58,828 nt of DNA, taken from NCBI GenBank assembly GCA_902168115.1, contig CABHPB010000090.1, positions 1 to 58,828 on the forward strand. The letters are read 5' to 3'. The DNA is from an uncultured Methylopila sp. (lineage in GTDB: Bacteria; Pseudomonadota; Alphaproteobacteria; Rhizobiales; Methylopilaceae). The notes under the pieces are model-generated. The model saw only the letters and a program-made list of their open reading frames with translations, was not told where the DNA came from and did no database searches. Each line of letters starts with the position of its first letter. Positions within the stretch are counted from its first letter, which is position 1. Made by a program: the position numbers and the translations under genes. Below are positions 1 to 58,828 of this stretch, one piece after another.

Positions 1-127
1 CCTCATAGGGGTCCGTCGAATAGTGCTGCGGGATCGGCATGCCGTTCCAGTCGCTGTCGAGCTTCGAGCCGAGCGCCTGGTGGATGGACTGCAGCGCGTT
101 CTTGCGCGGAAAATCTTCGGGACCCAT
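1..127 (-). CDS. dmmD: GcvT-like aminomethyltransferase, 5' part only (probable DmmD)
   Basis: Only the first 42 codons are present; the gene runs off the left edge. The start ATG (127-125) is preceded by a good ribosome site (AAGGGGAAG). The visible peptide contains HQALGSKLD, then DWNGMP and HYSTDPYE, which lines up with the N-terminus of the glycine-cleavage T / dimethylglycine-oxidase folate domain (H..LGAKM..-W.MP..Y...EEH). In marine bacteria dmmD encodes such a folate-binding protein next to the dimethylamine monooxygenase genes, where it is thought to handle the one-carbon unit released by demethylation. Family assignment rests on a short segment plus context, so the symbol is an inference. 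It lies 193 bp downstream of dmmC on the same strand, with a repeat element between them. Confidence 0.5.
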   Translation of the reverse strand, partial: MGPEDFPRKNALQSIHQALGSKLDSDWNGMPIPQHYSTDPYE

Positions 128-180
128 TGGAGCTCTTCCCCTTATGCATTCTGCCACTTCGGGCGGTTGGGATCTCTGTC

Positions 181-300
181 GTGCGTCCTTCGAGACGCCC
201 GCTTTCGTGGGCTCCCCAGGATGAGGGATATGGAGGACGCCAAGGACAGACCTCCCTCATGCTGAGGAGCGGTCCAACGGACCGCGTCTCGAAGCACGCA
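181..300. repeat. Intergenic palindromic repeat, copy 1 of 3
   Basis: An imperfect inverted repeat of about 120 bp. The left end reads like GTCCTTCGAGACG and the right end GTCTCGAAGCACGCA, with an internal CCTCATGCTGAGGAGC block. Two other copies occur at about 23312-23429 and 24890-25001. It fills most of the gap between dmmC and the downstream aminomethyltransferase gene. No gene is seen in it. The left half is more diverged than in the other copies. Confidence 0.8.
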
Positions 301-320
301 GTTCCTGCGTGCAGGCGTCT

Positions 321-1361
321 TCAGTCCGGGAAGAAGCCCGGCGAGGTCGGCGCGCCGTCATCGAACTTCGAGAGGTAGTCGACCGTCATCTGGCGGTAGC
401 GCGTCAGGCCCTTGTAGTCGGCGAGCTCGGGCTTCAGGTCGCGCAGCACGCGATGGAAGCGGCGGCCCCACTTGGGGATCGTCACCAGCTCTTCCATCTT
501 GATGAGATAGGCGCGGATCGAGAACACGATTGCGTTGGAGCGCGGCAGCCGCCACAGCGCCTGCAGCTCGACGCGCAGATGCACCTTGTTCCCGACGTTC
601 TCGGGCGTGACCGTCGTCCGGTCCACGCCCCACTTGTGGTAGTTCTCCGGCGAGGTGTCGAGCCGGGGATTGATGGTCATCGTCCAGTTGAGACGGCGGA
701 CCGGGCGGCCCTGCTGCAGGTTCAGCAGGAACTTCAGCGCGCGGTCGAACACCCCGATGTCATGGGCGAGCGGCACCGGCGCGTGCCATTCCATGAAGTT
801 CATGCCGATGTCGAAGTCGAGCGACCAGTCGGCCTGTGTGGTGACGATGCCGGCGTCCATCCAGAGATTGTCGTTCCTCTGGTCGATCAGGTTGAAGTCG
901 CCCTGGCACTGCCGGGTGATGTACTCCATCGGCGGATAGGGCAGGGTCGACGTATCCCCGAAGGTGAACTTCTGGTCGATGCCGAGCGGCCCATTGACCC
1001 AATGCCAGCTGTCGCCGTCGCGGGTCAGCGTGAAGTGCTCAGGATAGTTCTTGGCCATCGACTCCATCAGGAGCTCGAGCAGGTCCCACTCCGCCGTGAT
1101 CATGTGCGGCAGCGACTGGCAGCGCAGCGGGTCCTGCTTCAGGACGAGCGCCCGATCCTTCATCTCCGAGACGTAGTGCTCGTCGATGTCGATCGGGAAC
1201 TCGAAGGCCGATTTGACCGGCCCCGGCATGTGCTGCTCGATGTTGACCGCATACATGTACTCGTCCTTGTCGAACGGGAACGGGAAGCGATGGATCGCCT
1301 CCGGCGAGTTCGAGAAGGTGAAGTCGTCGCGGAACGTCTCGGTCTTGAACTGTATGGTCAC
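321..1361 (-). CDS. dmmC: Dimethylamine monooxygenase heme subunit (DUF3445, heme-dependent oxidative N-demethylase family)
   Basis: A 346-residue protein of the DUF3445 / heme-dependent oxidative N-demethylase family, proposed catalytic subunit of dimethylamine monooxygenase, which oxidises dimethylamine to methylamine and formaldehyde using O2 and NAD(P)H-derived electrons. The reading frame stays open upstream, but the GTG at 1361 is chosen because GAGGGAG sits about 9 nt before it and it falls 14 nt after the dmmB stop. The protein is soluble, with no signal peptide or membrane segment, and has many Trp/His residues. It is the third gene of dmmA-dmmB-dmmC. The family call comes from overall sequence character and the diagnostic neighbours; I cannot point to the heme ligand. 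Subunit lettering differs between publications; here letters follow transcription order. Confidence 0.85.
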   Translation of the reverse strand: MTIQFKTETFRDDFTFSNSPEAIHRFPFPFDKDEYMYAVNIEQHMPGPVKSAFEFPIDIDEHYVSEMKDRALVLKQDPLRCQSLPHMITAEWDLLELLMESMAKNYPEHFTLTRDGDSWHWVNGPLGIDQKFTFGDTSTLPYPPMEYITRQCQGDFNLIDQRNDNLWMDAGIVTTQADWSLDFDIGMNFMEWHAPVPLAHDIGVFDRALKFLLNLQQGRPVRRLNWTMTINPRLDTSPENYHKWGVDRTTVTPENVGNKVHLRVELQALWRLPRSNAIVFSIRAYLIKMEELVTIPKWGRRFHRVLRDLKPELADYKGLTRYRQMTVDYLSKFDDGAPTSPGFFPD

Positions 1362-1375
1362 GGTCGAGGGCTCCC

Positions 1376-2338
1376 TCAGAGATCGAGCACGAGTTCGCGG
1401 CCCTTCAGCCGCGAGACGCAGGTCATGATCTTCTTGCCCGAGGCGTGTTCCTCCTCGGTCAGGAAATGGTCGTTGTGGACGAGCTTGCCGTCGCAGGAGA
1501 CGACCGCCGTCTCGCACTGACCGCAGGCGCCGCCGCGGCACAGGAACGGCGCGTCGACGCCCGCCTCCTCGATCGCCTCCAGCAGGCTCTGGTCGCTGCG
1601 CACCTCGGCCGTGATGCCGGCGCGCTGCAGCACGACGGAGAAGGGCTCGCCGCCTGCCGGCGCGAGGAAGCGCTCGGAATGCAGGTTCTCGTCGGCCCAG
1701 CCGGCGTCGCGGCCGCCCTTCAGGATCGCGTCGATCATGCCCTCCGGCCCGCAGACGTAGAGATGCGTGCCAAGCGGCTGGTTGGGCAGGATCTGCGAAA
1801 CCGAGACGAACTCCTGCATGTCGTCGCGATAGAGCTTCAGCCTGTCGCCATGGGCGGCGCGGAGCTCGTCGATGAAGGCGCCGCTCGCCTCGTTCCGCAT
1901 GGCGTAGTGGATCTCGTAGGAGGCGCTTCGGCGTCTCAGCTCGTTCGCCATGGCGTAGATCGGCGTGATCCCGATGCCGCCGGCGACCAGCAGGTGCTTG
2001 CGGCCGGTGCGGACGATCGGGAACAGGTTCACCGGCATGGTGACTACGAGCTGGTCGCCGGCGTTGACCCGCTCGTGCATGAACTTCGAGCCGCCGCGCG
2101 AGTTCGGGGTGCGGAGGACGCCGATCCGGTAGGTCGAGCCGTCGTCCGCCCGGTCGATCAGCGAATAGGGATTGCGCATGCGGCGGCCGTTGTCGTCCAT
2201 GGTGACGACGACATGGGCGCCGGCCGAGAACGACGGCAGCGGCTCGCCCGACAGCGCCGCCAGCCGGAAGCGCTTCACCGTCTGGGTCGCCTGCTCGACG
2301 TCCACCACGCGAACCGGGATCTCGACGCCGCCGCTCAT
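1376..2338 (-). CDS. dmmB: Dimethylamine monooxygenase reductase subunit (PDR/VanB-type, flavin + NAD + 2Fe-2S)
   Basis: A 320-residue reductase that passes electrons from NAD(P)H through a flavin and a C-terminal plant-type 2Fe-2S centre to the oxygenase. Visible parts: flavin-binding RNPYSLI near residues 55-61, a nucleotide-binding GGIGITPIYAM near 120-130, CGPEGM near 197, and the ferredoxin domain with C267, C272, C275 and C307 in the order CRGGACGQC...C. The start ATG at 2338 overlaps the dmmA stop by 4 nt (ATGA), giving translational coupling and deciding the start over longer frames. This architecture is shared with vanillate demethylase reductase, but the flanking DmmA-like and DUF3445 genes specify the dimethylamine system. 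Confidence 0.9.
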   Translation of the reverse strand: MSGGVEIPVRVVDVEQATQTVKRFRLAALSGEPLPSFSAGAHVVVTMDDNGRRMRNPYSLIDRADDGSTYRIGVLRTPNSRGGSKFMHERVNAGDQLVVTMPVNLFPIVRTGRKHLLVAGGIGITPIYAMANELRRRSASYEIHYAMRNEASGAFIDELRAAHGDRLKLYRDDMQEFVSVSQILPNQPLGTHLYVCGPEGMIDAILKGGRDAGWADENLHSERFLAPAGGEPFSVVLQRAGITAEVRSDQSLLEAIEEAGVDAPFLCRGGACGQCETAVVSCDGKLVHNDHFLTEEEHASGKKIMTCVSRLKGRELVLDL

Positions 2339-2931
2339 TTGTACAGCTCCTCGGAGGCCGGGACCTCGTCGGGGGTCTCGGCGTTGATGGAGACGCCCTG
2401 GAAGGCGGCGAGCCGGCGGGAGTAGTGGTCGCGCACGAACAGCGGCACGCCGCAATGCGCGCAGGGAACGGGTGAGATGGTCACGTCGTCAATGAAGCCC
2501 TTGCAGTGGACGCACTGGACGCGGCGCGCGAGCGAGCCGCGGTGCTCGGTGCGGATGGAGAGATGGTCGACGCCGTGTGCGAGGCCCGCCGCGACGACCT
2601 CGCCGATGTGGCCCTCGACGCCGGCGGCGTAGAGGCGGGTTCCCATCGTGGCCGTGTCGAGCAGGGCGTTGAGGCGGGTCATCAGCGTCTGGCGGGTCGG
2701 GTGGAGATGAAAGGCGTCCGGCGCGCGGCCCTGCAGCGTCTCGGAATGGTTCGCCGGGGCGGAGCCGCCGGGCGTGTAGAGCAGCGTCATGCGCGACCAG
2801 GCGTCGGGCGCGTCGGCGAAGGCCTCGAGCACGGCGAGGGCGCCTTCGCCTTCGGCGGCGACGAGGTGGCGTTTCGCGCGCTCGTCGACCTTCAGTCCGG
2901 GATAGATCGGTCGGCTTTTGATGGCGGACAC
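2335..2931 (-). CDS. dmmA: Dimethylamine monooxygenase subunit DmmA-like, four-cysteine protein
   Basis: A 198-residue soluble protein with two CxxC pairs near the C-terminus (C140/C143 and C157/C160), a spacing that would bind zinc or an iron centre. This matches the small DmmA-type subunit that accompanies the DUF3445 heme subunit and the VanB-type reductase. Its own catalytic role is not evident from the sequence; electron transfer or assembly are the plausible jobs. It is the first gene of the three-gene set, its stop overlaps the dmmB start (ATGA), and it starts 85 bp after the permease stop, just past a hairpin terminator. Hence dmmABC depends either on read-through or on a promoter packed into the short gap. 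Confidence 0.75.
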   Translation of the reverse strand: MSAIKSRPIYPGLKVDERAKRHLVAAEGEGALAVLEAFADAPDAWSRMTLLYTPGGSAPANHSETLQGRAPDAFHLHPTRQTLMTRLNALLDTATMGTRLYAAGVEGHIGEVVAAGLAHGVDHLSIRTEHRGSLARRVQCVHCKGFIDDVTISPVPCAHCGVPLFVRDHYSRRLAAFQGVSINAETPDEVPASEELYK

Positions 2932-2970
2932 GAGGTTTCTCTGCTCAGTTCGACAGGACAGGGGAGCATG

Positions 2971-3002
2971 AAAAGACCCGGCGCGGCGATCCGCGCCGGG
3001 TC
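2971..3002 (-). terminator. Rho-independent terminator after the APC permease
   Basis: Perfect 12-bp stem (GACCCGGCGCGG at 2975-2986 pairing with 2991-3002), a 4-nt loop, and on the minus strand a run of four T after the stem. It lies between the permease stop (3017) and the dmmA start (2931). The short T tract suggests partial termination, which would set permease and dmm transcript levels apart. Confidence 0.75.
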
Positions 3003-3016
3003 TGTTCGTCAGGTCT

Positions 3017-4639
3017 TCAGAGCGTGAAGATCCAGTTGGCGGCGAGCACGGTGACGACGCCGGCGACCAGCGTGAGGTACGGCAGCATGCCGGCCTTGCG
3101 CTCGGAGATCGCGTTCTGGTCCCCGACGCCGAGATCCTCGAGCATCTTGGCCGGGAACTTGCCCTTGTCCTGCACGTAGTGCCGGAACAGGAACACCGGG
3201 ACGATGAGCGCCGCGGTGAACAGGCCCGCCCACAGGGCCATCGGGTTCCAGACCTTCGCGCCGGCGCCCATGAAGATGGCGTTGACGAAGGCGAAGATGG
3301 CGCCGAGCGCGATGATCACGGTCGGAGCGCGGTAGGGCCGCGCGATGTGGCCGTTGTCGATCCGGTGGATCCAGCCCGAGTTCAGGTTCAGGAAGTTGAA
3401 GATGATGTAGCCGCAGTTCGACACCGCCAGGATGAAGAAGAACGAGGTGGCGTCGGCGCAGGCGATCGCGAGCAGCACGAGGTTGACCACGAGGTCGGTC
3501 CACATGGCGTTGGTGGGCGCGCCATGGTGGTTCACGAAGGAGAGGTACTTCGGCAGCCAGCCGTCGACCGATCCCTGGTAGAGGGTGCGCGAGGAGCCGG
3601 CCATCGCGGTCATGAGGCAGAGGATCAGCGCGAGGATCATGAGCATGACCAGCGCGTTCTCGATGATCGGACCGCCGCCGACCATGTGGGCGAGCGCGGC
3701 CGCGACGCCCGAGCCGTCGGCGATCGGCGCGGCCAGCATGCCCGTCAGGCCGAGCTCGGACTGGAACGTGAAGGGCACGATGGTGAAGAAGAAGATGCAG
3801 AGCAGGCCCGAGAAGAAGATCGCCTTGAAGGTGTCGGTCTTCGGGTCCTTGAACTCGCTCGTGTAGCAGACCGCGGTCTCGAAGCCGTAGGTCGACCAGG
3901 CGGCGATGAACATGCCGCCGAGCACCAGCGTCCAGCCGGCGATGTTCCAGGAGCCCGGCTCAGGAGCGCCGGCCGCGGCCAGCGGCACGAAGGGCGTGAA
4001 GTTGCCCCAGTTCACGCCGTGCTGCAGCAGCGGCGCGACGCCGACGATGGCGAGCGGGATGATGACCAGAAGGCCGATGATCTTCTGGGTGTTGGCGGTG
4101 TCGAGAATGCCGCGATGCTGGACCCAGAAGGTGCCGAGCATCAGCGCCGCGCCGATGAAGAAGTTGGCGTTGAAGGTGAACGACACCGGCCCGAGGGTTC
4201 CGGAGAGCAGCGTCCAGGTACGGACCGTCGAGGTGGTGTCGGGCGCGAGCGCGGTCAGGATGTAGCCGGCCGCGATCGAGGTGCCGAGCGAGAGCACCGG
4301 CGACCAGGCGAACCAGTTGCACCACACCGAGAGCGGGGCCACCGGCTTGGCGTAGCGCACCCAGGCGGCCGCGCCGTAGATCGACGCGCCGCCCGACTTG
4401 TTCGGGAACAGGCCGGCGATCTCCGCATAGACGAAGGACTGCAGGAAGCCCATCATCATCGAGGCGGCCCAGATGCCGAACGACACCGTGCCGGTGTAGT
4501 AGGCGATGCCGCCGATCGAGAACAGCACGAGCGGCGGCACGCCGCTCGCCACCCAGAAGGCGCCCGTCCAGGAGATGTTTCTCTGGAGCGTGCGGGATTC
4601 TACTCCCGCCGCGCTGACGTCCGTGGCTGCCATAGTCAT
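3017..4639 (-). CDS. APC-superfamily amino acid/amine permease
   Basis: A 540-residue integral membrane protein with about 12 hydrophobic segments and the APC-family opening pattern: an N-terminal half rich in Gly/Ser near residues 30-95, a conserved NKSGGASIYGAAAW stretch near 79-92, and a WSTYGFETAVCYTSEFKDP region typical of eukaryote-like amino acid/GABA permeases. The inner-membrane substrate is likely an amine or amino acid; its position directly before dmmABC suggests import of a methylated amine or a methylamine-derived amino acid, but that is inference. The ATG at 4639 is preceded by GGGGA about 8 nt away; a second ATG two codons later is possible. A terminator follows the gene. Confidence 0.8.
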   Translation of the reverse strand: MTMAATDVSAAGVESRTLQRNISWTGAFWVASGVPPLVLFSIGGIAYYTGTVSFGIWAASMMMGFLQSFVYAEIAGLFPNKSGGASIYGAAAWVRYAKPVAPLSVWCNWFAWSPVLSLGTSIAAGYILTALAPDTTSTVRTWTLLSGTLGPVSFTFNANFFIGAALMLGTFWVQHRGILDTANTQKIIGLLVIIPLAIVGVAPLLQHGVNWGNFTPFVPLAAAGAPEPGSWNIAGWTLVLGGMFIAAWSTYGFETAVCYTSEFKDPKTDTFKAIFFSGLLCIFFFTIVPFTFQSELGLTGMLAAPIADGSGVAAALAHMVGGGPIIENALVMLMILALILCLMTAMAGSSRTLYQGSVDGWLPKYLSFVNHHGAPTNAMWTDLVVNLVLLAIACADATSFFFILAVSNCGYIIFNFLNLNSGWIHRIDNGHIARPYRAPTVIIALGAIFAFVNAIFMGAGAKVWNPMALWAGLFTAALIVPVFLFRHYVQDKGKFPAKMLEDLGVGDQNAISERKAGMLPYLTLVAGVVTVLAANWIFTL

Positions 4640-5280
4640 TACCGATCCCCGCTAAAGTATTCGAGCGCTTGGCGCCCTGACGCCTGCTCCGCAGGCGAAA
4701 CGCCGGTCGACGACCATGCCGTTCCGGCATTCGCGTTAAGCCGCGGAGTATCCGCAATGGTCCAGCCGACGCCGAAGCAGGTCGGCCCGAAGGTTGAAGG
4801 CGTTGTCCCGACTTTCGATTTCTCGGATATCGAATAAACGCTCACTCGCCCTCTCGGATTATCTCTCGGTTAGCGACCTTGATCCGAATGATGCAGCAAA
4901 GATCGTATATGTCAAAATTTTTTCTTCTGAGTAAAAAGTAGGCGGCAGCGCCGACGTTTGCGGCAGAAGCAACGATTTCGCGAGCAGCGAACGAGCACAG
5001 GTAATCGCGCGGAGAAGAACCCGCGTGACGTGCAGTTCAAGTGGTAGCGCGATGCGTTCGACTTGGGCGCAATAGCCCCGAATTCCGCGCAGTCTCGCCC
5101 GGATCGAAAGCTTCCTGCGCAAGTCTGCGCGTTTCCTCAGTCTTATTCTTTTGAGGGTATCATCCGCGCGCCGCGGGGCGCGCGCAATGGTGACGAGTGG
5201 CACCATTGGAGGGCGTGCAATCGCGCGGTCTAGCGGCGTCCGCGCTTTTGTCCGGCCTGGAATATCCCTACGATCTGGCC
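4640..5280. other. 641-bp intergenic region between the divergent permease and LuxR-type genes
   Basis: No convincing gene. It must hold the promoters for the leftward permease and rightward regulators. The AT-rich patch at about 4895-4945 is the likeliest promoter zone. A 26-codon frame at 4758-4838 is listed separately at low confidence. A 115-codon leftward frame (4859-5206) is Arg-rich, has no recognisable family and is treated as chance. Confidence 0.5.
4758..4838 (+). CDS. Possible 26-residue peptide, unrecognised
   Basis: ATG at 4758 opens a 26-codon frame ending in an acidic tail (FDFSDIE). GGAG lies about 9 nt upstream, inside a small hairpin (GCGGA-GTA-TCCGC) that abuts the start codon. 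No known peptide family is recognised. It lies in the permease/LuxR intergenic region, pointing towards the regulator genes. It may be a chance frame; only the well-placed ribosome site argues for it. Confidence 0.2.
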
Positions 5281-6420
5281 ATGAGTCCGAAGAGCATGCG
5301 TCCAGCTCTGCCCCGCATCGACGCGCCCGACTGGTTCGAGCGCGCCGGCGAGGTCATCCAGTCGATCGGCACGCAGTTCTTTCACCGCGAACTCATCAAG
5401 CTGCTCGAGGCGAGCATCCGCAGCGACGCGGTCTGGATCATCCGCTATTCCGGAGAGGCGCTGCCCGACGTCGTCTACACCTACAATGTCCCGCCCGAGG
5501 CCGAGAAGGTCTATGTCGAGCAGTGCTCCGGCGTCGATCCGTTCTCGATGCGTTGGCGGCGGACGCGGGACTCCGGAGTCTTCACGCTGCAGACCCTGCC
5601 CGACGACAGCGTCGAATACCTCGTCTACAAGAAGATATTCCTTCAGGCCGCCGGCATGGAGGACGAACTCGGGGTCTTCTTCCCGGTCACCGCGCACAAC
5701 TGCTTCGCCTTCTTCCTTGAGCGCGAGAAGGGCCACTTCACCAGGGCCGAGGTCGAGCGCGCGCGGCTGATGTTCCCGGCGCTGGAAAGCTTTCACCGGG
5801 CGCATCTCGGCTGGCTTTTCAACGAGTTGCGCCACACCAACACGCCCGAGGTGACCGGCCTCATCAACCGCCCGACCCTGATTCGCGACCGCACGCGCCA
5901 GCAGGTCTACGCCAACGACGGCTGGAACGAGACGATCGCGCGCCACCCGGAGATCGCGGACGAGGTCGAGGCGCTGTCGTCCGGCGCGGCGGGGCAGGCC
6001 GATTTCGACGACTTCGCGCTGAAGGTCGAACTGCTCGGCGCGGACTTCCCGCTCGCGCCTTGCGGGCGGATGTACGTCATCGAGCGCCACGCCTCGGCCT
6101 ACGGCGCGGAGCGTTTCGACAGCCTGTCCAACGTCTTCCGGATCTTCACCCCGCGCGAACGCGACATCCTCGATCTCGTAATGCAGGGCCGGAACTCGGC
6201 GGAGATCTCCGAGCGCCTCGGGATCGGCGTCGGCAGCGTCAAGAACTGCAAGATAAGAATCTACCGCAAGGCCGAGGTCGAGACCGAGCGCGCCCTCGTC
6301 GCCAAGTTCATGCCGCTCTACGAGCCCGGCGGCGCTGGCGGCGGACGGGGCATGGCTAAAAATTCGGCGGGCGCGCGCGCCTCGCTCCCGCACGCGGCTG
6401 TGGAATCAGTCGGCAGATGA
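5281..6420 (+). CDS. LuxR-type transcriptional regulator, first of a tandem paralogous pair
   Basis: About 379 residues: an N-terminal domain of unknown ligand (DWFERAGEV..., WIIRYSGEALPDVVYTYNVP, LDPFS-like, FFLEREKGHFTRAEVERA) followed by a LuxR/GerE helix-turn-helix (FTPRERDILDLVMQGR, ISERLGIGVGSVKNCKIRI) at about residues 290-350. There is no phosphoacceptor receiver domain, so it probably senses a ligand. ATG 5281 is chosen as the first ATG giving a compact N-terminus like that of the next gene; no strong ribosome site is seen and ATG 5296 is an alternative. Its stop overlaps the start of the next regulator (ATGA). Position between the dmm and bet operons suggests control of methylated-amine genes, which is inference. 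Confidence 0.8.
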   Translation: MSPKSMRPALPRIDAPDWFERAGEVIQSIGTQFFHRELIKLLEASIRSDAVWIIRYSGEALPDVVYTYNVPPEAEKVYVEQCSGVDPFSMRWRRTRDSGVFTLQTLPDDSVEYLVYKKIFLQAAGMEDELGVFFPVTAHNCFAFFLEREKGHFTRAEVERARLMFPALESFHRAHLGWLFNELRHTNTPEVTGLINRPTLIRDRTRQQVYANDGWNETIARHPEIADEVEALSSGAAGQADFDDFALKVELLGADFPLAPCGRMYVIERHASAYGAERFDSLSNVFRIFTPRERDILDLVMQGRNSAEISERLGIGVGSVKNCKIRIYRKAEVETERALVAKFMPLYEPGGAGGGRGMAKNSAGARASLPHAAVESVGR

Positions 6421-7460
6421 GCCCCTGCGCCGGCCCGATCAGGCTTGGACGGGACGACTGGTTCCGCCGCGTCGGCGAGGTCGCCTCGTCGGTCGGGACG
6501 GACGGGTTCCACCAGCAGCTGGTCGAACTGTTCGGATCGACCATCCCGCACAGCGCGAGCTGGATCATCCGCTACTCGCGCGTCGCGCCGCCGGACGTGA
6601 TCTACACGTGGAATGTCCCGCAGGACGTCGTCGAGTTCTACTCGGCCCGTTGCGCGCCGCTCGATCCGTTCTCGGCGCACTGGAAGCGGTTCGAGGAGCC
6701 GGGCGTGCGCACGCTTGCGGGCTTCGACCGCGAGGACGGCGCGGCGGTGGACCCGACGCCGTACAACAGGCTGTTCAAGTCCGCGGCGAAGATCACGGAC
6801 GAACTCGGCGTGTTCTTCTCGACCGTCGGCAACTCCTCGCTCGGGCTGTTCCTCGAGCGGGAGAAGGGCCGCTTCACCGCGGCCGAGATCGAGCGGACGA
6901 AGCGCGTGTTCCCGGTTCTGGACGGGTTTCACAAGACCCATATCGGCCGCATCTTCGACCGGCTGCGCTTCGCCGGCGAGGCCAACGAGACCCAGCTCGC
7001 GGGGCGGCCGACGCTGGTGCTCGACCGGCACGGCCTCGAGATTTTCGCCAATGCCGGCTGGCGCGACGCCGCGGCTGGCGATCCGTCCATCATGGACGCC
7101 GTCGCCTCGGCCGGGGACGAGCGGCAGGTCGCTCTGCCGGAGTTTTTGCTGAAGATCGAGCGTTTCGACCGCTACTTCCCGCTCGCGCCGTCGGGAACGA
7201 TGTTCGTGCTCGCGCCGAAGCCGGAGACGGGCGGCGAGGCGGCCGTGGAGCGGCCTGCGTCTCCGGTCGAGATCGGCCTCACCGCCCGCGAGCGGGACGT
7301 GTTCGACCTCGTCATGGCGGGGCGGACCACAGGCGCGATCGCCCAGTCCCTCCAGATCAGCAAGGGCGCCGTCAAGAACCTGCGCCTGCGGATCTATCGC
7401 AAGGCGGACGTCAGCTCGGAACGCGCGCTCGTGCAGAAATTCGGACGGCTGACGGCGTGA
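6417..7460 (+). CDS. LuxR-type transcriptional regulator, second of the tandem pair
   Basis: A 347-residue paralogue of the preceding gene. Shared blocks include DWFRRVGEV, SWIIRYSRVAPPDVIYTWNVP, LDPFSAHWKRFEEPGVRTL, ITDELGVFF and FLEREKGRFTAAEIERTKRVFP. The C-terminal LuxR/GerE helix-turn-helix (LTARERDVFDLVMAGR, QISKGAVKNLRLRIYRKADV) ends the protein. Start ATG overlaps the upstream stop by 4 nt, so the two are translationally coupled and may work as a heterodimer or as sequential sensors. The gene ends 16 bp before the convergent betA stop, with no hairpin terminator seen between them. Confidence 0.8.
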   Translation: MSPCAGPIRLGRDDWFRRVGEVASSVGTDGFHQQLVELFGSTIPHSASWIIRYSRVAPPDVIYTWNVPQDVVEFYSARCAPLDPFSAHWKRFEEPGVRTLAGFDREDGAAVDPTPYNRLFKSAAKITDELGVFFSTVGNSSLGLFLEREKGRFTAAEIERTKRVFPVLDGFHKTHIGRIFDRLRFAGEANETQLAGRPTLVLDRHGLEIFANAGWRDAAAGDPSIMDAVASAGDERQVALPEFLLKIERFDRYFPLAPSGTMFVLAPKPETGGEAAVERPASPVEIGLTARERDVFDLVMAGRTTGAIAQSLQISKGAVKNLRLRIYRKADVSSERALVQKFGRLTA

Positions 7461-7476
7461 CCGCCGCTCGCCCGCT

Positions 7477-9168
7477 TCACGCCGCCCGCAGCGAGGCCTG
7501 CTTCACGGGGCGGTCGCCGGCCACGAAATAGGCCGCGTCGCTGCGCGGCAGCGGCGCGCGATCGCGGATCCGGTCGGCGATCTTCTCGGCCATCATGATC
7601 GTCGTCGCGTTGAGGTTGCCGGTGATGATCAGCGGCATGATCGAGGCGTCGACGACCCTGAGCCCCTCGATCCCGTGGACGCGGCCCTGGCCGTCGACCA
7701 CCGCCATGTCGTCCTCGCCCATCTTGCACGAGCAGGACGGGTGATAGGCGGTCTCGGCGTGCTCGCGCACGAAGGCGTCGAGTTCGGCGTCGGACTGGCG
7801 CTGATCGCCCGGGCTGATCTCCCTGCCGCGATAGGGGTCGAGCGCCGGCTGGCTCATGATCTCGCGGGTGAGGCGGATGCCGTCGCGGAACTCGCGCCAG
7901 TCCTGCTCATGGCTCATGTAGTTGAACAGGATGCTCGGGTGCTCGCGCGGGTCCATCGACTTGAGCGCGATCCGGCCGCGGCTCGGCGAGCGCATCGATC
8001 CGACATGGGCCTGAAAGCCGTGCCCCTCGAAGGCGTTGGCGCCGTTGTAGCTGATCGCCACCGGCAGGAAATGGTACTGCAGGTTCGGCCAGGCGAACTC
8101 CGAGCTCGACCGGATGAAGCCGCCGGCCTCGAACTGGTTGCTGGCGCCGACGCCCGTGCCAAGGAACAGCCATTCCGCGCCGATCTTCGGCTGGTTCCAC
8201 CACTTCAGCGCCGGCGCGAGCGACACCGGCTTGCGGCACTCGTACTGCAGGTACATCTCGAGATGGTCCTGCAGGTTCTGCCCGACGCCCGGCAGGTCGA
8301 GCGTGATCGGCGCGCCGACCTCGCGCAGCAGGGCGCCCGGCCCGACGCCGGAGCGCTGCAGGATCTGCGGAGAGGCGATCGCGCCGGCCGACAGCAGCAC
8401 CTCGCGCCGCGCATGCGCGATCACCGGCTCGTCGCTCGACCCCAAGAGATAGGACACGCCGATGGCGCGCTTGCCGGAGAAGATGATGCGGTCGGTCGTG
8501 GCGTGGGTCGCGATGGTGAGGTTCGCCCGCTCCCTGGCGAGGTCGAGATAGCCGCGCGCGGTGCTCGACCGCCGGCCCTTGCGCGTCACCGTCCGGTCCA
8601 TCGGACCGAAGCCTTCCTGCTGGTAGCCGTTGAGGTCCTCGGTGCGCGGATAGCCGGCCTGGACCCCGGCTTCGATCATCGCCTGGAACAGCTCGTTGAC
8701 GCCGGGCTTGGAGGTCGTGACGCTGACCGGGCCGTCGCCGCCGTGATAGTCGTTCGGGCCGACGTCGCGGGTCTCGGACTTGCGGAAGTAGGGGAGGCAG
8801 TCGGCGTAGGTCCAGTCGCCGAGCCCCGGCGCCTGCGCCCAGCCGTCGAAGTCCATCGCGTTCCCGCGGATGTAGCACATGCCGTTGATCAGCGAGGAGC
8901 CGCCGAGCCCCTTGCCGCGGCCGCACTCCATGCGGCGGCCGTCCATGTGCGGCTCGGGATCGGTGAGATAGGCCCAGTTGTAGCGCCGTCCCTGCAGCGG
9001 GAAGGCCAGCGCCGCCGGCATCTGGGTGCGGAAGTCGAACCTGTAGTCCGGCCCGCCCGCCTCCAGCAGCAGGACGGTCACGTCCGCGTCCTCGGTCAGC
9101 CGTGCGGCGAGCACGTTGCCGGCCGAGCCGGCGCCGATGACGATATAGTCGTATTCCTTCAGGGCCAT
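7477..9168 (-). CDS. betA: Choline dehydrogenase (GMC oxidoreductase)
   Basis: A 563-residue FAD enzyme that oxidises choline to betaine aldehyde and can oxidise that further to glycine betaine. Visible: N-terminal FAD Rossmann motif ([15 protein letters not shown]), ectodomain signatures [14 protein letters not shown] and [13 protein letters not shown], and the C-terminal catalytic region with [10 protein letters not shown] (His near 476) and TGNLNATTI (Asn near 518). Length is usual for BetA. Start taken at ATG 9168, where the protein begins [14 protein letters not shown]; an ATG seven codons earlier would add a short non-conserved extension. Last gene of choXWV-betBA, 29 bp after betB. Confidence 0.93.
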
Positions 9169-9197
9169 GGGCGTCGGTCCCGTATGCAAAGTGGCGC

Positions 9198-10712
9198 TCA
9201 GAACACCGAGGCGAAGGCGCCGAGCTCGACCTGGATCGACTTGGTCTGCGTGTAGCGCTCCAGCGTCTCGACGCCGTTCTCGCGCCCGACGCCCGACTGC
9301 TTGTAGCCGCCGACCGGCATCTCGGCCGGGGACTCGCCCCAGGTGTTGATCCAGCAGATGCCGGCCTGGAGCCGGTGGATCACGCGATGCGCGCGGGCGA
9401 TGTCGCTGGTGACGAGGCCCGCCGCGAGGCCGTAAGCCGTCGCGTTGGCGCGGGTCACGGCCTCGTCCTCGCTCTCATAGGCGAGGATGCTCATGACGGG
9501 GCCGAAGATCTCGTCGCGGACGATGTCCATCTCGTCCGTGCAGTCGGTGAAGACCGTCGGCGCGACGAAGGCGCCGGCGCCGAACGCGCCGTCGGTGAGG
9601 CGCGTCCCCCCGGTCAGCAGCCTGGCGCCCGCCGCCTTTCCGCGCTCGATGTAGGAGAGCACCTTCTCCATGTGCGCGAGGCTGGAGAGCGGGCCGAAAT
9701 TGACGCTCTCGTCGAGCGGGTCGCCAGCGCGGATGCGGCGCACACGCGCCAGCACCTTATCCTCGAAGGCGCCCTTCAGCGACGCCGGCACGAAGACGCG
9801 CGTTCCGTTGGTGCAGACCTGGCCGCAGGAGAAGAAGTTCGCCATCACCGCGATGTCGGCGGCGCGGTCGAGGTCGGCGTCCTCGAAAACGATGAGCGGC
9901 GACTTTCCGCCGAGCTCCATCGTCACGTCCTTGAGCGTCGAGGCGGAGGCGCTCGCCATCACCTTCTTGCCCGTCACCGTGCCGCCGGTGAACGACACCT
10001 TGGCGATCCCCGGATGCTCCGTGATCGCCGCGCCGACCGCGGCGCCGACGCCGTTCAGCACGTTGAAGACGCCCGCCGGCAGCCCCGCCTCGGCGTAGAT
10101 CTCGGCGAGCTTGAGCGTGGTGATGGGCGTCACCTCGCTCGGCTTGAAGATCATGGCGTTGCCGGCTGCTAGCGCCGGCGCCGACTTCCAGAGCGCGATC
10201 TGGGTAGGGTAGTTCCAGGCGCCGATGCCGGCGACGACGCCGAGCGGCTCGCGCCGCGTGTAAATGAACGACGTCTCCCGCAGCGGGATCTGGCGGCCTT
10301 CGAGCGAGGGGGCGAGGCCGGCGTAGTATTCGAGCACGTCGGCGCCGGTGACGACGTCGACGGCCCTCGTCTCGGAGTACGGCTTGCCGGTGTCGAGCGT
10401 CTCGATCCGAGCCAGTTCGTCGTTCCGCTCGCGCAGGATCTCGACCGCGCGGCGCAGGATGCGGGACCGCTCCATCGCGCTCATCGCGCCCCAGACCTTC
10501 TGGCCGGCCTCCGCCGCAGCGACCGCGCGGTCGACGTCCGCCGCGCTCGCCTGCTGCACGACCGCAAGAACCTCGCCGGTCGCGGGATTGACGGTCTCGA
10601 AGGTCTCCGAACCTGCCGCGTCGACATAGGCGCCGCCGATGTGGAGCTTGAGGAGTCCGAACTCCGGCTGCGACGCGGCCTGGAGCGGCATGGCGGATGC
10701 GGCGGCGCTCAT
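9198..10712 (-). CDS. betB: Betaine-aldehyde dehydrogenase
   Basis: A 504-residue NAD(P)-dependent aldehyde dehydrogenase converting betaine aldehyde to glycine betaine. All family landmarks are present: AWNYP with N167, K190 in IFKPSE, the nucleotide-loop [10 protein letters not shown] near 241-250, general base E266 in MELGGKSP, catalytic cysteine C300 in [11 protein letters not shown], and EIFGPV further on. The start ATG overlaps the choV stop by 4 nt, which fixes the start among several possibilities in a long open frame. It serves as an in-window active reference for the inactive aldehyde-dehydrogenase domain fused to BetI at 14144-15991. Confidence 0.94.
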
Positions 10713-11935
10713 GGCTTCTGCAACAGCCCCTTGTAGATTTCCTGATGGTCGCAAAGCCCGGCGAGCCGGCCGAGCTGGTCGACCAGCGCGATCGGGTAGT
10801 CGGTCTTGCGGCGGATCTCGATCGCGGTCTTGAGCGGCAACTCCGCCGGCGCGACGAGGATCTCGCCGTCCGACTTCCGCTCGCCGTCGATGCCGATCTC
10901 GCCGATCCTGCAGGGCTTGCCGTCGACGCTGAGCGCGACCGGTTTGCCGGCGTCGTCGAGTGTGAGTTTCGCCGAGCCGTCGCCGTTTAGCAGCACGCAG
11001 CCGCTGTCCTCGCGCTTCAGCTTGTCCGCCGGCGTCATCACCGCGTCGGCGCACAGAACCTCGAGCGGGTTCATGCGCTTGACGAATTCGGCGACGTAGT
11101 CGTCGGCCGGGCGCAGCATGATGTCGGCGGCGGCGCCGAACTGGACGACGCGCCCGCCTTCCATGATGGCGATGCGGTTGCCGATCTTGAGCGCCTCGGA
11201 GAGGTCGTGGCTGACGAAGACGATGGTCTTCTTCAGCCGCTCCTGCAGGCTGAGCAGGTCGTCCTGCAGCTTGTCGCGGATCAGCGGGTCGAGCGCCGAG
11301 AACGGCTCGTCCATCAAGAGGATGTCGGCGTCGGTCGCGAAGGCGCGGGCGAGGCCGACGCGCTGCTGCATGCCGCCCGACAGTTCCTGCACCATCTTCT
11401 CCGCCCAGCGCCCGAGGCCGACCATCTCGAGCTTCTCGTCGACGATCGCCTTGCGCTCGGCGGCCGGCATGCCGCGGATCTCGAGGCCGAAGCCGACATT
11501 GTCGCGCACCGAGCGCCACGGCAGCAGGCCGAATTGCTGGAACACCATCGAGACGGTCTTGAGCCGGATCTCCCGGAGCGTCGCGGCGTTGCAGGTCGCG
11601 ACGTCCACCTGCCTGCCCTCATGGCGGACGAGCACCTTGCCGCGCGCCGTCTTGTTGAGGCCGTTGATGGCGCGCAGCACGGTCGACTTGCCCGAGCCGG
11701 ACAGGCCCATCAGCACGCAGATCTCGCCCTCGCGGATGTCGAGGTTGACCTTGTAGGCGCCGAGCGTCGCGCCGCTGTCGTCGCGGATCTTGTCGCGGTC
11801 GGCGCCGGCGTCGGCGAGCGCCAGCGCGCGCTTGGCGTTGCCGAAGATGATGGCGAGGTCTTCGAGCTCGACCGCGTTGGTCTGGGCGTTTGTCTGGGCG
11901 TCCACGGTCGCCTCCCCGTTCGCGCCGGCGCTCAT
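10709..11935 (-). CDS. choV: Choline ABC transporter ATP-binding protein
   Basis: A 408-residue ATPase of the ProV/OpuAA/ChoV family that energises choline (or betaine) import. Walker [10 protein letters not shown] is at 77-85, the signature [14 protein letters not shown] follows, and Walker B is [12 protein letters not shown]. The C-terminal part (about 290-408) is where this family carries a CBS-like accessory region. It overlaps betB at its 3' end and choW at its 5' end by 4 nt each (ATGA), so the transporter and dehydrogenase are made from one coupled message. Confidence 0.92.
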
Positions 11936-12789
11936 GCCGGCCTCCTGCGGGACTGGCGCTCGGGACGCTTGCAGACGCGGTCGAGGATGATGGCGAGCAC
12001 AACGATCGCGATGCCGGCCTCAAAGCCCATGGAGATGTTGACCGAGTTCAGCGCCCGCACGACCGGCTTGCCGAGGCCGTCGGCGCCGACGAGCGCGGCG
12101 ATGACGACCATGGAGAGGCTCAGCATGATGCACTGGGTGACGCCGGCGAGGATGGTCGGCATGGCGGCCGGAAGCTCGACCTTGAACAGCAGCTGCCGCT
12201 TGGTCGCGCCATAGGCGAGGGCGGCTTCCCTGAGCGACTCCGGCACCGAGGAGATGCCGAGCTGGGTGAGCCGGATCGGCGCCGGCAGGGCGAAGATCAC
12301 GGTCGAGATCACGCCAGGCACCGTGCCGAGGCCGAACAGCACCAGCGTCGGGATCAGGTACACGAAGGTCGGGATCGTCTGCATCAGGTCGAGCACCGGC
12401 CGGATCGCGGCGTAGAGCCAGGGCCGGTGCGCCGCCATGATGCCGACCGGCACGCCGATCACGATGCAGGTCAGCGTCGACCAGATGACCAGCGACAGCG
12501 TCTGCATCGTCGCCTCCCAGTAGCCGAGGTTGATCACCAGCAGCAGCGACAGGACGATGAAGGCGACGAGCCCGAACGAGCGGTGCAGGAACCAGGCGCC
12601 GGCCGCGAACATCCCGATCAGCAGCAGCGCGGGCGCCGCGAGCAGCACCGCGGTGAGGCCGTCGACCATCGAGGACAGCGCGATCGAGACGAAGTCGAAG
12701 AAGGCCTGGCCGTGATCGGTCAGGAAGTTGATCGCCGTGGTCAGCACCGAGCCGACCGGGATCTTGTGGGACGTCAACCACTCATACAT
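11932..12789 (-). CDS. choW: Choline ABC transporter permease
   Basis: A 285-residue inner-membrane permease of the ProW/ChoW type with about six membrane segments and a binding-protein-dependent transport signature around EAALAYGATKRQLLFKVELPAAMP, the cytoplasmic loop that contacts the ATPase (quoted in two parts: EAALAYGATKRQL and LFKVELPAAMP). Single permease gene, as usual for this family, probably working as a homodimer with ChoV. It starts about 160 bp after choX, a gap that carries an imperfect GC-rich hairpin which may lower downstream expression relative to the binding protein. Confidence 0.92.
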   Translation of the reverse strand: MYEWLTSHKIPVGSVLTTAINFLTDHGQAFFDFVSIALSSMVDGLTAVLLAAPALLLIGMFAAGAWFLHRSFGLVAFIVLSLLLVINLGYWEATMQTLSLVIWSTLTCIVIGVPVGIMAAHRPWLYAAIRPVLDLMQTIPTFVYLIPTLVLFGLGTVPGVISTVIFALPAPIRLTQLGISSVPESLREAALAYGATKRQLLFKVELPAAMPTILAGVTQCIMLSLSMVVIAALVGADGLGKPVVRALNSVNISMGFEAGIAIVVLAIILDRVCKRPERQSRRRPA

Positions 12790-12859
12790 GCGCGCGGGCC
12801 CCGGGGTCTGGCGGATGGTCGCAAACGGGCGGCGGAGGATCCGGCGGCCTGTAAGCCGG

Positions 12860-12915
12860 CAGGTCGATCCGAATACGGTCGCGACGGGCGGTCTGTCCGC
12901 CGTCCGTCGCGATCC
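12860..12915 (-). other. Imperfect GC-rich hairpin between choX and choW
   Basis: GCGACGGGCGG pairs, with a small bulge, with CCGCCGTCCGTCGC a few bases later. There is no T tract. Such hairpins after the binding-protein gene often stabilise the upstream message or attenuate the rest of the operon; that role is inferred from position only. Confidence 0.4.
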
Positions 12916-12952
12916 TGGCGCCCGTGATCCGGCCCGGGCGAGGCCTGGAGGC

Positions 12953-13900
12953 TCAGTTCAGGCCGAGGCTCTTCTGCACGACCGGCAGGGCCGGCTGGCC
13001 GTCCAGCGTGGTGACGCCGTCAAGCCATGCCTTCCACGCCTCGGGCTCGGACTTCAGCCACTTCTCGGCGGCCTTCTCGCCCTCCATCCCGTCGTCGAGG
13101 ATGGAGCCCATCACCTTGTTCTCGGTGTCGAGCGTGAAATTCAGCTTGTTGAAGAAGGTCCCAAGGTTCGGGCACTCCTTGGCGTAGCCGGCGCGCAGGT
13201 TGGTGAAGATCTCCGCGCCGCCGTAGTTCGGGCCGAACACCTCGTCGCCGCCCTCGAGATACTTCAGCGGGAACTTGGTGTTCATCGGATGCGGCTCCCA
13301 GCCGAGGAACACGATCGGCTCCTTGCGGCGCTGGGCGCGGTCGACCTGGGCGAGCATGCCCTGCTCGCTGGATTCCACGAGATCGAAGCCGTTGAGGCCG
13401 AACTTGCCGTCCTTGATCATGCCGAGGATCAGGCGGTTGCCGTCATTGCCCGGCTCGATGCCGTAGATCTTGTCCTTGAGCTTGTCCTTGAACTTGGCGA
13501 TGTCCGCGAAGCTCTTGAGGCCGGCGTCGTAGAGATAGGCCGGCACCGCCAGGGTGTACTTGGCGCCCTTGAGGTTGGGGCCGATCACCTCGATCTGGCC
13601 GGCGTCGACATAGGGCTTCCGGTCCGCCTCCATGGTCGGCATCCAGTTGCCTAGGAAGACGTCGATGTCCTTCGACTTCAGCGAGGCGTAGGTGACCGGG
13701 ACCGAGAGCACTTGGGTCTTCGGCTCGTAGCCGAGCGGCTTCAGCAGGCGGGAGGCGATCGCGGTGGTCGAGGTGATGTCGGTCCAGCCGACGTCGGCGA
13801 ACCGCACGGCCTTGCAGGAGGCGGGGTCCGCCGCCTGGGCGGCGCCGGCGCCGAGAAGCGCGGCGAACAGAACCGAAATTCCGAGAGTACGACGCTTCAC
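12953..13900 (-). CDS. choX: Choline-binding periplasmic protein
   Basis: A 315-residue OpuAC/ChoX-type substrate-binding protein that captures choline in the periplasm. A signal peptide (KRRTLGISVLFAALLGAGAA) with a likely cleavage AQA-AD begins it. The mature part starts SCKAVRFADVGWTDITSTTA, typical of ChoX. The GTG at 13900 is chosen because a strong GGAGG lies 8 nt upstream and the signal peptide begins exactly there; the frame remains open upstream. First gene of choXWV-betBA. A 16-bp palindrome at 13957-13972, about 57 bp upstream of the start, is a candidate BetI operator. Confidence 0.93.
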   Translation of the reverse strand: MKRRTLGISVLFAALLGAGAAQAADPASCKAVRFADVGWTDITSTTAIASRLLKPLGYEPKTQVLSVPVTYASLKSKDIDVFLGNWMPTMEADRKPYVDAGQIEVIGPNLKGAKYTLAVPAYLYDAGLKSFADIAKFKDKLKDKIYGIEPGNDGNRLILGMIKDGKFGLNGFDLVESSEQGMLAQVDRAQRRKEPIVFLGWEPHPMNTKFPLKYLEGGDEVFGPNYGGAEIFTNLRAGYAKECPNLGTFFNKLNFTLDTENKVMGSILDDGMEGEKAAEKWLKSEPEAWKAWLDGVTTLDGQPALPVVQKSLGLN

Positions 13901-13956
13901 GGGGAAACCTCCAAAAGCCGGGGCCTCAACTGGCGCTTCACGAGTCGTAGAACGCA

Positions 13957-13972
13957 TTGAATGATCGTTCAA
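13957..13972. promoter_or_regulatory. Candidate BetI operator upstream of choX
   Basis: TTGAATGATCGTTCAA: inverted arms TTGAA/TTCAA around a 6-bp centre. It nearly matches the second site at 14109-14124 (consensus TTGAATGRTYGTTCAA), and the two flank the divergent choX and betI starts. A TetR-type repressor of the BetI family binding here is inferred from position and symmetry. Confidence 0.65.
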
Positions 13973-14108
13973 CAGCAAATTTTCGATGCCGCAGCGCAAA
14001 AACTGTCATCTTGTTGATTTCATTTGCGTCATCCGGCTGATTTTTTGTGCAGGTGCGCTGGACGGGCGAGTTTTCCAGTGCGGGCGGGCATGGCGTCGGT
14101 GATATGGA

Positions 14109-14124
14109 TTGAATGGTTGTTCAA
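14109..14124. promoter_or_regulatory. Candidate BetI operator upstream of the betI fusion gene
   Basis: TTGAATGGTTGTTCAA; the outer arms extend to 8 bp (GGATTGAA / TTCAATCC) with a 6-bp centre. It ends 19 bp before the betI start codon, so binding would block initiation, giving autorepression. It matches the site at 13957-13972 at 14 of 16 positions. Confidence 0.65.
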
Positions 14125-14143
14125 TCCATGCCTATCCTCGGAC

Positions 14144-15991
14144 ATGGCCGCGAGCGACCCTGCGTTCCCAGATGCCGATCCGATGCGTAGCTTCGAGGCG
14201 GAGCGCCGGCGGCATCTGATCGAGGCGACGATCGAGACGGTCGGGGACGTCGGCTTCAAGGCCGCCTCGCTCGGCGAGATCGCGCGCCGCGCCGGCGTGT
14301 CGCCCGGACTGTTCGCGCATTACTTCGGAGACAAGGACGGGTTGCTGGAGGCGACGCTGCGCTTCATGGCGACCCGTCTCGCCCGCGCCACCGCGCTCAG
14401 AATGCGGGCTGCGCGGTCGCCGATCGAGCGGGTGCTCGCGGTCCCGGAGTCGACGCTCGCCCCGGAGGAGTTCGATCGCCGCACGAGCGCCGTCTGGCTC
14501 GCCTTTTGGGGCCAGATCATGCATTCCGAGCCCTACAGGCGCGTGCAGGCGATCTACCTGCGTCGCATGCGCTCCAACCTTCGTCATGCGCTGCGCGAAC
14601 TGGTGCCGCCGGAGCGGCTCGAACTGACGGTCTCCACCATCGCCGCCACCATCGACGGCCTCTGGCTGCAGTCGCACGCGAACATCGAGGCGCGCGGCGA
14701 CGGCGCGGAGGCGCGCGCGGCGGTCCGCGAGCTCGTGATGTGGCTGATCGGCGCCGGCGGGCGCGTCGCCGGGCAGTCGCCGTCGGCGCCGGCGTCGCCG
14801 CAGGCCTGGGCGCCGGTCGAGGGCGCGGGCTCGCCGGCCTGGCGCGCGGTCGATCGGCTCGACCGGGCGGAGGCGCTGCGCCGCGTCGCCGAACTCCTGC
14901 GGCGCGAGCGTCGCTCGCTCGCAAGGCTCGAGGCCCGCGACACGCTGCGCCCGGTTTCCGACGTCGAAGCCCACGATCTGCCATTGATCATCCGGGCCTT
15001 CGAGCGGGCCGCGGAACGCGCCGCCGACCCGAGGCCCGAGCGCGTCCGGCTCGGCTCGGCCTGCTACGGCGTCGAACTGCGCGAGACCGCCGGGGGCGTC
15101 GCCGCCGGCGTTCACTGGAGCGCGGCGCTGCTGTCGGCGGGCCGGATCGCGGCGCCGGCGCTGGCCGCCGGAAGCTCGGTGCTGATCTGCTCGGCGGCCC
15201 GCAAGGCCCGCGCGATCGATCGACTCGGCGAGATCCTCTTCGAAGCCGGCGTTCCCTCCGACGCTTTCGCCATGGCGGCCGGCGAGGACGCCGAGAGGGC
15301 GATGCGCGTGAACGCGCCTGCGCTGGTCGCGTGGGACCGGGCGCCTGCGAAATCGGCCGTCTTCGTCGGCGAGGACGCGGACGTGCCCGCCGCCGCGGCG
15401 GCGCTTCTGACCGGGCGGCGGCCCTGGGCGCGCGGGCGCGCGCTGAGCGAGACCGTCGTCTTCGCTGCGGCCGCCGTGCGCCGCCCGCTGGTCGAGCGGC
15501 TCAAGGCCGGGCTTCGCTCGCTCGAGCCCGGCGACCCGACCGATCCGGCCTGCGACGTCGGCCCTCTTCCCGACCGGGATGCGCTCGAGCAGGCTCTGTC
15601 GGCGATCGCGGAAGCCGGAGCGGCCGGGGCCAGTCTCAGGGCGGGCGGCCGCGCGCATGAGAGCGGCCGCGGCCGGGCCTGCCATCTGAGGCCGACGTTG
15701 CTCGATGGCGTCGACGAGACCATGGCCGTCGTCAGGACGCCGCTGTTCGCGCCGATCGTGAGCGTCTGCGAGGCGGCCGACGAGACCGAAGCGGCAGCGC
15801 GTCTGCGCGCTTTCGGCCGGGATCTGAGGCTCGGCGTGTTCGCCGCCGACCCTGACCGGGCGCTCCGCTTCGTGGCGGAGGCCGGCGCGTCGGTCAGCTG
15901 GATCAACGGCGCCTCAAGCCATCCGGACTGGGCGGCGCCGGAGCCGGACGGCTTCGAGACGGTCCGGCGCGCGGTCGTGTCGGAGGCCTGA
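14144..15991 (+). CDS. betI: BetI-type TetR repressor fused to an inactive aldehyde-dehydrogenase domain
   Basis: A 615-residue fusion. Residues about 15-200 are a BetI-like TetR repressor: RRRHLIEATIETVGDVGF, helix-turn-helix SLGEIARRAGVSPGLFAHYF, and BetI-like ligand half (VWLAFWGQIMH, IAATIDGLWL). After a Pro/Ala linker, residues about 230-610 align along their length with the BetB of this window, from ALRRVAELLRRER through LEARDT, APALAAG, LFEAGVPSDAF, KSAVFVGEDAD, VRTPLFAPIVSV to VSWING. Catalytic features are gone: the cysteine position is Leu434 (GRALSE for GQVCTN), the general-base Glu is Arg, and about 25 residues carrying the nucleotide loop are missing. The likely role is choline-operon repression with a betaine-aldehyde or similar sensor. 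Start ATG 14144 lies just after an operator palindrome; an upstream start is possible but would overlap it. Confidence 0.88.
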   Translation: MAASDPAFPDADPMRSFEAERRRHLIEATIETVGDVGFKAASLGEIARRAGVSPGLFAHYFGDKDGLLEATLRFMATRLARATALRMRAARSPIERVLAVPESTLAPEEFDRRTSAVWLAFWGQIMHSEPYRRVQAIYLRRMRSNLRHALRELVPPERLELTVSTIAATIDGLWLQSHANIEARGDGAEARAAVRELVMWLIGAGGRVAGQSPSAPASPQAWAPVEGAGSPAWRAVDRLDRAEALRRVAELLRRERRSLARLEARDTLRPVSDVEAHDLPLIIRAFERAAERAADPRPERVRLGSACYGVELRETAGGVAAGVHWSAALLSAGRIAAPALAAGSSVLICSAARKARAIDRLGEILFEAGVPSDAFAMAAGEDAERAMRVNAPALVAWDRAPAKSAVFVGEDADVPAAAAALLTGRRPWARGRALSETVVFAAAAVRRPLVERLKAGLRSLEPGDPTDPACDVGPLPDRDALEQALSAIAEAGAAGASLRAGGRAHESGRGRACHLRPTLLDGVDETMAVVRTPLFAPIVSVCEAADETEAAARLRAFGRDLRLGVFAADPDRALRFVAEAGASVSWINGASSHPDWAAPEPDGFETVRRAVVSEA

Positions 15992-16000
15992 GCGCCGGCG

Positions 16001-16342
16001 TCAGTGCGCGACGGACTTCGACAGCAGCGAGACGACGACCACGCCGGCGACGATCAACGCGATGCCGAGGATCGCCGCGAGGTCCAGAGACTGCCGGAAC
16101 CAGAGCCAGCCGACCGCGGAGATCAGGACGATCCCGCCGCCGGACCAGATCGCATAGGCGACGCCGGTGGGGATCGTCTTCAGCACATGGGAGAGCAGGT
16201 AGAAGGCGACGCCGTAGCCGGCCGCGGTGACGAGACTCGGGCCGAGCCTCGAAAAACCCTCGGACGCCTTGAGCGCGGAGGTCGCGATGACTTCCGCGAC
16301 GATCGCGAGGGCGAGCAGGAGATAGGCCGATCCGATGGGCAT
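16001..16342 (-). CDS. Small multidrug resistance (SMR) family transporter
   Basis: A 113-residue four-helix membrane protein of the EmrE/SugE family, exporting quaternary cations or guanidinium-like compounds by proton exchange. The essential membrane glutamate is E17 in [20 protein letters not shown] in the third helix is typical. Quaternary-amine export would fit the choline genes alongside. Its ATG follows immediately after the T tract of the terminator of the upstream porin gene, and its ribosome site (GGAG, 6 nt before ATG) is the 3' arm of that terminator stem. Convergent with the betI fusion gene, 9 bp apart. Confidence 0.9.
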
Positions 16343-16380
16343 AAAAAACTCCGGGCGGGTTTGGCGACCCGCCCGGAGTT
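16343..16380 (-). terminator. Terminator of the porin gene, overlapping the SMR ribosome site
   Basis: Perfect 14-bp stem (16347-16360 with 16367-16380), 6-nt loop, followed on the minus strand by six T that end at the ATG of the SMR gene. The GGAG of the descending arm is the only ribosome site available to that gene, so a read-through transcript would hide the site in the hairpin. Confidence 0.88.
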
Positions 16381-16405
16381 CAATCTAGGGTCAGGTCCGC
16401 CGCGC

Positions 16406-17248
16406 TTACTTCAGCTTGCTCAGCGAGGTGTCGAAGGCGATCTTGCCGACCACCGTCGAGCCGCACCAGGTGCGGTTGCCGGTGTTGAACAGGCACTCGC
16501 CCTTGCCGAGGTTGGTGTCGGTGTAGCGAACGTCGAGCGTCATGGCCTTGTAGGTCGCGCCGCCGCCGATGTTCCAGGTCGTGAAGTCCTTGGCGTTGAA
16601 GCCGTTATTGGCCTTCTTGATCCACTGCTTGCCGAACTCGCCCGAGATGTAGAAGCCGAGGTTCGGGAAAGCCGCGACCGGGATGTTCACCTTCGGAACG
16701 AGCGAAAGGTAGAGCTCCTTGGCGCCGGTGTTGGCGTAGTCGGTGCTCGCCCAGATGTTCGCGGTCAGCGAGCCGAAGTCGCCGAAGGCGATGCTCGGCA
16801 GCGCCTTCACTTCCCAGTAGTCGGTCTGCTTCTGGCCCGGGAAGGTCTTGGTCTCGCCCGGGTACCAGTAATACAGGTAGCCGGCGTCGAGGGTGAACGA
16901 GCCCCAGGTGTGCCGGATGCCGGCGTAGAGGTCGATCTCGGCCGACGGATCGGTCAGGCCGTAGCGGGCCGGGAAGCTGACGCTGGACGACCAGACGCCC
17001 ACGTAGAACCAGTCGAGCGCCTGCAGCTCGACATAGCCCTGGATCGCCGGATCCTTCTTCGAATTCGTGACGCCGCGGAAGCGATAGTCGGTCACTCCGG
17101 CGACGCCGAAGGCGACGTCGAACAGCGACGGGACGGCGGCCTCGACGACAGGCGCCGGCTCGGCCAGATCGGCCGCCTGCGCGGCGCCGGTGGCCACGCA
17201 TCCCAACCCTGCGGCCAGCGCGACCGCCGCAATTGCGCACCTGTTCAT
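16406..17248 (-). CDS. TorF-family putative outer-membrane porin
   Basis: A 280-residue beta-barrel protein. N-terminal signal peptide with cleavage near GAAQA-AD, then alternating aromatic/polar strands typical of the TorF (Gcw_chp) family: VTDYRFRGVTNSKKDPAIQG, a start-of-barrel block diagnostic of the family, and YLYYWYPGE further on. Outer membrane; substrate unknown. The start ATG 17248 has AGGGGA upstream. It is a single-gene unit: 336 bp of non-coding DNA upstream and a strong terminator downstream. Confidence 0.85.
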   Translation of the reverse strand: MNRCAIAAVALAAGLGCVATGAAQAADLAEPAPVVEAAVPSLFDVAFGVAGVTDYRFRGVTNSKKDPAIQGYVELQALDWFYVGVWSSSVSFPARYGLTDPSAEIDLYAGIRHTWGSFTLDAGYLYYWYPGETKTFPGQKQTDYWEVKALPSIAFGDFGSLTANIWASTDYANTGAKELYLSLVPKVNIPVAAFPNLGFYISGEFGKQWIKKANNGFNAKDFTTWNIGGGATYKAMTLDVRYTDTNLGKGECLFNTGNRTWCGSTVVGKIAFDTSLSKLK

Positions 17249-17584
17249 GTCTTCGTCCCCTGCTGCCCAATCAACCCCGATGGCAGAACCCAAGAATGAC
17301 ACACGGGAACGGCATGAAAACTTACTGCTCGGCGCAAAACACATGGAGAGTCACGGATGATGCTTTTACGACACAGATGTCTCCGCGGCTCGTTCGAATG
17401 AAGATTGACTGATAAGGCGAGAAAAACATGCGGCGCCGATGGACGGGATAAGCATGAGATCGGATCGCCAGAACGTGATCCGGCGATTGGCGAGCGTTTA
17501 ATACGCATCGAGCCGCCGGAACGTCTTCCGGCGAGGACGAGCGGCTGTCACGGCGGCGTGAGCCGAAGGGCGTTGGACTGAGGT
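17249..17584. other. 336-bp intergenic region upstream of the TorF porin
   Basis: No gene seen. It must carry the porin promoter; the AT-richer part at about 17310-17450 is the likely place. Short frames here lack ribosome sites and family likeness. Confidence 0.5.
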
Positions 17585-18466
17585 CTAGTGATCCGGTTTC
17601 GGAACGATCACTTCCAGCGCCTTCGGCAGGATTTTGAAGGTCGCAGGGGTCTGGGTCAGGATTTCGCCGTCCGCGTTGATGCGTCGCGGCCGGCGGGTGC
17701 GGACTTCGAAGGCGTCTCCGCGCATTGACAGGATCTCTTTCCACGAGCCGTGCTGGCCGAATCGCAGCGCCTTCAGCATCAGCGCCAGCCGCCAGGCGCG
17801 TACGAATTCGAGGCTGTAGAGGTCGAGCCGGCCGTCGTCGATCGCGGCGTTCTCCTCGATCATGTTGCCGCCGCCGTAGAACACGCCGTTACCGACCGCG
17901 ACCTGAAGCGTGAGCAGCCGCACCGTGCGTCCCTCCGTGCGGATGTGGGCGCGAAAGGGTTTCATCCGGGACAGGGCTCGCATGGCGGCGACCGCGTAGC
18001 CGAGCCGGCCGAAGCGGCTCTTCAACTCGCTGGTCAGCTCGTGCGCCAGCTCCACGCTCAGGCCGAGGCTCGCGACGTTGAAGAACGGCACGTCGTTGAC
18101 GAGACCGAGGTCGATCGCGTGCGGCCGGCCCTCCGCCACGATGCGCGCCGCCTGTTCCACGTCGGCCGGGACGCCGAGCGTGCGGGCGAGGTCGTTGGCG
18201 GTCCCGACCGGGATCACGCCGAGCGGCTTGCGGACCTGAAGCATGCCGGGCGCCGCGGCGTTGAGCGTGCCGTCGCCGCCCGCGACGACGACCACGTCAT
18301 GCGCCCCCGCCCGCCGCACGATCGCCTCGGCGACGCCCTCGCGGCTGTCGCTCGACGCCCGCTCCGGCGCGACGCCATGGTCTCTGAGGCTCTGCTCGAT
18401 CCGCTCGGCCGCGTCGGCGCCGCTGCGGCTGTTGGCGTTGACGATCAGCAGGGCGCTGCGGGCCAA
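17585..18466 (-). CDS. Diacylglycerol kinase catalytic-domain lipid kinase (YegS/BmrU type)
   Basis: A 293-residue soluble lipid kinase. The nucleotide-binding GGDGTLN is at 63-69, followed by GVIPVGTANDLARTLGVP, the second conserved block of the DAGK family, and a C-terminal beta-sandwich with NADGE. Likely phosphorylates a membrane lipid such as diacylglycerol or phosphatidylglycerol, or a sphingoid; the substrate cannot be read from sequence. The start is TTG 18466, set by GAAGGACG upstream and by the position of the first conserved strand. It starts 13 bp after the MAPEG gene and is probably co-transcribed with it. Confidence 0.85.
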   Translation of the reverse strand: MARSALLIVNANSRSGADAAERIEQSLRDHGVAPERASSDSREGVAEAIVRRAGAHDVVVVAGGDGTLNAAAPGMLQVRKPLGVIPVGTANDLARTLGVPADVEQAARIVAEGRPHAIDLGLVNDVPFFNVASLGLSVELAHELTSELKSRFGRLGYAVAAMRALSRMKPFRAHIRTEGRTVRLLTLQVAVGNGVFYGGGNMIEENAAIDDGRLDLYSLEFVRAWRLALMLKALRFGQHGSWKEILSMRGDAFEVRTRRPRRINADGEILTQTPATFKILPKALEVIVPKPDH

Positions 18467-18479
18467 GGACGTGCGTCCT

Positions 18480-18872
18480 TCAGCGCAGGAGCAGCAGGAT
18501 CGCGGCGAGGCCGAGAACCAGGAAGGTGGCGATCACCCCGCCGCCGCGGCAGGCGAACTGCTGCGGGGAATCCTTGGGCGCGAGCATGCCGACCGGATGC
18601 AGGAGCCGAGCGACGAGCAGGACGATCAGCAGCGAGCGGACGACGGCCGGGCCGCCGCCGCCCGCCTCGTAGAGGCCGACCAGCAGCAGGGCGAAGGGCA
18701 CATATTCGGCGAAGTTCCCGTGGATCCGGATCCGCTTGAGCAGCCGACGGTCGCCGCCGTCGCCGTGCAGGACGTCGGTCGTGAGCCGTCCCGCCACGAC
18801 CCAGGCGGACAGAGCGACGTAGAGCAGCGCGAGCAGCGCGCCGTAAAAGGCGGTGAGGGCCGGAAAGGTCAT
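18480..18872 (-). CDS. MAPEG-family membrane protein
   Basis: A 130-residue protein with four hydrophobic segments and the MAPEG pattern RLLKRIRIHGNFAEYVPFAL (the R..gN..E..P motif) in the second half of the first third. MAPEG proteins in eukaryotes are glutathione transferases and leukotriene enzymes; bacterial members such as YecN are mostly uncharacterised. ATG 18872 gives an N-terminus (MTFPALTAFY) typical of the family; the longer open frame upstream is not supported. It is divergent from hyi with 133 bp between them. Confidence 0.85.
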   Translation of the reverse strand: MTFPALTAFYGALLALLYVALSAWVVAGRLTTDVLHGDGGDRRLLKRIRIHGNFAEYVPFALLLVGLYEAGGGGPAVVRSLLIVLLVARLLHPVGMLAPKDSPQQFACRGGGVIATFLVLGLAAILLLLR

Positions 18873-19005
18873 GCGGTCATCACGTCGGAGGGCTCGGCCT
18901 TGTCGTTGTAGCGCGCCGGCGGCCTTTTGGTCGGCCCCCGCCGCGGTTACAACGACGCCGCCCGCCGCCGGGTTCGAAATCCGTCGCCAGCCGATCCTGG
19001 AGCCG

Positions 19006-19788
19006 ATGCCGAAATTCGCCGCCAACGTCACGATGCTCTTCGCGGAGCTGCCGTTCCTCGACCGCTTCGCGGCGGCGCGACGAGCGGGCTTCGACGCCGT
19101 CGAGCTCCAGTTCCCCTACGCCTTCGAGCCGTCGGAGATCGCGTCGCGGCTCGCCGACGAGGGCCTCGAGCTCGTGCTGCACAACCTTCCGGCCGGCGAC
19201 TGGCGGGCGGGCGAGCGAGGGCTCGCCGTGCTGGCCGACAGGGAGGGCGAGTTCCAGGACGGGGTGAGGCGCGCGATCGACTATGCGGGCGTGCTTGGTT
19301 GCCGGCAGCTGAACTGCCTGACCGGGATCGCGCCGGAGGGCGTCGACGCGGCGCGGCTGCGCGCGCTCGTCGTCGAGAACCTGACCTATGCCGCCGCCGA
19401 GGCAGGACGGGCGGACATGCGGCTGCTGATCGAGCCGCTCAACACCCGCGACGCGCCGGGGTTCTATTTGAACCGGTCAGCGCAGGCGCTTGAGCTCATC
19501 GCCGAGGTCGGCGCGGACAACCTCTTCCTGCAGTACGACGTGTTCCACATGCAGGTGATGGAGGGCGATCTCGCGCGCACGATCGCGGCGAAGCTCGATC
19601 GCATCGGCCACATCCAGGTCGCGGACAATCCCGGGCGCGGCGAGCCGGGGACGGGCGAGATCAACTACCCGTTCCTGTTCGCCCATCTCGACGCCATCGG
19701 CTATGCGGGCTGGATCGGGGCGGAGTACCTGCCGCGCGGCCGGACCGAGGACGGGCTCGGCTGGCTCGCCGACGCAAGGGCCGGCTGA
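19006..19788 (+). CDS. hyi: Hydroxypyruvate isomerase
   Basis: A 260-residue TIM-barrel enzyme interconverting hydroxypyruvate and tartronate semialdehyde in glyoxylate metabolism. The N-terminus (KFAANVTMLFAELPFLDRFA) and the blocks LLIEPLN, QYDVFHMQ, HIQVADNPGRGEPGTGEINY and IGAEYLP are those of Hyi; they carry the metal-binding Glu/Asp/His residues. Length matches the usual 258-260. Start ATG 19006 has GGAG 5-6 nt upstream. A 2-hydroxyacid dehydrogenase that could act on hydroxypyruvate or glyoxylate is encoded far away at 54295. Confidence 0.9.
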   Translation: MPKFAANVTMLFAELPFLDRFAAARRAGFDAVELQFPYAFEPSEIASRLADEGLELVLHNLPAGDWRAGERGLAVLADREGEFQDGVRRAIDYAGVLGCRQLNCLTGIAPEGVDAARLRALVVENLTYAAAEAGRADMRLLIEPLNTRDAPGFYLNRSAQALELIAEVGADNLFLQYDVFHMQVMEGDLARTIAAKLDRIGHIQVADNPGRGEPGTGEINYPFLFAHLDAIGYAGWIGAEYLPRGRTEDGLGWLADARAG

Positions 19789-19798
19789 TCCCGGCGCT

Positions 19799-20614
19799 TC
19801 AGATGTAGGAGGTCTCGTCCTCGCCGCCGACCACCGTCTCCTTGGTGTTGTGGCGCCTCAGCGCGCGCTCGCCGGCGAGGCCGATGATCAGCGACATGAC
19901 GATCGCCACGAACAGGTAGACCAAAGCGAGCGACCGGCACTCGTATCCGCGATAAAACCCTTCGCGGAACAGCTCGATGACGTGAAGCAGCGGGTTCCAC
20001 GTGACCACGGAACGGATGTTCGGCGGCATGCGGTCGACGACGAACGAGAATCCCGAGGTCATGAAGCCGATGAGCAGGATGATGCCCTTGAAGTGGCTCA
20101 TGCCCGGCGCGATCACGAGGAGCAGCGCGAACACCAGCGCGAAGGCCAGCGTGTAGATCGCGCAGACGAAGAACGCCGCGATGCACAGCATGATGTCGTA
20201 GGGCATCGCGTCGTAGCCGAAGGCGGCGAGGAGACCCAGCACGCAGGCGAGCGCGATGCCGCCGGTGAGCATCTCGAGGATCCAGATCGAGTACATCGTG
20301 TCCATGCGGTAGAGCGTCGGCAGGCGCTCCCGCTTGTTGCGCGTCATCACCGCGGACATCTGGCCCGCCGCGGTCCGCCAGGTGCGCGCGATGACGATGC
20401 CGGTCGCGAAGAAGACCTCGTAGCTCGTCCCGACCGGCGGCACGCCAGCGCCGCCGCCCCTGATCGCCATCTTGAGCACGAACACCCATACGACCGGCTC
20501 GATGATCGCCCAGGCGTAGCCCGCGCGCGATCCGGCGTACTGCGTGCGGATGCGCCGCAGGATCAACGCGTAGATCGAGCGCGCCTGCAGCGCGGCGGAT
20601 CCGGCCAGGTTCAT
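19799..20614 (-). CDS. ABC-2 type polysaccharide-export permease (KpsM-like), orphan
   Basis: A 271-residue membrane protein with about six helices. The N-terminus (RSIYALILRRIRTQYAGSR followed by YAWAIIEPVVWV) is the hallmark of KpsM/Wzm-type permeases that export capsule or O-antigen polysaccharides across the inner membrane. Its ATPase (KpsT) and biosynthetic genes are not adjacent: neighbours are hyi and the ybbP-like permease. It may pair with an ATPase elsewhere in the genome. The gene is 10 bp from the convergent hyi stop. Confidence 0.82.
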   Translation of the reverse strand: MNLAGSAALQARSIYALILRRIRTQYAGSRAGYAWAIIEPVVWVFVLKMAIRGGGAGVPPVGTSYEVFFATGIVIARTWRTAAGQMSAVMTRNKRERLPTLYRMDTMYSIWILEMLTGGIALACVLGLLAAFGYDAMPYDIMLCIAAFFVCAIYTLAFALVFALLLVIAPGMSHFKGIILLIGFMTSGFSFVVDRMPPNIRSVVTWNPLLHVIELFREGFYRGYECRSLALVYLFVAIVMSLIIGLAGERALRRHNTKETVVGGEDETSYI

Positions 20615-20762
20615 GCGAACCCCATTGCTAGAGAGCGCCGGACAGGCGCCTCACAATCGCGGCGACAAGACGGCGTCGCCGATGCGGCATAGCACGGGCC
20701 GGAGCAAACATCCGATCGGGTCGGGCCGCAACGCGCGCTGCGACGCAGGGTTTGGCCCCCGC

Positions 20763-23372
20763 CTAAAGGCTTCTCAGATGCCGGGCCGGCTTCTCGCCGA
20801 GCGCGCGCCAGCTGCCGGCGAGACCGAGCAGGATGGTGACGGCGAGCGCCCCGAGCGCGGCGAGGCCCGCGCCCGGCCAGTCGAAGGCGAAGTCGATCTT
20901 CATGATGTCGGTCGTCACGCCCCAGGCCCCGAGAGAGCCGACGATCAGGCCGAAGACCGCCGTGACCAGGCCGAGCAGGGCGTATTCCGCCGCGAAGGCG
21001 GCGATCAGGCGCCCGCGCGTCGCGCCGAGCGTCTTCAGCACCACCGCCTCGTAGACCCGCCGGCGATGGCCGGCCGCGAGCGCGCCCGCGAGCACCAGCA
21101 TGCTGGAGACCAGCGTCACGCCGCTCGCGACGCGGATCGCGACGGCGAGGTTCTCGACGACCTTCGAGACCGAGGTCAGCGCGTCCTTCACGCGGATCGC
21201 GGTCACCGCCGGGAAGGCGCGGGTGACGTCGCGCATCAGCGCGAACTCCTGCGCGTCCGAGCCTCCGTTCGGGAAGGTCACGGTCGCGAGGTTCATGTAG
21301 GGCGCGCCTTTGAAGGCGTTGGGCGAGAACACCATGAAGAAGTTGATGCCGAGCGTCTCCCAGTGGATCTCGCGCAGGTTCGCGACCTTCGCCGTGATGA
21401 TCCGGCCGAGCACGTTGATGCCGACCTCGTCGCCGACGGACAGGCCCAGCGCCTTGGCGAGCCGCTGGTCGAAGGAGATCAGCGGCGGCCCGGAATAGTC
21501 CGGCGCCCACCACTCGCCCTCGACGACGGTCGAGCCCTTCGGAGGCTCGGCAGCGAAGGTGACGCCGCGGTCGCCCTTCAGCAGGCCGCGATATTCCGGG
21601 TCGACCGAGTTCTCGTCGAGCGGTTTGCCCTTCAGCGTCGCGAAGGAGCCGCGCAGCATCGGAACGCTCTCGAGCGTCGCGTCAGGCGCCTTGTCCTTGA
21701 TGAGGCTCGTGAAGGCGTCGCTGTCGGCGGCGGTAAGGTCGAGGAAGAAGAAGGACGGCGCCTTGGCCGGCAGCTCGTTGGAAAGCTGCTTGCGGATCGA
21801 GGCGTCGATCAGGGTGAGCGTCACCAGCAGCGCGAGCCCGAGTCCGAGCGACAGCACGACCGAGGGGGTGAGCGCGCCCGGCCGGTGCATGTTGGCGAGG
21901 GCGAGCTTGAGCTCGACCGACCTGGGGCGCGGCGCGCGCGCCGCGAGCCACATGATGGCGGACGCGACCAGCCGCAGCGCGAGGAAGGTCGCCACTGTCG
22001 CGACCACGAAGATGCCCGCGATCCGCGTGTCGTAGGCGGCGTAGACCGCGAGCCCGCAGAGCGCCGCGGCGAGCGCGAAGGTCGCCGCCACGTAGACGAG
22101 GCGCGGCCGGCGCGCCTCGGGCGCGACCTGCTCGCGAAACAGCGCCGCGACCGGCACGTCATGCGCCCGGCCGAGCGGCCAGACCGCGAAGGCGAGCGTC
22201 GTCAGCCCGCCATAGGCCAGCGCCAGCATCAGCTCGCGCGGATAGATGGAGGGCTCGATCGGGATCGGCAGCACGTTCTTCAGCGCCGCGACCGCCGCGA
22301 AGGGAAGCACCGCGCCGACGATGAGGCCGAGCCCGACGCCGAGCGCGCCGAGCGCCGCGACCTCCGTGAGGTGGATCAGGAAGACGGTGCGCCCGGAGGC
22401 GCCGATGCCCTTCAGGGTCGCGATGGTCTCGCGCTTGCGCTCGACGAAGGCGGCGACCGCGTTCGCGACGCCGACGCCGCCGACGATCAGCGCGGCGAGG
22501 CCGACGATCGTCAGGAACTGGGTGAAGCGGCCGACATTGCGTTCGAGCTGCGGGGCGGCGTTGAAGCGCGAGCGGGCGTTGAAGCCGGCCTCCGGCGCCT
22601 GTTTCTCGACGTCGACCAGCAGGCGCTTCACCGCCTCGTCGTCACGCGCGCCGTCGGGCAGGGCGAGGCGGTAGGAGTAGCGCACGAGGCTGCCGGGCTG
22701 CAGCAGTCCGGAGGCCTTCAGCGCGTCGAGCGAGACCAGCATGCGCGGGCCGAAGCCGACGCCCTCGGAGAGCCGGTCCGGCTCCCGCGTCAGCGCTGCG
22801 CGGACGTCGAGCTCGAGATTGCCGACGGTCAGCCGGTCGCCGACCTTGAGGCCGAAGCGCGCCAGCACCGCCGGATCGACCGCCGCGCCGAAGCGGCCGT
22901 CCTTCTGCGCGAGGATGTCCGGGATGGCGAGGGCGGGCTCCAGATCGGCCTTGCCGACCATCGGCCAAGCGCCGTCGACCGCCTTGAGCTCGACGAGGGT
23001 GGCGTCGCCCGAGGCGACGCGGGCCATGGCGCGCAGCGTCGCGACTTCGGAGACGCGGCCCTTGCGTTCGAGCATGGCGCGCTGCTCGGCCGTGATCTCC
23101 TGATGATGGACGGAGAAGGAGGCGTCGCCGTCGAGGATGGAGCGGCCCTCGCGCGCCAGCCCCTCGGTCAGCCCGCGCGCCAGCGAGCCGACGCCGGCGA
23201 TCGCCGCGACGCCGAGCGCGAGGCACAGCAGGAACACCACGAACCCCTGCACGCCGCCGCGCAGCTCGCGGCCCGCGAGGCGCAGCGCGATGGGGAGTTT
23301 GGCGAACCGGCCTGCGTGCTTCGAGACGGCCCTGCGGGCCTCCTCAGCATGAGGAATGTCGGAGGAGGCCAA
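20763..23372 (-). CDS. ybbP: FtsX-like ABC transporter permease (YbbP type), start reshaped by a repeat
   Basis: About 869 residues from the proposed start. An N-terminal membrane helix (GFVVFLLCLALGVAAIAGVG), large periplasmic domains and two FtsX four-helix groups are visible; RREL-GG and TLKGIGASGRTVF / LKTLGATRGRL are typical FtsX blocks. Partner of the YbbA-type ATPase upstream, probably a lipid or lipoprotein exporter of the MacB-like type VII family. No ATG exists in frame near the conserved start: a repeat (23312-23429) occupies this point. Available starts are GTG 23426 or TTG 23372, both inside the repeat. TTG is chosen because AGGAAG lies about 8 nt upstream. See the findings. Confidence 0.75.
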   Translation of the reverse strand: MASSDIPHAEEARRAVSKHAGRFAKLPIALRLAGRELRGGVQGFVVFLLCLALGVAAIAGVGSLARGLTEGLAREGRSILDGDASFSVHHQEITAEQRAMLERKGRVSEVATLRAMARVASGDATLVELKAVDGAWPMVGKADLEPALAIPDILAQKDGRFGAAVDPAVLARFGLKVGDRLTVGNLELDVRAALTREPDRLSEGVGFGPRMLVSLDALKASGLLQPGSLVRYSYRLALPDGARDDEAVKRLLVDVEKQAPEAGFNARSRFNAAPQLERNVGRFTQFLTIVGLAALIVGGVGVANAVAAFVERKRETIATLKGIGASGRTVFLIHLTEVAALGALGVGLGLIVGAVLPFAAVAALKNVLPIPIEPSIYPRELMLALAYGGLTTLAFAVWPLGRAHDVPVAALFREQVAPEARRPRLVYVAATFALAAALCGLAVYAAYDTRIAGIFVVATVATFLALRLVASAIMWLAARAPRPRSVELKLALANMHRPGALTPSVVLSLGLGLALLVTLTLIDASIRKQLSNELPAKAPSFFFLDLTAADSDAFTSLIKDKAPDATLESVPMLRGSFATLKGKPLDENSVDPEYRGLLKGDRGVTFAAEPPKGSTVVEGEWWAPDYSGPPLISFDQRLAKALGLSVGDEVGINVLGRIITAKVANLREIHWETLGINFFMVFSPNAFKGAPYMNLATVTFPNGGSDAQEFALMRDVTRAFPAVTAIRVKDALTSVSKVVENLAVAIRVASGVTLVSSMLVLAGALAAGHRRRVYEAVVLKTLGATRGRLIAAFAAEYALLGLVTAVFGLIVGSLGAWGVTTDIMKIDFAFDWPGAGLAALGALAVTILLGLAGSWRALGEKPARHLRSL

Positions 23373-23429
23373 TTTCAGATCTTCCTCATGCTGAGGAGCC
23401 CGCTGGAAGCGGGCGTCTCGAAGCACGCA
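23312..23429. repeat. Palindromic repeat, copy 2 of 3, across the ybbP start
   Basis: Ends GCGTGCTTCGAGACG and CGTCTCGAAGCACGCA frame two internal blocks TCCTCAGCATGAGGA and TCCTCATGCTGAGGAGC, making nested inverted repeats of about 118 bp. It lies between the ATPase stop (23452) and the first conserved codons of the permease, and is translated in the permease frame without a stop. In the frame of the GTGA that overlaps the ATPase stop it introduces a TGA. Confidence 0.88.
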
Positions 23430-23451
23430 TTCGGGTGATGCAGCATCTCGC

Positions 23452-24132
23452 TCACGCGGCTTCCGCCTCGGCTTCGATGCGGCCGGAGCGCAGGCGCACA
23501 ACGCGGCCGCATCGGGCGGCGAGCGCGGGGTCGTGCGTCACCAGCACGAGCGTCGCGCCGCGCTCGGCGCTCTTGGCGAAGAGCAGGTCGGCGATCTGTT
23601 TTCCGGTCGTCTCGTCGAGATTGCCGGTCGGCTCGTCGGCGACGAGGATTTCGGGGCGCGGCGCGAGCGCGCGGGCGAGCGCGACGCGCTGCTGCTCGCC
23701 GCCCGACAGCTGCGCGGGGTGATGGTTCTCGCGGTCCGAGAGGCCGACGGAGGCGAGCTCGGCCCGCGCCCGCTCGAAGGCGTCCGGGGCGCCGGCGAGC
23801 TCGAGCGGGGTCGCGACGTTTTCGAGCGCCGTCATGGTCGGGATCAGGTGGAAGGACTGGAACACGACGCCTATGTTCCGGCCGCGAAAGCGCGCGAGCT
23901 GGTCCTCGTCCAGCCCCGTCAGCTCCTCGCCCAGCGCCTTCACCGTTCCCCGGTCGGGCTTTTCGAGCCCCGCCAGCACCATGAGCAGCGTGGACTTGCC
24001 TGATCCCGACGGGCCGATGAGGCCGACCGCCTCTCCCCGCCCTATGTCGAGGTCGACGTCCTTGAGGATGTGCACCCGCGCCGCGCCTGAGCCCAGCGCC
24101 AGATTGACGCCACGGAGTTCGATCGCCGTCAT
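23452..24132 (-). CDS. ybbA: ABC transporter ATP-binding protein (YbbA/LolD type)
   Basis: A 226-residue ATPase of the MacB/LolD/YbbA group. Walker A GPSGSGKST near residues 39-47, Q-loop VFQSFHLIPTMTALENV, signature LSGGEQQRVALARAL and Walker B ILVADEPTGNLD, then the H-loop VTHD. It works with the FtsX-like permease downstream. The ATG at 24132 starts the conserved fold (TAIELRGVNL). It is divergent from tesA with 67 bp between starts, the arrangement conserved in E. coli (ybbAP-tesA), which supports the assignment. The stop overlaps a GTG (GTGA) that was probably the original permease start. Confidence 0.9.
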   Translation of the reverse strand: MTAIELRGVNLALGSGAARVHILKDVDLDIGRGEAVGLIGPSGSGKSTLLMVLAGLEKPDRGTVKALGEELTGLDEDQLARFRGRNIGVVFQSFHLIPTMTALENVATPLELAGAPDAFERARAELASVGLSDRENHHPAQLSGGEQQRVALARALAPRPEILVADEPTGNLDETTGKQIADLLFAKSAERGATLVLVTHDPALAARCGRVVRLRSGRIEAEAEAA

Positions 24133-24199
24133 GAAGTCATCGGTCTCGATTGCGGATGCGACGGGAGGGTCGCCGCTGCGACGCAGCATCCCGGCAGAT

Positions 24200-24871
24200 A
24201 TGGACTGGAACATGGCGCGCCAACCGTCGCGCCGCTCGGTTCTTGCGCTGATGCTTGCCGCTCTCGCAGGCGTGATGGGCGCCCGGCCCGCCCGCGCCGC
24301 CGATCCGGTGCGCCTCGTCGCGCTCGGCGACAGCCTCACCGCCGGCTTCGGCGTCGGGCCGAAGGACGCTTTTCCGGTCAAGCTGGAAGCCGCGCTGAAG
24401 GCCAAGGGGCGCAACGTCGCGATCTCGAACGCGGGCGTTTCCGGCGACACCTCAACCGGCGGGGCCGACCGGCTCGACTGGTCGGTGCCGGACGGGACCG
24501 ACGGCGTGATCGTCGAGCTCGGCGCGAACGACATGCTGCGCGGGCTCGACCCGGAGGTCACGCGCAAGGCGATCGGCCGCATCCTCGACGGGCTGAAGGC
24601 GCGCAACATCCCGGTCCTGCTGACCGGCATGCGCGCCGCGCCCAATCTCGGGCCGGATTTCGGCAAGCGCTACGAGGCGGTGTTCACCGACTTCGCGAGG
24701 GATCGCGGCCTCGACTTCTATCCGTTCTTCCTCGACGGCGTGGCGGGCGACCGCGCGCTTAACCAGCAGGACGGCATCCATCCGAACCCCAAGGGCGTCG
24801 ACGTCATCGTCGGCAAGATCCTGCCGACGGTCGAGCGCTTCCTCGACAAGGTCGAGGCCGGGCGGGGGTAG
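24200..24871 (+). CDS. tesA: Periplasmic arylesterase / acyl-CoA thioesterase I, SGNH hydrolase
   Basis: A 223-residue SGNH-fold hydrolase with an N-terminal signal peptide (RRSVLALMLAALAGVMGARP, cleavage near ARA-AD). Catalytic blocks: GDSLTAGFG with Ser45, the oxyanion Gly near SGDTS, GAND with Asn110, and DGIHPNPKG with Asp191 and His194. Periplasmic enzyme that cleaves acyl thioesters and esters. ATG 24200 or ATG 24212 are both possible; the second gives MARQPSRRS, a more usual signal-peptide start. Divergent from ybbA. Confidence 0.92.
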   Translation: MDWNMARQPSRRSVLALMLAALAGVMGARPARAADPVRLVALGDSLTAGFGVGPKDAFPVKLEAALKAKGRNVAISNAGVSGDTSTGGADRLDWSVPDGTDGVIVELGANDMLRGLDPEVTRKAIGRILDGLKARNIPVLLTGMRAAPNLGPDFGKRYEAVFTDFARDRGLDFYPFFLDGVAGDRALNQQDGIHPNPKGVDVIVGKILPTVERFLDKVEAGRG

Positions 24872-24889
24872 GGACTTTCACCGCCGGAC

Positions 24890-25001
24890 TGCGTGCTTCG
24901 AGACACGGCCCTCGCGGGCCGCTCCTCAGCATGAGGACCGGTGGCGCGCGCTGCGCCCCTCATGCTGAGGAGCCCGCCCAGCGGGCGTCTCGGAGCACGC
25001 A
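24890..25001. repeat. Palindromic repeat, copy 3 of 3
   Basis: About 112 bp between tesA and the aldo/keto reductase gene. Ends GCGTGCTTCGAGAC and GTCTCGGAGCACGCA; internal blocks CTCCTCAGCATGAGGA and CCTCATGCTGAGGAGCC. Same family as the copies at 181-300 and 23312-23429. Confidence 0.88.
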
Positions 25002-25038
25002 GTCGGCCGATCAATCAAATCCAGAACGGGAAAAATCC

Positions 25039-26088
25039 ATGGAAACCCGCAAGCTCGGGCGCACCGGGCTCGACGTCAGCCTCGTCTGCCTCGGCACGAT
25101 GACCTTCGGCGAGCAGAACACGGAGGCAGAAGGCCACGCCCAGATGGACCGCGCGCGCGACGCCGGCGTCAACTTCCTCGACGCCGCCGAGCTCTATCCG
25201 ATCCCGCCGAAGCCCGAGACGCAGGGGCGCACCGAGGAGATCGTCGGGACCTGGCTGAAGGCGCGCGGGAACCGGACGGAGACGATCGTCGCGACCAAGG
25301 CGGTCGGCCGTACGGTGATGGACTGGTTCCGCAAGGACGGCGGGACCGGCGATCTCTCCCGCGGCCAGCTCCGCGAGGCGCTGGAGGGGAGCCTCAGGCG
25401 GCTCCAGACCGACTATATCGACCTCTACCAGCTGCACTGGCCGGATCGCGGCGTCACGCAGTTCGGCTCGAACCCGGTGATCTACAAGGCGCCCGAACCG
25501 GCCGAGGAGATCGCGATCGAGGAGACGCTCGACGCGCTCGGCGACTTCGTCCGCGAGGGCAAGGTCCGGCACGTCGGCCTGTCCAACGAGAGCTCGTGGG
25601 GCGTGATGCGCTTCCTCGGCGCGGCGGAGCGGTCTGGCGGACCGCGCGTCGCCTCGATCCAGAACGCCTACAGCCTGGTGAACCGGACCTTCGAGGTGAA
25701 CCTCGCCGAGGTCGCCATGCGCGAAGACGTTGGGCTGCTGGCCTATTCGCCGCTCGCGCAGGGGTATCTGACGGGCAAGTACCGCGACGGAGCGCTTCCC
25801 GAGGGCTCGCGCAAAAAGCTGTTCGACCGGCTGCAGCGCTACGAGACGCCGGGCGCGACCGCCGCGATCGACGCCTATGTCGATCTTGCTGGGGAGATCG
25901 GATGGTCTCCTGCTCAACTCGCCTTGAAATTCGTCGCCACGCGTCCTTTCGTGACCTCCGTGATCATCGGCGCGACCAGCCTCGGGCAGCTCGAACAGGA
26001 CCTCGCCGCCTTCGAGCGGCCGTGGAGCGAGGAGATCGAGGGCAAGGTCGACGCCATCCACCTCGTCCGCTCCAATCCCTGTCCCTGA
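25039..26088 (+). CDS. Aldo/keto reductase (Tas-like)
   Basis: A 349-residue NADP(H)-dependent oxidoreductase with a TIM barrel. Catalytic tetrad positions can be read from FLDAAELYP (Asp and Tyr), ATKAVG (Lys) and YQLHWPDR (His). HVGLSNESSWG, LLAYSPLAQGYLTGKY and VIIGATSLGQLEQDL are family signatures, and the insert after LHWPDRG is typical of the Tas/YajO subgroup. The physiological substrate is unknown. ATG 25039 is preceded by GGGA; it is 21 bp upstream of thpR and probably co-transcribed. Confidence 0.9.
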   Translation: METRKLGRTGLDVSLVCLGTMTFGEQNTEAEGHAQMDRARDAGVNFLDAAELYPIPPKPETQGRTEEIVGTWLKARGNRTETIVATKAVGRTVMDWFRKDGGTGDLSRGQLREALEGSLRRLQTDYIDLYQLHWPDRGVTQFGSNPVIYKAPEPAEEIAIEETLDALGDFVREGKVRHVGLSNESSWGVMRFLGAAERSGGPRVASIQNAYSLVNRTFEVNLAEVAMREDVGLLAYSPLAQGYLTGKYRDGALPEGSRKKLFDRLQRYETPGATAAIDAYVDLAGEIGWSPAQLALKFVATRPFVTSVIIGATSLGQLEQDLAAFERPWSEEIEGKVDAIHLVRSNPCP

Positions 26089-26109
26089 GAGAACTGGAAG
26101 CCGATCGAC

Positions 26110-26643
26110 GTGCCGCGCCTGTTCACCGCCATCGAAATCCCCGAAGACGTCGGCGACGCCCTCGCGACCTATCGCGGCGGGCTGTCGGGCGCGCGCTGGA
26201 TCGACGTCGAGAACTACCACGTCACGCTGCGCTTCATCGGCGACGTCGACGAGGACGTCGCGCGCGAGGCGGCGTTCGAGCTCGGCCGCGTGAAGCGCCC
26301 GCCGTTCGACGTGACGATCGAGGGGCTCGACGCCTTCGGCGGCGACCGGCCGCGCGCGATCATCGCCCGCATCACGCCCTCGCGGGACATCGTCGAGCTG
26401 CAGGCGGAGATCGAACGGTTGATGCGCCGCGTCGGGATGCCGTCGGAAAAGCGCAAGTTCGCGCCGCATGTGACGCTCGCGCGGCTGCGCGACGCCTCGC
26501 CGCGCGCCGTGGCGGATTATCTGGGGCTGCGCGGGGGACCTGCGCGCCTGTCCTTCCGGGCGGATCGCTTCGTGCTGTTCTCCTCGCGCGACTCGGTCGG
26601 CGGCGGACCATATGTCGAGGAGGCGGCCTATCCGCTGAGGTGA
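26110..26643 (+). CDS. thpR: RNA 2',3'-cyclic phosphodiesterase (LigT/ThpR)
   Basis: A 177-residue 2H-phosphoesterase. The two HxT motifs are H37 (YHVTLRFIG) and H120 (PHVTLARL), spaced as usual for ThpR, which opens RNA 2',3'-cyclic phosphates. The protein begins RLFTAIEIPEDV, the standard family start, so GTG 26110 is taken although no strong ribosome site precedes it; coupling to the aldo/keto reductase 21 bp upstream would help. Confidence 0.92.
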   Translation: MPRLFTAIEIPEDVGDALATYRGGLSGARWIDVENYHVTLRFIGDVDEDVAREAAFELGRVKRPPFDVTIEGLDAFGGDRPRAIIARITPSRDIVELQAEIERLMRRVGMPSEKRKFAPHVTLARLRDASPRAVADYLGLRGGPARLSFRADRFVLFSSRDSVGGGPYVEEAAYPLR

Positions 26644-26658
26644 CGGGCGGACGCCGTA

Positions 26659-26742
26659 CGTCATCCTCGGGCTCGACCCGAGGATCCATCGGGCGCGGAC
26701 TCGCCCGTCAGATGGATGCCCGGGTCGAGCCCGGGCGTGACG
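26659..26742. repeat. Palindromic intergenic element of a second family
   Basis: Two 32-bp imperfect arms (26659-26690 and 26711-26742, few mismatches) around a 20-bp centre; each arm has its own palindrome of the CCTCGGGCTCGACCCGAGG kind. It lies between the convergent thpR and sulfotransferase-like genes and could act as a transcription barrier. Similar elements are common in Hyphomicrobiales genomes. Only one copy in this window. Confidence 0.75.
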
Positions 26743-26754
26743 GCTGCCGGTCGC

Positions 26755-27483
26755 TCACGCCACCTTGCTCTTGAGCCGCTTCAGCAGGCCGCCGCCGGCG
26801 ACCGTCGGCCGTTCCGGGGCGGAGACCGCGCCGGCCGCCGCGAGGCGGTCGACGAACAGCCGCAGGCCGCCGGCATAGAGCTGCAGGTCGCGGATATTGG
26901 CCCTGGCGATGCGCAGCCTGTCCTCCGCGGTGACCGCGCTTCGGGCCTCGGTCGCGTTGTAGCGGCGCTTCAGCGTCGGGGCCTCGCCGCCGAACAGCAG
27001 CGACAGCCCGAGCTCGAAATGCTCGGTGATGCCGACGAAGCCGTAGTCGGCGAGGTCGAAACCCTTCAGGTAGCGGGCCTGAAGGTCGCGCACGCTCTTG
27101 ATCTGGGCGAACTCGCGGATGTTCACCTCGCCGGCCTTCACCCGTTCCGCGAGCTGCTTCAGCTCCAGTGGACGCTCCTTGTAGAAGTCGAACTGCGAGA
27201 GCGTGCGGTCGATCGGATCGCGCAGCCAGGTCCAGACGTCGGCCGGGTCGGAGATCAGCGGCTTCACGTTGCGGACATGATAGTGGCCGTGCAGGCATTC
27301 GAAGCCGCGCGCCTCGAGCTCGGCCGCCGGGCCCGCGAGTTCCTCGCGCGGCACGCGCAGGCCTTCCGTCGTCTTCGGGTCGTGGACGCCGTAATAGAGC
27401 GCGAGCTTCCTGCCGAAGCGCGCTTCCAGCGCTCGCGCGAAGCTCGTGCCGGCGGTCTTGGGAATGTGGACCGAGAAGATCAT
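26755..27483 (-). CDS. Sulfotransferase-family protein
   Basis: A 242-residue protein beginning [19 protein letters not shown], the PAPS-binding 5' loop of the sulfotransferase-2 family, with the 3'-phosphate region visible later as [18 protein letters not shown]. It would move a sulfo group from PAPS to an unknown, probably glycan or polysaccharide, acceptor. A basic tail ([10 protein letters not shown]) ends it. ATG 27483 starts the fold directly; a GTG four codons earlier is possible. It is divergent from leuD with about 98 bp between. Confidence 0.82.
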
Positions 27484-27581
27484 ATCAGGGCGCACGGCCT
27501 TTCAGGTCCGCCCGGCGCTCGCGGCATGTTGACCGCGCGATCCGGGCGGCGCATGACACGCGGCTTCAGGAGACGCGAACG

Positions 27582-28187
27582 ATGCAGAGCTTCACCACGC
27601 TGACCGGCGTAGCCGCGCCGCTGCCGATGATCAATATCGACACCGACATGATCATCCCCAAGCAGTATCTGAAGACGATCAAGCGCACCGGTCTCGGCAA
27701 GGGTCTCTTCTCGGAGCTCCGCTACAACGCGGACGGCACGGAGAACCCGGACTTCGTCCTGAACAAGCCGGCCTACAAGGACGCCGAGATTCTCGTCGCG
27801 GGCGACAATTTCGGCTGCGGCTCCTCGCGCGAGCATGCGCCCTGGGCGCTGCTCGACAAGGGCATCCGCTGCGTGATCTCCACGTCCTTCGCCGACATTT
27901 TCTACAACAACTGCTTCAAGAACGGCATCCTGCCGATCGTGGTCTCGCCCGAGAACCACGCCAAGCTGCTGGACGACGCCGAGCGCGGCGCCAATGCGCG
28001 CCTGACGATCGACCTCGCGGCGCAGGAAATCCGCGGCCCGGACGGCGGGACGGTCAAGTTCGACATCGATCCGTTCCGCAAGCGCTGCCTGCTGGAGGGC
28101 CTCGACGACATCGGCCTCACCATGCAGAAGGACGCCAGCATCGCGAGCTTCGAGAGCAAGATCGCGGCCGAGCGCCCCTGGGCCTGA
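27582..28187 (+). CDS. leuD: 3-isopropylmalate dehydratase small subunit
   Basis: A 201-residue swivel-domain subunit that, with LeuC (not in this window), isomerises 2- to 3-isopropylmalate in leucine synthesis. Diagnostic blocks: [14 protein letters not shown] near residues 18-31, [17 protein letters not shown] near 73-89, and [14 protein letters not shown]. Length matches LeuD. AGGAGA lies about 10 nt before ATG 27582. A GC-rich inverted repeat (ACCGGGG / CCCCGGC, about 28200-28235) follows the gene but has no T tract. Confidence 0.95.
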
Positions 28188-28326
28188 ACGCGCCGAAACG
28201 CACCGGGGTCGCGCTGTTGCGTCCCCGGCGCGGCTTGACTTCCGAGGCTCCCCCGCCCAACTGTCCCCGCGCTCCGCAGGACCACGCCCCCTTCCTCCCG
28301 GGCGCCCGCGGCGCGGAGCGGATCTC

Positions 28327-29280
28327 ATGAAAAGCTATCTCGACTTCGAAAAGCCCGTGGCCGAGCTTCAGGCCAAGATCGCCGAACTGCGCGCCCTCGG
28401 CGACGCCGGCGAGGCCGTCGGCATCGAGGAGGAAGTCCAGCGGCTCGAGGCGAAGTCGGACGCGGCGCTCAAGGAGCTCTACGCCACGCTGACGCCCTGG
28501 CAGAAGACGCTTGTGGCGCGCCATCCGAACCGGCCGCACTTCGTCGATTACGTCGGCGCGCTGATCGAGGACTTCACGCCGCTCGCCGGCGACCGCGCCT
28601 TCGCCGAGGACCAGGCGATCGTCGGCGGCCTAGGCCGCTTCCGCGGCGAGCCGGTGATGGTCGTCGGCCACGAGAAGGGCGCGGACACCGACAGCCGCCT
28701 CAGGCACAATTTCGGCATGGCGCGTCCCGAAGGCTACCGCAAGGCGATCCGCCTGATGGAGATGGCCGACCGCTTCGCCCTGCCGGTGATCGCGCTGGTC
28801 GACACGGCGGGCGCCTTTCCGGGCGTCGAGGCCGAGGAGCGCGGCCAGGCCGAGGCGATCGCGCGCTCGACCGAGGCCTGCCTCAACCTGACGACGCCGA
28901 ACGTCGCCGTCGTCATCGGCGAGGGCGGCTCGGGCGGCGCCATCGCGATCGCGACCGCCAACACCGTCCTGATGCTGGAGCACGCGATCTACAGCGTGAT
29001 CTCCCCGGAAGGCGCCGCCTCGATCCTGTGGCGCGACGCCGCCAAGGCGCAGGACGCCGCCACAAACATGAAGATCACTTCCGCCGACCTGATGCGGCTC
29101 GGCGTGATCGACGGGGTCGTGCCGGAGCCCCTCGGGGGCGCCCATCGCGCCGCGGATGCCGCCATCGCCGCCACCGGCGACGCCATTGAGAAGGCGCTCG
29201 CGCGCTTCGCGGCGATGTCCGCGAGCGAAATCCGCGACGACAGACGGCGCAAATTCCTCAGGATCGGCAGGGATCTGTGA
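28327..29280 (+). CDS. accA: Acetyl-CoA carboxylase carboxyltransferase subunit alpha
   Basis: A 317-residue subunit of the carboxyltransferase that moves CO2 from biotin to acetyl-CoA, the first step of fatty-acid synthesis. N-terminal [15 protein letters not shown] and [17 protein letters not shown] are typical; [18 protein letters not shown] forms part of the acyl-CoA/biotin site, followed by [21 protein letters not shown] (two parts: [21 protein letters not shown]). Length is the standard 317-319. Malonyl-CoA made here is the substrate of the decarboxylase encoded at 48254. Confidence 0.96.
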
Positions 29281-29380
29281 CCTTTCCGCCGCGTCATCGC
29301 CTTGCGGTAACCTTCGGGTAAGGGTATCCCTCTTAGCTGACTGGAACGTCCGCGTTCTCGCTTGTCGGGGGAAACTCGCC

Positions 29381-30997
29381 ATGTCCGTCGCACGTCCCGC
29401 GCTCGTCGCGGTCACGATAGCGGCCGCCGTCGCGCTCTCGGGCTGCAACAGGGAAAGCCAGATGGCCTCGACGGCCAAGGCGTCCCAGCCGTTGCCGCCG
29501 CAGCTCGTGTCGCTCATGACCGAGAAGCAGATGACGCCGCAGGATCCCATGCTGCTGCGCATCTACAAGGAAGAGGCCAAGGCCGAGGTCTGGAAGAAGC
29601 GCCGCGCTGACGGCAAGTACGCGCTGCTCAAGACCTACGACATCTGCCGCTTCTCCGGGAAGCTCGGCCCGAAGATCAAGGAAGGCGACAAACAGGCGCC
29701 CGAAGGGTTCTATCAGGTCAGCCCGGCCCAGATGAATCCGAAGTCGTCCTATTACTTGTCGTTCAACCTCGGCTACCCGAACGCCTACGACAAGGCGCTC
29801 GGCCGCACCGGCCTGCACGTCATGATGCACGGCGACTGCCTGTCGGCGGGCTGCTACGCCATGACCGACACGCAGATGGGCGAGATCTACGCCATGGCCC
29901 GCGAGAGCTTCCGCGGCGGCCAGCCCTCGTTCCAGGTCCAGGCGCTGCCGTTCCGCATGACGGCGCAGAACATCGCGCGTCGCCGCAACGACAAGAACAT
30001 GCCGTTCTGGAAGAATCTGAAGCAGGGCTCGGACGCCTTCGAGGTGACGAAGCTCGAGCCGAGGGTCGACGCCTGCGGCAAGAAGTATGTCTTCAACGCC
30101 AAGGCCACCGGCTTCTCCGGCTTCAACCCGAACGCCGGCTGCCCGGGCTACCAGGTCGAGCCGACGATCGCGAAGGCTGTCGCCGCGAAGGAGAAGGCCG
30201 ACAACATCGTCATCGCCGCGCTCTCCAAGACCGAGCCTCTGGCGCCCGACTACATCGCCCAGAACGGCCGCATGCGCCGCACGCTCGACCAGCCGATCGT
30301 GATGGTCGCGGCCGTCGCGCCGGAGGCCGCCGGCGCTCCGGTCGCAGCGACGCAGGGCGCGAACGGCGGCATGCAGCTCGCCTCGGCGACGCCCGCGCAG
30401 GTCGCGACGGCCGCCCGCACCGGCGCGCCGCTTAGGACGGCCCCGGCCGTGTCCGCGACGAGGTCCTCTGTCGAGACGACCGCGACGGCCGGCGCGCCTG
30501 TCGCGGCCGAGACCGCCAAGTCCGAGCCCGCGAAGAGCGAGGGCGGCTTCTTCGCCAACATGTTCCGCGGCGAGGAAACGCCGGCTGCGACTCCGGTCCC
30601 GTCCCCCGCCGCGCCTGCGACCCAGGTCGCCGCAGCCAGGCCCGCCGCGGCCCCCGCCACGCATGTCGCGTCCGCGAAGCCGGTCGCGTCCGGCGCCAAG
30701 CCTGCCGGCGGCCTGCGCGAGGTGACGCCGCAGGAGCCCGTGATGGCGAGCTCCGCGCCGGCCGAGCAGCCGGGCGCCATGTCGAAGCTCAAGGGCTGGA
30801 TGGGCGGCCTGCTCGGCGGAAACAAGGCCGAGGAGCCGGCTCCGGCCGCAATCCCGGTCAACGAGCCGGCCCCGACGCCGGCCGCGCCGGAAGCGCAGAA
30901 GCGGAACCGCTCCGCCAACCTGCCGCCGCAGCTCGCGCCGAAGGCCCGCACCGCGACCGATCCGGCGGTGACTTCCTCCTACGCCCCGGTCGACTGA
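29381..30997 (+). CDS. YafK-family L,D-transpeptidase lipoprotein with long Ala/Pro-rich tail
   Basis: A 538-residue envelope protein. A lipobox (AVALSGC, Cys22) predicts a lipid anchor. The catalytic L,D-transpeptidase (YkuD/YafK) domain covers about residues 55-240, with H150 and C158 in HGDCLSAGCYAMT; it cuts or forms peptidoglycan cross-links or protein-to-peptidoglycan bonds. Residues about 310-538 are low-complexity Ala/Pro/Thr/Val sequence with little predicted fold, probably spanning the cell wall. GGGGGA precedes the ATG. A paralogue at 51527 has its catalytic residues at the same positions but no tail. A bidirectional terminator follows. Confidence 0.85.
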   Translation: MSVARPALVAVTIAAAVALSGCNRESQMASTAKASQPLPPQLVSLMTEKQMTPQDPMLLRIYKEEAKAEVWKKRRADGKYALLKTYDICRFSGKLGPKIKEGDKQAPEGFYQVSPAQMNPKSSYYLSFNLGYPNAYDKALGRTGLHVMMHGDCLSAGCYAMTDTQMGEIYAMARESFRGGQPSFQVQALPFRMTAQNIARRRNDKNMPFWKNLKQGSDAFEVTKLEPRVDACGKKYVFNAKATGFSGFNPNAGCPGYQVEPTIAKAVAAKEKADNIVIAALSKTEPLAPDYIAQNGRMRRTLDQPIVMVAAVAPEAAGAPVAATQGANGGMQLASATPAQVATAARTGAPLRTAPAVSATRSSVETTATAGAPVAAETAKSEPAKSEGGFFANMFRGEETPAATPVPSPAAPATQVAAARPAAAPATHVASAKPVASGAKPAGGLREVTPQEPVMASSAPAEQPGAMSKLKGWMGGLLGGNKAEEPAPAAIPVNEPAPTPAAPEAQKRNRSANLPPQLAPKARTATDPAVTSSYAPVD

Positions 30998-31019
30998 TCG
31001 CGGCGACCGCTCTGAAAAG

Positions 31020-31051
31020 AAAAAGCCCCGGGCGTCGGCCCGGGGCTTTTT
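31020..31051. terminator. Bidirectional rho-independent terminator
   Basis: Perfect stem GCCCCGGGC (31025-31033) with 31038-31046, extended by A/T pairs, 4-nt loop GTCG, A-tract before and T-tract after. It ends both the transpeptidase gene (+) and the convergent Ala-rich gene (-). Confidence 0.93.
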
Positions 31052-31070
31052 CGTTCGCGGGTCCGGGCGG

Positions 31071-31598
31071 TCAGGCGAAGCGCGACAGCAGCTCGCCGGG
31101 CGCCGCCCGCGTCCGTTCGTCCCGATCGACGGCGCCGACGGCGGACAGGCCGTCCTCGTCGTCATAAACGGGCGGGGCGAGCGTCTGCTCGGTCGGAACG
31201 AGAGCGGCCACCGCCTCGAAGGACTGCGCCACGTCCACGGCTGAGGGCGCGGACGCGTCGATGGGTGCGAGCGCCGCCTCGTCTTCCGCCTCGGCCGCCT
31301 CGAGCTCCGCAGCGTCCCGCGCGACGGCGGCCGCCGTCTCGTCGGCTCGATCGGTCTCGTCGGTCGCGCGGGTGGCGGCGTCGAGCGCGACGGACGCGGC
31401 CCGCGCCGAAGCGGCGAGGCTCTCGGATCGCGGGATTTCGGCGGCAGGGGGCGGGGCCGTCTGGACGACGGCGGCGCGCTCGTTCGGCGCCGTCTCTTCA
31501 ACAGTCGCTGGAGCGGGCGGAGGGTCGTTCGGACGGATGCGGTCGAGCGGCGCAAGGCCCGGGGCCGCGCCATAAGGATCGAGTGCGGCGATCGCCAT
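31071..31598 (-). CDS. Hypothetical Ala/Glu/Asp-rich acidic protein
   Basis: A 175-residue protein with no recognised family. It has no signal peptide or membrane segment, is very rich in Ala, Glu, Asp and Pro, and is predicted largely disordered with a helical, possibly coiled-coil middle (about residues 55-115, alternating Ala with Asp/Glu/Arg). It begins MAIAALDPYGAA and ends in ELLSRFA. A strong ribosome site (AAAGGAG, 7 nt before ATG) and a terminator downstream argue that it is a real gene rather than a chance frame. It lies 143 bp downstream of the secA stop on the same strand. Confidence 0.65.
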   Translation of the reverse strand: MAIAALDPYGAAPGLAPLDRIRPNDPPPAPATVEETAPNERAAVVQTAPPPAAEIPRSESLAASARAASVALDAATRATDETDRADETAAAVARDAAELEAAEAEDEAALAPIDASAPSAVDVAQSFEAVAALVPTEQTLAPPVYDDEDGLSAVGAVDRDERTRAAPGELLSRFA

Positions 31599-31741
31599 GT
31601 GCTTCTCCTTTGGCGTCTGATGGAGGGACGCCGGGAGAAGGGTGCAGGTCAGGCGTGACGATAGGCTCTAGGCGATCGGCCGCTTCTGAATCGAATTTTT
31701 TGGAGTTTTGCGCGCGGCGGGGAGGTGCCGCCGCGTCCCCG

Positions 31742-34465
<2,724 letters not shown>

Positions 34466-34682
34466 GAGAGAGCCTTTCTCGATGGGTCTTGCGTCCGAAA
34501 TGCGCCGGACCGTCCGGCCGGAGCGCCGTCGGCGCGCAGGAGCCCCAAAATCCGCTCGTTTTTGAGGCGCTTCTACGCGCCGCGCAAGCCAGCGACCGAG
34601 ATAAGAAAGCGCCCAAGGGTTGTCAATCCGAAGACCTTCCGACATGTTCCCGCGCTCTCGGGGCGCAACACGCGCGAAACGG

Positions 34683-35672
34683 ATGGATCTCATGGGCATT
34701 CTCGACCTGAAGAGCCGGCGGGCGCTCACGCTCGGCGCGGCTTTCGTCGCCGCGGTCGGCCTCGGCGGGACCGTTCTCGCGCAGACCCCGCCGCCGGCGC
34801 CGGACGCGCAGGGCGACGCCGCCAAGGCCGAGAAGCCGGCCGCGAAGCTCGACCCGAAGACCGTGCTCGCCAAGATCGACGCCGACGAGATCACCGCGGG
34901 CGACGTCGAGGTCGCGAGCGAGGACCTCGAGCAGTCGATGGCCTCGATGACCGAGCCGCAGCGCCGCGACTACGCGCTGAACTACCTGATCGACCTCAAG
35001 CTCGCGGCCAAGGCCGCCGAGAAAGACAAGCTCGGCGAGAGCGAGCAGTTCAAGAAGAGGCTCGAATATCTCAAGGACCGCGCGCTCATGGAGGAACTGC
35101 TCCAGCGCGAGGCCAAGGCCGCCGTCACCGAGGAGCGCCTTCGCAAGCTCTATGACGACACCGCCAAGAACCTGAAGCCCGAGGAAGAGGTCCGCGCCCG
35201 CCACATCCTGGTGAAGACCGAAGACGAGGCCAAGAAGGTCGAGGAGCGTCTGGCCAAGGGCGAGGACTTCGCCAAGGTCGCGAATGAGGTCTCGACCGAT
35301 CCGGGCTCGGGCAAGCAGGGCGGCGACCTCGGCTTCTTCGGCCGCGGCCAGATGGTGCCGGTGTTCGAGGAGACCGCTTTCAAGCTCGAGCCGGGCAAGG
35401 TCTCCCCGCCGGTGAAGAGCCAGTTCGGCTGGCACGTCATCAAGCTCGAGGAGAAGCGCACCCGTCCGGTGCCGCCGTTCGAGCAGGTCCGCCCGCAGAT
35501 CGAGAACTACGTGGTCCGCACCTCGCAGCAGGACCTCGTCCTCAAGCTGCGCAACGAGGCCAAGGTCGAGCGCACCGAGGCCGGCAAGCCGCAGACGCCG
35601 CCGGAGCCGACCGGCGGCGAGGCCCCCGTCGGAGCGCCGACGCCCTCGCAGCAGCAGAACGCCCCGCAGTAA
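34683..35672 (+). CDS. Periplasmic peptidyl-prolyl cis-trans isomerase (parvulin/SurA-like)
   Basis: A 329-residue secreted foldase. Signal peptide ([20 protein letters not shown], cleavage near LAQ), then a helical SurA-like N-domain (about 55-165) and a PpiC parvulin domain at about 170-265: [39 protein letters not shown] and [14 protein letters not shown]. The tail is Pro/Gly-rich. It assists outer-membrane or periplasmic protein folding, consistent with its place beside secA. ATG 34683 and ATG 34692 are both possible starts; neither has a strong ribosome site. Confidence 0.92.
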
Positions 35673-35788
35673 GCAGGCCCCTGCGAACGGCGCGCATTCC
35701 AATCGTCACGCGAAGCGGATATGGCTCCCGCCGCTTCGGCCGGGACTGACCTCAAGTCTCCGGCGCACCGTCTGGAGACGTCCAGCCT

Positions 35789-37021
35789 ATGTCCACCGCC
35801 GTCTCGCCGCTCGCGCCGAAATCTCTGCCCACGCTGCCGCCGATCGCCGGCGTCAGGCTCGCGACCGCCGAGGCCGGGATCCGCTACAAGGGCCGCACCG
35901 ACGTGCTGCTCGCGACCTTCGCGCCCGGGACCTCGGTCGCCGGCGTCTTCACCCGCTCGCGCTGCCCCTCGGCGCCGGTGGAATGGTGCCGGGACCGGCT
36001 GGCGGGCGGCTCGATCGGCGCGCTCGTCGTCAATTCCGGCAACGCCAACGCTTTCACCGGCAAGAACGGGCGCGCCGCGACGGCGCTGACCGCCGAGCTC
36101 GCCGCCGCCGCCGTCGGCTGCTCCGAGAGCGAGGTGTTTTTGGCCTCGACCGGCGTGATCGGCGAACCGCTCGACGCCCGCAAGTTCGAGGGCGTCATGT
36201 CCGGCCTTGCGGCGAACGGCGTCGAGGACGGCTGGGAGGCCGCCGCCCGCGCCATCATGACGACCGACACCTTCCCCAAGCTCGCGACCCGCTCGGTCGA
36301 AATCTCGGGCAAGACGATCACGATCAACGGCATCGCCAAGGGCGCCGGCATGATCGCGCCGGACATGGCGACGATGCTCGCCTATGTCGCGACCGACGCC
36401 GCCATCGCGCCTGCTGCGCTGCAGGCCCTGCTCGCACGCGCGGCCGACAGATCGTTCAACTGCGTGACCGTCGACGGCGACACCTCGACCTCCGACACGC
36501 TGATGGCCTTCGCCACAGGCGCGGCCGGCAACGACAGGATCACCAAGGCTGGCGACCCGGCGCTCGCGGCCTTCTCGGCGGCGTTCGAGAGCCTGCTCGT
36601 CGAGCTCGCGCAGCTTGTGGCGCGCGACGGGGAGGGGGCGAGGAAGTTCGTGACCGTCGAGGTGTCCGGCGCCGAGAGCGAGGCGTCGGCGCGCAAGATC
36701 GCGCTGTCGATCGCCAATTCGCCGCTGGTGAAGACGGCGATCGCCGGGGAGGACGCCAACTGGGGACGCGTCGTCATGGCGGTCGGCAAGGCCGGCGAGC
36801 CGGCCGATCGCGACCGGCTGGCGATCCGGTTCGGCGACGTCCGCGTCGCCGTCGACGGCCAGCGCGACCCGGACTACGACGAGGCCGTGACCTCGGCCTA
36901 CATGAAGAACCAAGAAATCCTGATCGCGGCCGACATCGGCCTCGGCGACGGTTTCGCGCGGGTTTGGACGTGCGATCTCACCGAAGGCTACATCGCGATC
37001 AATGCGGACTACCGATCCTGA
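35789..37021 (+). CDS. argJ: Bifunctional glutamate N-acetyltransferase / amino-acid N-acetyltransferase
   Basis: A 410-residue enzyme of arginine synthesis that moves the acetyl group from N-acetylornithine to glutamate. It self-cleaves before a conserved threonine, visible here as A194-T195 in [11 protein letters not shown], giving alpha and beta chains. Other blocks: [38 protein letters not shown] and [16 protein letters not shown] lies about 12 nt before ATG 35789. It sits between the parvulin gene and mutT, as in many alphaproteobacteria. Confidence 0.95.
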
Positions 37022-37056
37022 ATTATCGATCGATCTCAACACGCTCTTAAGGTCTT

Positions 37057-37485
37057 GTGCGAAATGATGGCGACAGGGACGATCACTTGAGACTTGTCCT
37101 TGTCGTGGCCTGCGCGCTCATAGATCCGGACAACCGCGTGCTCATCGCGCAGCGGCCGGAGGGAAAGACGCTCGCAGGGCTCTGGGAGTTTCCAGGCGGC
37201 AAGGTCGAGGCGGGGGAGCGACCCGAAGAGACCTTGATCCGGGAACTGGCCGAAGAGCTCGGCGTCACGGTCGAGGAGCCGTGTCTTGCGCCGCTGACCT
37301 TCGCGAGCCACGCCTATGACGACTTCCATCTCCTGATGCCGCTCTACGTGTGCCGGCGTTGGACAGGGGTCGTGACAGGGCGCGAGGGGCAGGCGACCAG
37401 GTGGGTCCGACCCGACCGGCTTCGCGACTTTCCGATGCCGCCCGCCGACGAGCCGCTTATCGCGCACCTCGTCGACCTGCTCTGA
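37057..37485 (+). CDS. mutT: 8-oxo-dGTP diphosphatase, Nudix hydrolase
   Basis: A 142-residue Nudix enzyme removing mutagenic 8-oxo-dGTP. The Nudix box GGKVEAGERPEETLIRELAEELG is intact at about residues 48-70 (key residues: the two Gly, Glu53, Arg62, Glu63, Glu66-Glu67), with GLWEFPGGK just before it. GTG 37057 has AAGG upstream, but TTG 37087, with AGGGA 7 nt before it, gives a start (RLVLVVACALIDPD) closer to the usual MutT N-terminus and may be the real one. It starts 35 bp after argJ. Confidence 0.9.
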   Translation: MRNDGDRDDHLRLVLVVACALIDPDNRVLIAQRPEGKTLAGLWEFPGGKVEAGERPEETLIRELAEELGVTVEEPCLAPLTFASHAYDDFHLLMPLYVCRRWTGVVTGREGQATRWVRPDRLRDFPMPPADEPLIAHLVDLL

Positions 37486-37523
37486 CGCCTTTGAACTCGC
37501 GATCGCGCCAGGAGGGCGTGGCG

Positions 37524-37712
37524 ATGAGAGCGATGATGCGGGTTGGCCGGACGCTGCTTCGCTTCGGGGCGGACGAGCGCGGCGCGACGTCGATCGAATA
37601 CGCCATGATCGCGGTCGGCATCGCGATTGCGGTCTGCGCGACGGTGTTCGGCGTCGGCGCGAGCCTCAAGGTCAACTTCTACGACAAGATGAACGCCGCG
37701 GTGGCGAACTGA
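37524..37712 (+). CDS. Flp-family type IVb pilin
   Basis: A 62-residue prepilin. After a short basic leader the processing site reads RGATSIEYAMIAVGIAIAV, with cleavage expected after the Gly and the conserved Glu at +5 of the hydrophobic helix. GGAGGG sits ideally before ATG 37524. Flp pilins form Tad (tight adherence) pili, but no cpa/tad assembly genes lie nearby, so it depends on machinery encoded elsewhere. Solitary gene between mutT and a convergent methyltransferase gene. Confidence 0.9.
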   Translation: MRAMMRVGRTLLRFGADERGATSIEYAMIAVGIAIAVCATVFGVGASLKVNFYDKMNAAVAN

Positions 37713-37719
37713 GGCCAGG

Positions 37720-38601
37720 CTAGCCGTCGGCCCTTCCGGACGGATCGCCTTCCTTCACCCCGAGCGCGTCGGCGAGGCGGGCCTGCGCGCTGCCGGGCTT
37801 CAGCGGCTTCTGCTGGCTGGCGTGCGCCGCCCAGCCTGACGCCCAGACGATCTCGAACGTCGCCCTGACCCGTCCGTCGGGGTCCGAGAACCGCTCTTGA
37901 TAGATTTCGATCGCCTCGCCCAGCGTGTCGCGCCGGAGCGGCCTGCGGCTGCGCTCGGCGAGCACGTTGGTCGCGCCCAAGGCCCGGAGGTCCCGCATCA
38001 GTTCGAGCGCGTTCGCATAGCGCACGGTCACCCGGTCGAGGTCGATCACCGGCAGGGCGAAGCCGGCGCGCTGCAGCAGGCCGCCGACGGCGCGGACGTC
38101 CGCGAACGGCAGCACGCGAGGGCTGGCCCCGCCCGTCGTCGCCGCCTCGGCCGCTGCGAACGACTGTCGAAGTTCCGTCAGCGTCTCTCCGCCAAGGAAG
38201 GCGGCGAGGAACAGCCCGTCGGGCGCGAGCAGCCGCCGCGCCTGCACGAAGGCGCCGGGCAGGTCGTCGACATGCTGCAGGGCGAGGCAAGAGACGACGA
38301 GGTCGAAGCTCGCGTCCGCAAAGCAGGGCGCTTCCGGATCGCAGACGACGTCGCCGTCCAGCCCGTCCCACGTGGCGCGCAGGACGAGCTTCGCGGTCGG
38401 ACGCTCCTTCAGGACCACCAGCGCGCGCCGTCCGGGTGAGGCGAGGTCAAGCGCACTCGGAAAGGGCCGCAGCGTCGCGGCGAGGCGCAGCTCGAGATCT
38501 TCGGCGATCCGCGCGGCGAGGAAGTCCGGGCCGCCTCCCGTCGCCTGCGCCCGCCGGCGCGCATAGCGCATTGCATTCCGATCAAAAAGGCGCCCCGGCA
38601 T
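37720..38601 (-). CDS. SAM-dependent methyltransferase-like protein (NDUFAF5/BioC-like)
   Basis: A 293-residue protein. It begins MPGRLFDRNAMRYARRRA, like the FDR-start of the NDUFAF5 group of alphaproteobacteria, and carries FDLVVSCLALQHVDDLPGAF, LLAPDGLFLAAFLGGETL and LRQSFAAAEA, all typical. The SAM-binding motif I is weak (ALDLASPGRRA in place of LDLGCGxG), so methyl transfer is uncertain; in mitochondria NDUFAF5 hydroxylates a complex I subunit. ATG 38601 taken; upstream in-frame codons are not family-like. Related genes commonly stand next to comF, which here is 2 kb away. Confidence 0.75.
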   Translation of the reverse strand: MPGRLFDRNAMRYARRRAQATGGGPDFLAARIAEDLELRLAATLRPFPSALDLASPGRRALVVLKERPTAKLVLRATWDGLDGDVVCDPEAPCFADASFDLVVSCLALQHVDDLPGAFVQARRLLAPDGLFLAAFLGGETLTELRQSFAAAEAATTGGASPRVLPFADVRAVGGLLQRAGFALPVIDLDRVTVRYANALELMRDLRALGATNVLAERSRRPLRRDTLGEAIEIYQERFSDPDGRVRATFEIVWASGWAAHASQQKPLKPGSAQARLADALGVKEGDPSGRADG

Positions 38602-38683
38602 TACGATAGTTACCTTGATTGACACGCTTGCATGAGGCAGATGTTCGATATATGTTCAGATAAAGCAATCAGGGGTTGCGAAA

Positions 38684-39178
38684 ATGCAGGTAGCGGCCGG
38701 TTTTGTGCCTGTCAGAGCCCAAGAATTGGCTGCAGGAGATTTCTGCTTTTTCGAGCACCGCGGTCATTTAGCCTTTGCTCTGGCCGTCCAGAATGAGCAT
38801 GAGGGCGGGCCTAACATGCTTGCGGTATTAGTAGGCGCACAAAGCGAAAATTTGCGCTGTGCGAGGCGGCCTTATGCATTTGCTGGCGAAACAGTCATGA
38901 AAGTCGAGGATCCGATAGTTAGTGTGTTACCATCTGCATTGGTTCTTGGAGGCAATCGAGGCGATCCTCCGCCTGGACATTTATATCTCGTTGACGGACA
39001 ACTGGCCCTCTCTGTTGCGGTTCAAGACCACTTCAATGACATTAATTTTTACAGCATAAACGACGGATCATATTTGGGCGGTGACTATTATCAGAGACAG
39101 AATTTTTCGAAATGGGAGGTTGGCCAAATAGGATTGGATAGGAAATTCAAAACTGTATTCGAATTTCCTGGATATTAA
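38684..39178 (+). CDS. Hypothetical protein, AT-rich, probably acquired
   Basis: A 164-residue protein with no recognised family. Codon use is plainly unlike the neighbours (many A/T third positions such as att, ata, aaa, tta), while all flanking genes are strongly GC-biased. A good ribosome site (AGGGG, about 9 nt before ATG) supports expression. It has no signal peptide or membrane helix, and the second half is rich in Gly, Asp, Asn and aromatic residues (DHFNDINFYSINDGSYLGGD). The AT-rich flanks at 38605-38683 and 39179-39217 look part of the same acquired segment. An effector, immunity protein or phage remnant is possible; none can be shown. Confidence 0.7.
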   Translation: MQVAAGFVPVRAQELAAGDFCFFEHRGHLAFALAVQNEHEGGPNMLAVLVGAQSENLRCARRPYAFAGETVMKVEDPIVSVLPSALVLGGNRGDPPPGHLYLVDGQLALSVAVQDHFNDINFYSINDGSYLGGDYYQRQNFSKWEVGQIGLDRKFKTVFEFPGY

Positions 39179-39217
39179 ATTGAAGTATAGCCTTTTTTGT
39201 TCCTGAATGAATAGTGA

Positions 39218-40444
39218 TTATGAGTTTTTATCGTTTTCGAGCTTCGCCTCTGCCGCCGTCATGTAGTCGCGCGTGACCGGCAGCGCGTTGACGTCGCGTG
39301 TCATCTGGATCTGGAAGACCATGTGCTTGCCATAGCGGAAGGAGAACTCCGAGACGAGCAGGTAGAACTCCCACATCCGGCAGAACCGCTCGCCCAGCAT
39401 CGCCGCCGCCTTGTCCCGGTTGGCGGCGAAGCGGCCGCCCCAGGCCAGGCACGTCTCGGCGTAGTGCATCCGCCAGATCTCGACGTCGGTCACCCAGAGC
39501 TTGGCGGCCTCGATCGCCGGCATCGTCTCCGACAGCGCCGGGGCATAGCCGCCGGGGAAGATGTATTTGCGGATCCAGGCGCCGGTGGAGCCCGGCCCGC
39601 CCTTGCGGCCGATCGAGTGCAGCAGGGCGACGCCGTCCTCCTTCAGCAGCGAGCGGACCTTGCTGAAGAACTCCGGGATGTTCTTCAGCCCGACATGCTC
39701 GAACATGCCGACCGAAACGATCCGGTCGAACGGCCCCGTCACATTGCGATAGTCCATCAGCTCGAACTTCACCCGGTCGGACAGGCCGCGCTCGGCGGCG
39801 CGCCGGGTGGCGAGCGCGTGCTGCTCGGTCGACAGCGTGACGCCCAGCACCTCCGCCCCGCAGTTCTCGGCGAGGTAGATCGCCATCGAGCCCCAGCCCG
39901 AGCCGATGTCGAGCACGCGCATGCCCGGCTTCACGTCGAGCTTCGAGGCGATGTGGCGGAGCTTGGCCACCTGCGCCTGCTCCAGCGTGTCGGAGGGCGT
40001 GCGGAAGTAGCCGCAGGAATAGTTGAGGCCGTCGTCGAGAAACAGGCGGTACATGTCGTTCGACAGGTCGTAATGCGCCTCGACGTTCTTCTTCGAGCGC
40101 GTCGCGTCGTTCTTCGGCAGCATGCCGCGCATGCGCTTCATCCAGGCGCGGGTGCGCTTCTGGATCGGTCCGGCGCGCAGGTTCGTGCGGTTCAGCGCAT
40201 AGAGCGTGAGGAGGTCGCGCAGCGTGCCCTTCTCGAGCGTGAGCGTGCCGTCCATGTAGGCTTCGCCGGTCTTGAGCTCGGGGTTGAGCAGGAGCTGGTG
40301 GTGCAGCTTCTTGTCGTGGAGCTTGACCACGACGTCCGGACCGGGCGTGTCGCCCCGCAGTTCGTGGGTGCGGCCGGACGCGTCGATGATCGTGAGGGAG
40401 CCGACCTTCACGAAGCGGCCCATCAGGGCGTTGACGATCTCCAT
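39218..40444 (-). CDS. cfa: Cyclopropane-fatty-acyl-phospholipid synthase
   Basis: A 408-residue enzyme that adds a SAM-derived methylene to unsaturated phospholipid chains. SAM motif I VLDIGSGWGSMAIYLAE, NVEAHYDLSNDMYRLFLD, YSCGYF and SVGMFEHVGLKN are diagnostic; the bicarbonate/catalytic region continues with RKYIFPGGYAP and MWEFYLLVSEFSFRYGKHMV (two halves of a conserved block). ATG 40444 has GGAG about 9 nt upstream. It faces comF across about 100 bp and ends against the AT-rich segment. Confidence 0.94.
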   Translation of the reverse strand: MEIVNALMGRFVKVGSLTIIDASGRTHELRGDTPGPDVVVKLHDKKLHHQLLLNPELKTGEAYMDGTLTLEKGTLRDLLTLYALNRTNLRAGPIQKRTRAWMKRMRGMLPKNDATRSKKNVEAHYDLSNDMYRLFLDDGLNYSCGYFRTPSDTLEQAQVAKLRHIASKLDVKPGMRVLDIGSGWGSMAIYLAENCGAEVLGVTLSTEQHALATRRAAERGLSDRVKFELMDYRNVTGPFDRIVSVGMFEHVGLKNIPEFFSKVRSLLKEDGVALLHSIGRKGGPGSTGAWIRKYIFPGGYAPALSETMPAIEAAKLWVTDVEIWRMHYAETCLAWGGRFAANRDKAAAMLGERFCRMWEFYLLVSEFSFRYGKHMVFQIQMTRDVNALPVTRDYMTAAEAKLENDKNS

Positions 40445-40545
40445 GGGAGCACTCCGACCGTTACGCGCCGCGGCGTTGACGTCGCCCGCCCGGCGTGACG
40501 CAATTGTGTGTCGCGTTGACCTAACCCATCCGGAGCGGCGTTTCG

Positions 40546-41325
40546 ATGCCCCTCGGCGCAATCGACGAGCCGCAAACGTCGCGGGGCGCCCTGGCGGCCG
40601 CGGCGTTGCGATGTTTCGGGCGCGGGGCGCTCGATCTCGTCCTGCCGCCGCAATGCCTCGCCTGCGCGAAACCCGTGACGGAGGACGGCGCGCTCTGCGT
40701 CGCCTGCTGGGGCGGCCTCAAACCCATCGACCGGCCCTTCTGCGAGCGGCTCGGCACGCCGTTCGCGGCGGATTTCGGACCCGGGCTGCTCTCGCCGGCG
40801 GCGATCGCCAGGCCGCCGGCCTTCGACCGGATGCGCGCGGTCGCGCGTTTCGACGGGACGGCGCGGGAACTCGTCCATCGCCTGAAATACGCCGACGGCG
40901 CCCACCTCGCGCGGCCGCTCGGGCGGATGATGGCGCGGGCCGGCCACGAGCTTCTCGGGCCCGACGTCACGCTCGTCCCGGTTCCGCTGCACTGGCGCCG
41001 GCTCTGGCGTCGCCGCTTCAACCAGTCGGCGCTGCTCGCCCGCGAGATCGCGCGGCTGTCCGGCGCGCGTCTCGTGCCGGAGGCGGTCGTGCGCGTGAAG
41101 CCGACCCGTCCGCAGGTCGGCCTGACCGCGGCGCAGCGCGCGGAAAACCTCGCCGGCGCGTTCCGCGTCGCCGACGGGGTCGCGCTCAAGGGCGTCCGCA
41201 TCGTGCTGGTCGACGACGTCGTCACCACCGGATCGACGATCGACCGCCTGACGCGGCTGCTGAGACGGGCAGGGGCGCGTTCGGTCGACGCGCTCGTCTT
41301 CGCCATGGTTGTGAATGACGGGTGA
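40546..41325 (+). CDS. comF: ComF-family phosphoribosyltransferase-like protein
   Basis: A 259-residue protein with an N-terminal zinc ribbon (C37/C40 and C51/C54) and a C-terminal phosphoribosyltransferase fold whose PRPP loop reads VLVDDVVTTGSTI. VPVPLHWRRLWRRRFNQS and QVGLTAAQRAENLAGAF are family blocks. In competent bacteria ComF helps move transforming DNA; in non-competent ones the role is unclear. GGAG precedes ATG 40546. It is followed 47 bp later by grxC, a conserved order. Confidence 0.92.
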   Translation: MPLGAIDEPQTSRGALAAAALRCFGRGALDLVLPPQCLACAKPVTEDGALCVACWGGLKPIDRPFCERLGTPFAADFGPGLLSPAAIARPPAFDRMRAVARFDGTARELVHRLKYADGAHLARPLGRMMARAGHELLGPDVTLVPVPLHWRRLWRRRFNQSALLAREIARLSGARLVPEAVVRVKPTRPQVGLTAAQRAENLAGAFRVADGVALKGVRIVLVDDVVTTGSTIDRLTRLLRRAGARSVDALVFAMVVNDG

Positions 41326-41372
41326 GGGTCTATATCCTCAAACCTCCGCGCGACACCGGACCGAAGAGCTCG

Positions 41373-41630
41373 ATGCCGTCCATCACGATCTACACGCGTT
41401 CCGACTGCCCCTACTGCCACATGGCGAAGGACCTGCTTCGCCGGAAGGACGTCGCTTTCGACGAGATCGACGTCGGCCGCGAGCCGGACCGGCGCGCCGA
41501 GATGATTGAGCGCTCCGGCGGGCGGATGACCGTGCCGCAGATCTTCATCGACGGCCGTCACGTCGGCGGCTGCGACGACCTTCACGCGCTCGACAGGGCG
41601 GGCGGGCTCGACCCGCTGCTCGCGGCGTGA
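41373..41630 (+). CDS. grxC: Glutaredoxin 3
   Basis: An 85-residue thioredoxin-fold oxidoreductase with active site CPYC (C12/C15), the cis-proline block TVPQIFIDG and GGCDDLHAL for glutathione binding. It reduces disulfides with glutathione. ATG 41373 begins MPSITIYTRSDCPYC, the usual start, with GAAGAG upstream. The next gene follows within a few bases. Confidence 0.95.
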   Translation: MPSITIYTRSDCPYCHMAKDLLRRKDVAFDEIDVGREPDRRAEMIERSGGRMTVPQIFIDGRHVGGCDDLHALDRAGGLDPLLAA

Positions 41631-41638
41631 GCGGCCCG

Positions 41639-42520
41639 ATGAGCCCGGACGGCGCAGGCCGCTCCTTTGTCGCGGCCTGCGTGCAGATGCGCGCCGGCAT
41701 GGTCGCGACCCGCAACGTCGACCACGTGGCGCGGCTCGCCAAGCAGGCCGCCGAGGCCGGCGCCACCTATATCCAGACGCCGGAGATGACGAACCTGCTG
41801 GTGCGCTCGCGCGACGACCTGTTCGCCGCGATCCTGCCGGAGGAGGCAGACCCGTCGCTCGCCGCCTTCCAGGAGCTCGCCCGCGCGCTGAAGGTCACGC
41901 TGCATCTGGGCTCGCTCGCGATCCGCCTCGAGGGCGAGCGCGCCGCGAACCGCGCCTTCGTGATCGATCCGGACGGCGACATCGTCGCGCGCTACGACAA
42001 GATCCACATGTTCGACGTCGACCTGCCGGACGGCGAGAGCTGGCGCGAATCCGCGACCTATCGGCCCGGCGAGCAGGCCGTCGTCGTCCAGATGCCCTGG
42101 GGCGGCCTCGGGCTGACGATCTGCTACGACGTCCGCTTCCCGACGCTTCACCGCGCGCTCGCCGAACATGGCGCCGACGTGATCGCCTCTCCCGCCGCCT
42201 TCACCAAGAAGACCGGCGAGGCCCACTGGCACGTGCTGCTGAGGGCGCGCGCGGTCGAGACCGGCGCCTTCGTGATCGCGGCGGCGCAGGGCGGCAAGCA
42301 CGAGGACGGGCGCGAGACCTTCGGGCATTCGCTCATCATCGATCCCTGGGGCCGCGTCCTCGCCGAGGCCGGCGAAGAGCCCGGTTTCATCATCGCCGAG
42401 GTCGACCTCGGCAAGGTCGTCGACATCCGCCGGCGCATCCCCTCGCTAGAGAACGGACGGCGCTTCGCCGTCACGCCGCTGCCGGTCGAGCCCGCGACGC
42501 TGCACGAAGCCGCGTCATGA
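41639..42520 (+). CDS. Carbon-nitrogen hydrolase (Nit1-like, probable deaminated-glutathione amidase)
   Basis: A 293-residue nitrilase-superfamily amidase. The catalytic triad is visible as E49 (QTPEMTN), K121 (YDKIHMFDVDLP) and C162 (ICYDVRFP). The branch that clusters with grxC in alphaproteobacteria resembles Nit1, which repairs deaminated glutathione; this would suit a neighbour of a glutaredoxin. GTG 41627, overlapping the grxC stop, would add four residues; ATG 41639 is chosen. Its stop overlaps the next start (ATGA). Confidence 0.9.
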   Translation: MSPDGAGRSFVAACVQMRAGMVATRNVDHVARLAKQAAEAGATYIQTPEMTNLLVRSRDDLFAAILPEEADPSLAAFQELARALKVTLHLGSLAIRLEGERAANRAFVIDPDGDIVARYDKIHMFDVDLPDGESWRESATYRPGEQAVVVQMPWGGLGLTICYDVRFPTLHRALAEHGADVIASPAAFTKKTGEAHWHVLLRARAVETGAFVIAAAQGGKHEDGRETFGHSLIIDPWGRVLAEAGEEPGFIIAEVDLGKVVDIRRRIPSLENGRRFAVTPLPVEPATLHEAAS

Positions 42521-42993
42521 TCCGCTACGGCCTCGCATGCGAGGCGGGGCATGCCTTCGACGGCTGGTTCCGCTCCTCGGCCGATTTCGACGAGCAGGCG
42601 ACGCGCCTGATGGTGACCTGCCCAGTCTGCGGCTCGCCGAAGGTCGCGAAAGCCTTGATGGCGCCGGCGCTCTCGCAGGGCAGGCGGGAGCCTGCGCCCG
42701 AGCGCGCGCCGGCTCCCGAGCCCGCGCCTCGGCCCGATGCGCCGGCGAACGTCGCGCTCGTCGATGACGGCGCGTCCAGAATCCGCGACATGCTGCGCGA
42801 GTTCCGCACGGAGCTGACGAAGAATTCCGAAGACGTCGGCGAGCGCTTCCCCGAGGTCGCGCGGCGGATGCACGCCCGCGAGATCGAGCAGAAGACGGTC
42901 CATGGCCGCGCCTCTGCCGAGGAGGCGAAGGCGCTGCTCGAGGAGGGCGTCGCCGTCCAGGCGCTGCCGACGTTCCCCGACGAGCTCAACTGA
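42517..42993 (+). CDS. DUF1178-family zinc-ribbon-like protein
   Basis: A 158-residue protein of unknown function. It begins MIRYGLACEAGHAFDGWFRS with C8 and H12, followed by CPVCGSPKVAKALMAP, making a likely zinc site. The middle is Pro/Ala/Glu-rich; the conserved second half (EDVGERFPEVARRMH, TVHGRASAEEAKAL) is typical of DUF1178. The ATGA overlap with the amidase fixes the start and implies coupled translation. The comF-grxC-nit-DUF1178 order recurs in this bacterial group. Confidence 0.92.
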   Translation: MIRYGLACEAGHAFDGWFRSSADFDEQATRLMVTCPVCGSPKVAKALMAPALSQGRREPAPERAPAPEPAPRPDAPANVALVDDGASRIRDMLREFRTELTKNSEDVGERFPEVARRMHAREIEQKTVHGRASAEEAKALLEEGVAVQALPTFPDELN

Positions 42994-43150
42994 ATCGTCG
43001 CCGGCCTGGGGCGGCGCGCGCGCGTGTCGCAGGCGCTGCGGACCGTCGCGGCGGATCCAGCGCCCAGATGGTGCGAAAGTTCGCCTCGTCATAAGCAAGA
43101 AAATTCACGAATTTCAGCGATGTTAGCGCGTCAACCTTCGACGCGTGGAC

Positions 43151-45460
43151 ATGGCCGCCAGTCAGGACGCATTGTATTCGAACGGCTCCGGCCTCGCCGC
43201 CGAGAAGCTGTCGGAGTCTCAGGTCGAGGCGCTTTTCAGCGACGTCAGATCCTTTGTGATCGGCGCGATCGCCGTCTGCTTGGCCGCCGTCGTGGTCGGC
43301 TGGCGCACGGGCGCTGTCTCCGTATACGTGCTCGCCGGCGTGCTGGTCACGATCCTCGTCGTGCGCCTGATGGCGATGGCCGCCTACAACCGCGCCTGGG
43401 CCGCGGGCGAGACCACCTCCAACCCGAAGAGGTGGGAGCGTCTCTACAACCTGATGGCCACGATCCACATCACGGCCATCAGCTCGTTCTGCCTGCTCGT
43501 GTTCATGGCGACTGAGAACCCGCTCGACCGGATGCTCGCGCTGGCGACCATCCTGACCTACATGGCGGGCATTCCGGGCCGCAACTTCGCCAATCCGCTC
43601 GGCGTCGACCTGCAGATCATCTTCGCGGCGCTGCCGCTGCTGTCGGCCATGGCGATCGCCGGCGAGGAATACGCCATCCTCGTCTGCCTGCTGTTCATCC
43701 CGTACTTCTTCGGCCTGCGGCTGCTCGCGACCCGGCTGCGCGGCCTGTTCCTGCAGGCGACCGAGCGCGCCCAGGACCTGAGCGCCATGGCGGAGCGGTT
43801 CGATACGGCGCTCAGCAACATGTCGCACGGCCTCGCGATGTTCGGCCGCGCCGGCGAGATGATCGTCTACAACGACAAGCTGCTCGCGCTGCTCGGCATG
43901 GGCGCCCAGGCCGACCTCTACGGCAAGCCGGTCAGCGCGCTGCTGGCGAACGCAGCCGAGTCGCAGCGCAAGGGCGACGCGGCGCTCAAGGCGTGCGTCG
44001 AGAACCAGGCCGAAGGCGTGGTCGAGATCGCGATGCGCGACGAGGCGGTGCTCGAATTCACCTTCCAGCCCATGCAGGGCGGCGGCGCGGTCGCTCTCGT
44101 CCAGGACGTGACCGAGAAGAAGCGCGACGCCGCGCGCATCAAGCAGCTCGCGCTCTATGACGAGCTGACCGGGCTCGCCAACCGCGCGCATTTCCGGGAC
44201 CTGTTGTCCGACAAGCTCACGACGACCTCCGGCGCGACCAAGCTCGCGCTGATGTTCATCGACCTCGACGAGTTCAAGCAGGTCAACGACACGCTCGGAC
44301 ATTCCGCCGGCGACGCTCTGATCCGGCAGGTCGCGGCGAGGCTCCAGGACGTCTGCGGCGAGAGCGTCGTGGCGCGCCTCGGCGGCGACGAGTTCGTGGT
44401 GCTGCACGAGTTCGCCGGCAGCGTCGAACATGTCGAACGCGCGGCCCGCACGCTGATCCAGCAGATTTCCGCGCCCTACAGCATCGACCGGCACAACGTG
44501 CTGGTCGGCGCCAGCGTCGGCATCTCGATCTTCCCGACGCACGACAAGGCGGCGGAGCAGCTGCTCAAGAAGGCGGACCTCGCGCTCTATCGCGCCAAGG
44601 CCGACGGGCGCGGCTCGTGCCGGGTGTTCGAACCGGCGATGGGCGTGCAGGCGCTGGAGCGTCGGGAGCTCGAATTCGACCTGAGGCAGGCGATCGTCAA
44701 CGACGAGTTCGAGCTGCACTACCAGCCGATCTACAATCTCGCCGAACAGCGCTTCACCGTCTGCGAGGCGCTGGTGCGCTGGCGCCATCCGCGCCGCGGC
44801 ATGCTCGCGCCGGGCGAGTTCATCTCCGTCGCCGAAGAGATGGGCCTGATCGTCGACATCGGGAAGCTGGTGCTGCGGCGGGCCTGCCTCGAATGCGCCC
44901 AGTGGCCCGAGGACGTTAGCGTCGCCGTCAACATCTCCCCGCTCCAGTTCCGGCGGGGCGACATCGTGACCTCGGTGGCCGAGGCGCTCGAAGCGGCGGA
45001 CCTTCGCCCGTCGCGGCTCGAACTCGAACTCACCGAGTCCGTCCTGCTCCAGGACGTCGCCTTCACGAGCCTCACCATGAAGCTGCTGCACATGCGGCAG
45101 GTAGCGATCTCGCTCGACGACTTTGGAACGGGATATTCCAGCCTCAGTTACATGAACGAGCTGCCGCTGAGCAAAGTGAAGATCGACCGCTCGTTCCTCG
45201 CCGGCATCGAGAAGGCCAACAAGGCGATGCTGATGCTGCGCGGCCTGACGCGTCTCAGCGCGGAGCTCGGACTGTCCGTCGTCATCGAGGGCGTCGAGAC
45301 CGAAAGCCAGCTGGAGCTGATCACCGCGGCCACCCAGGTCCAGATGGTCCAGGGCTATCTGTTCAGCCGGCCGCTGCCGGGCGAGGACGTCCGCAAGCTC
45401 CTGCGCGAGGAGCGCCGGGAGACCGTCATCCGCCCCGCGGCCATCGCGATCAATTCATAA
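43151..45460 (+). CDS. Membrane GGDEF-EAL protein (c-di-GMP cyclase/phosphodiesterase)
   Basis: About 769 residues. The N-terminal 200 residues have five to six hydrophobic segments (a membrane sensor region), then a PAS-like domain (about 210-315, FDTALSNMSHGLAMFGRAGE). The GGDEF domain follows with an intact active loop RLGGDEF (about 410), and the EAL domain with EALVRW, N..P, ELELTES, DDFGTGYSSLSY, KIDRSF and IEGVET, so both synthesis and breakdown of c-di-GMP look possible. ATG 43151 is taken; a GTG two codons earlier is equally possible. No strong ribosome site is seen. Confidence 0.92.
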   Translation: MAASQDALYSNGSGLAAEKLSESQVEALFSDVRSFVIGAIAVCLAAVVVGWRTGAVSVYVLAGVLVTILVVRLMAMAAYNRAWAAGETTSNPKRWERLYNLMATIHITAISSFCLLVFMATENPLDRMLALATILTYMAGIPGRNFANPLGVDLQIIFAALPLLSAMAIAGEEYAILVCLLFIPYFFGLRLLATRLRGLFLQATERAQDLSAMAERFDTALSNMSHGLAMFGRAGEMIVYNDKLLALLGMGAQADLYGKPVSALLANAAESQRKGDAALKACVENQAEGVVEIAMRDEAVLEFTFQPMQGGGAVALVQDVTEKKRDAARIKQLALYDELTGLANRAHFRDLLSDKLTTTSGATKLALMFIDLDEFKQVNDTLGHSAGDALIRQVAARLQDVCGESVVARLGGDEFVVLHEFAGSVEHVERAARTLIQQISAPYSIDRHNVLVGASVGISIFPTHDKAAEQLLKKADLALYRAKADGRGSCRVFEPAMGVQALERRELEFDLRQAIVNDEFELHYQPIYNLAEQRFTVCEALVRWRHPRRGMLAPGEFISVAEEMGLIVDIGKLVLRRACLECAQWPEDVSVAVNISPLQFRRGDIVTSVAEALEAADLRPSRLELELTESVLLQDVAFTSLTMKLLHMRQVAISLDDFGTGYSSLSYMNELPLSKVKIDRSFLAGIEKANKAMLMLRGLTRLSAELGLSVVIEGVETESQLELITAATQVQMVQGYLFSRPLPGEDVRKLLREERRETVIRPAAIAINS

Positions 45461-45565
45461 TTCTCCATGAATGCTTAGCTATTCCAAGTCATCCTTTCAC
45501 CTCCCTAGCTCTGGCGCTTGCGCCGAAAGATGCTACCGTGGCGAAAGCGTGGCAGGAGCAGTCGT

Positions 45566-46315
45566 TTGAGTACGCCCGAAGCAGGGACCTTCAATGATGG
45601 CGTGGCGCGCCTCGTTGAGCGGGTGGAATGCCGGCGGTTGGTTACGGAAGCCGAGAAGGAGTCGGCCTACCGTCTGCGCTACGACGCATATCTGCGCGAG
45701 GGCGCGATCCTTCCGAACGACGACGGGATGATCGTCGACCGGTTCGACCGGACGCCCAACAACCACACCTTCGGCTTCTACATCGACGGCGTTCTGGCGA
45801 GCAGCGTCCGCCTCGGCTACGGAACGTCGGAGTCCTGCGATGTTCCGGCGATGGCGACGTTCCCGGACGTGCTGGGCCCGATCATGGCGATCGCCGGCCG
45901 TGCGCTGATCGACCCGACCCGCTTCGTCCTCGACGAGACGCACGCCCGGCTTTACCCCAAGCTCGCCTATGTGACGCTCCGGATCGCGTGGCTGGTCTCC
46001 GACCATCTGGGCGTCGACTACACGCTTGCTTCGGTGCGCACCGAGCATCAGGCGTTCTACCGGCGCTTCTACGGCCACACGCTGCTGTGCGACGCGCGCC
46101 CCTACGCCTCGCTGATCAAGCCGCTCAGCCTGATGCTGCTGCCGTGCCGCCAGTCGCGCACGCGTGGACTGACGCGCTATCCGTTCCTCGACTCGACGCG
46201 CGAGGAGTTCCTGTCGCTCTGGCCGGGCCCGTTCGGCCCGGCCGCGCCGGTCCTCGCGCCGTCAGCGCCGATGATGGGTCATCTATTCGCCCACGCGCCG
46301 ATGAGCCTCGGATAG
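45566..46315 (+). CDS. FeeM-like N-acyl amino acid synthase / autoinducer-synthase-fold acyltransferase
   Basis: A 249-residue protein with the GNAT/LuxI-like fold of FeeM and PEP-CTERM-associated acyltransferases: RRLVTEAEKESAYRLRYDAY (start of the fold), VDRFDRTPNNHTFG, SSVRLGY, then EFGR-type region ALIDPTRFVLDE and YTLASVRTEHQAFYRRFYG. Such enzymes join acyl chains from acyl-ACP to amino acids. TTG 45566 is chosen because AGGAG lies 7 nt upstream. It follows the GGDEF-EAL gene by 105 bp, and its last 37 bp overlap the convergent methyltransferase gene. Substrate not predictable. Confidence 0.72.
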   Translation: MSTPEAGTFNDGVARLVERVECRRLVTEAEKESAYRLRYDAYLREGAILPNDDGMIVDRFDRTPNNHTFGFYIDGVLASSVRLGYGTSESCDVPAMATFPDVLGPIMAIAGRALIDPTRFVLDETHARLYPKLAYVTLRIAWLVSDHLGVDYTLASVRTEHQAFYRRFYGHTLLCDARPYASLIKPLSLMLLPCRQSRTRGLTRYPFLDSTREEFLSLWPGPFGPAAPVLAPSAPMMGHLFAHAPMSLG

Positions 46316-47112
46316 ATGACGCAGTGGCCGCCCGACGTCATGTCGGCGGCGAGGCGCTGCGTGAGCGCGGGGATGTCGAGCTCCTCGGGCGTGGCGACGC
46401 CGAGCGCGATCAGCGCCGGCTTCATGGTCTGCAGCGTCCCGACCAGATAGGCGAGGCCGCCGCCGTCGAGGCCGGTCTCGATCCGGCAGGTGGCCTTCAG
46501 CGAGGCCGCCAGCCCGGCGGCGCGGAAGGCGCCGTAGAGCTTCGAGCCCATGTCCGGCTCCAGCCCGGACCGCGCGTAGAGCGAGACGATCCAGCCGACG
46601 CATTTCTCGAGCAGCGGGAAGGGCGGCGTCGCGGAGGTCGAGCCGATGTCCATCTCGGCGAATACGATCTTCCCGCCCGGCTTCACGAGCGCGGAGACGC
46701 CGCGGAGGATCGGCGTCGGATCCTTGAAGTGCAGCAGCAGGAAGCGGCCTGTCACCGCGTCGAATTTCTCGCCGCCGACGAGATCGGCGATGTCGCGCTT
46801 GGCGAACTCGACCTGGGACAGGCCCTTTGCTGCCGCGCGCCGCGCGGCGACGGCGAGCGCGTCGTCCGAGCGGTCGATCGCGAGCACCGATCCCGTCGGG
46901 CCGACGAGGCGGCCCGCCAGCATCGCGACGTCGCCGGCGCCGCAGCCGACGTCCAGGACCCGCATGCCGCTCGAAATTCCGGCCGCGGTCAAAATGGCTT
47001 CAGTGCCTTCGGCGAATAACTCCGCCTGTTTTTCCAGGCGTTCCAGTTCATCTCCCGCGTGACCCAAGATATATTGATTAGAATTTGAAGCGTTTTCCAT
47101 GTTTTCGCTCAT
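46279..47112 (-). CDS. SAM-dependent methyltransferase (UbiE-like class I)
   Basis: A 277-residue class I methyltransferase. SAM motif I is VLDVGCGAGDVAML, the adenine-binding acidic residue follows in LAIDRSDD, and motif RFLLLHFKDPTPILRGV / LVKPGGKIVFAEMD completes the site. The acceptor is unknown. Start uncertain: GTG 47121, ATG 47112 and ATG 47100 are in frame and none has a strong ribosome site. Its 3' end overlaps the end of the FeeM-like gene by 37 bp on the opposite strand. About 165 bp separate it from the divergent hydrolase gene. Confidence 0.83.
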   Translation of the reverse strand: MSENMENASNSNQYILGHAGDELERLEKQAELFAEGTEAILTAAGISSGMRVLDVGCGAGDVAMLAGRLVGPTGSVLAIDRSDDALAVAARRAAAKGLSQVEFAKRDIADLVGGEKFDAVTGRFLLLHFKDPTPILRGVSALVKPGGKIVFAEMDIGSTSATPPFPLLEKCVGWIVSLYARSGLEPDMGSKLYGAFRAAGLAASLKATCRIETGLDGGGLAYLVGTLQTMKPALIALGVATPEELDIPALTQRLAADMTSGGHCVIYPRLIGAWANR

Positions 47113-47278
47113 AACGTTCACGGTTTTTCTTGGGTTTAAGAAGATAGTTAACTGATGGCGAACATGCGGATGTTCGTCGATTCAGGGATCATAAACAGGT
47201 CCGTGACAATATAGGATAGTCGATCGACGCAAATCCGTTCGATCGGCCGCGCCGCCTCCTGCGAGGAAAGAGACAACC

Positions 47279-48241
47279 ATGGCCGAAGTCAAACGAGTGG
47301 AGCAGTTCGCAGCGGAGCCGATCCAGCTGCCTGTGCGTCCCCGCGGACCGGCGCTCGGGCTCGCCGAAGGCGGCGCCGAGGTCACCGACCGCGTGCTCGA
47401 GCTGACCCATGCGCGGATCGCGATCCGCGAAACGGCGGGCGCGGGACTTCCGTTCATCTTCCTGCACGGCAATTCGAGCTCGAAGGACGTGTTCGACCGG
47501 CAGATCCGCTCGCCCTTCGGACAGAGCCGGCGTTGCATCGCGATCGACCTCCCGGGCCACGGCGCCTCGAGCGACGCCTTCGATCCGAGCGCGACCTACT
47601 CGATCTCCGGCTATGCGGACGCCGTCGTCGAGGTGATGGAGACGCTCGACATCGACCAGGCGGCGCTGATCGGCTGGTCCGTCGGCGGCCATGTCGCGCT
47701 CGAGATCGCGGCGAGCTTCCCCGGCGTCGTCGGCGCCATGATCATCGGCGCGCCGCCGGTCCGTTCGGGGCTGCGCGGCGTCCTCGCCGGCTTCCGCCTG
47801 TCCGCCTCGACGCCGCTGCTCGGCACGCGCGACCTCAGCCGCGCGCAGGCGCTCGAACTCGCCGAGACCATCGTCGGCGCCGAGAACGCCGAGGCCGCCG
47901 CCGACTCCATCCTGCGCGCAGACGGCCGCGCGCGCGAGCTGCTGTTCCGCAGCCTGTTCCGCGGCGACCATGCGGACCAGCGCCGCACGGTCGAGACCAC
48001 CGAGGCGGCGATCGCGGTCGTCAACGGCGACAACGACCCGCTCGTGCGCGCCGGCGCCTTCGATCGCCCGCGCTATGCGGACCTGTGGAGCGGAACCTGC
48101 CACCGCATCCCCGGCGGCGGACACGCGCCCTTCCTGAAGGCGGCGCCGATCTTCAACCAGCTGCTCGGCCGCTTCGCCAGCGACATGGAGATCAGGGCGC
48201 GCGAGCTGCAGGAGCATCCGCGGCTCGTCTTCTCCGGCTGA
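47279..48241 (+). CDS. Alpha/beta-fold hydrolase
   Basis: A 320-residue hydrolase. Oxyanion motif FLHGNSSSKDVFDRQ near 61-75, DLPGHGASSDA, nucleophile S134 in GWSVGG, acid in NGDNDPL and catalytic His in GGGHAPF near 282. Substrate unknown. No signal peptide; the first 35 residues are an extension before the core fold. GAGGAAAGAG precedes ATG 47279. It converges on the malonyl-CoA decarboxylase gene with 12 bp between stops. Confidence 0.87.
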   Translation: MAEVKRVEQFAAEPIQLPVRPRGPALGLAEGGAEVTDRVLELTHARIAIRETAGAGLPFIFLHGNSSSKDVFDRQIRSPFGQSRRCIAIDLPGHGASSDAFDPSATYSISGYADAVVEVMETLDIDQAALIGWSVGGHVALEIAASFPGVVGAMIIGAPPVRSGLRGVLAGFRLSASTPLLGTRDLSRAQALELAETIVGAENAEAAADSILRADGRARELLFRSLFRGDHADQRRTVETTEAAIAVVNGDNDPLVRAGAFDRPRYADLWSGTCHRIPGGGHAPFLKAAPIFNQLLGRFASDMEIRARELQEHPRLVFSG

Positions 48242-48253
48242 AGCCGGCCCAGC

Positions 48254-49630
48254 CTATTTCGCGAGCTCGGTCTCGCCGGCCTTGACGTCGCTCGCCGGCT
48301 TCTGGCGGCGGGCGAGGCGCTTGACGGACGGCGAGGCGGCGACCTGGCCGCGCGCGAAGAAGGCCTCGTGGTTCGCCTCGATCTCTCCGAGATCGTAGAG
48401 GTAGTTCACCATCATCCCGTGCGCCTGCCTGACCGCGCGCGGCGACCGGTCGGCGAGGTAGTTCACCCGGTCGAGCCGGGCGCCGTTGCCGAGATGGAAG
48501 CGCGCGACCGGATCGACCGGCGCGTCGCGGCTGTTGCGGGCGTGGACGAGATACCAGGCGCAGGCGCGGGTCAGGATCGGGCGCAGCCGCTCGACCTTGT
48601 CGGGATCGTCCATCCAGGCGCGGTCCTCGAGATCGACCAGCGCGACCCGGTCCTCCGGCGACAGCGCGTCCGTGTCCTCCTTTTCGAGCTCGCGCGCGAG
48701 CCATGCGGCGAAGCCCGGCACCGGCGAGAGCGTCACGAAGGTCGCGATCTCCGGCAGCTCGTGGCGCAGGTCTTCGACCACCTGCTTGATCAGGAAGTTG
48801 CCGAAGGAGACGCCTCTCAGCCCGTCCTGGCAGTTCGAGATCGAATAGAACACCGCCGCGCCCGCGTCCTTCGCGGCGATCGGCGCGCGGCCGGGATCGA
48901 GCACCTCTGCGACGGTCGCCGGCATCGACGTCGTCAGCGCGACCTCGACGAAGATCAGCGGGTCGTCGACCAGCCGCGGATGGAAGAAGGCGAAGCAGCG
49001 CCGGTCGTCGGGCTCGACGCGGCGGCGTAGCTCGTCCCAGTCGTGGATCTCATGCACCGCCTCGTAGCGGATGATCTTCTCGAGCACGTTGGCCGGCGCG
49101 CCCCAGTCGATCGGGCGCAGCACCAGGAAGCCGCGGTTGAACCACGAGCTGAAGAGGTGGGAGAAGTCGTCGTCGACCACCTTGAGCGACTTGTCGTCCG
49201 CCAGCAGGCCGAGCAGCGCCTCGCGCATCTTGACCAGCGCCGCAACGCCCTCCGGGGCGAGCGCGAGGCGCCGGATCAGCTCCTGCCGCCGCGGCTCCGA
49301 CGCCGCGTTGACGGCCTGCGCCGCCTCCTGGGTCGGCTCCGCCCGCCACGCGGCGATGGCGTCCTCGAGCCGGGTCTCGTCGGGCCCGAAATCCTTGAGC
49401 ATCATGTCGAAGAAGGCGGCCCGGCTGGCCTCCTCGCTGACCAGCCAGGTCTGGACGATCTGGCTCGCGAGGGCGACGCGCGAAGCTTCGCCGCGGCCCT
49501 CCAGCAGAGCGTCGCAGGCGGCCTTCATGCCGCCGCGCGTCGGCGTCGCCTTCTGCGCAGGGCCGAGCAGGCGTCGCCCGCGCTCCGCGATGGAGGTGAG
49601 AAGGTCGCTGAAGAACGATGCGTCGCTCAT
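48254..49630 (-). CDS. Malonyl-CoA decarboxylase
   Basis: A 458-residue decarboxylase converting malonyl-CoA to acetyl-CoA. The helical N-domain (about 30-130) is followed by the catalytic acyltransferase-like domain with FSSWFNRGFLVLRPIDWG, FFHPRL, FYSISNCQDGLRGVSFGNF and TLSPVPGFAAWL; ACAWYLVHA and DPVARFHLGNGARL complete it. Length matches bacterial MatA-type enzymes. Malonyl-CoA synthetase (matB) and a malonate transporter usually sit alongside in Rhizobiales but are not here, so it may tune malonyl-CoA rather than serve malonate growth. Confidence 0.93.
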   Translation of the reverse strand: MSDASFFSDLLTSIAERGRRLLGPAQKATPTRGGMKAACDALLEGRGEASRVALASQIVQTWLVSEEASRAAFFDMMLKDFGPDETRLEDAIAAWRAEPTQEAAQAVNAASEPRRQELIRRLALAPEGVAALVKMREALLGLLADDKSLKVVDDDFSHLFSSWFNRGFLVLRPIDWGAPANVLEKIIRYEAVHEIHDWDELRRRVEPDDRRCFAFFHPRLVDDPLIFVEVALTTSMPATVAEVLDPGRAPIAAKDAGAAVFYSISNCQDGLRGVSFGNFLIKQVVEDLRHELPEIATFVTLSPVPGFAAWLARELEKEDTDALSPEDRVALVDLEDRAWMDDPDKVERLRPILTRACAWYLVHARNSRDAPVDPVARFHLGNGARLDRVNYLADRSPRAVRQAHGMMVNYLYDLGEIEANHEAFFARGQVAASPSVKRLARRQKPASDVKAGETELAK

Positions 49631-49714
49631 CGATCACCCCGAACCATGCCGACGCGCATCATATGGCGGCGGGGCCGGCGGGGACAGGGCCCGCGCGCAA
49701 TGGTTTGATGCGCG

Positions 49715-50218
49715 TCAGCCGGCGCCGTTCTTTGAGGCCTTGAACGGCGCCATGCCGGCGCGCGCGAGCTCGTCCGCCCGCTCGTTCTCCGGATGGCCGG
49801 CGTGGCCCTTCACCCAGCGCCACTCGATGTCCTGCGTCTTCAGCAGGTCGTCGAGCCGCATCCACAGGTCCTGGTTCTTGACCTGCTTCTTGTCGGCGGT
49901 CTTCCAGCCGTTTCGCTTCCAGCCGTGGATCCATTTGGTGACGCCGTCGCGCAGGTACTGGCTGTCGGTGTGAACGACCACGGCGCAGCGGCGCTTGAGC
50001 GCCTCGAGGCCCGAGATGGCGGCCAGCAGCTCCATGCGGTTGTTGGTCGTCAGCGCCTCTCCGCCGGAGAGTTCCTTTTCGGTCCCGCCGAAGCGCAGGA
50101 TCGCCCCCCAGCCGCCGGGGCCGGGATTTCCCGAGCAGGCGCCGTCGGTGAAGATCTCGACCGCGCCGGGCTGCGTCGGCGCGCCTTCCGGCGCCTCGCG
50201 CGCCGTCACGGCCGCCAC
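49715..50218 (-). CDS. rnhA: Ribonuclease HI
   Basis: A 167-residue endonuclease degrading RNA in RNA-DNA hybrids. Catalytic residues D25 ([16 protein letters not shown]), E63 ([10 protein letters not shown]), D85 (HTDSQYL) and D149 (ENERADELA) with H139 in KGHAGH are all present. The GTG start at 50218 overlaps the thrB stop by 13 bp on the same strand. Conserved pairing with thrB and ispH in alphaproteobacteria. Confidence 0.95.
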
Positions 50219-51174
50219 CCGAAGGCTTCGGCGCTTTCGGCCTGCTGATGGAAGCGCAGCTTCTTGAGGTACTCGAGCGGATCGAGCTTCTTCACCAGCG
50301 CGCCCGGCGGCGTGTCGAGCCAGTCGACGAGCCGCGTCAGCAGGAAGCGGATCGCCGCGCCGCGGGCGAGCGTCGGCAGCGCGTCGACCTCGGCGCCGGA
50401 CAGCGGCCGCGCGGCGTGGTAGGCGGCGAGCAGCGCCCGCCCCTTGGTGACGTTGAAGGAGGCGTCAGGCTCGAAGCACCAGGCGTTGAGGCAGATCGCG
50501 ACGTCATAGGCGAAGGCGTCGTCGCAGGCGAAGTAGAAGTCGATCAGCCCCGACAGCCGCTCGCCGAGGAACAGCACGTTGTTCGGAAACAGGTCCGCAT
50601 GGATGACGCCGCGCGGCAGGTCGAGCCTCGCGAAGGCGGCCTCCAGATGGTCGAGCTCGGCCGCGATCTCGGCGTCGAGGCCGTCGAGCACCACGTCGCT
50701 TCGCCCCCGCGCCGCCTCGGCGAGCGGCCGCCAGCCGGCGACCGAAAGCGCGTTGGGGCGGCGGATGGAAAAGCCCTCGGCCGCCGCGTGAAGCTCGGCG
50801 AGCGCGCGGCCGAGCGAGGCGCAGTGCCTGGCCGTCGGCCGTCGCACCGAGACGCCGTCGAGAAAGGTGACCAGCGCGGCCGGTCGCCCGCACAGGACCC
50901 GCAGCGCCTCACCGTCGCGGCCGCGAACGGGGAGCGGGCATTCGATGCCGCGCTCGGCCAGATGCTCCATCAGCCCGAGGAAGAACGGCAGGTCGCTCCG
51001 CTCCACCCGCTTTTCGTACAGCGTGAGGATGAAGCGCGCCTTGGTGGTGGCGAGCAGGTAGTTGGAGTTCTCGACGCCCTCGGCGATGCCCTTGAAGGAG
51101 ACGACGTCGCCGATGTCGTAGGCCGCCATGAAGGCGGCGAGATCGTCGTCGGTGACTTCGGTGTAGACGGCCAT
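50206..51174 (-). CDS. thrB: Homoserine kinase (APH-fold type)
   Basis: A 322-residue kinase of threonine synthesis, of the phosphotransferase (aminoglycoside kinase-like) fold used by alphaproteobacteria. [20 protein letters not shown] starts the family; [25 protein letters not shown] (catalytic loop, Asp in HADLFPNN) and [10 protein letters not shown] (Mg-binding) are intact. ATG 51174 taken although the frame stays open upstream into a repeat region that does not look coding. Overlaps rnhA downstream. In relatives ispH directly precedes it; here an inserted segment intervenes. Confidence 0.94.
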
Positions 51175-51256
51175 GCGAAGGGGAAGCTCGGCGAGAGGTG
51201 AGGGCGCGCTCCTCCTAAGGGCTCCCGCGCCCGGCCGCAATGCGACGCGCGGCGAA

Positions 51257-51313
51257 GCGCCACCCCCACCCTTCCCCTCCCCCTTGCGGCGAGGGGAAGG
51301 GTGGGGGTGGCGC
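51257..51313. repeat. Perfect 23-bp inverted repeat (C-rich/G-rich arms)
   Basis: Left arm 51257-51279 (GCGCCACCCCCACCC then TTCCCCTC) pairs perfectly with 51291-51313 around an 11-nt loop. A related but shorter palindrome (CCCCTCCCC-GCAA-GGGGGGAGGGG) is at 51388-51411, and both share the ACCCCCACCC block. This C/G-rich type recurs in intergenic DNA of many Rhizobiales. Confidence 0.85.
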
Positions 51314-51387
51314 CGGACAGAGCGGCGTCGCCTGCCGTCAAGCGGCGTCGCTGTCGGCGCTACGTTCTGAACCACCCCCACCCCTAG

Positions 51388-51411
51388 CCCCTCCCCGCAA
51401 GGGGGGAGGGG
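51388..51411. repeat. Second C/G-rich palindrome upstream of the transpeptidase gene
   Basis: CCCCTCCCC, tetraloop GCAA, then a G-rich arm ending GAGGGG. Preceded by CCACCCCCACCCC as in the element at 51257. Could fold as hairpin or, on the G-rich strand, contribute to a quadruplex. Confidence 0.7.
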
Positions 51412-51526
51412 AACAAGCGCAGCCGTTTCCGCGGCGGCCCGTTCACGTCCCGTTAGGAAAGCGGGGCCGATCGTAGGGGCGGGTCGAGCCAGTATTTCGG
51501 CCGCGTCATGTGGAGTAGCCGGCGAT

Positions 51527-52453
51527 ATGAGTCCGTCGTCGTCGCCCGCGAGGCCGATCGGCGTCGCGATCGTTCTCGCGCTTTCGCTTGCGCTCGCCGC
51601 CTGTTCGTCGGGCCGGCAGGCCAAGGTCAAGACAGGCGCGGTCACCGTCCAGACGGTCAGCCTGATGAAGCGGCTCGACATGCCGCGATCGGCGCCGATC
51701 CTCATCCGCGTCTTCAAGGAAGAGGCGGTGCTGGAGGTCTGGAAGCAGGAGGAGAACGGCCGCTACGGCCTCCTGCGCACCTACGAGATCTGCAAGTTCT
51801 CCGGCAAGCTCGGGCCGAAGCTGCGGCGCGGCGACAGGCAGGCGCCCGAAGGCTTCTACGCCATCGGCCGCAGCAGCCTGAACCCGTGGTCGCGCAACCA
51901 TCTCGCCTTCAACATCGGCTTCCCGAACGCCTATGACCGCTCGCTCGGCCGCACCGGCGACAGCATCATGGTGCATGGCGGCTGCAAGTCGGTCGGCTGC
52001 TACGCCATGACCCACAGCAAGGTGAACGAGATCTACGCGCTGGTGCGCGAGGCGCTGCAGTCGGGCCAGGACTCCGTGCCGTTCCAGGCGTTCCCGTTCC
52101 GCATGACGGAGGCCAACATGGCCCGGCACGCGGACGATCCGAACATGCCGTTCTGGGAGACGCTGAAGCCCGGCTACGACGCGCTCCAGAAGAGCGCGAG
52201 CCCGCTGCGCGTCGCCGCCTGCCCCGGCCGCTACCGCTACGCCCTCGGCCCGAAGGCGATGCGCGCGAGCGACGAGGAGATCTGCGAGTCCCAGAACCAG
52301 GTCGCGAGCTATGACGGCGGCCTTGGCCGCAGCGCGGGTTCAGGGCGGACGGACGTCTACGCCAGCCCGCGCCCCGCGCCGATGGCGTCGGGCTACGAGA
52401 GCTCGGAAGAGGTGGTGGACGACAGCGCCGAGGGCGTGGGCGCGCCTGAGTAA
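51527..52453 (+). CDS. YafK-family L,D-transpeptidase lipoprotein, second paralogue
   Basis: A 308-residue envelope enzyme. Lipobox LALAACSS (Cys26). Catalytic H150 and C158 in [13 protein letters not shown] fall at exactly the same residue numbers as in the paralogue at 29381, and [19 protein letters not shown] and [11 protein letters not shown] are shared blocks. It lacks the long Ala/Pro tail. It probably acts on peptidoglycan cross-links or protein attachment. It stands in opposite orientation between ispH and thrB, which are neighbours in related genomes, so it was probably inserted here. The ATG has only a weak ribosome site. Confidence 0.85.
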
Positions 52454-52472
52454 GGCGCGTCCGGCGGCCGTC

Positions 52473-53429
52473 TCAGGCCGCGGGCGCCCTCAGTTCCCTC
52501 GGCAGCGGGAAGAACACGTTCTCGTCCGCCGTCGAGATCGTCTCGATGGAGATCTCGTAGCGTTCGGCGAAGGCGCCGATGACCTCTTCGACGAGGACTT
52601 CGGGCGCCGAGGCGCCGGCGGTGACGCCGAGCGTGCGGATGTCGCCGAACACAGTCCAGTCGATGTCGGCCGCGCGCGCCACGAGCCGCGACTTCGCGCA
52701 GCCGGCGCGCTCGGCGACCTCGCGCAGGCGCTGCGAGTTCGAGGAATTCTCCGCCCCCACCACGATCAGCGCGTCGCACTCCGGCGCGACGCGCTTGACC
52801 GCCTCCTGCCGGTTGGTGGTCGCGTAGCAGATGTCTTCCTTGTGCGGCCCGTGGATCGCCGGGAAGCGGGACTTGAGGGCCGCAACGACGCTTGCGGTGT
52901 CGTCGACCGAAAGCGTTGTCTGCGTCGCATAGGCGAGGTCGACGTCCTCGGGGACGTCGAGGCGGGCGACGTCGTCTTCCGTCTCCACCAGGATGATCGC
53001 TCCGGCCGGCAGCTGCCCCATGGTGCCGACGACCTCGGGATGGCCGGCGTGCCCGATCAGCAGGACGAGGCGGCCGCGCTTGTGGTGGATTTCCGCCTCG
53101 CGATGGACCTTGGTGACCAGCGGGCAGGTGGCGTCGATCGCGATCAGGTTCCTGGCGCGCGCGACCTCCGGCACCGACCTCGGCACCCCGTGGGCGGAGA
53201 ACACCACGGGCGCGTCGCCGTCCGGCGCCTCCTCGAGCTCCTCGATGAACACCGCGCCCTTCGCCTTCAGCCCCTCGACCACATAGCGGTTGTGGACGAT
53301 CTCGTGCCGGACATAAACGGGCGCGCCGAAGCGCTTGAGCGCCGCCTCCACGACGTCGATCGCCCGCACCACCCCGGCGCAGAAGCCGCGCGGGGAGCAG
53401 AGCAGGATCGTGAGCGGCGGTTTCGCCAT
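52473..53429 (-). CDS. ispH: 4-hydroxy-3-methylbut-2-enyl diphosphate reductase
   Basis: A 318-residue iron-sulfur enzyme making IPP and DMAPP, the last step of the MEP isoprenoid pathway. The three cluster cysteines are C17 (SPRGFCAGV), C102 ([11 protein letters not shown]) and C201 ([10 protein letters not shown]); substrate-binding HEIVHN, FSAHGV, GHAGHPE and ENSSNSQRL are intact. ATG 53429 begins [11 protein letters not shown], the usual start; an ATG eight codons upstream is less likely. Converges on the transpeptidase stop, 19 bp apart. Confidence 0.95.
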
Positions 53430-53595
53430 AGGCGCAAGCGTTCGCGGTGGCATGGTCCGGGTCGTGATGGGGCGTGCCGGCCTGCAGTGTCAAGGGATCG
53501 TCGGCGCATCGCGCCGCGGCTTTTCAAGCCGCGCGGCCGCTTGCTATAAACCCCGCCGCCGCACGGCGGGCGCGGCGAAAAGGCGAGGTGGTGAC

Positions 53596-54246
53596 ATGCG
53601 TTGCGTTTCTGTCTTCCGCCGCTCCGACGCAGCCTTCCGGGCGCGGAGCGCCGCTGTCGTTGCGATCTGCCTCGGCCTTTCGGCCTGCGGGACCGTCGAT
53701 CCGAACGACCCGAACCGGGCGACCGCCAATCCCGGCGTCGGCACCAAGCTGCTGCTCGGCAACGCCAATCCCGGGCCGCTGACGCCGCCGGTCGACAACG
53801 CGATCAAGAACGACTGCCCGCCGATCGAGGTTCTGGACGGCACCGCGTCGTACCGCGTCTATGACGGCCAGGAGAACGACCCGTTCTCGCTGCGCTGGCA
53901 GGCCGCGATCGCCGAGACGGCGCGCGAGTGCTCAGGCCTCGGCGTCGAGGCGGCCATCAAGGTGGGCGTGGTCGGCCGCGTCATCATCGGGCCCAAGGGC
54001 GCGCCCGGCACCGTCCGCGTGCCGCTCAGGATCGCTGTGGTCGACGACGCGAACAAGCCGCTCTACTCGCAGGTCCAGCAGATCGACGTCCCGGTGCCGC
54101 CCGGCCAGTCCATCGCGAACTTCACGCGCGTGCAGGAAGACATCGTCGTGCCGATTCCGGCCAACCGCTTCCGCGGATGGCGCATCCTCGTCGGCTACGA
54201 CCCGAAGGGCTCGCCCGAACCGAAAACCGCGCGCCACAGGGGCTGA
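53596..54246 (+). CDS. Hypothetical lipoprotein, unrecognised family
   Basis: A 216-residue protein with signal peptide and lipobox (GLSACG, Cys31). The mature part has no family I recognise with certainty; it contains a beta-rich domain with NDPFSLRWQAAIAETAREC, VGRVIIGPKGAPGTVRVPL and QEDIVVPIPANRF, which suggests a conserved alphaproteobacterial envelope lipoprotein. AGGTGGTGAC lies before ATG 53596. The 5' region holds two small GC hairpins (about 53514-53575). The next gene follows 48 bp later. Confidence 0.8.
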   Translation: MRCVSVFRRSDAAFRARSAAVVAICLGLSACGTVDPNDPNRATANPGVGTKLLLGNANPGPLTPPVDNAIKNDCPPIEVLDGTASYRVYDGQENDPFSLRWQAAIAETARECSGLGVEAAIKVGVVGRVIIGPKGAPGTVRVPLRIAVVDDANKPLYSQVQQIDVPVPPGQSIANFTRVQEDIVVPIPANRFRGWRILVGYDPKGSPEPKTARHRG

Positions 54247-54294
54247 CGCGCCCGACGCCGGCCCAGCCGTCGTGCATCCACGGAGAGAAGTCGC

Positions 54295-55272
54295 GTGACG
54301 TCAGACGCAGCCGCCGCGCCCGCCGTGCTCTCCATCGGCCGCACCATGCTCGAGGCCGACGCGCTGCTGGCCGGGCGGTTCGAGGTGGTCGACGGACGGG
54401 CGGCACCGCTCGCCGACGTGCTGGCGAGACGCGGCGCCGACATCCGCGCCGTGATGACGCGCGGCGGCGAAAAGGTGCCCGCCGACCTGATCGACCGGCT
54501 TCCCAACCTCGAGATCATCGCCAATCTCGGCGTCGGCTACGACAAGGTCGACTGCGCGGCCGCCGAGCGGCGAGGGGTGATCGTCACCAACACGCCGGGC
54601 GTCCTCACCGACGAGGTGGCCGACTTCACGATCGGCCTGCTGCTCGCGACGATCCGCCAGATCCCGCAGTCCGACCGCTACGTCCGGTCCGGGGAGTGGT
54701 CGGAAAAGCCGTTCCGCCTCAGCGCCTCGCTGCGCGACCGCACGATCGGGATCGTCGGCATGGGGCAGATCGGTCTCGCGATCGCGCGGCGGCTCGAGCC
54801 CTTCGGTCGTCCGATCGCCTATCACACCCGGCGACAGATCGAGGGGCTGGACTACGCCTACTATCCGAGCGCGCGCGCGCTCGCGGCGGCGGTGGACACG
54901 CTGATCCTGATCCTGCCCGGCGGTCCGGCCACCGAAAAGTTGATCGACGCGCAGACGCTGACCGCGCTCGGGCCGAACGGCGTGCTGATCAACGTCGCGC
55001 GCGGGACGGTCGTGGACGAGGCCGCGCTCGTCGAGGCGCTCGCGAGCGGGGCGATCGCCGCGGCGGGCCTCGACGTGTTCGAGCGCGAGCCGCACCCCTC
55101 GCCGAAGCTGCTCGAGCTCGACAATGTCGTGCTCTGCCCGCATGTCGGGTCGGGCACGGTCCACACCCGCGGCCGCATGGCCGCGCTCGGCGTCGAGAAC
55201 CTGGTGTCCTGGTTCGACGGCCGCGGGCCGGTTACACCTGTTCCGGAGACGCCCTGGCCGCGCCCGGCCTGA
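54295..55272 (+). CDS. D-isomer-specific 2-hydroxyacid dehydrogenase (glyoxylate/hydroxypyruvate reductase-like)
   Basis: A 325-residue NAD(P)-dependent dehydrogenase. The nucleotide fold shows GIVGMGQIGLAIARRL with HTRRQ after it (an Arg in place of the acidic residue, favouring NADPH). Catalytic Arg is in NVARGTVVDE, Glu in FEREP, His in CPHVGSGT. These and the YDKVDCAAAERRGV block resemble GhrB-type enzymes that reduce glyoxylate or hydroxypyruvate. GTG 54295 has GGAGAGAAG upstream. Substrate inferred from family only; hyi at 19006 would share hydroxypyruvate. Confidence 0.88.
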   Translation: MTSDAAAAPAVLSIGRTMLEADALLAGRFEVVDGRAAPLADVLARRGADIRAVMTRGGEKVPADLIDRLPNLEIIANLGVGYDKVDCAAAERRGVIVTNTPGVLTDEVADFTIGLLLATIRQIPQSDRYVRSGEWSEKPFRLSASLRDRTIGIVGMGQIGLAIARRLEPFGRPIAYHTRRQIEGLDYAYYPSARALAAAVDTLILILPGGPATEKLIDAQTLTALGPNGVLINVARGTVVDEAALVEALASGAIAAAGLDVFEREPHPSPKLLELDNVVLCPHVGSGTVHTRGRMAALGVENLVSWFDGRGPVTPVPETPWPRPA

Positions 55273-55287
55273 GCCGCGGCCCGGCGC

Positions 55288-55503
55288 TCAGTCCGAGCCG
55301 TCCAGCGTGAAGCCGATCTTCAGCGCGACCTGGAAGTGCGCGACCTTGCCGTTCTCGACGTGGCCGCGCGTCTCCACGACCTCGAACCACTTGATGTTGC
55401 GCACGGTCTTCGCGGCTTCCGCGACCGCGCTCTGGATGGCGTCGTCGATCGAGGACGGCGAGGATCCGACGATCTCGATCACCTTGTAGGTGTGCTTGGA
55501 CAT
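55288..55503 (-). CDS. Dodecin (flavin-binding dodecamer)
   Basis: A 71-residue protein that stores or buffers flavins as a dodecamer. W39 in NIKWFEVVETRGH is the flavin-stacking tryptophan; VIEIVGSSPSSIDDAIQSAV and FQVALKIGFTLD are standard. GGAGGAG lies well placed before ATG 55503. It converges on the 2-hydroxyacid dehydrogenase stop, 15 bp apart. Confidence 0.95.
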   Translation of the reverse strand: MSKHTYKVIEIVGSSPSSIDDAIQSAVAEAAKTVRNIKWFEVVETRGHVENGKVAHFQVALKIGFTLDGSD

Positions 55504-55685
55504 GGCGCTCCTCCGCTGCGTTCCATGTCAAACGGTCGAGACCCGGCTGGAGTTGCAGCCGCGGGCGCCGATCGTCCGCGAAAGCCGCCAACCGGTTGGG
55601 TCTCGGCCGAAATGAGGCTTGGTTGCAGGACCCGTTAACCGCGCACGTGTAAATTATATCAAACGACAAGCGGTAACAGGGCGCC

Positions 55686-58652
55686 ATGTTGAAGGACAAA
55701 CGGCCGATCTGGCTGGCGTGCGGCTATTTGCTGGCCGCCGGCTCGACCGTTTGGCTGACAAGGTTCAACGGCGGCGTCGCCTTCGTTTGGGTCGCGACCG
55801 CGATCCTGACCAGCTACCTCGTCCTCACGCCGCGCAAGGACTGGGGCCCGGCGCTCGTCGGCTGCGGCGTCGCGAGCTTCACCGCCACCGCGTTTTTGGG
55901 ACTCGGGCCGCTGGCGGCCGGTCCGCTCGCCGTCATCAACCTCCTCGAGGCGGTGATCGCCGCGACTGTGCTGCAGCGCTTCGTGGCGCGGCCCGGCGAC
56001 TTCGCGTCGATCGGCGAGGTTCTGCGTTTCTCCCTGATAGTCGGCCTCGTCGCGCCGGCGGCGATGGCGCCCGCAGGCGCGAGCGTCGCCATGATGATCT
56101 CGGGAACGTCGTTCTGGACCAATGTCCTCAACTGGTCCGCCGGTCACGCCCTCGGCGCGCTCTCGGTCGGGCCGCTCGCGCTGCTGGTCGGCCGCGGCGA
56201 GATCCAGGAATGGCGGCGCTCCGCCGACCGCGGCCAGGTCATGGAAGGCGCGTTCCTCTGCGCTGCGCTGGTGGTCGTCTCGGTCCTCGTCTTCGCGCAG
56301 ACCAGGCTGCCGCTGCTGTTCGTGCCGCTGCTGCCGGCGCTGTTCGCGACCTTCCGGTTCGGCCGGCTCGGAGCGGCGGCCAGCATGACGGCGTTGATCG
56401 TCATCGGCGCGCCGCTCACCATGCTCGGCCTCGGCCCGCTCAGCCTGATCGATCAGGCCGTGGGCTTTCGTGCGCAGTTCTTCCAGTTCTACGTCACGGT
56501 CGTCTTCTTGACGGTGCTGCCCGCCGCCGCCGAGCTGCAGCATCGCAAGCGCCTGTTCTCCGCGCTCCACGACAGCGAGGCGCGCTACCGGCTGCTCGCG
56601 GAGAACACCACCGACCTCATCGTGCTGTCGGATCTCGACACGACGCGCCGTTACGTCTCGCCGGCCGCCGACAAGGTGCTCGGCTATCGGCCGGAGGAGC
56701 TCGTCGGGACAAAGCCGCTCGACTTCGTCCATCCCGACGACCGCGCCTCCTATGGCGAACTGCTGCGCTCGCTCGGCGCGGGCGAGGTGGACCAGGCGAC
56801 GACCCGGCAGCGCTATCGCCGCAAGGACGGCTCCTGGGTCTGGCTCGAGGTGTCGTTCAGCCTGACGCGCGACGAGGGGACCGGAGCTGCGACCGGCTAC
56901 GTCGCCTCGCTGCGCGACGTCACCATGCGCCGCGAGGCGGAGGACGCGTTGCGGCTCAGCGAGGAGCGTCTGTCGCTCGCGCTGGACAGCGGCAGCGACG
57001 GCTTCTGGGACTGGGACATCGACACCGGCAAGGTCCAGGTCTCCGACCACTGGTTCTCAACGCTCGGCTACGATCCCAGGGACATGAAGCCCGACATCCG
57101 GCAGCTGGAGGCGCTGATCCATCCCGACGACGTCGACCGGTCGCGGCGTCACCTGATCGAACATCTCAAAGGCGTCTCGCCGACCTTCGAATGCGAATAC
57201 CGTCTCAAGACCAAGACCGGCGCCTTCGGCTGGTCGCTCGCCCGCGGCAAGGTCGTGGCGCGCGCCAAGGACGGCCGCGCGCTCCGCATGGTCGGCACGC
57301 ATATCGACATCACGCGGCGCAAGCAGGTCGAGCGCCAGATCCAGCACATGGCGCTGCACGACGCGCTGACCGGGCTGCCGAACCGGGCGCTGTTCCATGA
57401 GAAGCTGAACCAGTTCGCGCTGCGCGCGGACCGCGCCGGCCGCCGGTTCGCGATCCTCGCCTGCGACCTCGATCGCTTCAAGGCGGTGAACGACACCCGC
57501 GGCCACGCCGCGGGCGATGCGGTGCTCGTCGCGGTCGCCGACCGCCTGAAATCCGTCGCGCGGCCGGGCGACTGCGTCGCGCGGCTCGGCGGCGACGAGT
57601 TCGCCATCGTGCTCCAGCATGTCGGCCATCGCGACGAGGCGGCCCACATCGCCGAGCAGGTGATCGATCTCGTCGGCTGCCCGATCGAGGTCGACGGCCA
57701 GCTCGCGGCCGTCGGCGTCAGCATCGGCGTCGCCCTCAGCGAGGGCGAGCCCGCCGAGCAGGTCTTCAAGAACGCCGACGTCGCGCTCTACGAGGCGAAG
57801 GCGGAAGGGCGCAACACATACCGCTTCTTCGAGCCGGCCATGGCCGCCGCGTTCATCGCGCGCAACCAGCTCGAGACCGACCTGCAGGAGGCGCTCCGGC
57901 AGGAGGCGTTCTCGCTGCGCTACCAGCCGATCATGACGCTCGCGTCCGGCGCGATCTGCGGGTTCGAGGCGCTGCTGCGCTGGGAACACCAGACGCGCGG
58001 GCCGATCGCGCCGAGCGAATTCATCCCGCTCGCCGAGGAGACCGGCCTGATCGTGCCGCTCGGCGACTGGGCGCTCCGGCAGGCCTGCATCGAGGCCGCG
58101 GCCTGGCCGAACGACATGCGCATCGCCGTCAACGTGTCCGCCGTCCAGTTCCAGCGCTCCAGCCTGGAGAGCAGCGTCGCCGAGGCGCTTCGCGCGTCTG
58201 GCCTGCCGGCGAACCGGCTCGAGCTCGAGATCACCGAAAGCGTGCTGATGCAGAACGCAGTGGCGGTGGTCTCCTCGCTGATGCGCCTGCGAGCGACCGG
58301 CGTGCGCATCGCGCTCGACGATTTCGGCACCGGCTATTCCTCGCTCAGCTATCTGCGCCGGTTTCCATTCAACAAGATCAAGATCGACCGTTCCTTCATC
58401 GTCGAGATCGAGGATCCCGAGGTCGCCGCGATCGTCCGGGCGATCGTCGGCCTCGGCGAGCGCAGCGGCGCCTCGATCACGGCGGAAGGCGTCGAGACCG
58501 AACGTCAGCTCGACCGCGTTCGCCAGGAGGGCTGCACGGAGGTCCAGGGGTACTTCCTGAGCAGGCCGCTCACGGCTGCGGATGCGCGCGCGTTCATCGC
58601 CGCCCCGGCCACGTGGACGCCGGCGCCGGTCGCCCGCGCCTCGATCGCCTGA
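55686..58652 (+). CDS. MASE1-PAS-PAS-GGDEF-EAL membrane protein
   Basis: A 988-residue c-di-GMP enzyme. The N-terminal 290 residues form about eight membrane helices of MASE1 type (WLACGYLLAAGSTVWLT, WVATAI). Two PAS domains follow (about 297-425, YRLLAENTTDLIVLSDLD; about 425-550, SLALDSGSDGFWDWDIDTG with a PAC end GTHIDITRRK). The GGDEF domain has an intact ARLGGDEFAIV loop near 637, and the EAL domain has FEALLRW, NVSAVQFQ, LELEITES, DDFGTGYSSLSYL and KIKIDRSF. Both activities look possible. The promoter region (55504-55685) is AT-richer just before the ATG. No partner is encoded with it. Confidence 0.93.
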   Translation: MLKDKRPIWLACGYLLAAGSTVWLTRFNGGVAFVWVATAILTSYLVLTPRKDWGPALVGCGVASFTATAFLGLGPLAAGPLAVINLLEAVIAATVLQRFVARPGDFASIGEVLRFSLIVGLVAPAAMAPAGASVAMMISGTSFWTNVLNWSAGHALGALSVGPLALLVGRGEIQEWRRSADRGQVMEGAFLCAALVVVSVLVFAQTRLPLLFVPLLPALFATFRFGRLGAAASMTALIVIGAPLTMLGLGPLSLIDQAVGFRAQFFQFYVTVVFLTVLPAAAELQHRKRLFSALHDSEARYRLLAENTTDLIVLSDLDTTRRYVSPAADKVLGYRPEELVGTKPLDFVHPDDRASYGELLRSLGAGEVDQATTRQRYRRKDGSWVWLEVSFSLTRDEGTGAATGYVASLRDVTMRREAEDALRLSEERLSLALDSGSDGFWDWDIDTGKVQVSDHWFSTLGYDPRDMKPDIRQLEALIHPDDVDRSRRHLIEHLKGVSPTFECEYRLKTKTGAFGWSLARGKVVARAKDGRALRMVGTHIDITRRKQVERQIQHMALHDALTGLPNRALFHEKLNQFALRADRAGRRFAILACDLDRFKAVNDTRGHAAGDAVLVAVADRLKSVARPGDCVARLGGDEFAIVLQHVGHRDEAAHIAEQVIDLVGCPIEVDGQLAAVGVSIGVALSEGEPAEQVFKNADVALYEAKAEGRNTYRFFEPAMAAAFIARNQLETDLQEALRQEAFSLRYQPIMTLASGAICGFEALLRWEHQTRGPIAPSEFIPLAEETGLIVPLGDWALRQACIEAAAWPNDMRIAVNVSAVQFQRSSLESSVAEALRASGLPANRLELEITESVLMQNAVAVVSSLMRLRATGVRIALDDFGTGYSSLSYLRRFPFNKIKIDRSFIVEIEDPEVAAIVRAIVGLGERSGASITAEGVETERQLDRVRQEGCTEVQGYFLSRPLTAADARAFIAAPATWTPAPVARASIA

Positions 58653-58705
58653 AGGACCATCTGGCGTCTCGGACGCCGACCCTCAGCACACGGCGCTGCG
58701 CCTAG

Positions 58706-58828
58706 GATCTGAACTCATAAAGGTTGCGGGTGGCATGCAGCGCTGATTCAAGGTCCAGGGAGGATCTTAGATGGCGCGCTACGATCTGAGCGAAGCGGAG
58801 TGGCGGCTGATCGAGTCGCTGCTTCCCA
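58706..58828 (+). mobile_element. IS5-family insertion sequence, left end only
   Basis: The last bases open a transposase gene (see next entry). The preceding 65 bp are not coding. The left terminus is placed tentatively just after CTAG at 58702-58705, where GGATCTGAACTCATAAAG begins; the terminal inverted repeat cannot be confirmed without the right end, which is beyond the window. Confidence 0.5.
58771..58828 (+). CDS. IS5-family transposase, first 19 codons
   Basis: Starts MARYDLSEAEWRLIESLLP, the standard N-terminus of IS5 (IS427-type) transposases, with GGGAGG about 9 nt before the ATG. The gene continues outside the window, so whether it is intact or frameshifted is unknown. Confidence 0.8.
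   Translation, partial: MARYDLSEAEWRLIESLLP

Follow-up and report, generated by a model that had tools for sequence, protein, structure and literature searches.

The window analysed here is the whole contig stretch of 58,828 nucleotides. On its forward strand, a single stop-free frame (14144-15991) encodes a protein of 615 aa in which a BetI-type TetR repressor is joined to a domain resembling the betaine aldehyde dehydrogenase (BADH) BetB. The gene is divergent from choX-choW-choV-betB-betA, which lie on the other strand. The features are as follows.

14144..14761, forward strand: BetI-type TetR repressor half (residues 1-206; TetR_N at 25-70, TetR_C_6 at 93-199)
14762..14824, forward strand: Ala/Pro-rich linker of low confidence (about residues 207-227; pLDDT below 50 at 205-228)
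14825..15988, forward strand: BetB-like aldehyde dehydrogenase (ALDH) domain, predicted to be catalytically dead (residues 228-615, about 388 residues)
15440..15442, forward strand: codon of Ala433, opposite the catalytic Cys300 of BetB (BLASTP and MAFFT alignments)
12953..13999, reverse strand: choX, choline-binding protein (TIGR03414, 467.4 bits; start codon uncertain)
11932..12789, reverse strand: choW, permease (TIGR03416, 408.8 bits)
10709..11935, reverse strand: choV, ATPase (TIGR03415, 519.4 bits)
9198..10712, reverse strand: separate intact BetB (TIGR01804, 722 bits, above the cut-off of 668.6; 8 of 8 checked residues present)
7477..9165, reverse strand: BetA, choline dehydrogenase (TIGR01810, 904.9 bits)
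13957..13972, forward strand: predicted BetI operator 1, choX side, TTGAATGATCGTTCAA
14109..14124, forward strand: predicted BetI operator 2, betI side, TTGAATGGTTGTTCAA

Both repressor domains of the fusion scored above their Pfam cut-offs (PF00440, TetR_N, 46.3 bits; PF13977, TetR_C_6, 81.6 bits) and Aldedh was matched in two stretches (165.4 bits, E 2.2e-48). The model NF001978 ('transcriptional regulator BetI') gave 159.8 bits, above its cut-off of 118, and the BetI model TIGR03384 gave 173.5 bits, below its cut-off of 201.3. The first-pass annotation had proposed that one open frame joins a TetR/BetI repressor to a BetB-like ALDH, and the frame, the Pfam matches and BLASTP all agree with it. 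A 517-aa antisense open frame (14132-15685, reverse strand) shadows the fusion; the DNA of the C-domain is 76% GC, and antisense shadow frames are common at such high GC. Directly after the fusion (16001-17344) lie an SMR transporter and a Gcw_chp/TorF-like protein. This pair is also found at loci L036-L038 and L104, and a TorF-like gene is near the fusion in L018, L040, L041, L043, L046, L048, and L105; because the pair recurs across loci, the fusion/SMR/TorF-like block seems to travel together. On the far side of the cluster, beside betA, two adjacent and slightly overlapping forward-strand genes (5197-6420 and 6417-7460) both have a LuxR-type GerE helix-turn-helix at the end (scores of 34 and 40.9 bits) and are possibly a tandem regulator pair.

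The repressor half carries what is expected of a BetI: TetR_N followed by a BetI-type C-domain, choline genes alongside, and palindromic operator-like sites. Exact matches to TTGAA-N6-TTCAA fall at 13957 and 14109, and with one mismatch allowed the window holds three sites, the third at 39021, against 0.21 expected. The pattern TTGAAY-N4-RTTCAA occurs exactly twice in the draft genome (G000, 98.4% complete), at 13957 and 14109, which are 152 bp apart, and both half-sites of operator 2 are invariant in the window and five relatives aligned with it. The same pattern is present at two places in the G010 genome and is absent from the G007 genome, whose fusion has no adjacent cho/bet cluster. This two-site pattern speaks for a DNA-binding half that works and has a local regulon. 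The palindromes of the divergent promoter resemble in layout the betI boxes described in PMC12442346; on the strength of BetI biology, as in that paper, choline would be the effector of the window fusion and the direction of regulation would be that of BetI.

To place the C-domain, it was aligned with the window's own BetB. BLASTP gave 28% identity over residues 228-594 (E 6e-34) with gaps of 23 and 3 residues, and the first 68 residues of BetB are unmatched by the fusion. The loss of the catalytic Cys, claimed at first pass, holds, but the substitute named then, Leu434, is the neighbour of the relevant residue, since Ala433 stands opposite BetB C300 in BLASTP and in both MAFFT alignments. The Arg put at the general base is Arg399, opposite E266 in BLASTP and one MAFFT alignment; the alignment used for the active-site table has a gap there. 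A deletion of about 25 residues at the nucleotide loop had also been described, and the MAFFT alignments do place the long gap over the loop, whereas BLAST places it just before. The other BetB positions lost are N167 (Ser in the fusion), K190 (Cys), and E401 (Pro). The fusion lacks the combination of catalytic Cys, general-base Glu, and oxyanion Asn of active ALDHs, as well as that of cofactor-binding Lys and glycine loop, K190 being Cys and the loop positions being gapped. With BetB models it scores 141.4 bits (NF009725, cut-off 593) and 124.1 bits (TIGR01804, cut-off 668.6), and the best PDB sequence relatives are betaine aldehyde dehydrogenases (3r31, 6wsa). These comparisons support the view that the C-domain is a real ALDH domain, judged to be catalytically dead from the residues it has lost.

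An assembly or sequencing error, or the misjoining of two genes, had been named as a possible refutation. The G010 assembly, however, contains a full-length copy 83% identical to that of the window, and the same architecture is found in 16 records of the clade to which the window belongs (window included). One of them is a complete plasmid record, from Methylobacterium nodulans, in which the 677-aa copy is annotated as a single plain BetI gene and has the same bet/cho neighbours. Nothing was found in favour of an error, and given these further copies a frameshift or assembly join was rejected as extremely improbable.

Relatives were sought at several depths. In the genus of the window, a full-length fusion is present in 6 of 13 genomes, counting that of the window (relatives at 59-83% identity), a short BetI match in 2, and no match at E 1e-20 in 5. 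A scan of genome contigs returned 15 loci, with fusions in Chelatococcus (L036 is C. sambhunathii S14), Methylopila, Hyphomicrobium, Methylobacterium, and Methylorubrum and short BetIs in Hansschlegelia and a Roseiarcus MAG. When the order was queried with the BetI domain, 168 of 397 genomes matched at E 1e-25 (8 candidates scored per genome); at least 23 frames longer than 600 aa were among the matches listed, of which 22 were confirmed as fusions by reading, the remaining one being a 674-aa frame at 39% identity (G120). At the level of the class, 26 of 385 genomes matched at E 1e-36, and three fusions were confirmed, intact in G751 and G752 and dead in G663. The long frame of G427 was rejected as a fusion, being an upstream extension of an unfused betI. 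The short BetIs in this sample have 197-243 aa.

The TetR_N plus Aldedh architecture, whose search across the order had been suggested, thus recurs, and it exists in two states. The 17 fusions classed as intact all keep the eight active-site and cofactor residues checked, as do all 14 BetB-type free ALDHs, and none of the 20 fusions classed as dead keeps the catalytic Cys, although this table describes the classes rather than tests them, since they were first drawn from such residues. Identity to the window BetB separates them too (57-62% for intact and 23-46% for dead fusions). We conclude from these alignments that BetI fused to an apparently intact BetB exists, and that the active site has been lost in the window clade, in the genus g80, and in one further lineage, with the frame staying open. 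The ALDH half of that further lineage (L118, from G663) has shrunk to about 280 aa, and shrinkage varies between lineages.

The surroundings of the two states were then compared. Within the order, all 14 intact loci are divergent from choXWV and 13 of the 14 have betA behind; no second betB was found at these loci within the stretch fetched. Three intact fusions lie outside the order, two without adjacent choXWV (L119, L123) and one with choXWV some kb off (L120). A Komagataeibacter saccharivorans plasmid gene annotated betB (L123:5031-7061) is such a BetI-BetB fusion, with its active site intact by its residues and betA downstream. Of the 16 records in the window clade, 12 have a divergent cho-bet cluster that includes a separate betB. 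The exceptions are L105 and L039 (no cho/bet cluster in the vicinity), L046 (at a contig edge), and L047 (with betA only, the cho genes being further away); choV was not found in the cho-bet cluster of L042. In L105 (7980-9851, from G007) the dead fusion lies away from cho/bet clusters, directly behind a gene that by eye is SDR-like. As it has no adjoining cho/bet cluster, and the genome no BetA match and no exact operator, this regulator may have a new target. In g80, 6 of 14 genomes gave a BetI match and all six are fusions, intact in G382, G253, and G399 and dead in G325, G393, and G371. The dead ones adjoin choXWV; betA was not found in the stretch fetched.

In the tree of the BetI half, all fused rows and three short rows nested among them form one side of a branch (100/99.9), and the corresponding branch in a wider BetI sample has 94/92. 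The window clade (100/100) unites 16 dead fusions with three short BetIs inside (L044, L045, and L050, from Hansschlegelia and a Roseiarcus MAG), and a tree in which the dead fusions were forced together to the exclusion of these was rejected (AU p 0.0009). Because they branch inside the dead-fusion clade, the short BetIs have probably lost the domain secondarily; when the DNA downstream of the three was searched with the dead domain (tblastn), only chance-level matches came up. The dead g80 rows are a clade next to an intact congener (99/90; 98/85 with L089), while in the wider tree the g80 rows fall in an unresolved set with L119 (85/96) in which the dead three are not one clade. L118 groups with other intact fusions there (89/89). 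The ALDH would have died in fusions at least twice and probably three times, judging from these sequences, the death in L118 counting as independent on the 89/89 support. That the window clade and g80 share one death is disfavoured only at AU p 0.037, the value for the two as one clade. The first ALDH tree placed the dead domain inside the fused-BetB clade with 100/100. This placement leaned on the fast-evolving dead rows of g80; without them the AU p is 0.45 with free BetB and 0.43 with intact g80, and the data do not decide. Descent of the dead domain from a fused enzyme, which would be the parsimonious reading, is therefore based on the tree of the BetI half and on the architecture that the fusions share.

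To determine whether the dead domain is still under selection, pairwise NG86 omega was computed for both halves. Among 15 dead-dead pairs the ALDH gave 0.205-0.567 and the BetI half 0.051-0.220, in 4 intact pairs these values were 0.049-0.218 and 0.098-0.291, and 3 mixed dead-intact pairs gave 0.317-0.605 for the ALDH. With a maximum-likelihood codon model, omega was 0.102, 0.183, and 0.117 for three dead ALDH sets, 0.033 and 0.056 for intact ALDH, and 0.028, 0.041, and 0.062 for BetI, the lowest being that of the window's group. Fixing omega at 1 (kappa fixed at 2) was worse by 333, 258, and 134 lnL for the dead sets. The dead domain is under weaker but clear purifying selection, as estimated from these codon comparisons, and free degradation with dN/dS near 1, which had been named as grounds for refuting the first-pass reading, was not seen. 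The constraint is spread throughout, with pooled omega of 0.19-0.42 in 13 windows within the C-domain. It is modest, since the pooled value of the whole C-domain, 0.288, is only somewhat under that of the linker (0.385 in window 194-233) and just 53 of the 269 columns that do not vary among five intact fusions persist in 8 or more of ten dead representatives. Among these ten, 9 or more agree at 60 of the 409 columns that start with residue 207, and 43 of the 60 have the residue of the intact proteins; 30 columns are conserved in at least 8 with a residue unlike the intact consensus, for example, R269, L330, W428, and R608. Structure prediction, another of the checks proposed, returned a confident model in which the C-domain keeps the ALDH fold; 6 of the 21 rows in the alignment for the structure model are intact.

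These data bear on the possibility that the ALDH half is a passive remnant, a decaying passenger awaiting deletion. Selection is relaxed about 2-6 fold compared with intact ALDH (maximum likelihood), omega is close below that of the linker, the domain shrinks to a varying degree, most extremely in L118, and it is absent from the three nested short BetIs, all of which would suit a passenger. Nevertheless, omega is well below 1 in 15 of 15 dead-dead pairs and in 13 of 13 windows, omega of 1 is strongly rejected, and the fold is confidently predicted. Moreover, no stop has been gained between the window and L036, where about 8-13 are expected under neutrality, although a single nonsense change would free the repressor and open frames are partly definitional, since a fusion with a stop would have been classed with the short BetIs. 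The selection data speak against a pure passenger, an explanation that we consider rather improbable.

We also asked which genomes encode BetB and BetA elsewhere. The fusion is the only ALDH above the TIGR01804 cut-off in 14 of 14 intact-fusion genomes tested (12/12 and 2/2; G359 and G134 lie outside this count). Hence related fusions with an intact enzyme half appear from model scores to be the only recognised BetB of their hosts, which goes beyond the earlier view of the locus. Dead fusions are accompanied by a separate BetB above the cut-off in G000, G002, G008, G009, and G010; no ALDH above the BADH equivalog cut-off was found in G007, G325, G393, G371, and G663. BetA above its cut-off is missing from 5 of 23 genomes (G007, G399, G325, G393, and G371), and in G663, outside this scoring, a BetA-like gene adjoins the fusion (53% to the window BetA). 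A missing cut-off match does not equal missing activity, as each of the 23 genomes has ALDHs below the cut-off and most have other BetA-type oxidoreductases. G399, with an intact fused BetB and no BetA above the cut-off, fits a loss of betA that preceded the death of the ALDH in g80.

It had been proposed that the dead ALDH is a pseudoenzyme sensor, so that DNA binding would respond to betaine aldehyde or some other ligand bound by the domain, or to its docking with BetB. The retained predicted fold under purifying selection, the residues conserved in the dead clade only (W428 among them), an HW(S/N) segment at the position of the BetB catalytic-Asn motif in 12 of 16 dead-clade rows, and the separate betB near most window-clade fusions are all in its favour. 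However, the cofactor loop is missing throughout the same clade, as are the catalytic Lys, Glu, and Cys, 15 of 16 rows also lack the Asn, and Hansschlegelia is without the domain yet keeps betA and betB. Dead fusions also persist in the five genomes without an ALDH above the BADH cut-off, and in four of these (G007, G325, G393, and G371) without BetA above its cut-off, which counts against sensing as a general explanation. The proposal was not supported by our analysis and is unlikely in our judgement.

The reading that we favour, with a confidence slightly better than even, is an origin as repressor-enzyme followed by a non-catalytic, structural or assembly role of the ALDH domain, with choline sensed by the BetI half. 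The ancestor would have been one polypeptide that repressed and catalysed, with a logic like that of PutA. Catalysis would have died once a second BetB took over the catalytic job or the pathway was lost, and the fold would have been retained since the fused repressor needs it structurally, for stability and for dimer/tetramer assembly; the assembly state is itself conjectural. Choline sensing would remain in the BetI half, and the repressor would be expected to occupy both TTGAAY-N4-RTTCAA sites between choX and betI and to shut both divergent transcripts until choline binds. A counterpoint is that the domain is dispensable in some lineages, given the BetIs without it inside the dead clade. 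A bolder version, possible but doubtful, is that of a TetR-based counterpart of PutA which was the pathway's only recognised BADH and became a pure regulator in several lineages, where the dead fold would add a second property, either a ligand input or an ALDH-type tetramer holding two BetI dimers on the genome's only two predicted operators. That two operator boxes accompany dead fusions was suggested by exact-match counts and dropped, since several intact fusions also have two at one mismatch; dead fusions are not alone in having two operators, and the layout is therefore no demonstration of bridging.

No description of a BetI-BetB or TetR-ALDH fusion was found in the open-access literature, and one may exist elsewhere. 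The fusions have a practical consequence, for genes annotated 'BetI' (M. nodulans) or 'BetB' (Komagataeibacter) can be fusions of opposite catalytic status. Taken together, they offer a natural series that runs from separate genes to a repressor-enzyme fusion as the only recognised BADH, then to fusions in which catalysis was lost repeatedly while the fold stayed, and finally to loss of the domain. In such a series, close relatives can be used to test why regulators retain dead enzyme domains.

Classical BetI ends near 195-200 aa and responds to choline. The N-terminal half of the window protein matches most of the length of BetI and adjoins choXWV-betBA, but about 410 further residues follow; the ALDH half differs from BetB in scoring under both BetB cut-offs and in the loss of catalytic and cofactor residues. 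ROK repressors and Gal80/Gal3 are enzymes turned regulators in which the old fold is established as the ligand sensor. They share with the window fusion an enzyme fold retained in a regulator, although the folds are unrelated and sensing by the old fold is a hypothesis here. The C-terminal domain of PutA is a non-catalytic ALDH-superfamily fold. Trifunctional PutA is, according to PMC5293562, an autogenous repressor whose C-terminal domain is essential for functional switching. Like the intact BetI-BetB fusions, PutA carries a DNA-binding domain and a pathway ALDH in one polypeptide. It differs in its ribbon-helix-helix instead of TetR, in its other enzymes, and in its unrelated origin, and the only ALDH domain of the window protein is dead; the RHH, PRODH, and P5CDH architecture is not found in the latter, for which Pfam at E 0.01 gives only TetR_N, TetR_C_6, and Aldedh. 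The natural series of fusions suggests that TetR repressors, too, can turn into repressor-enzymes, in parallel to PutA.
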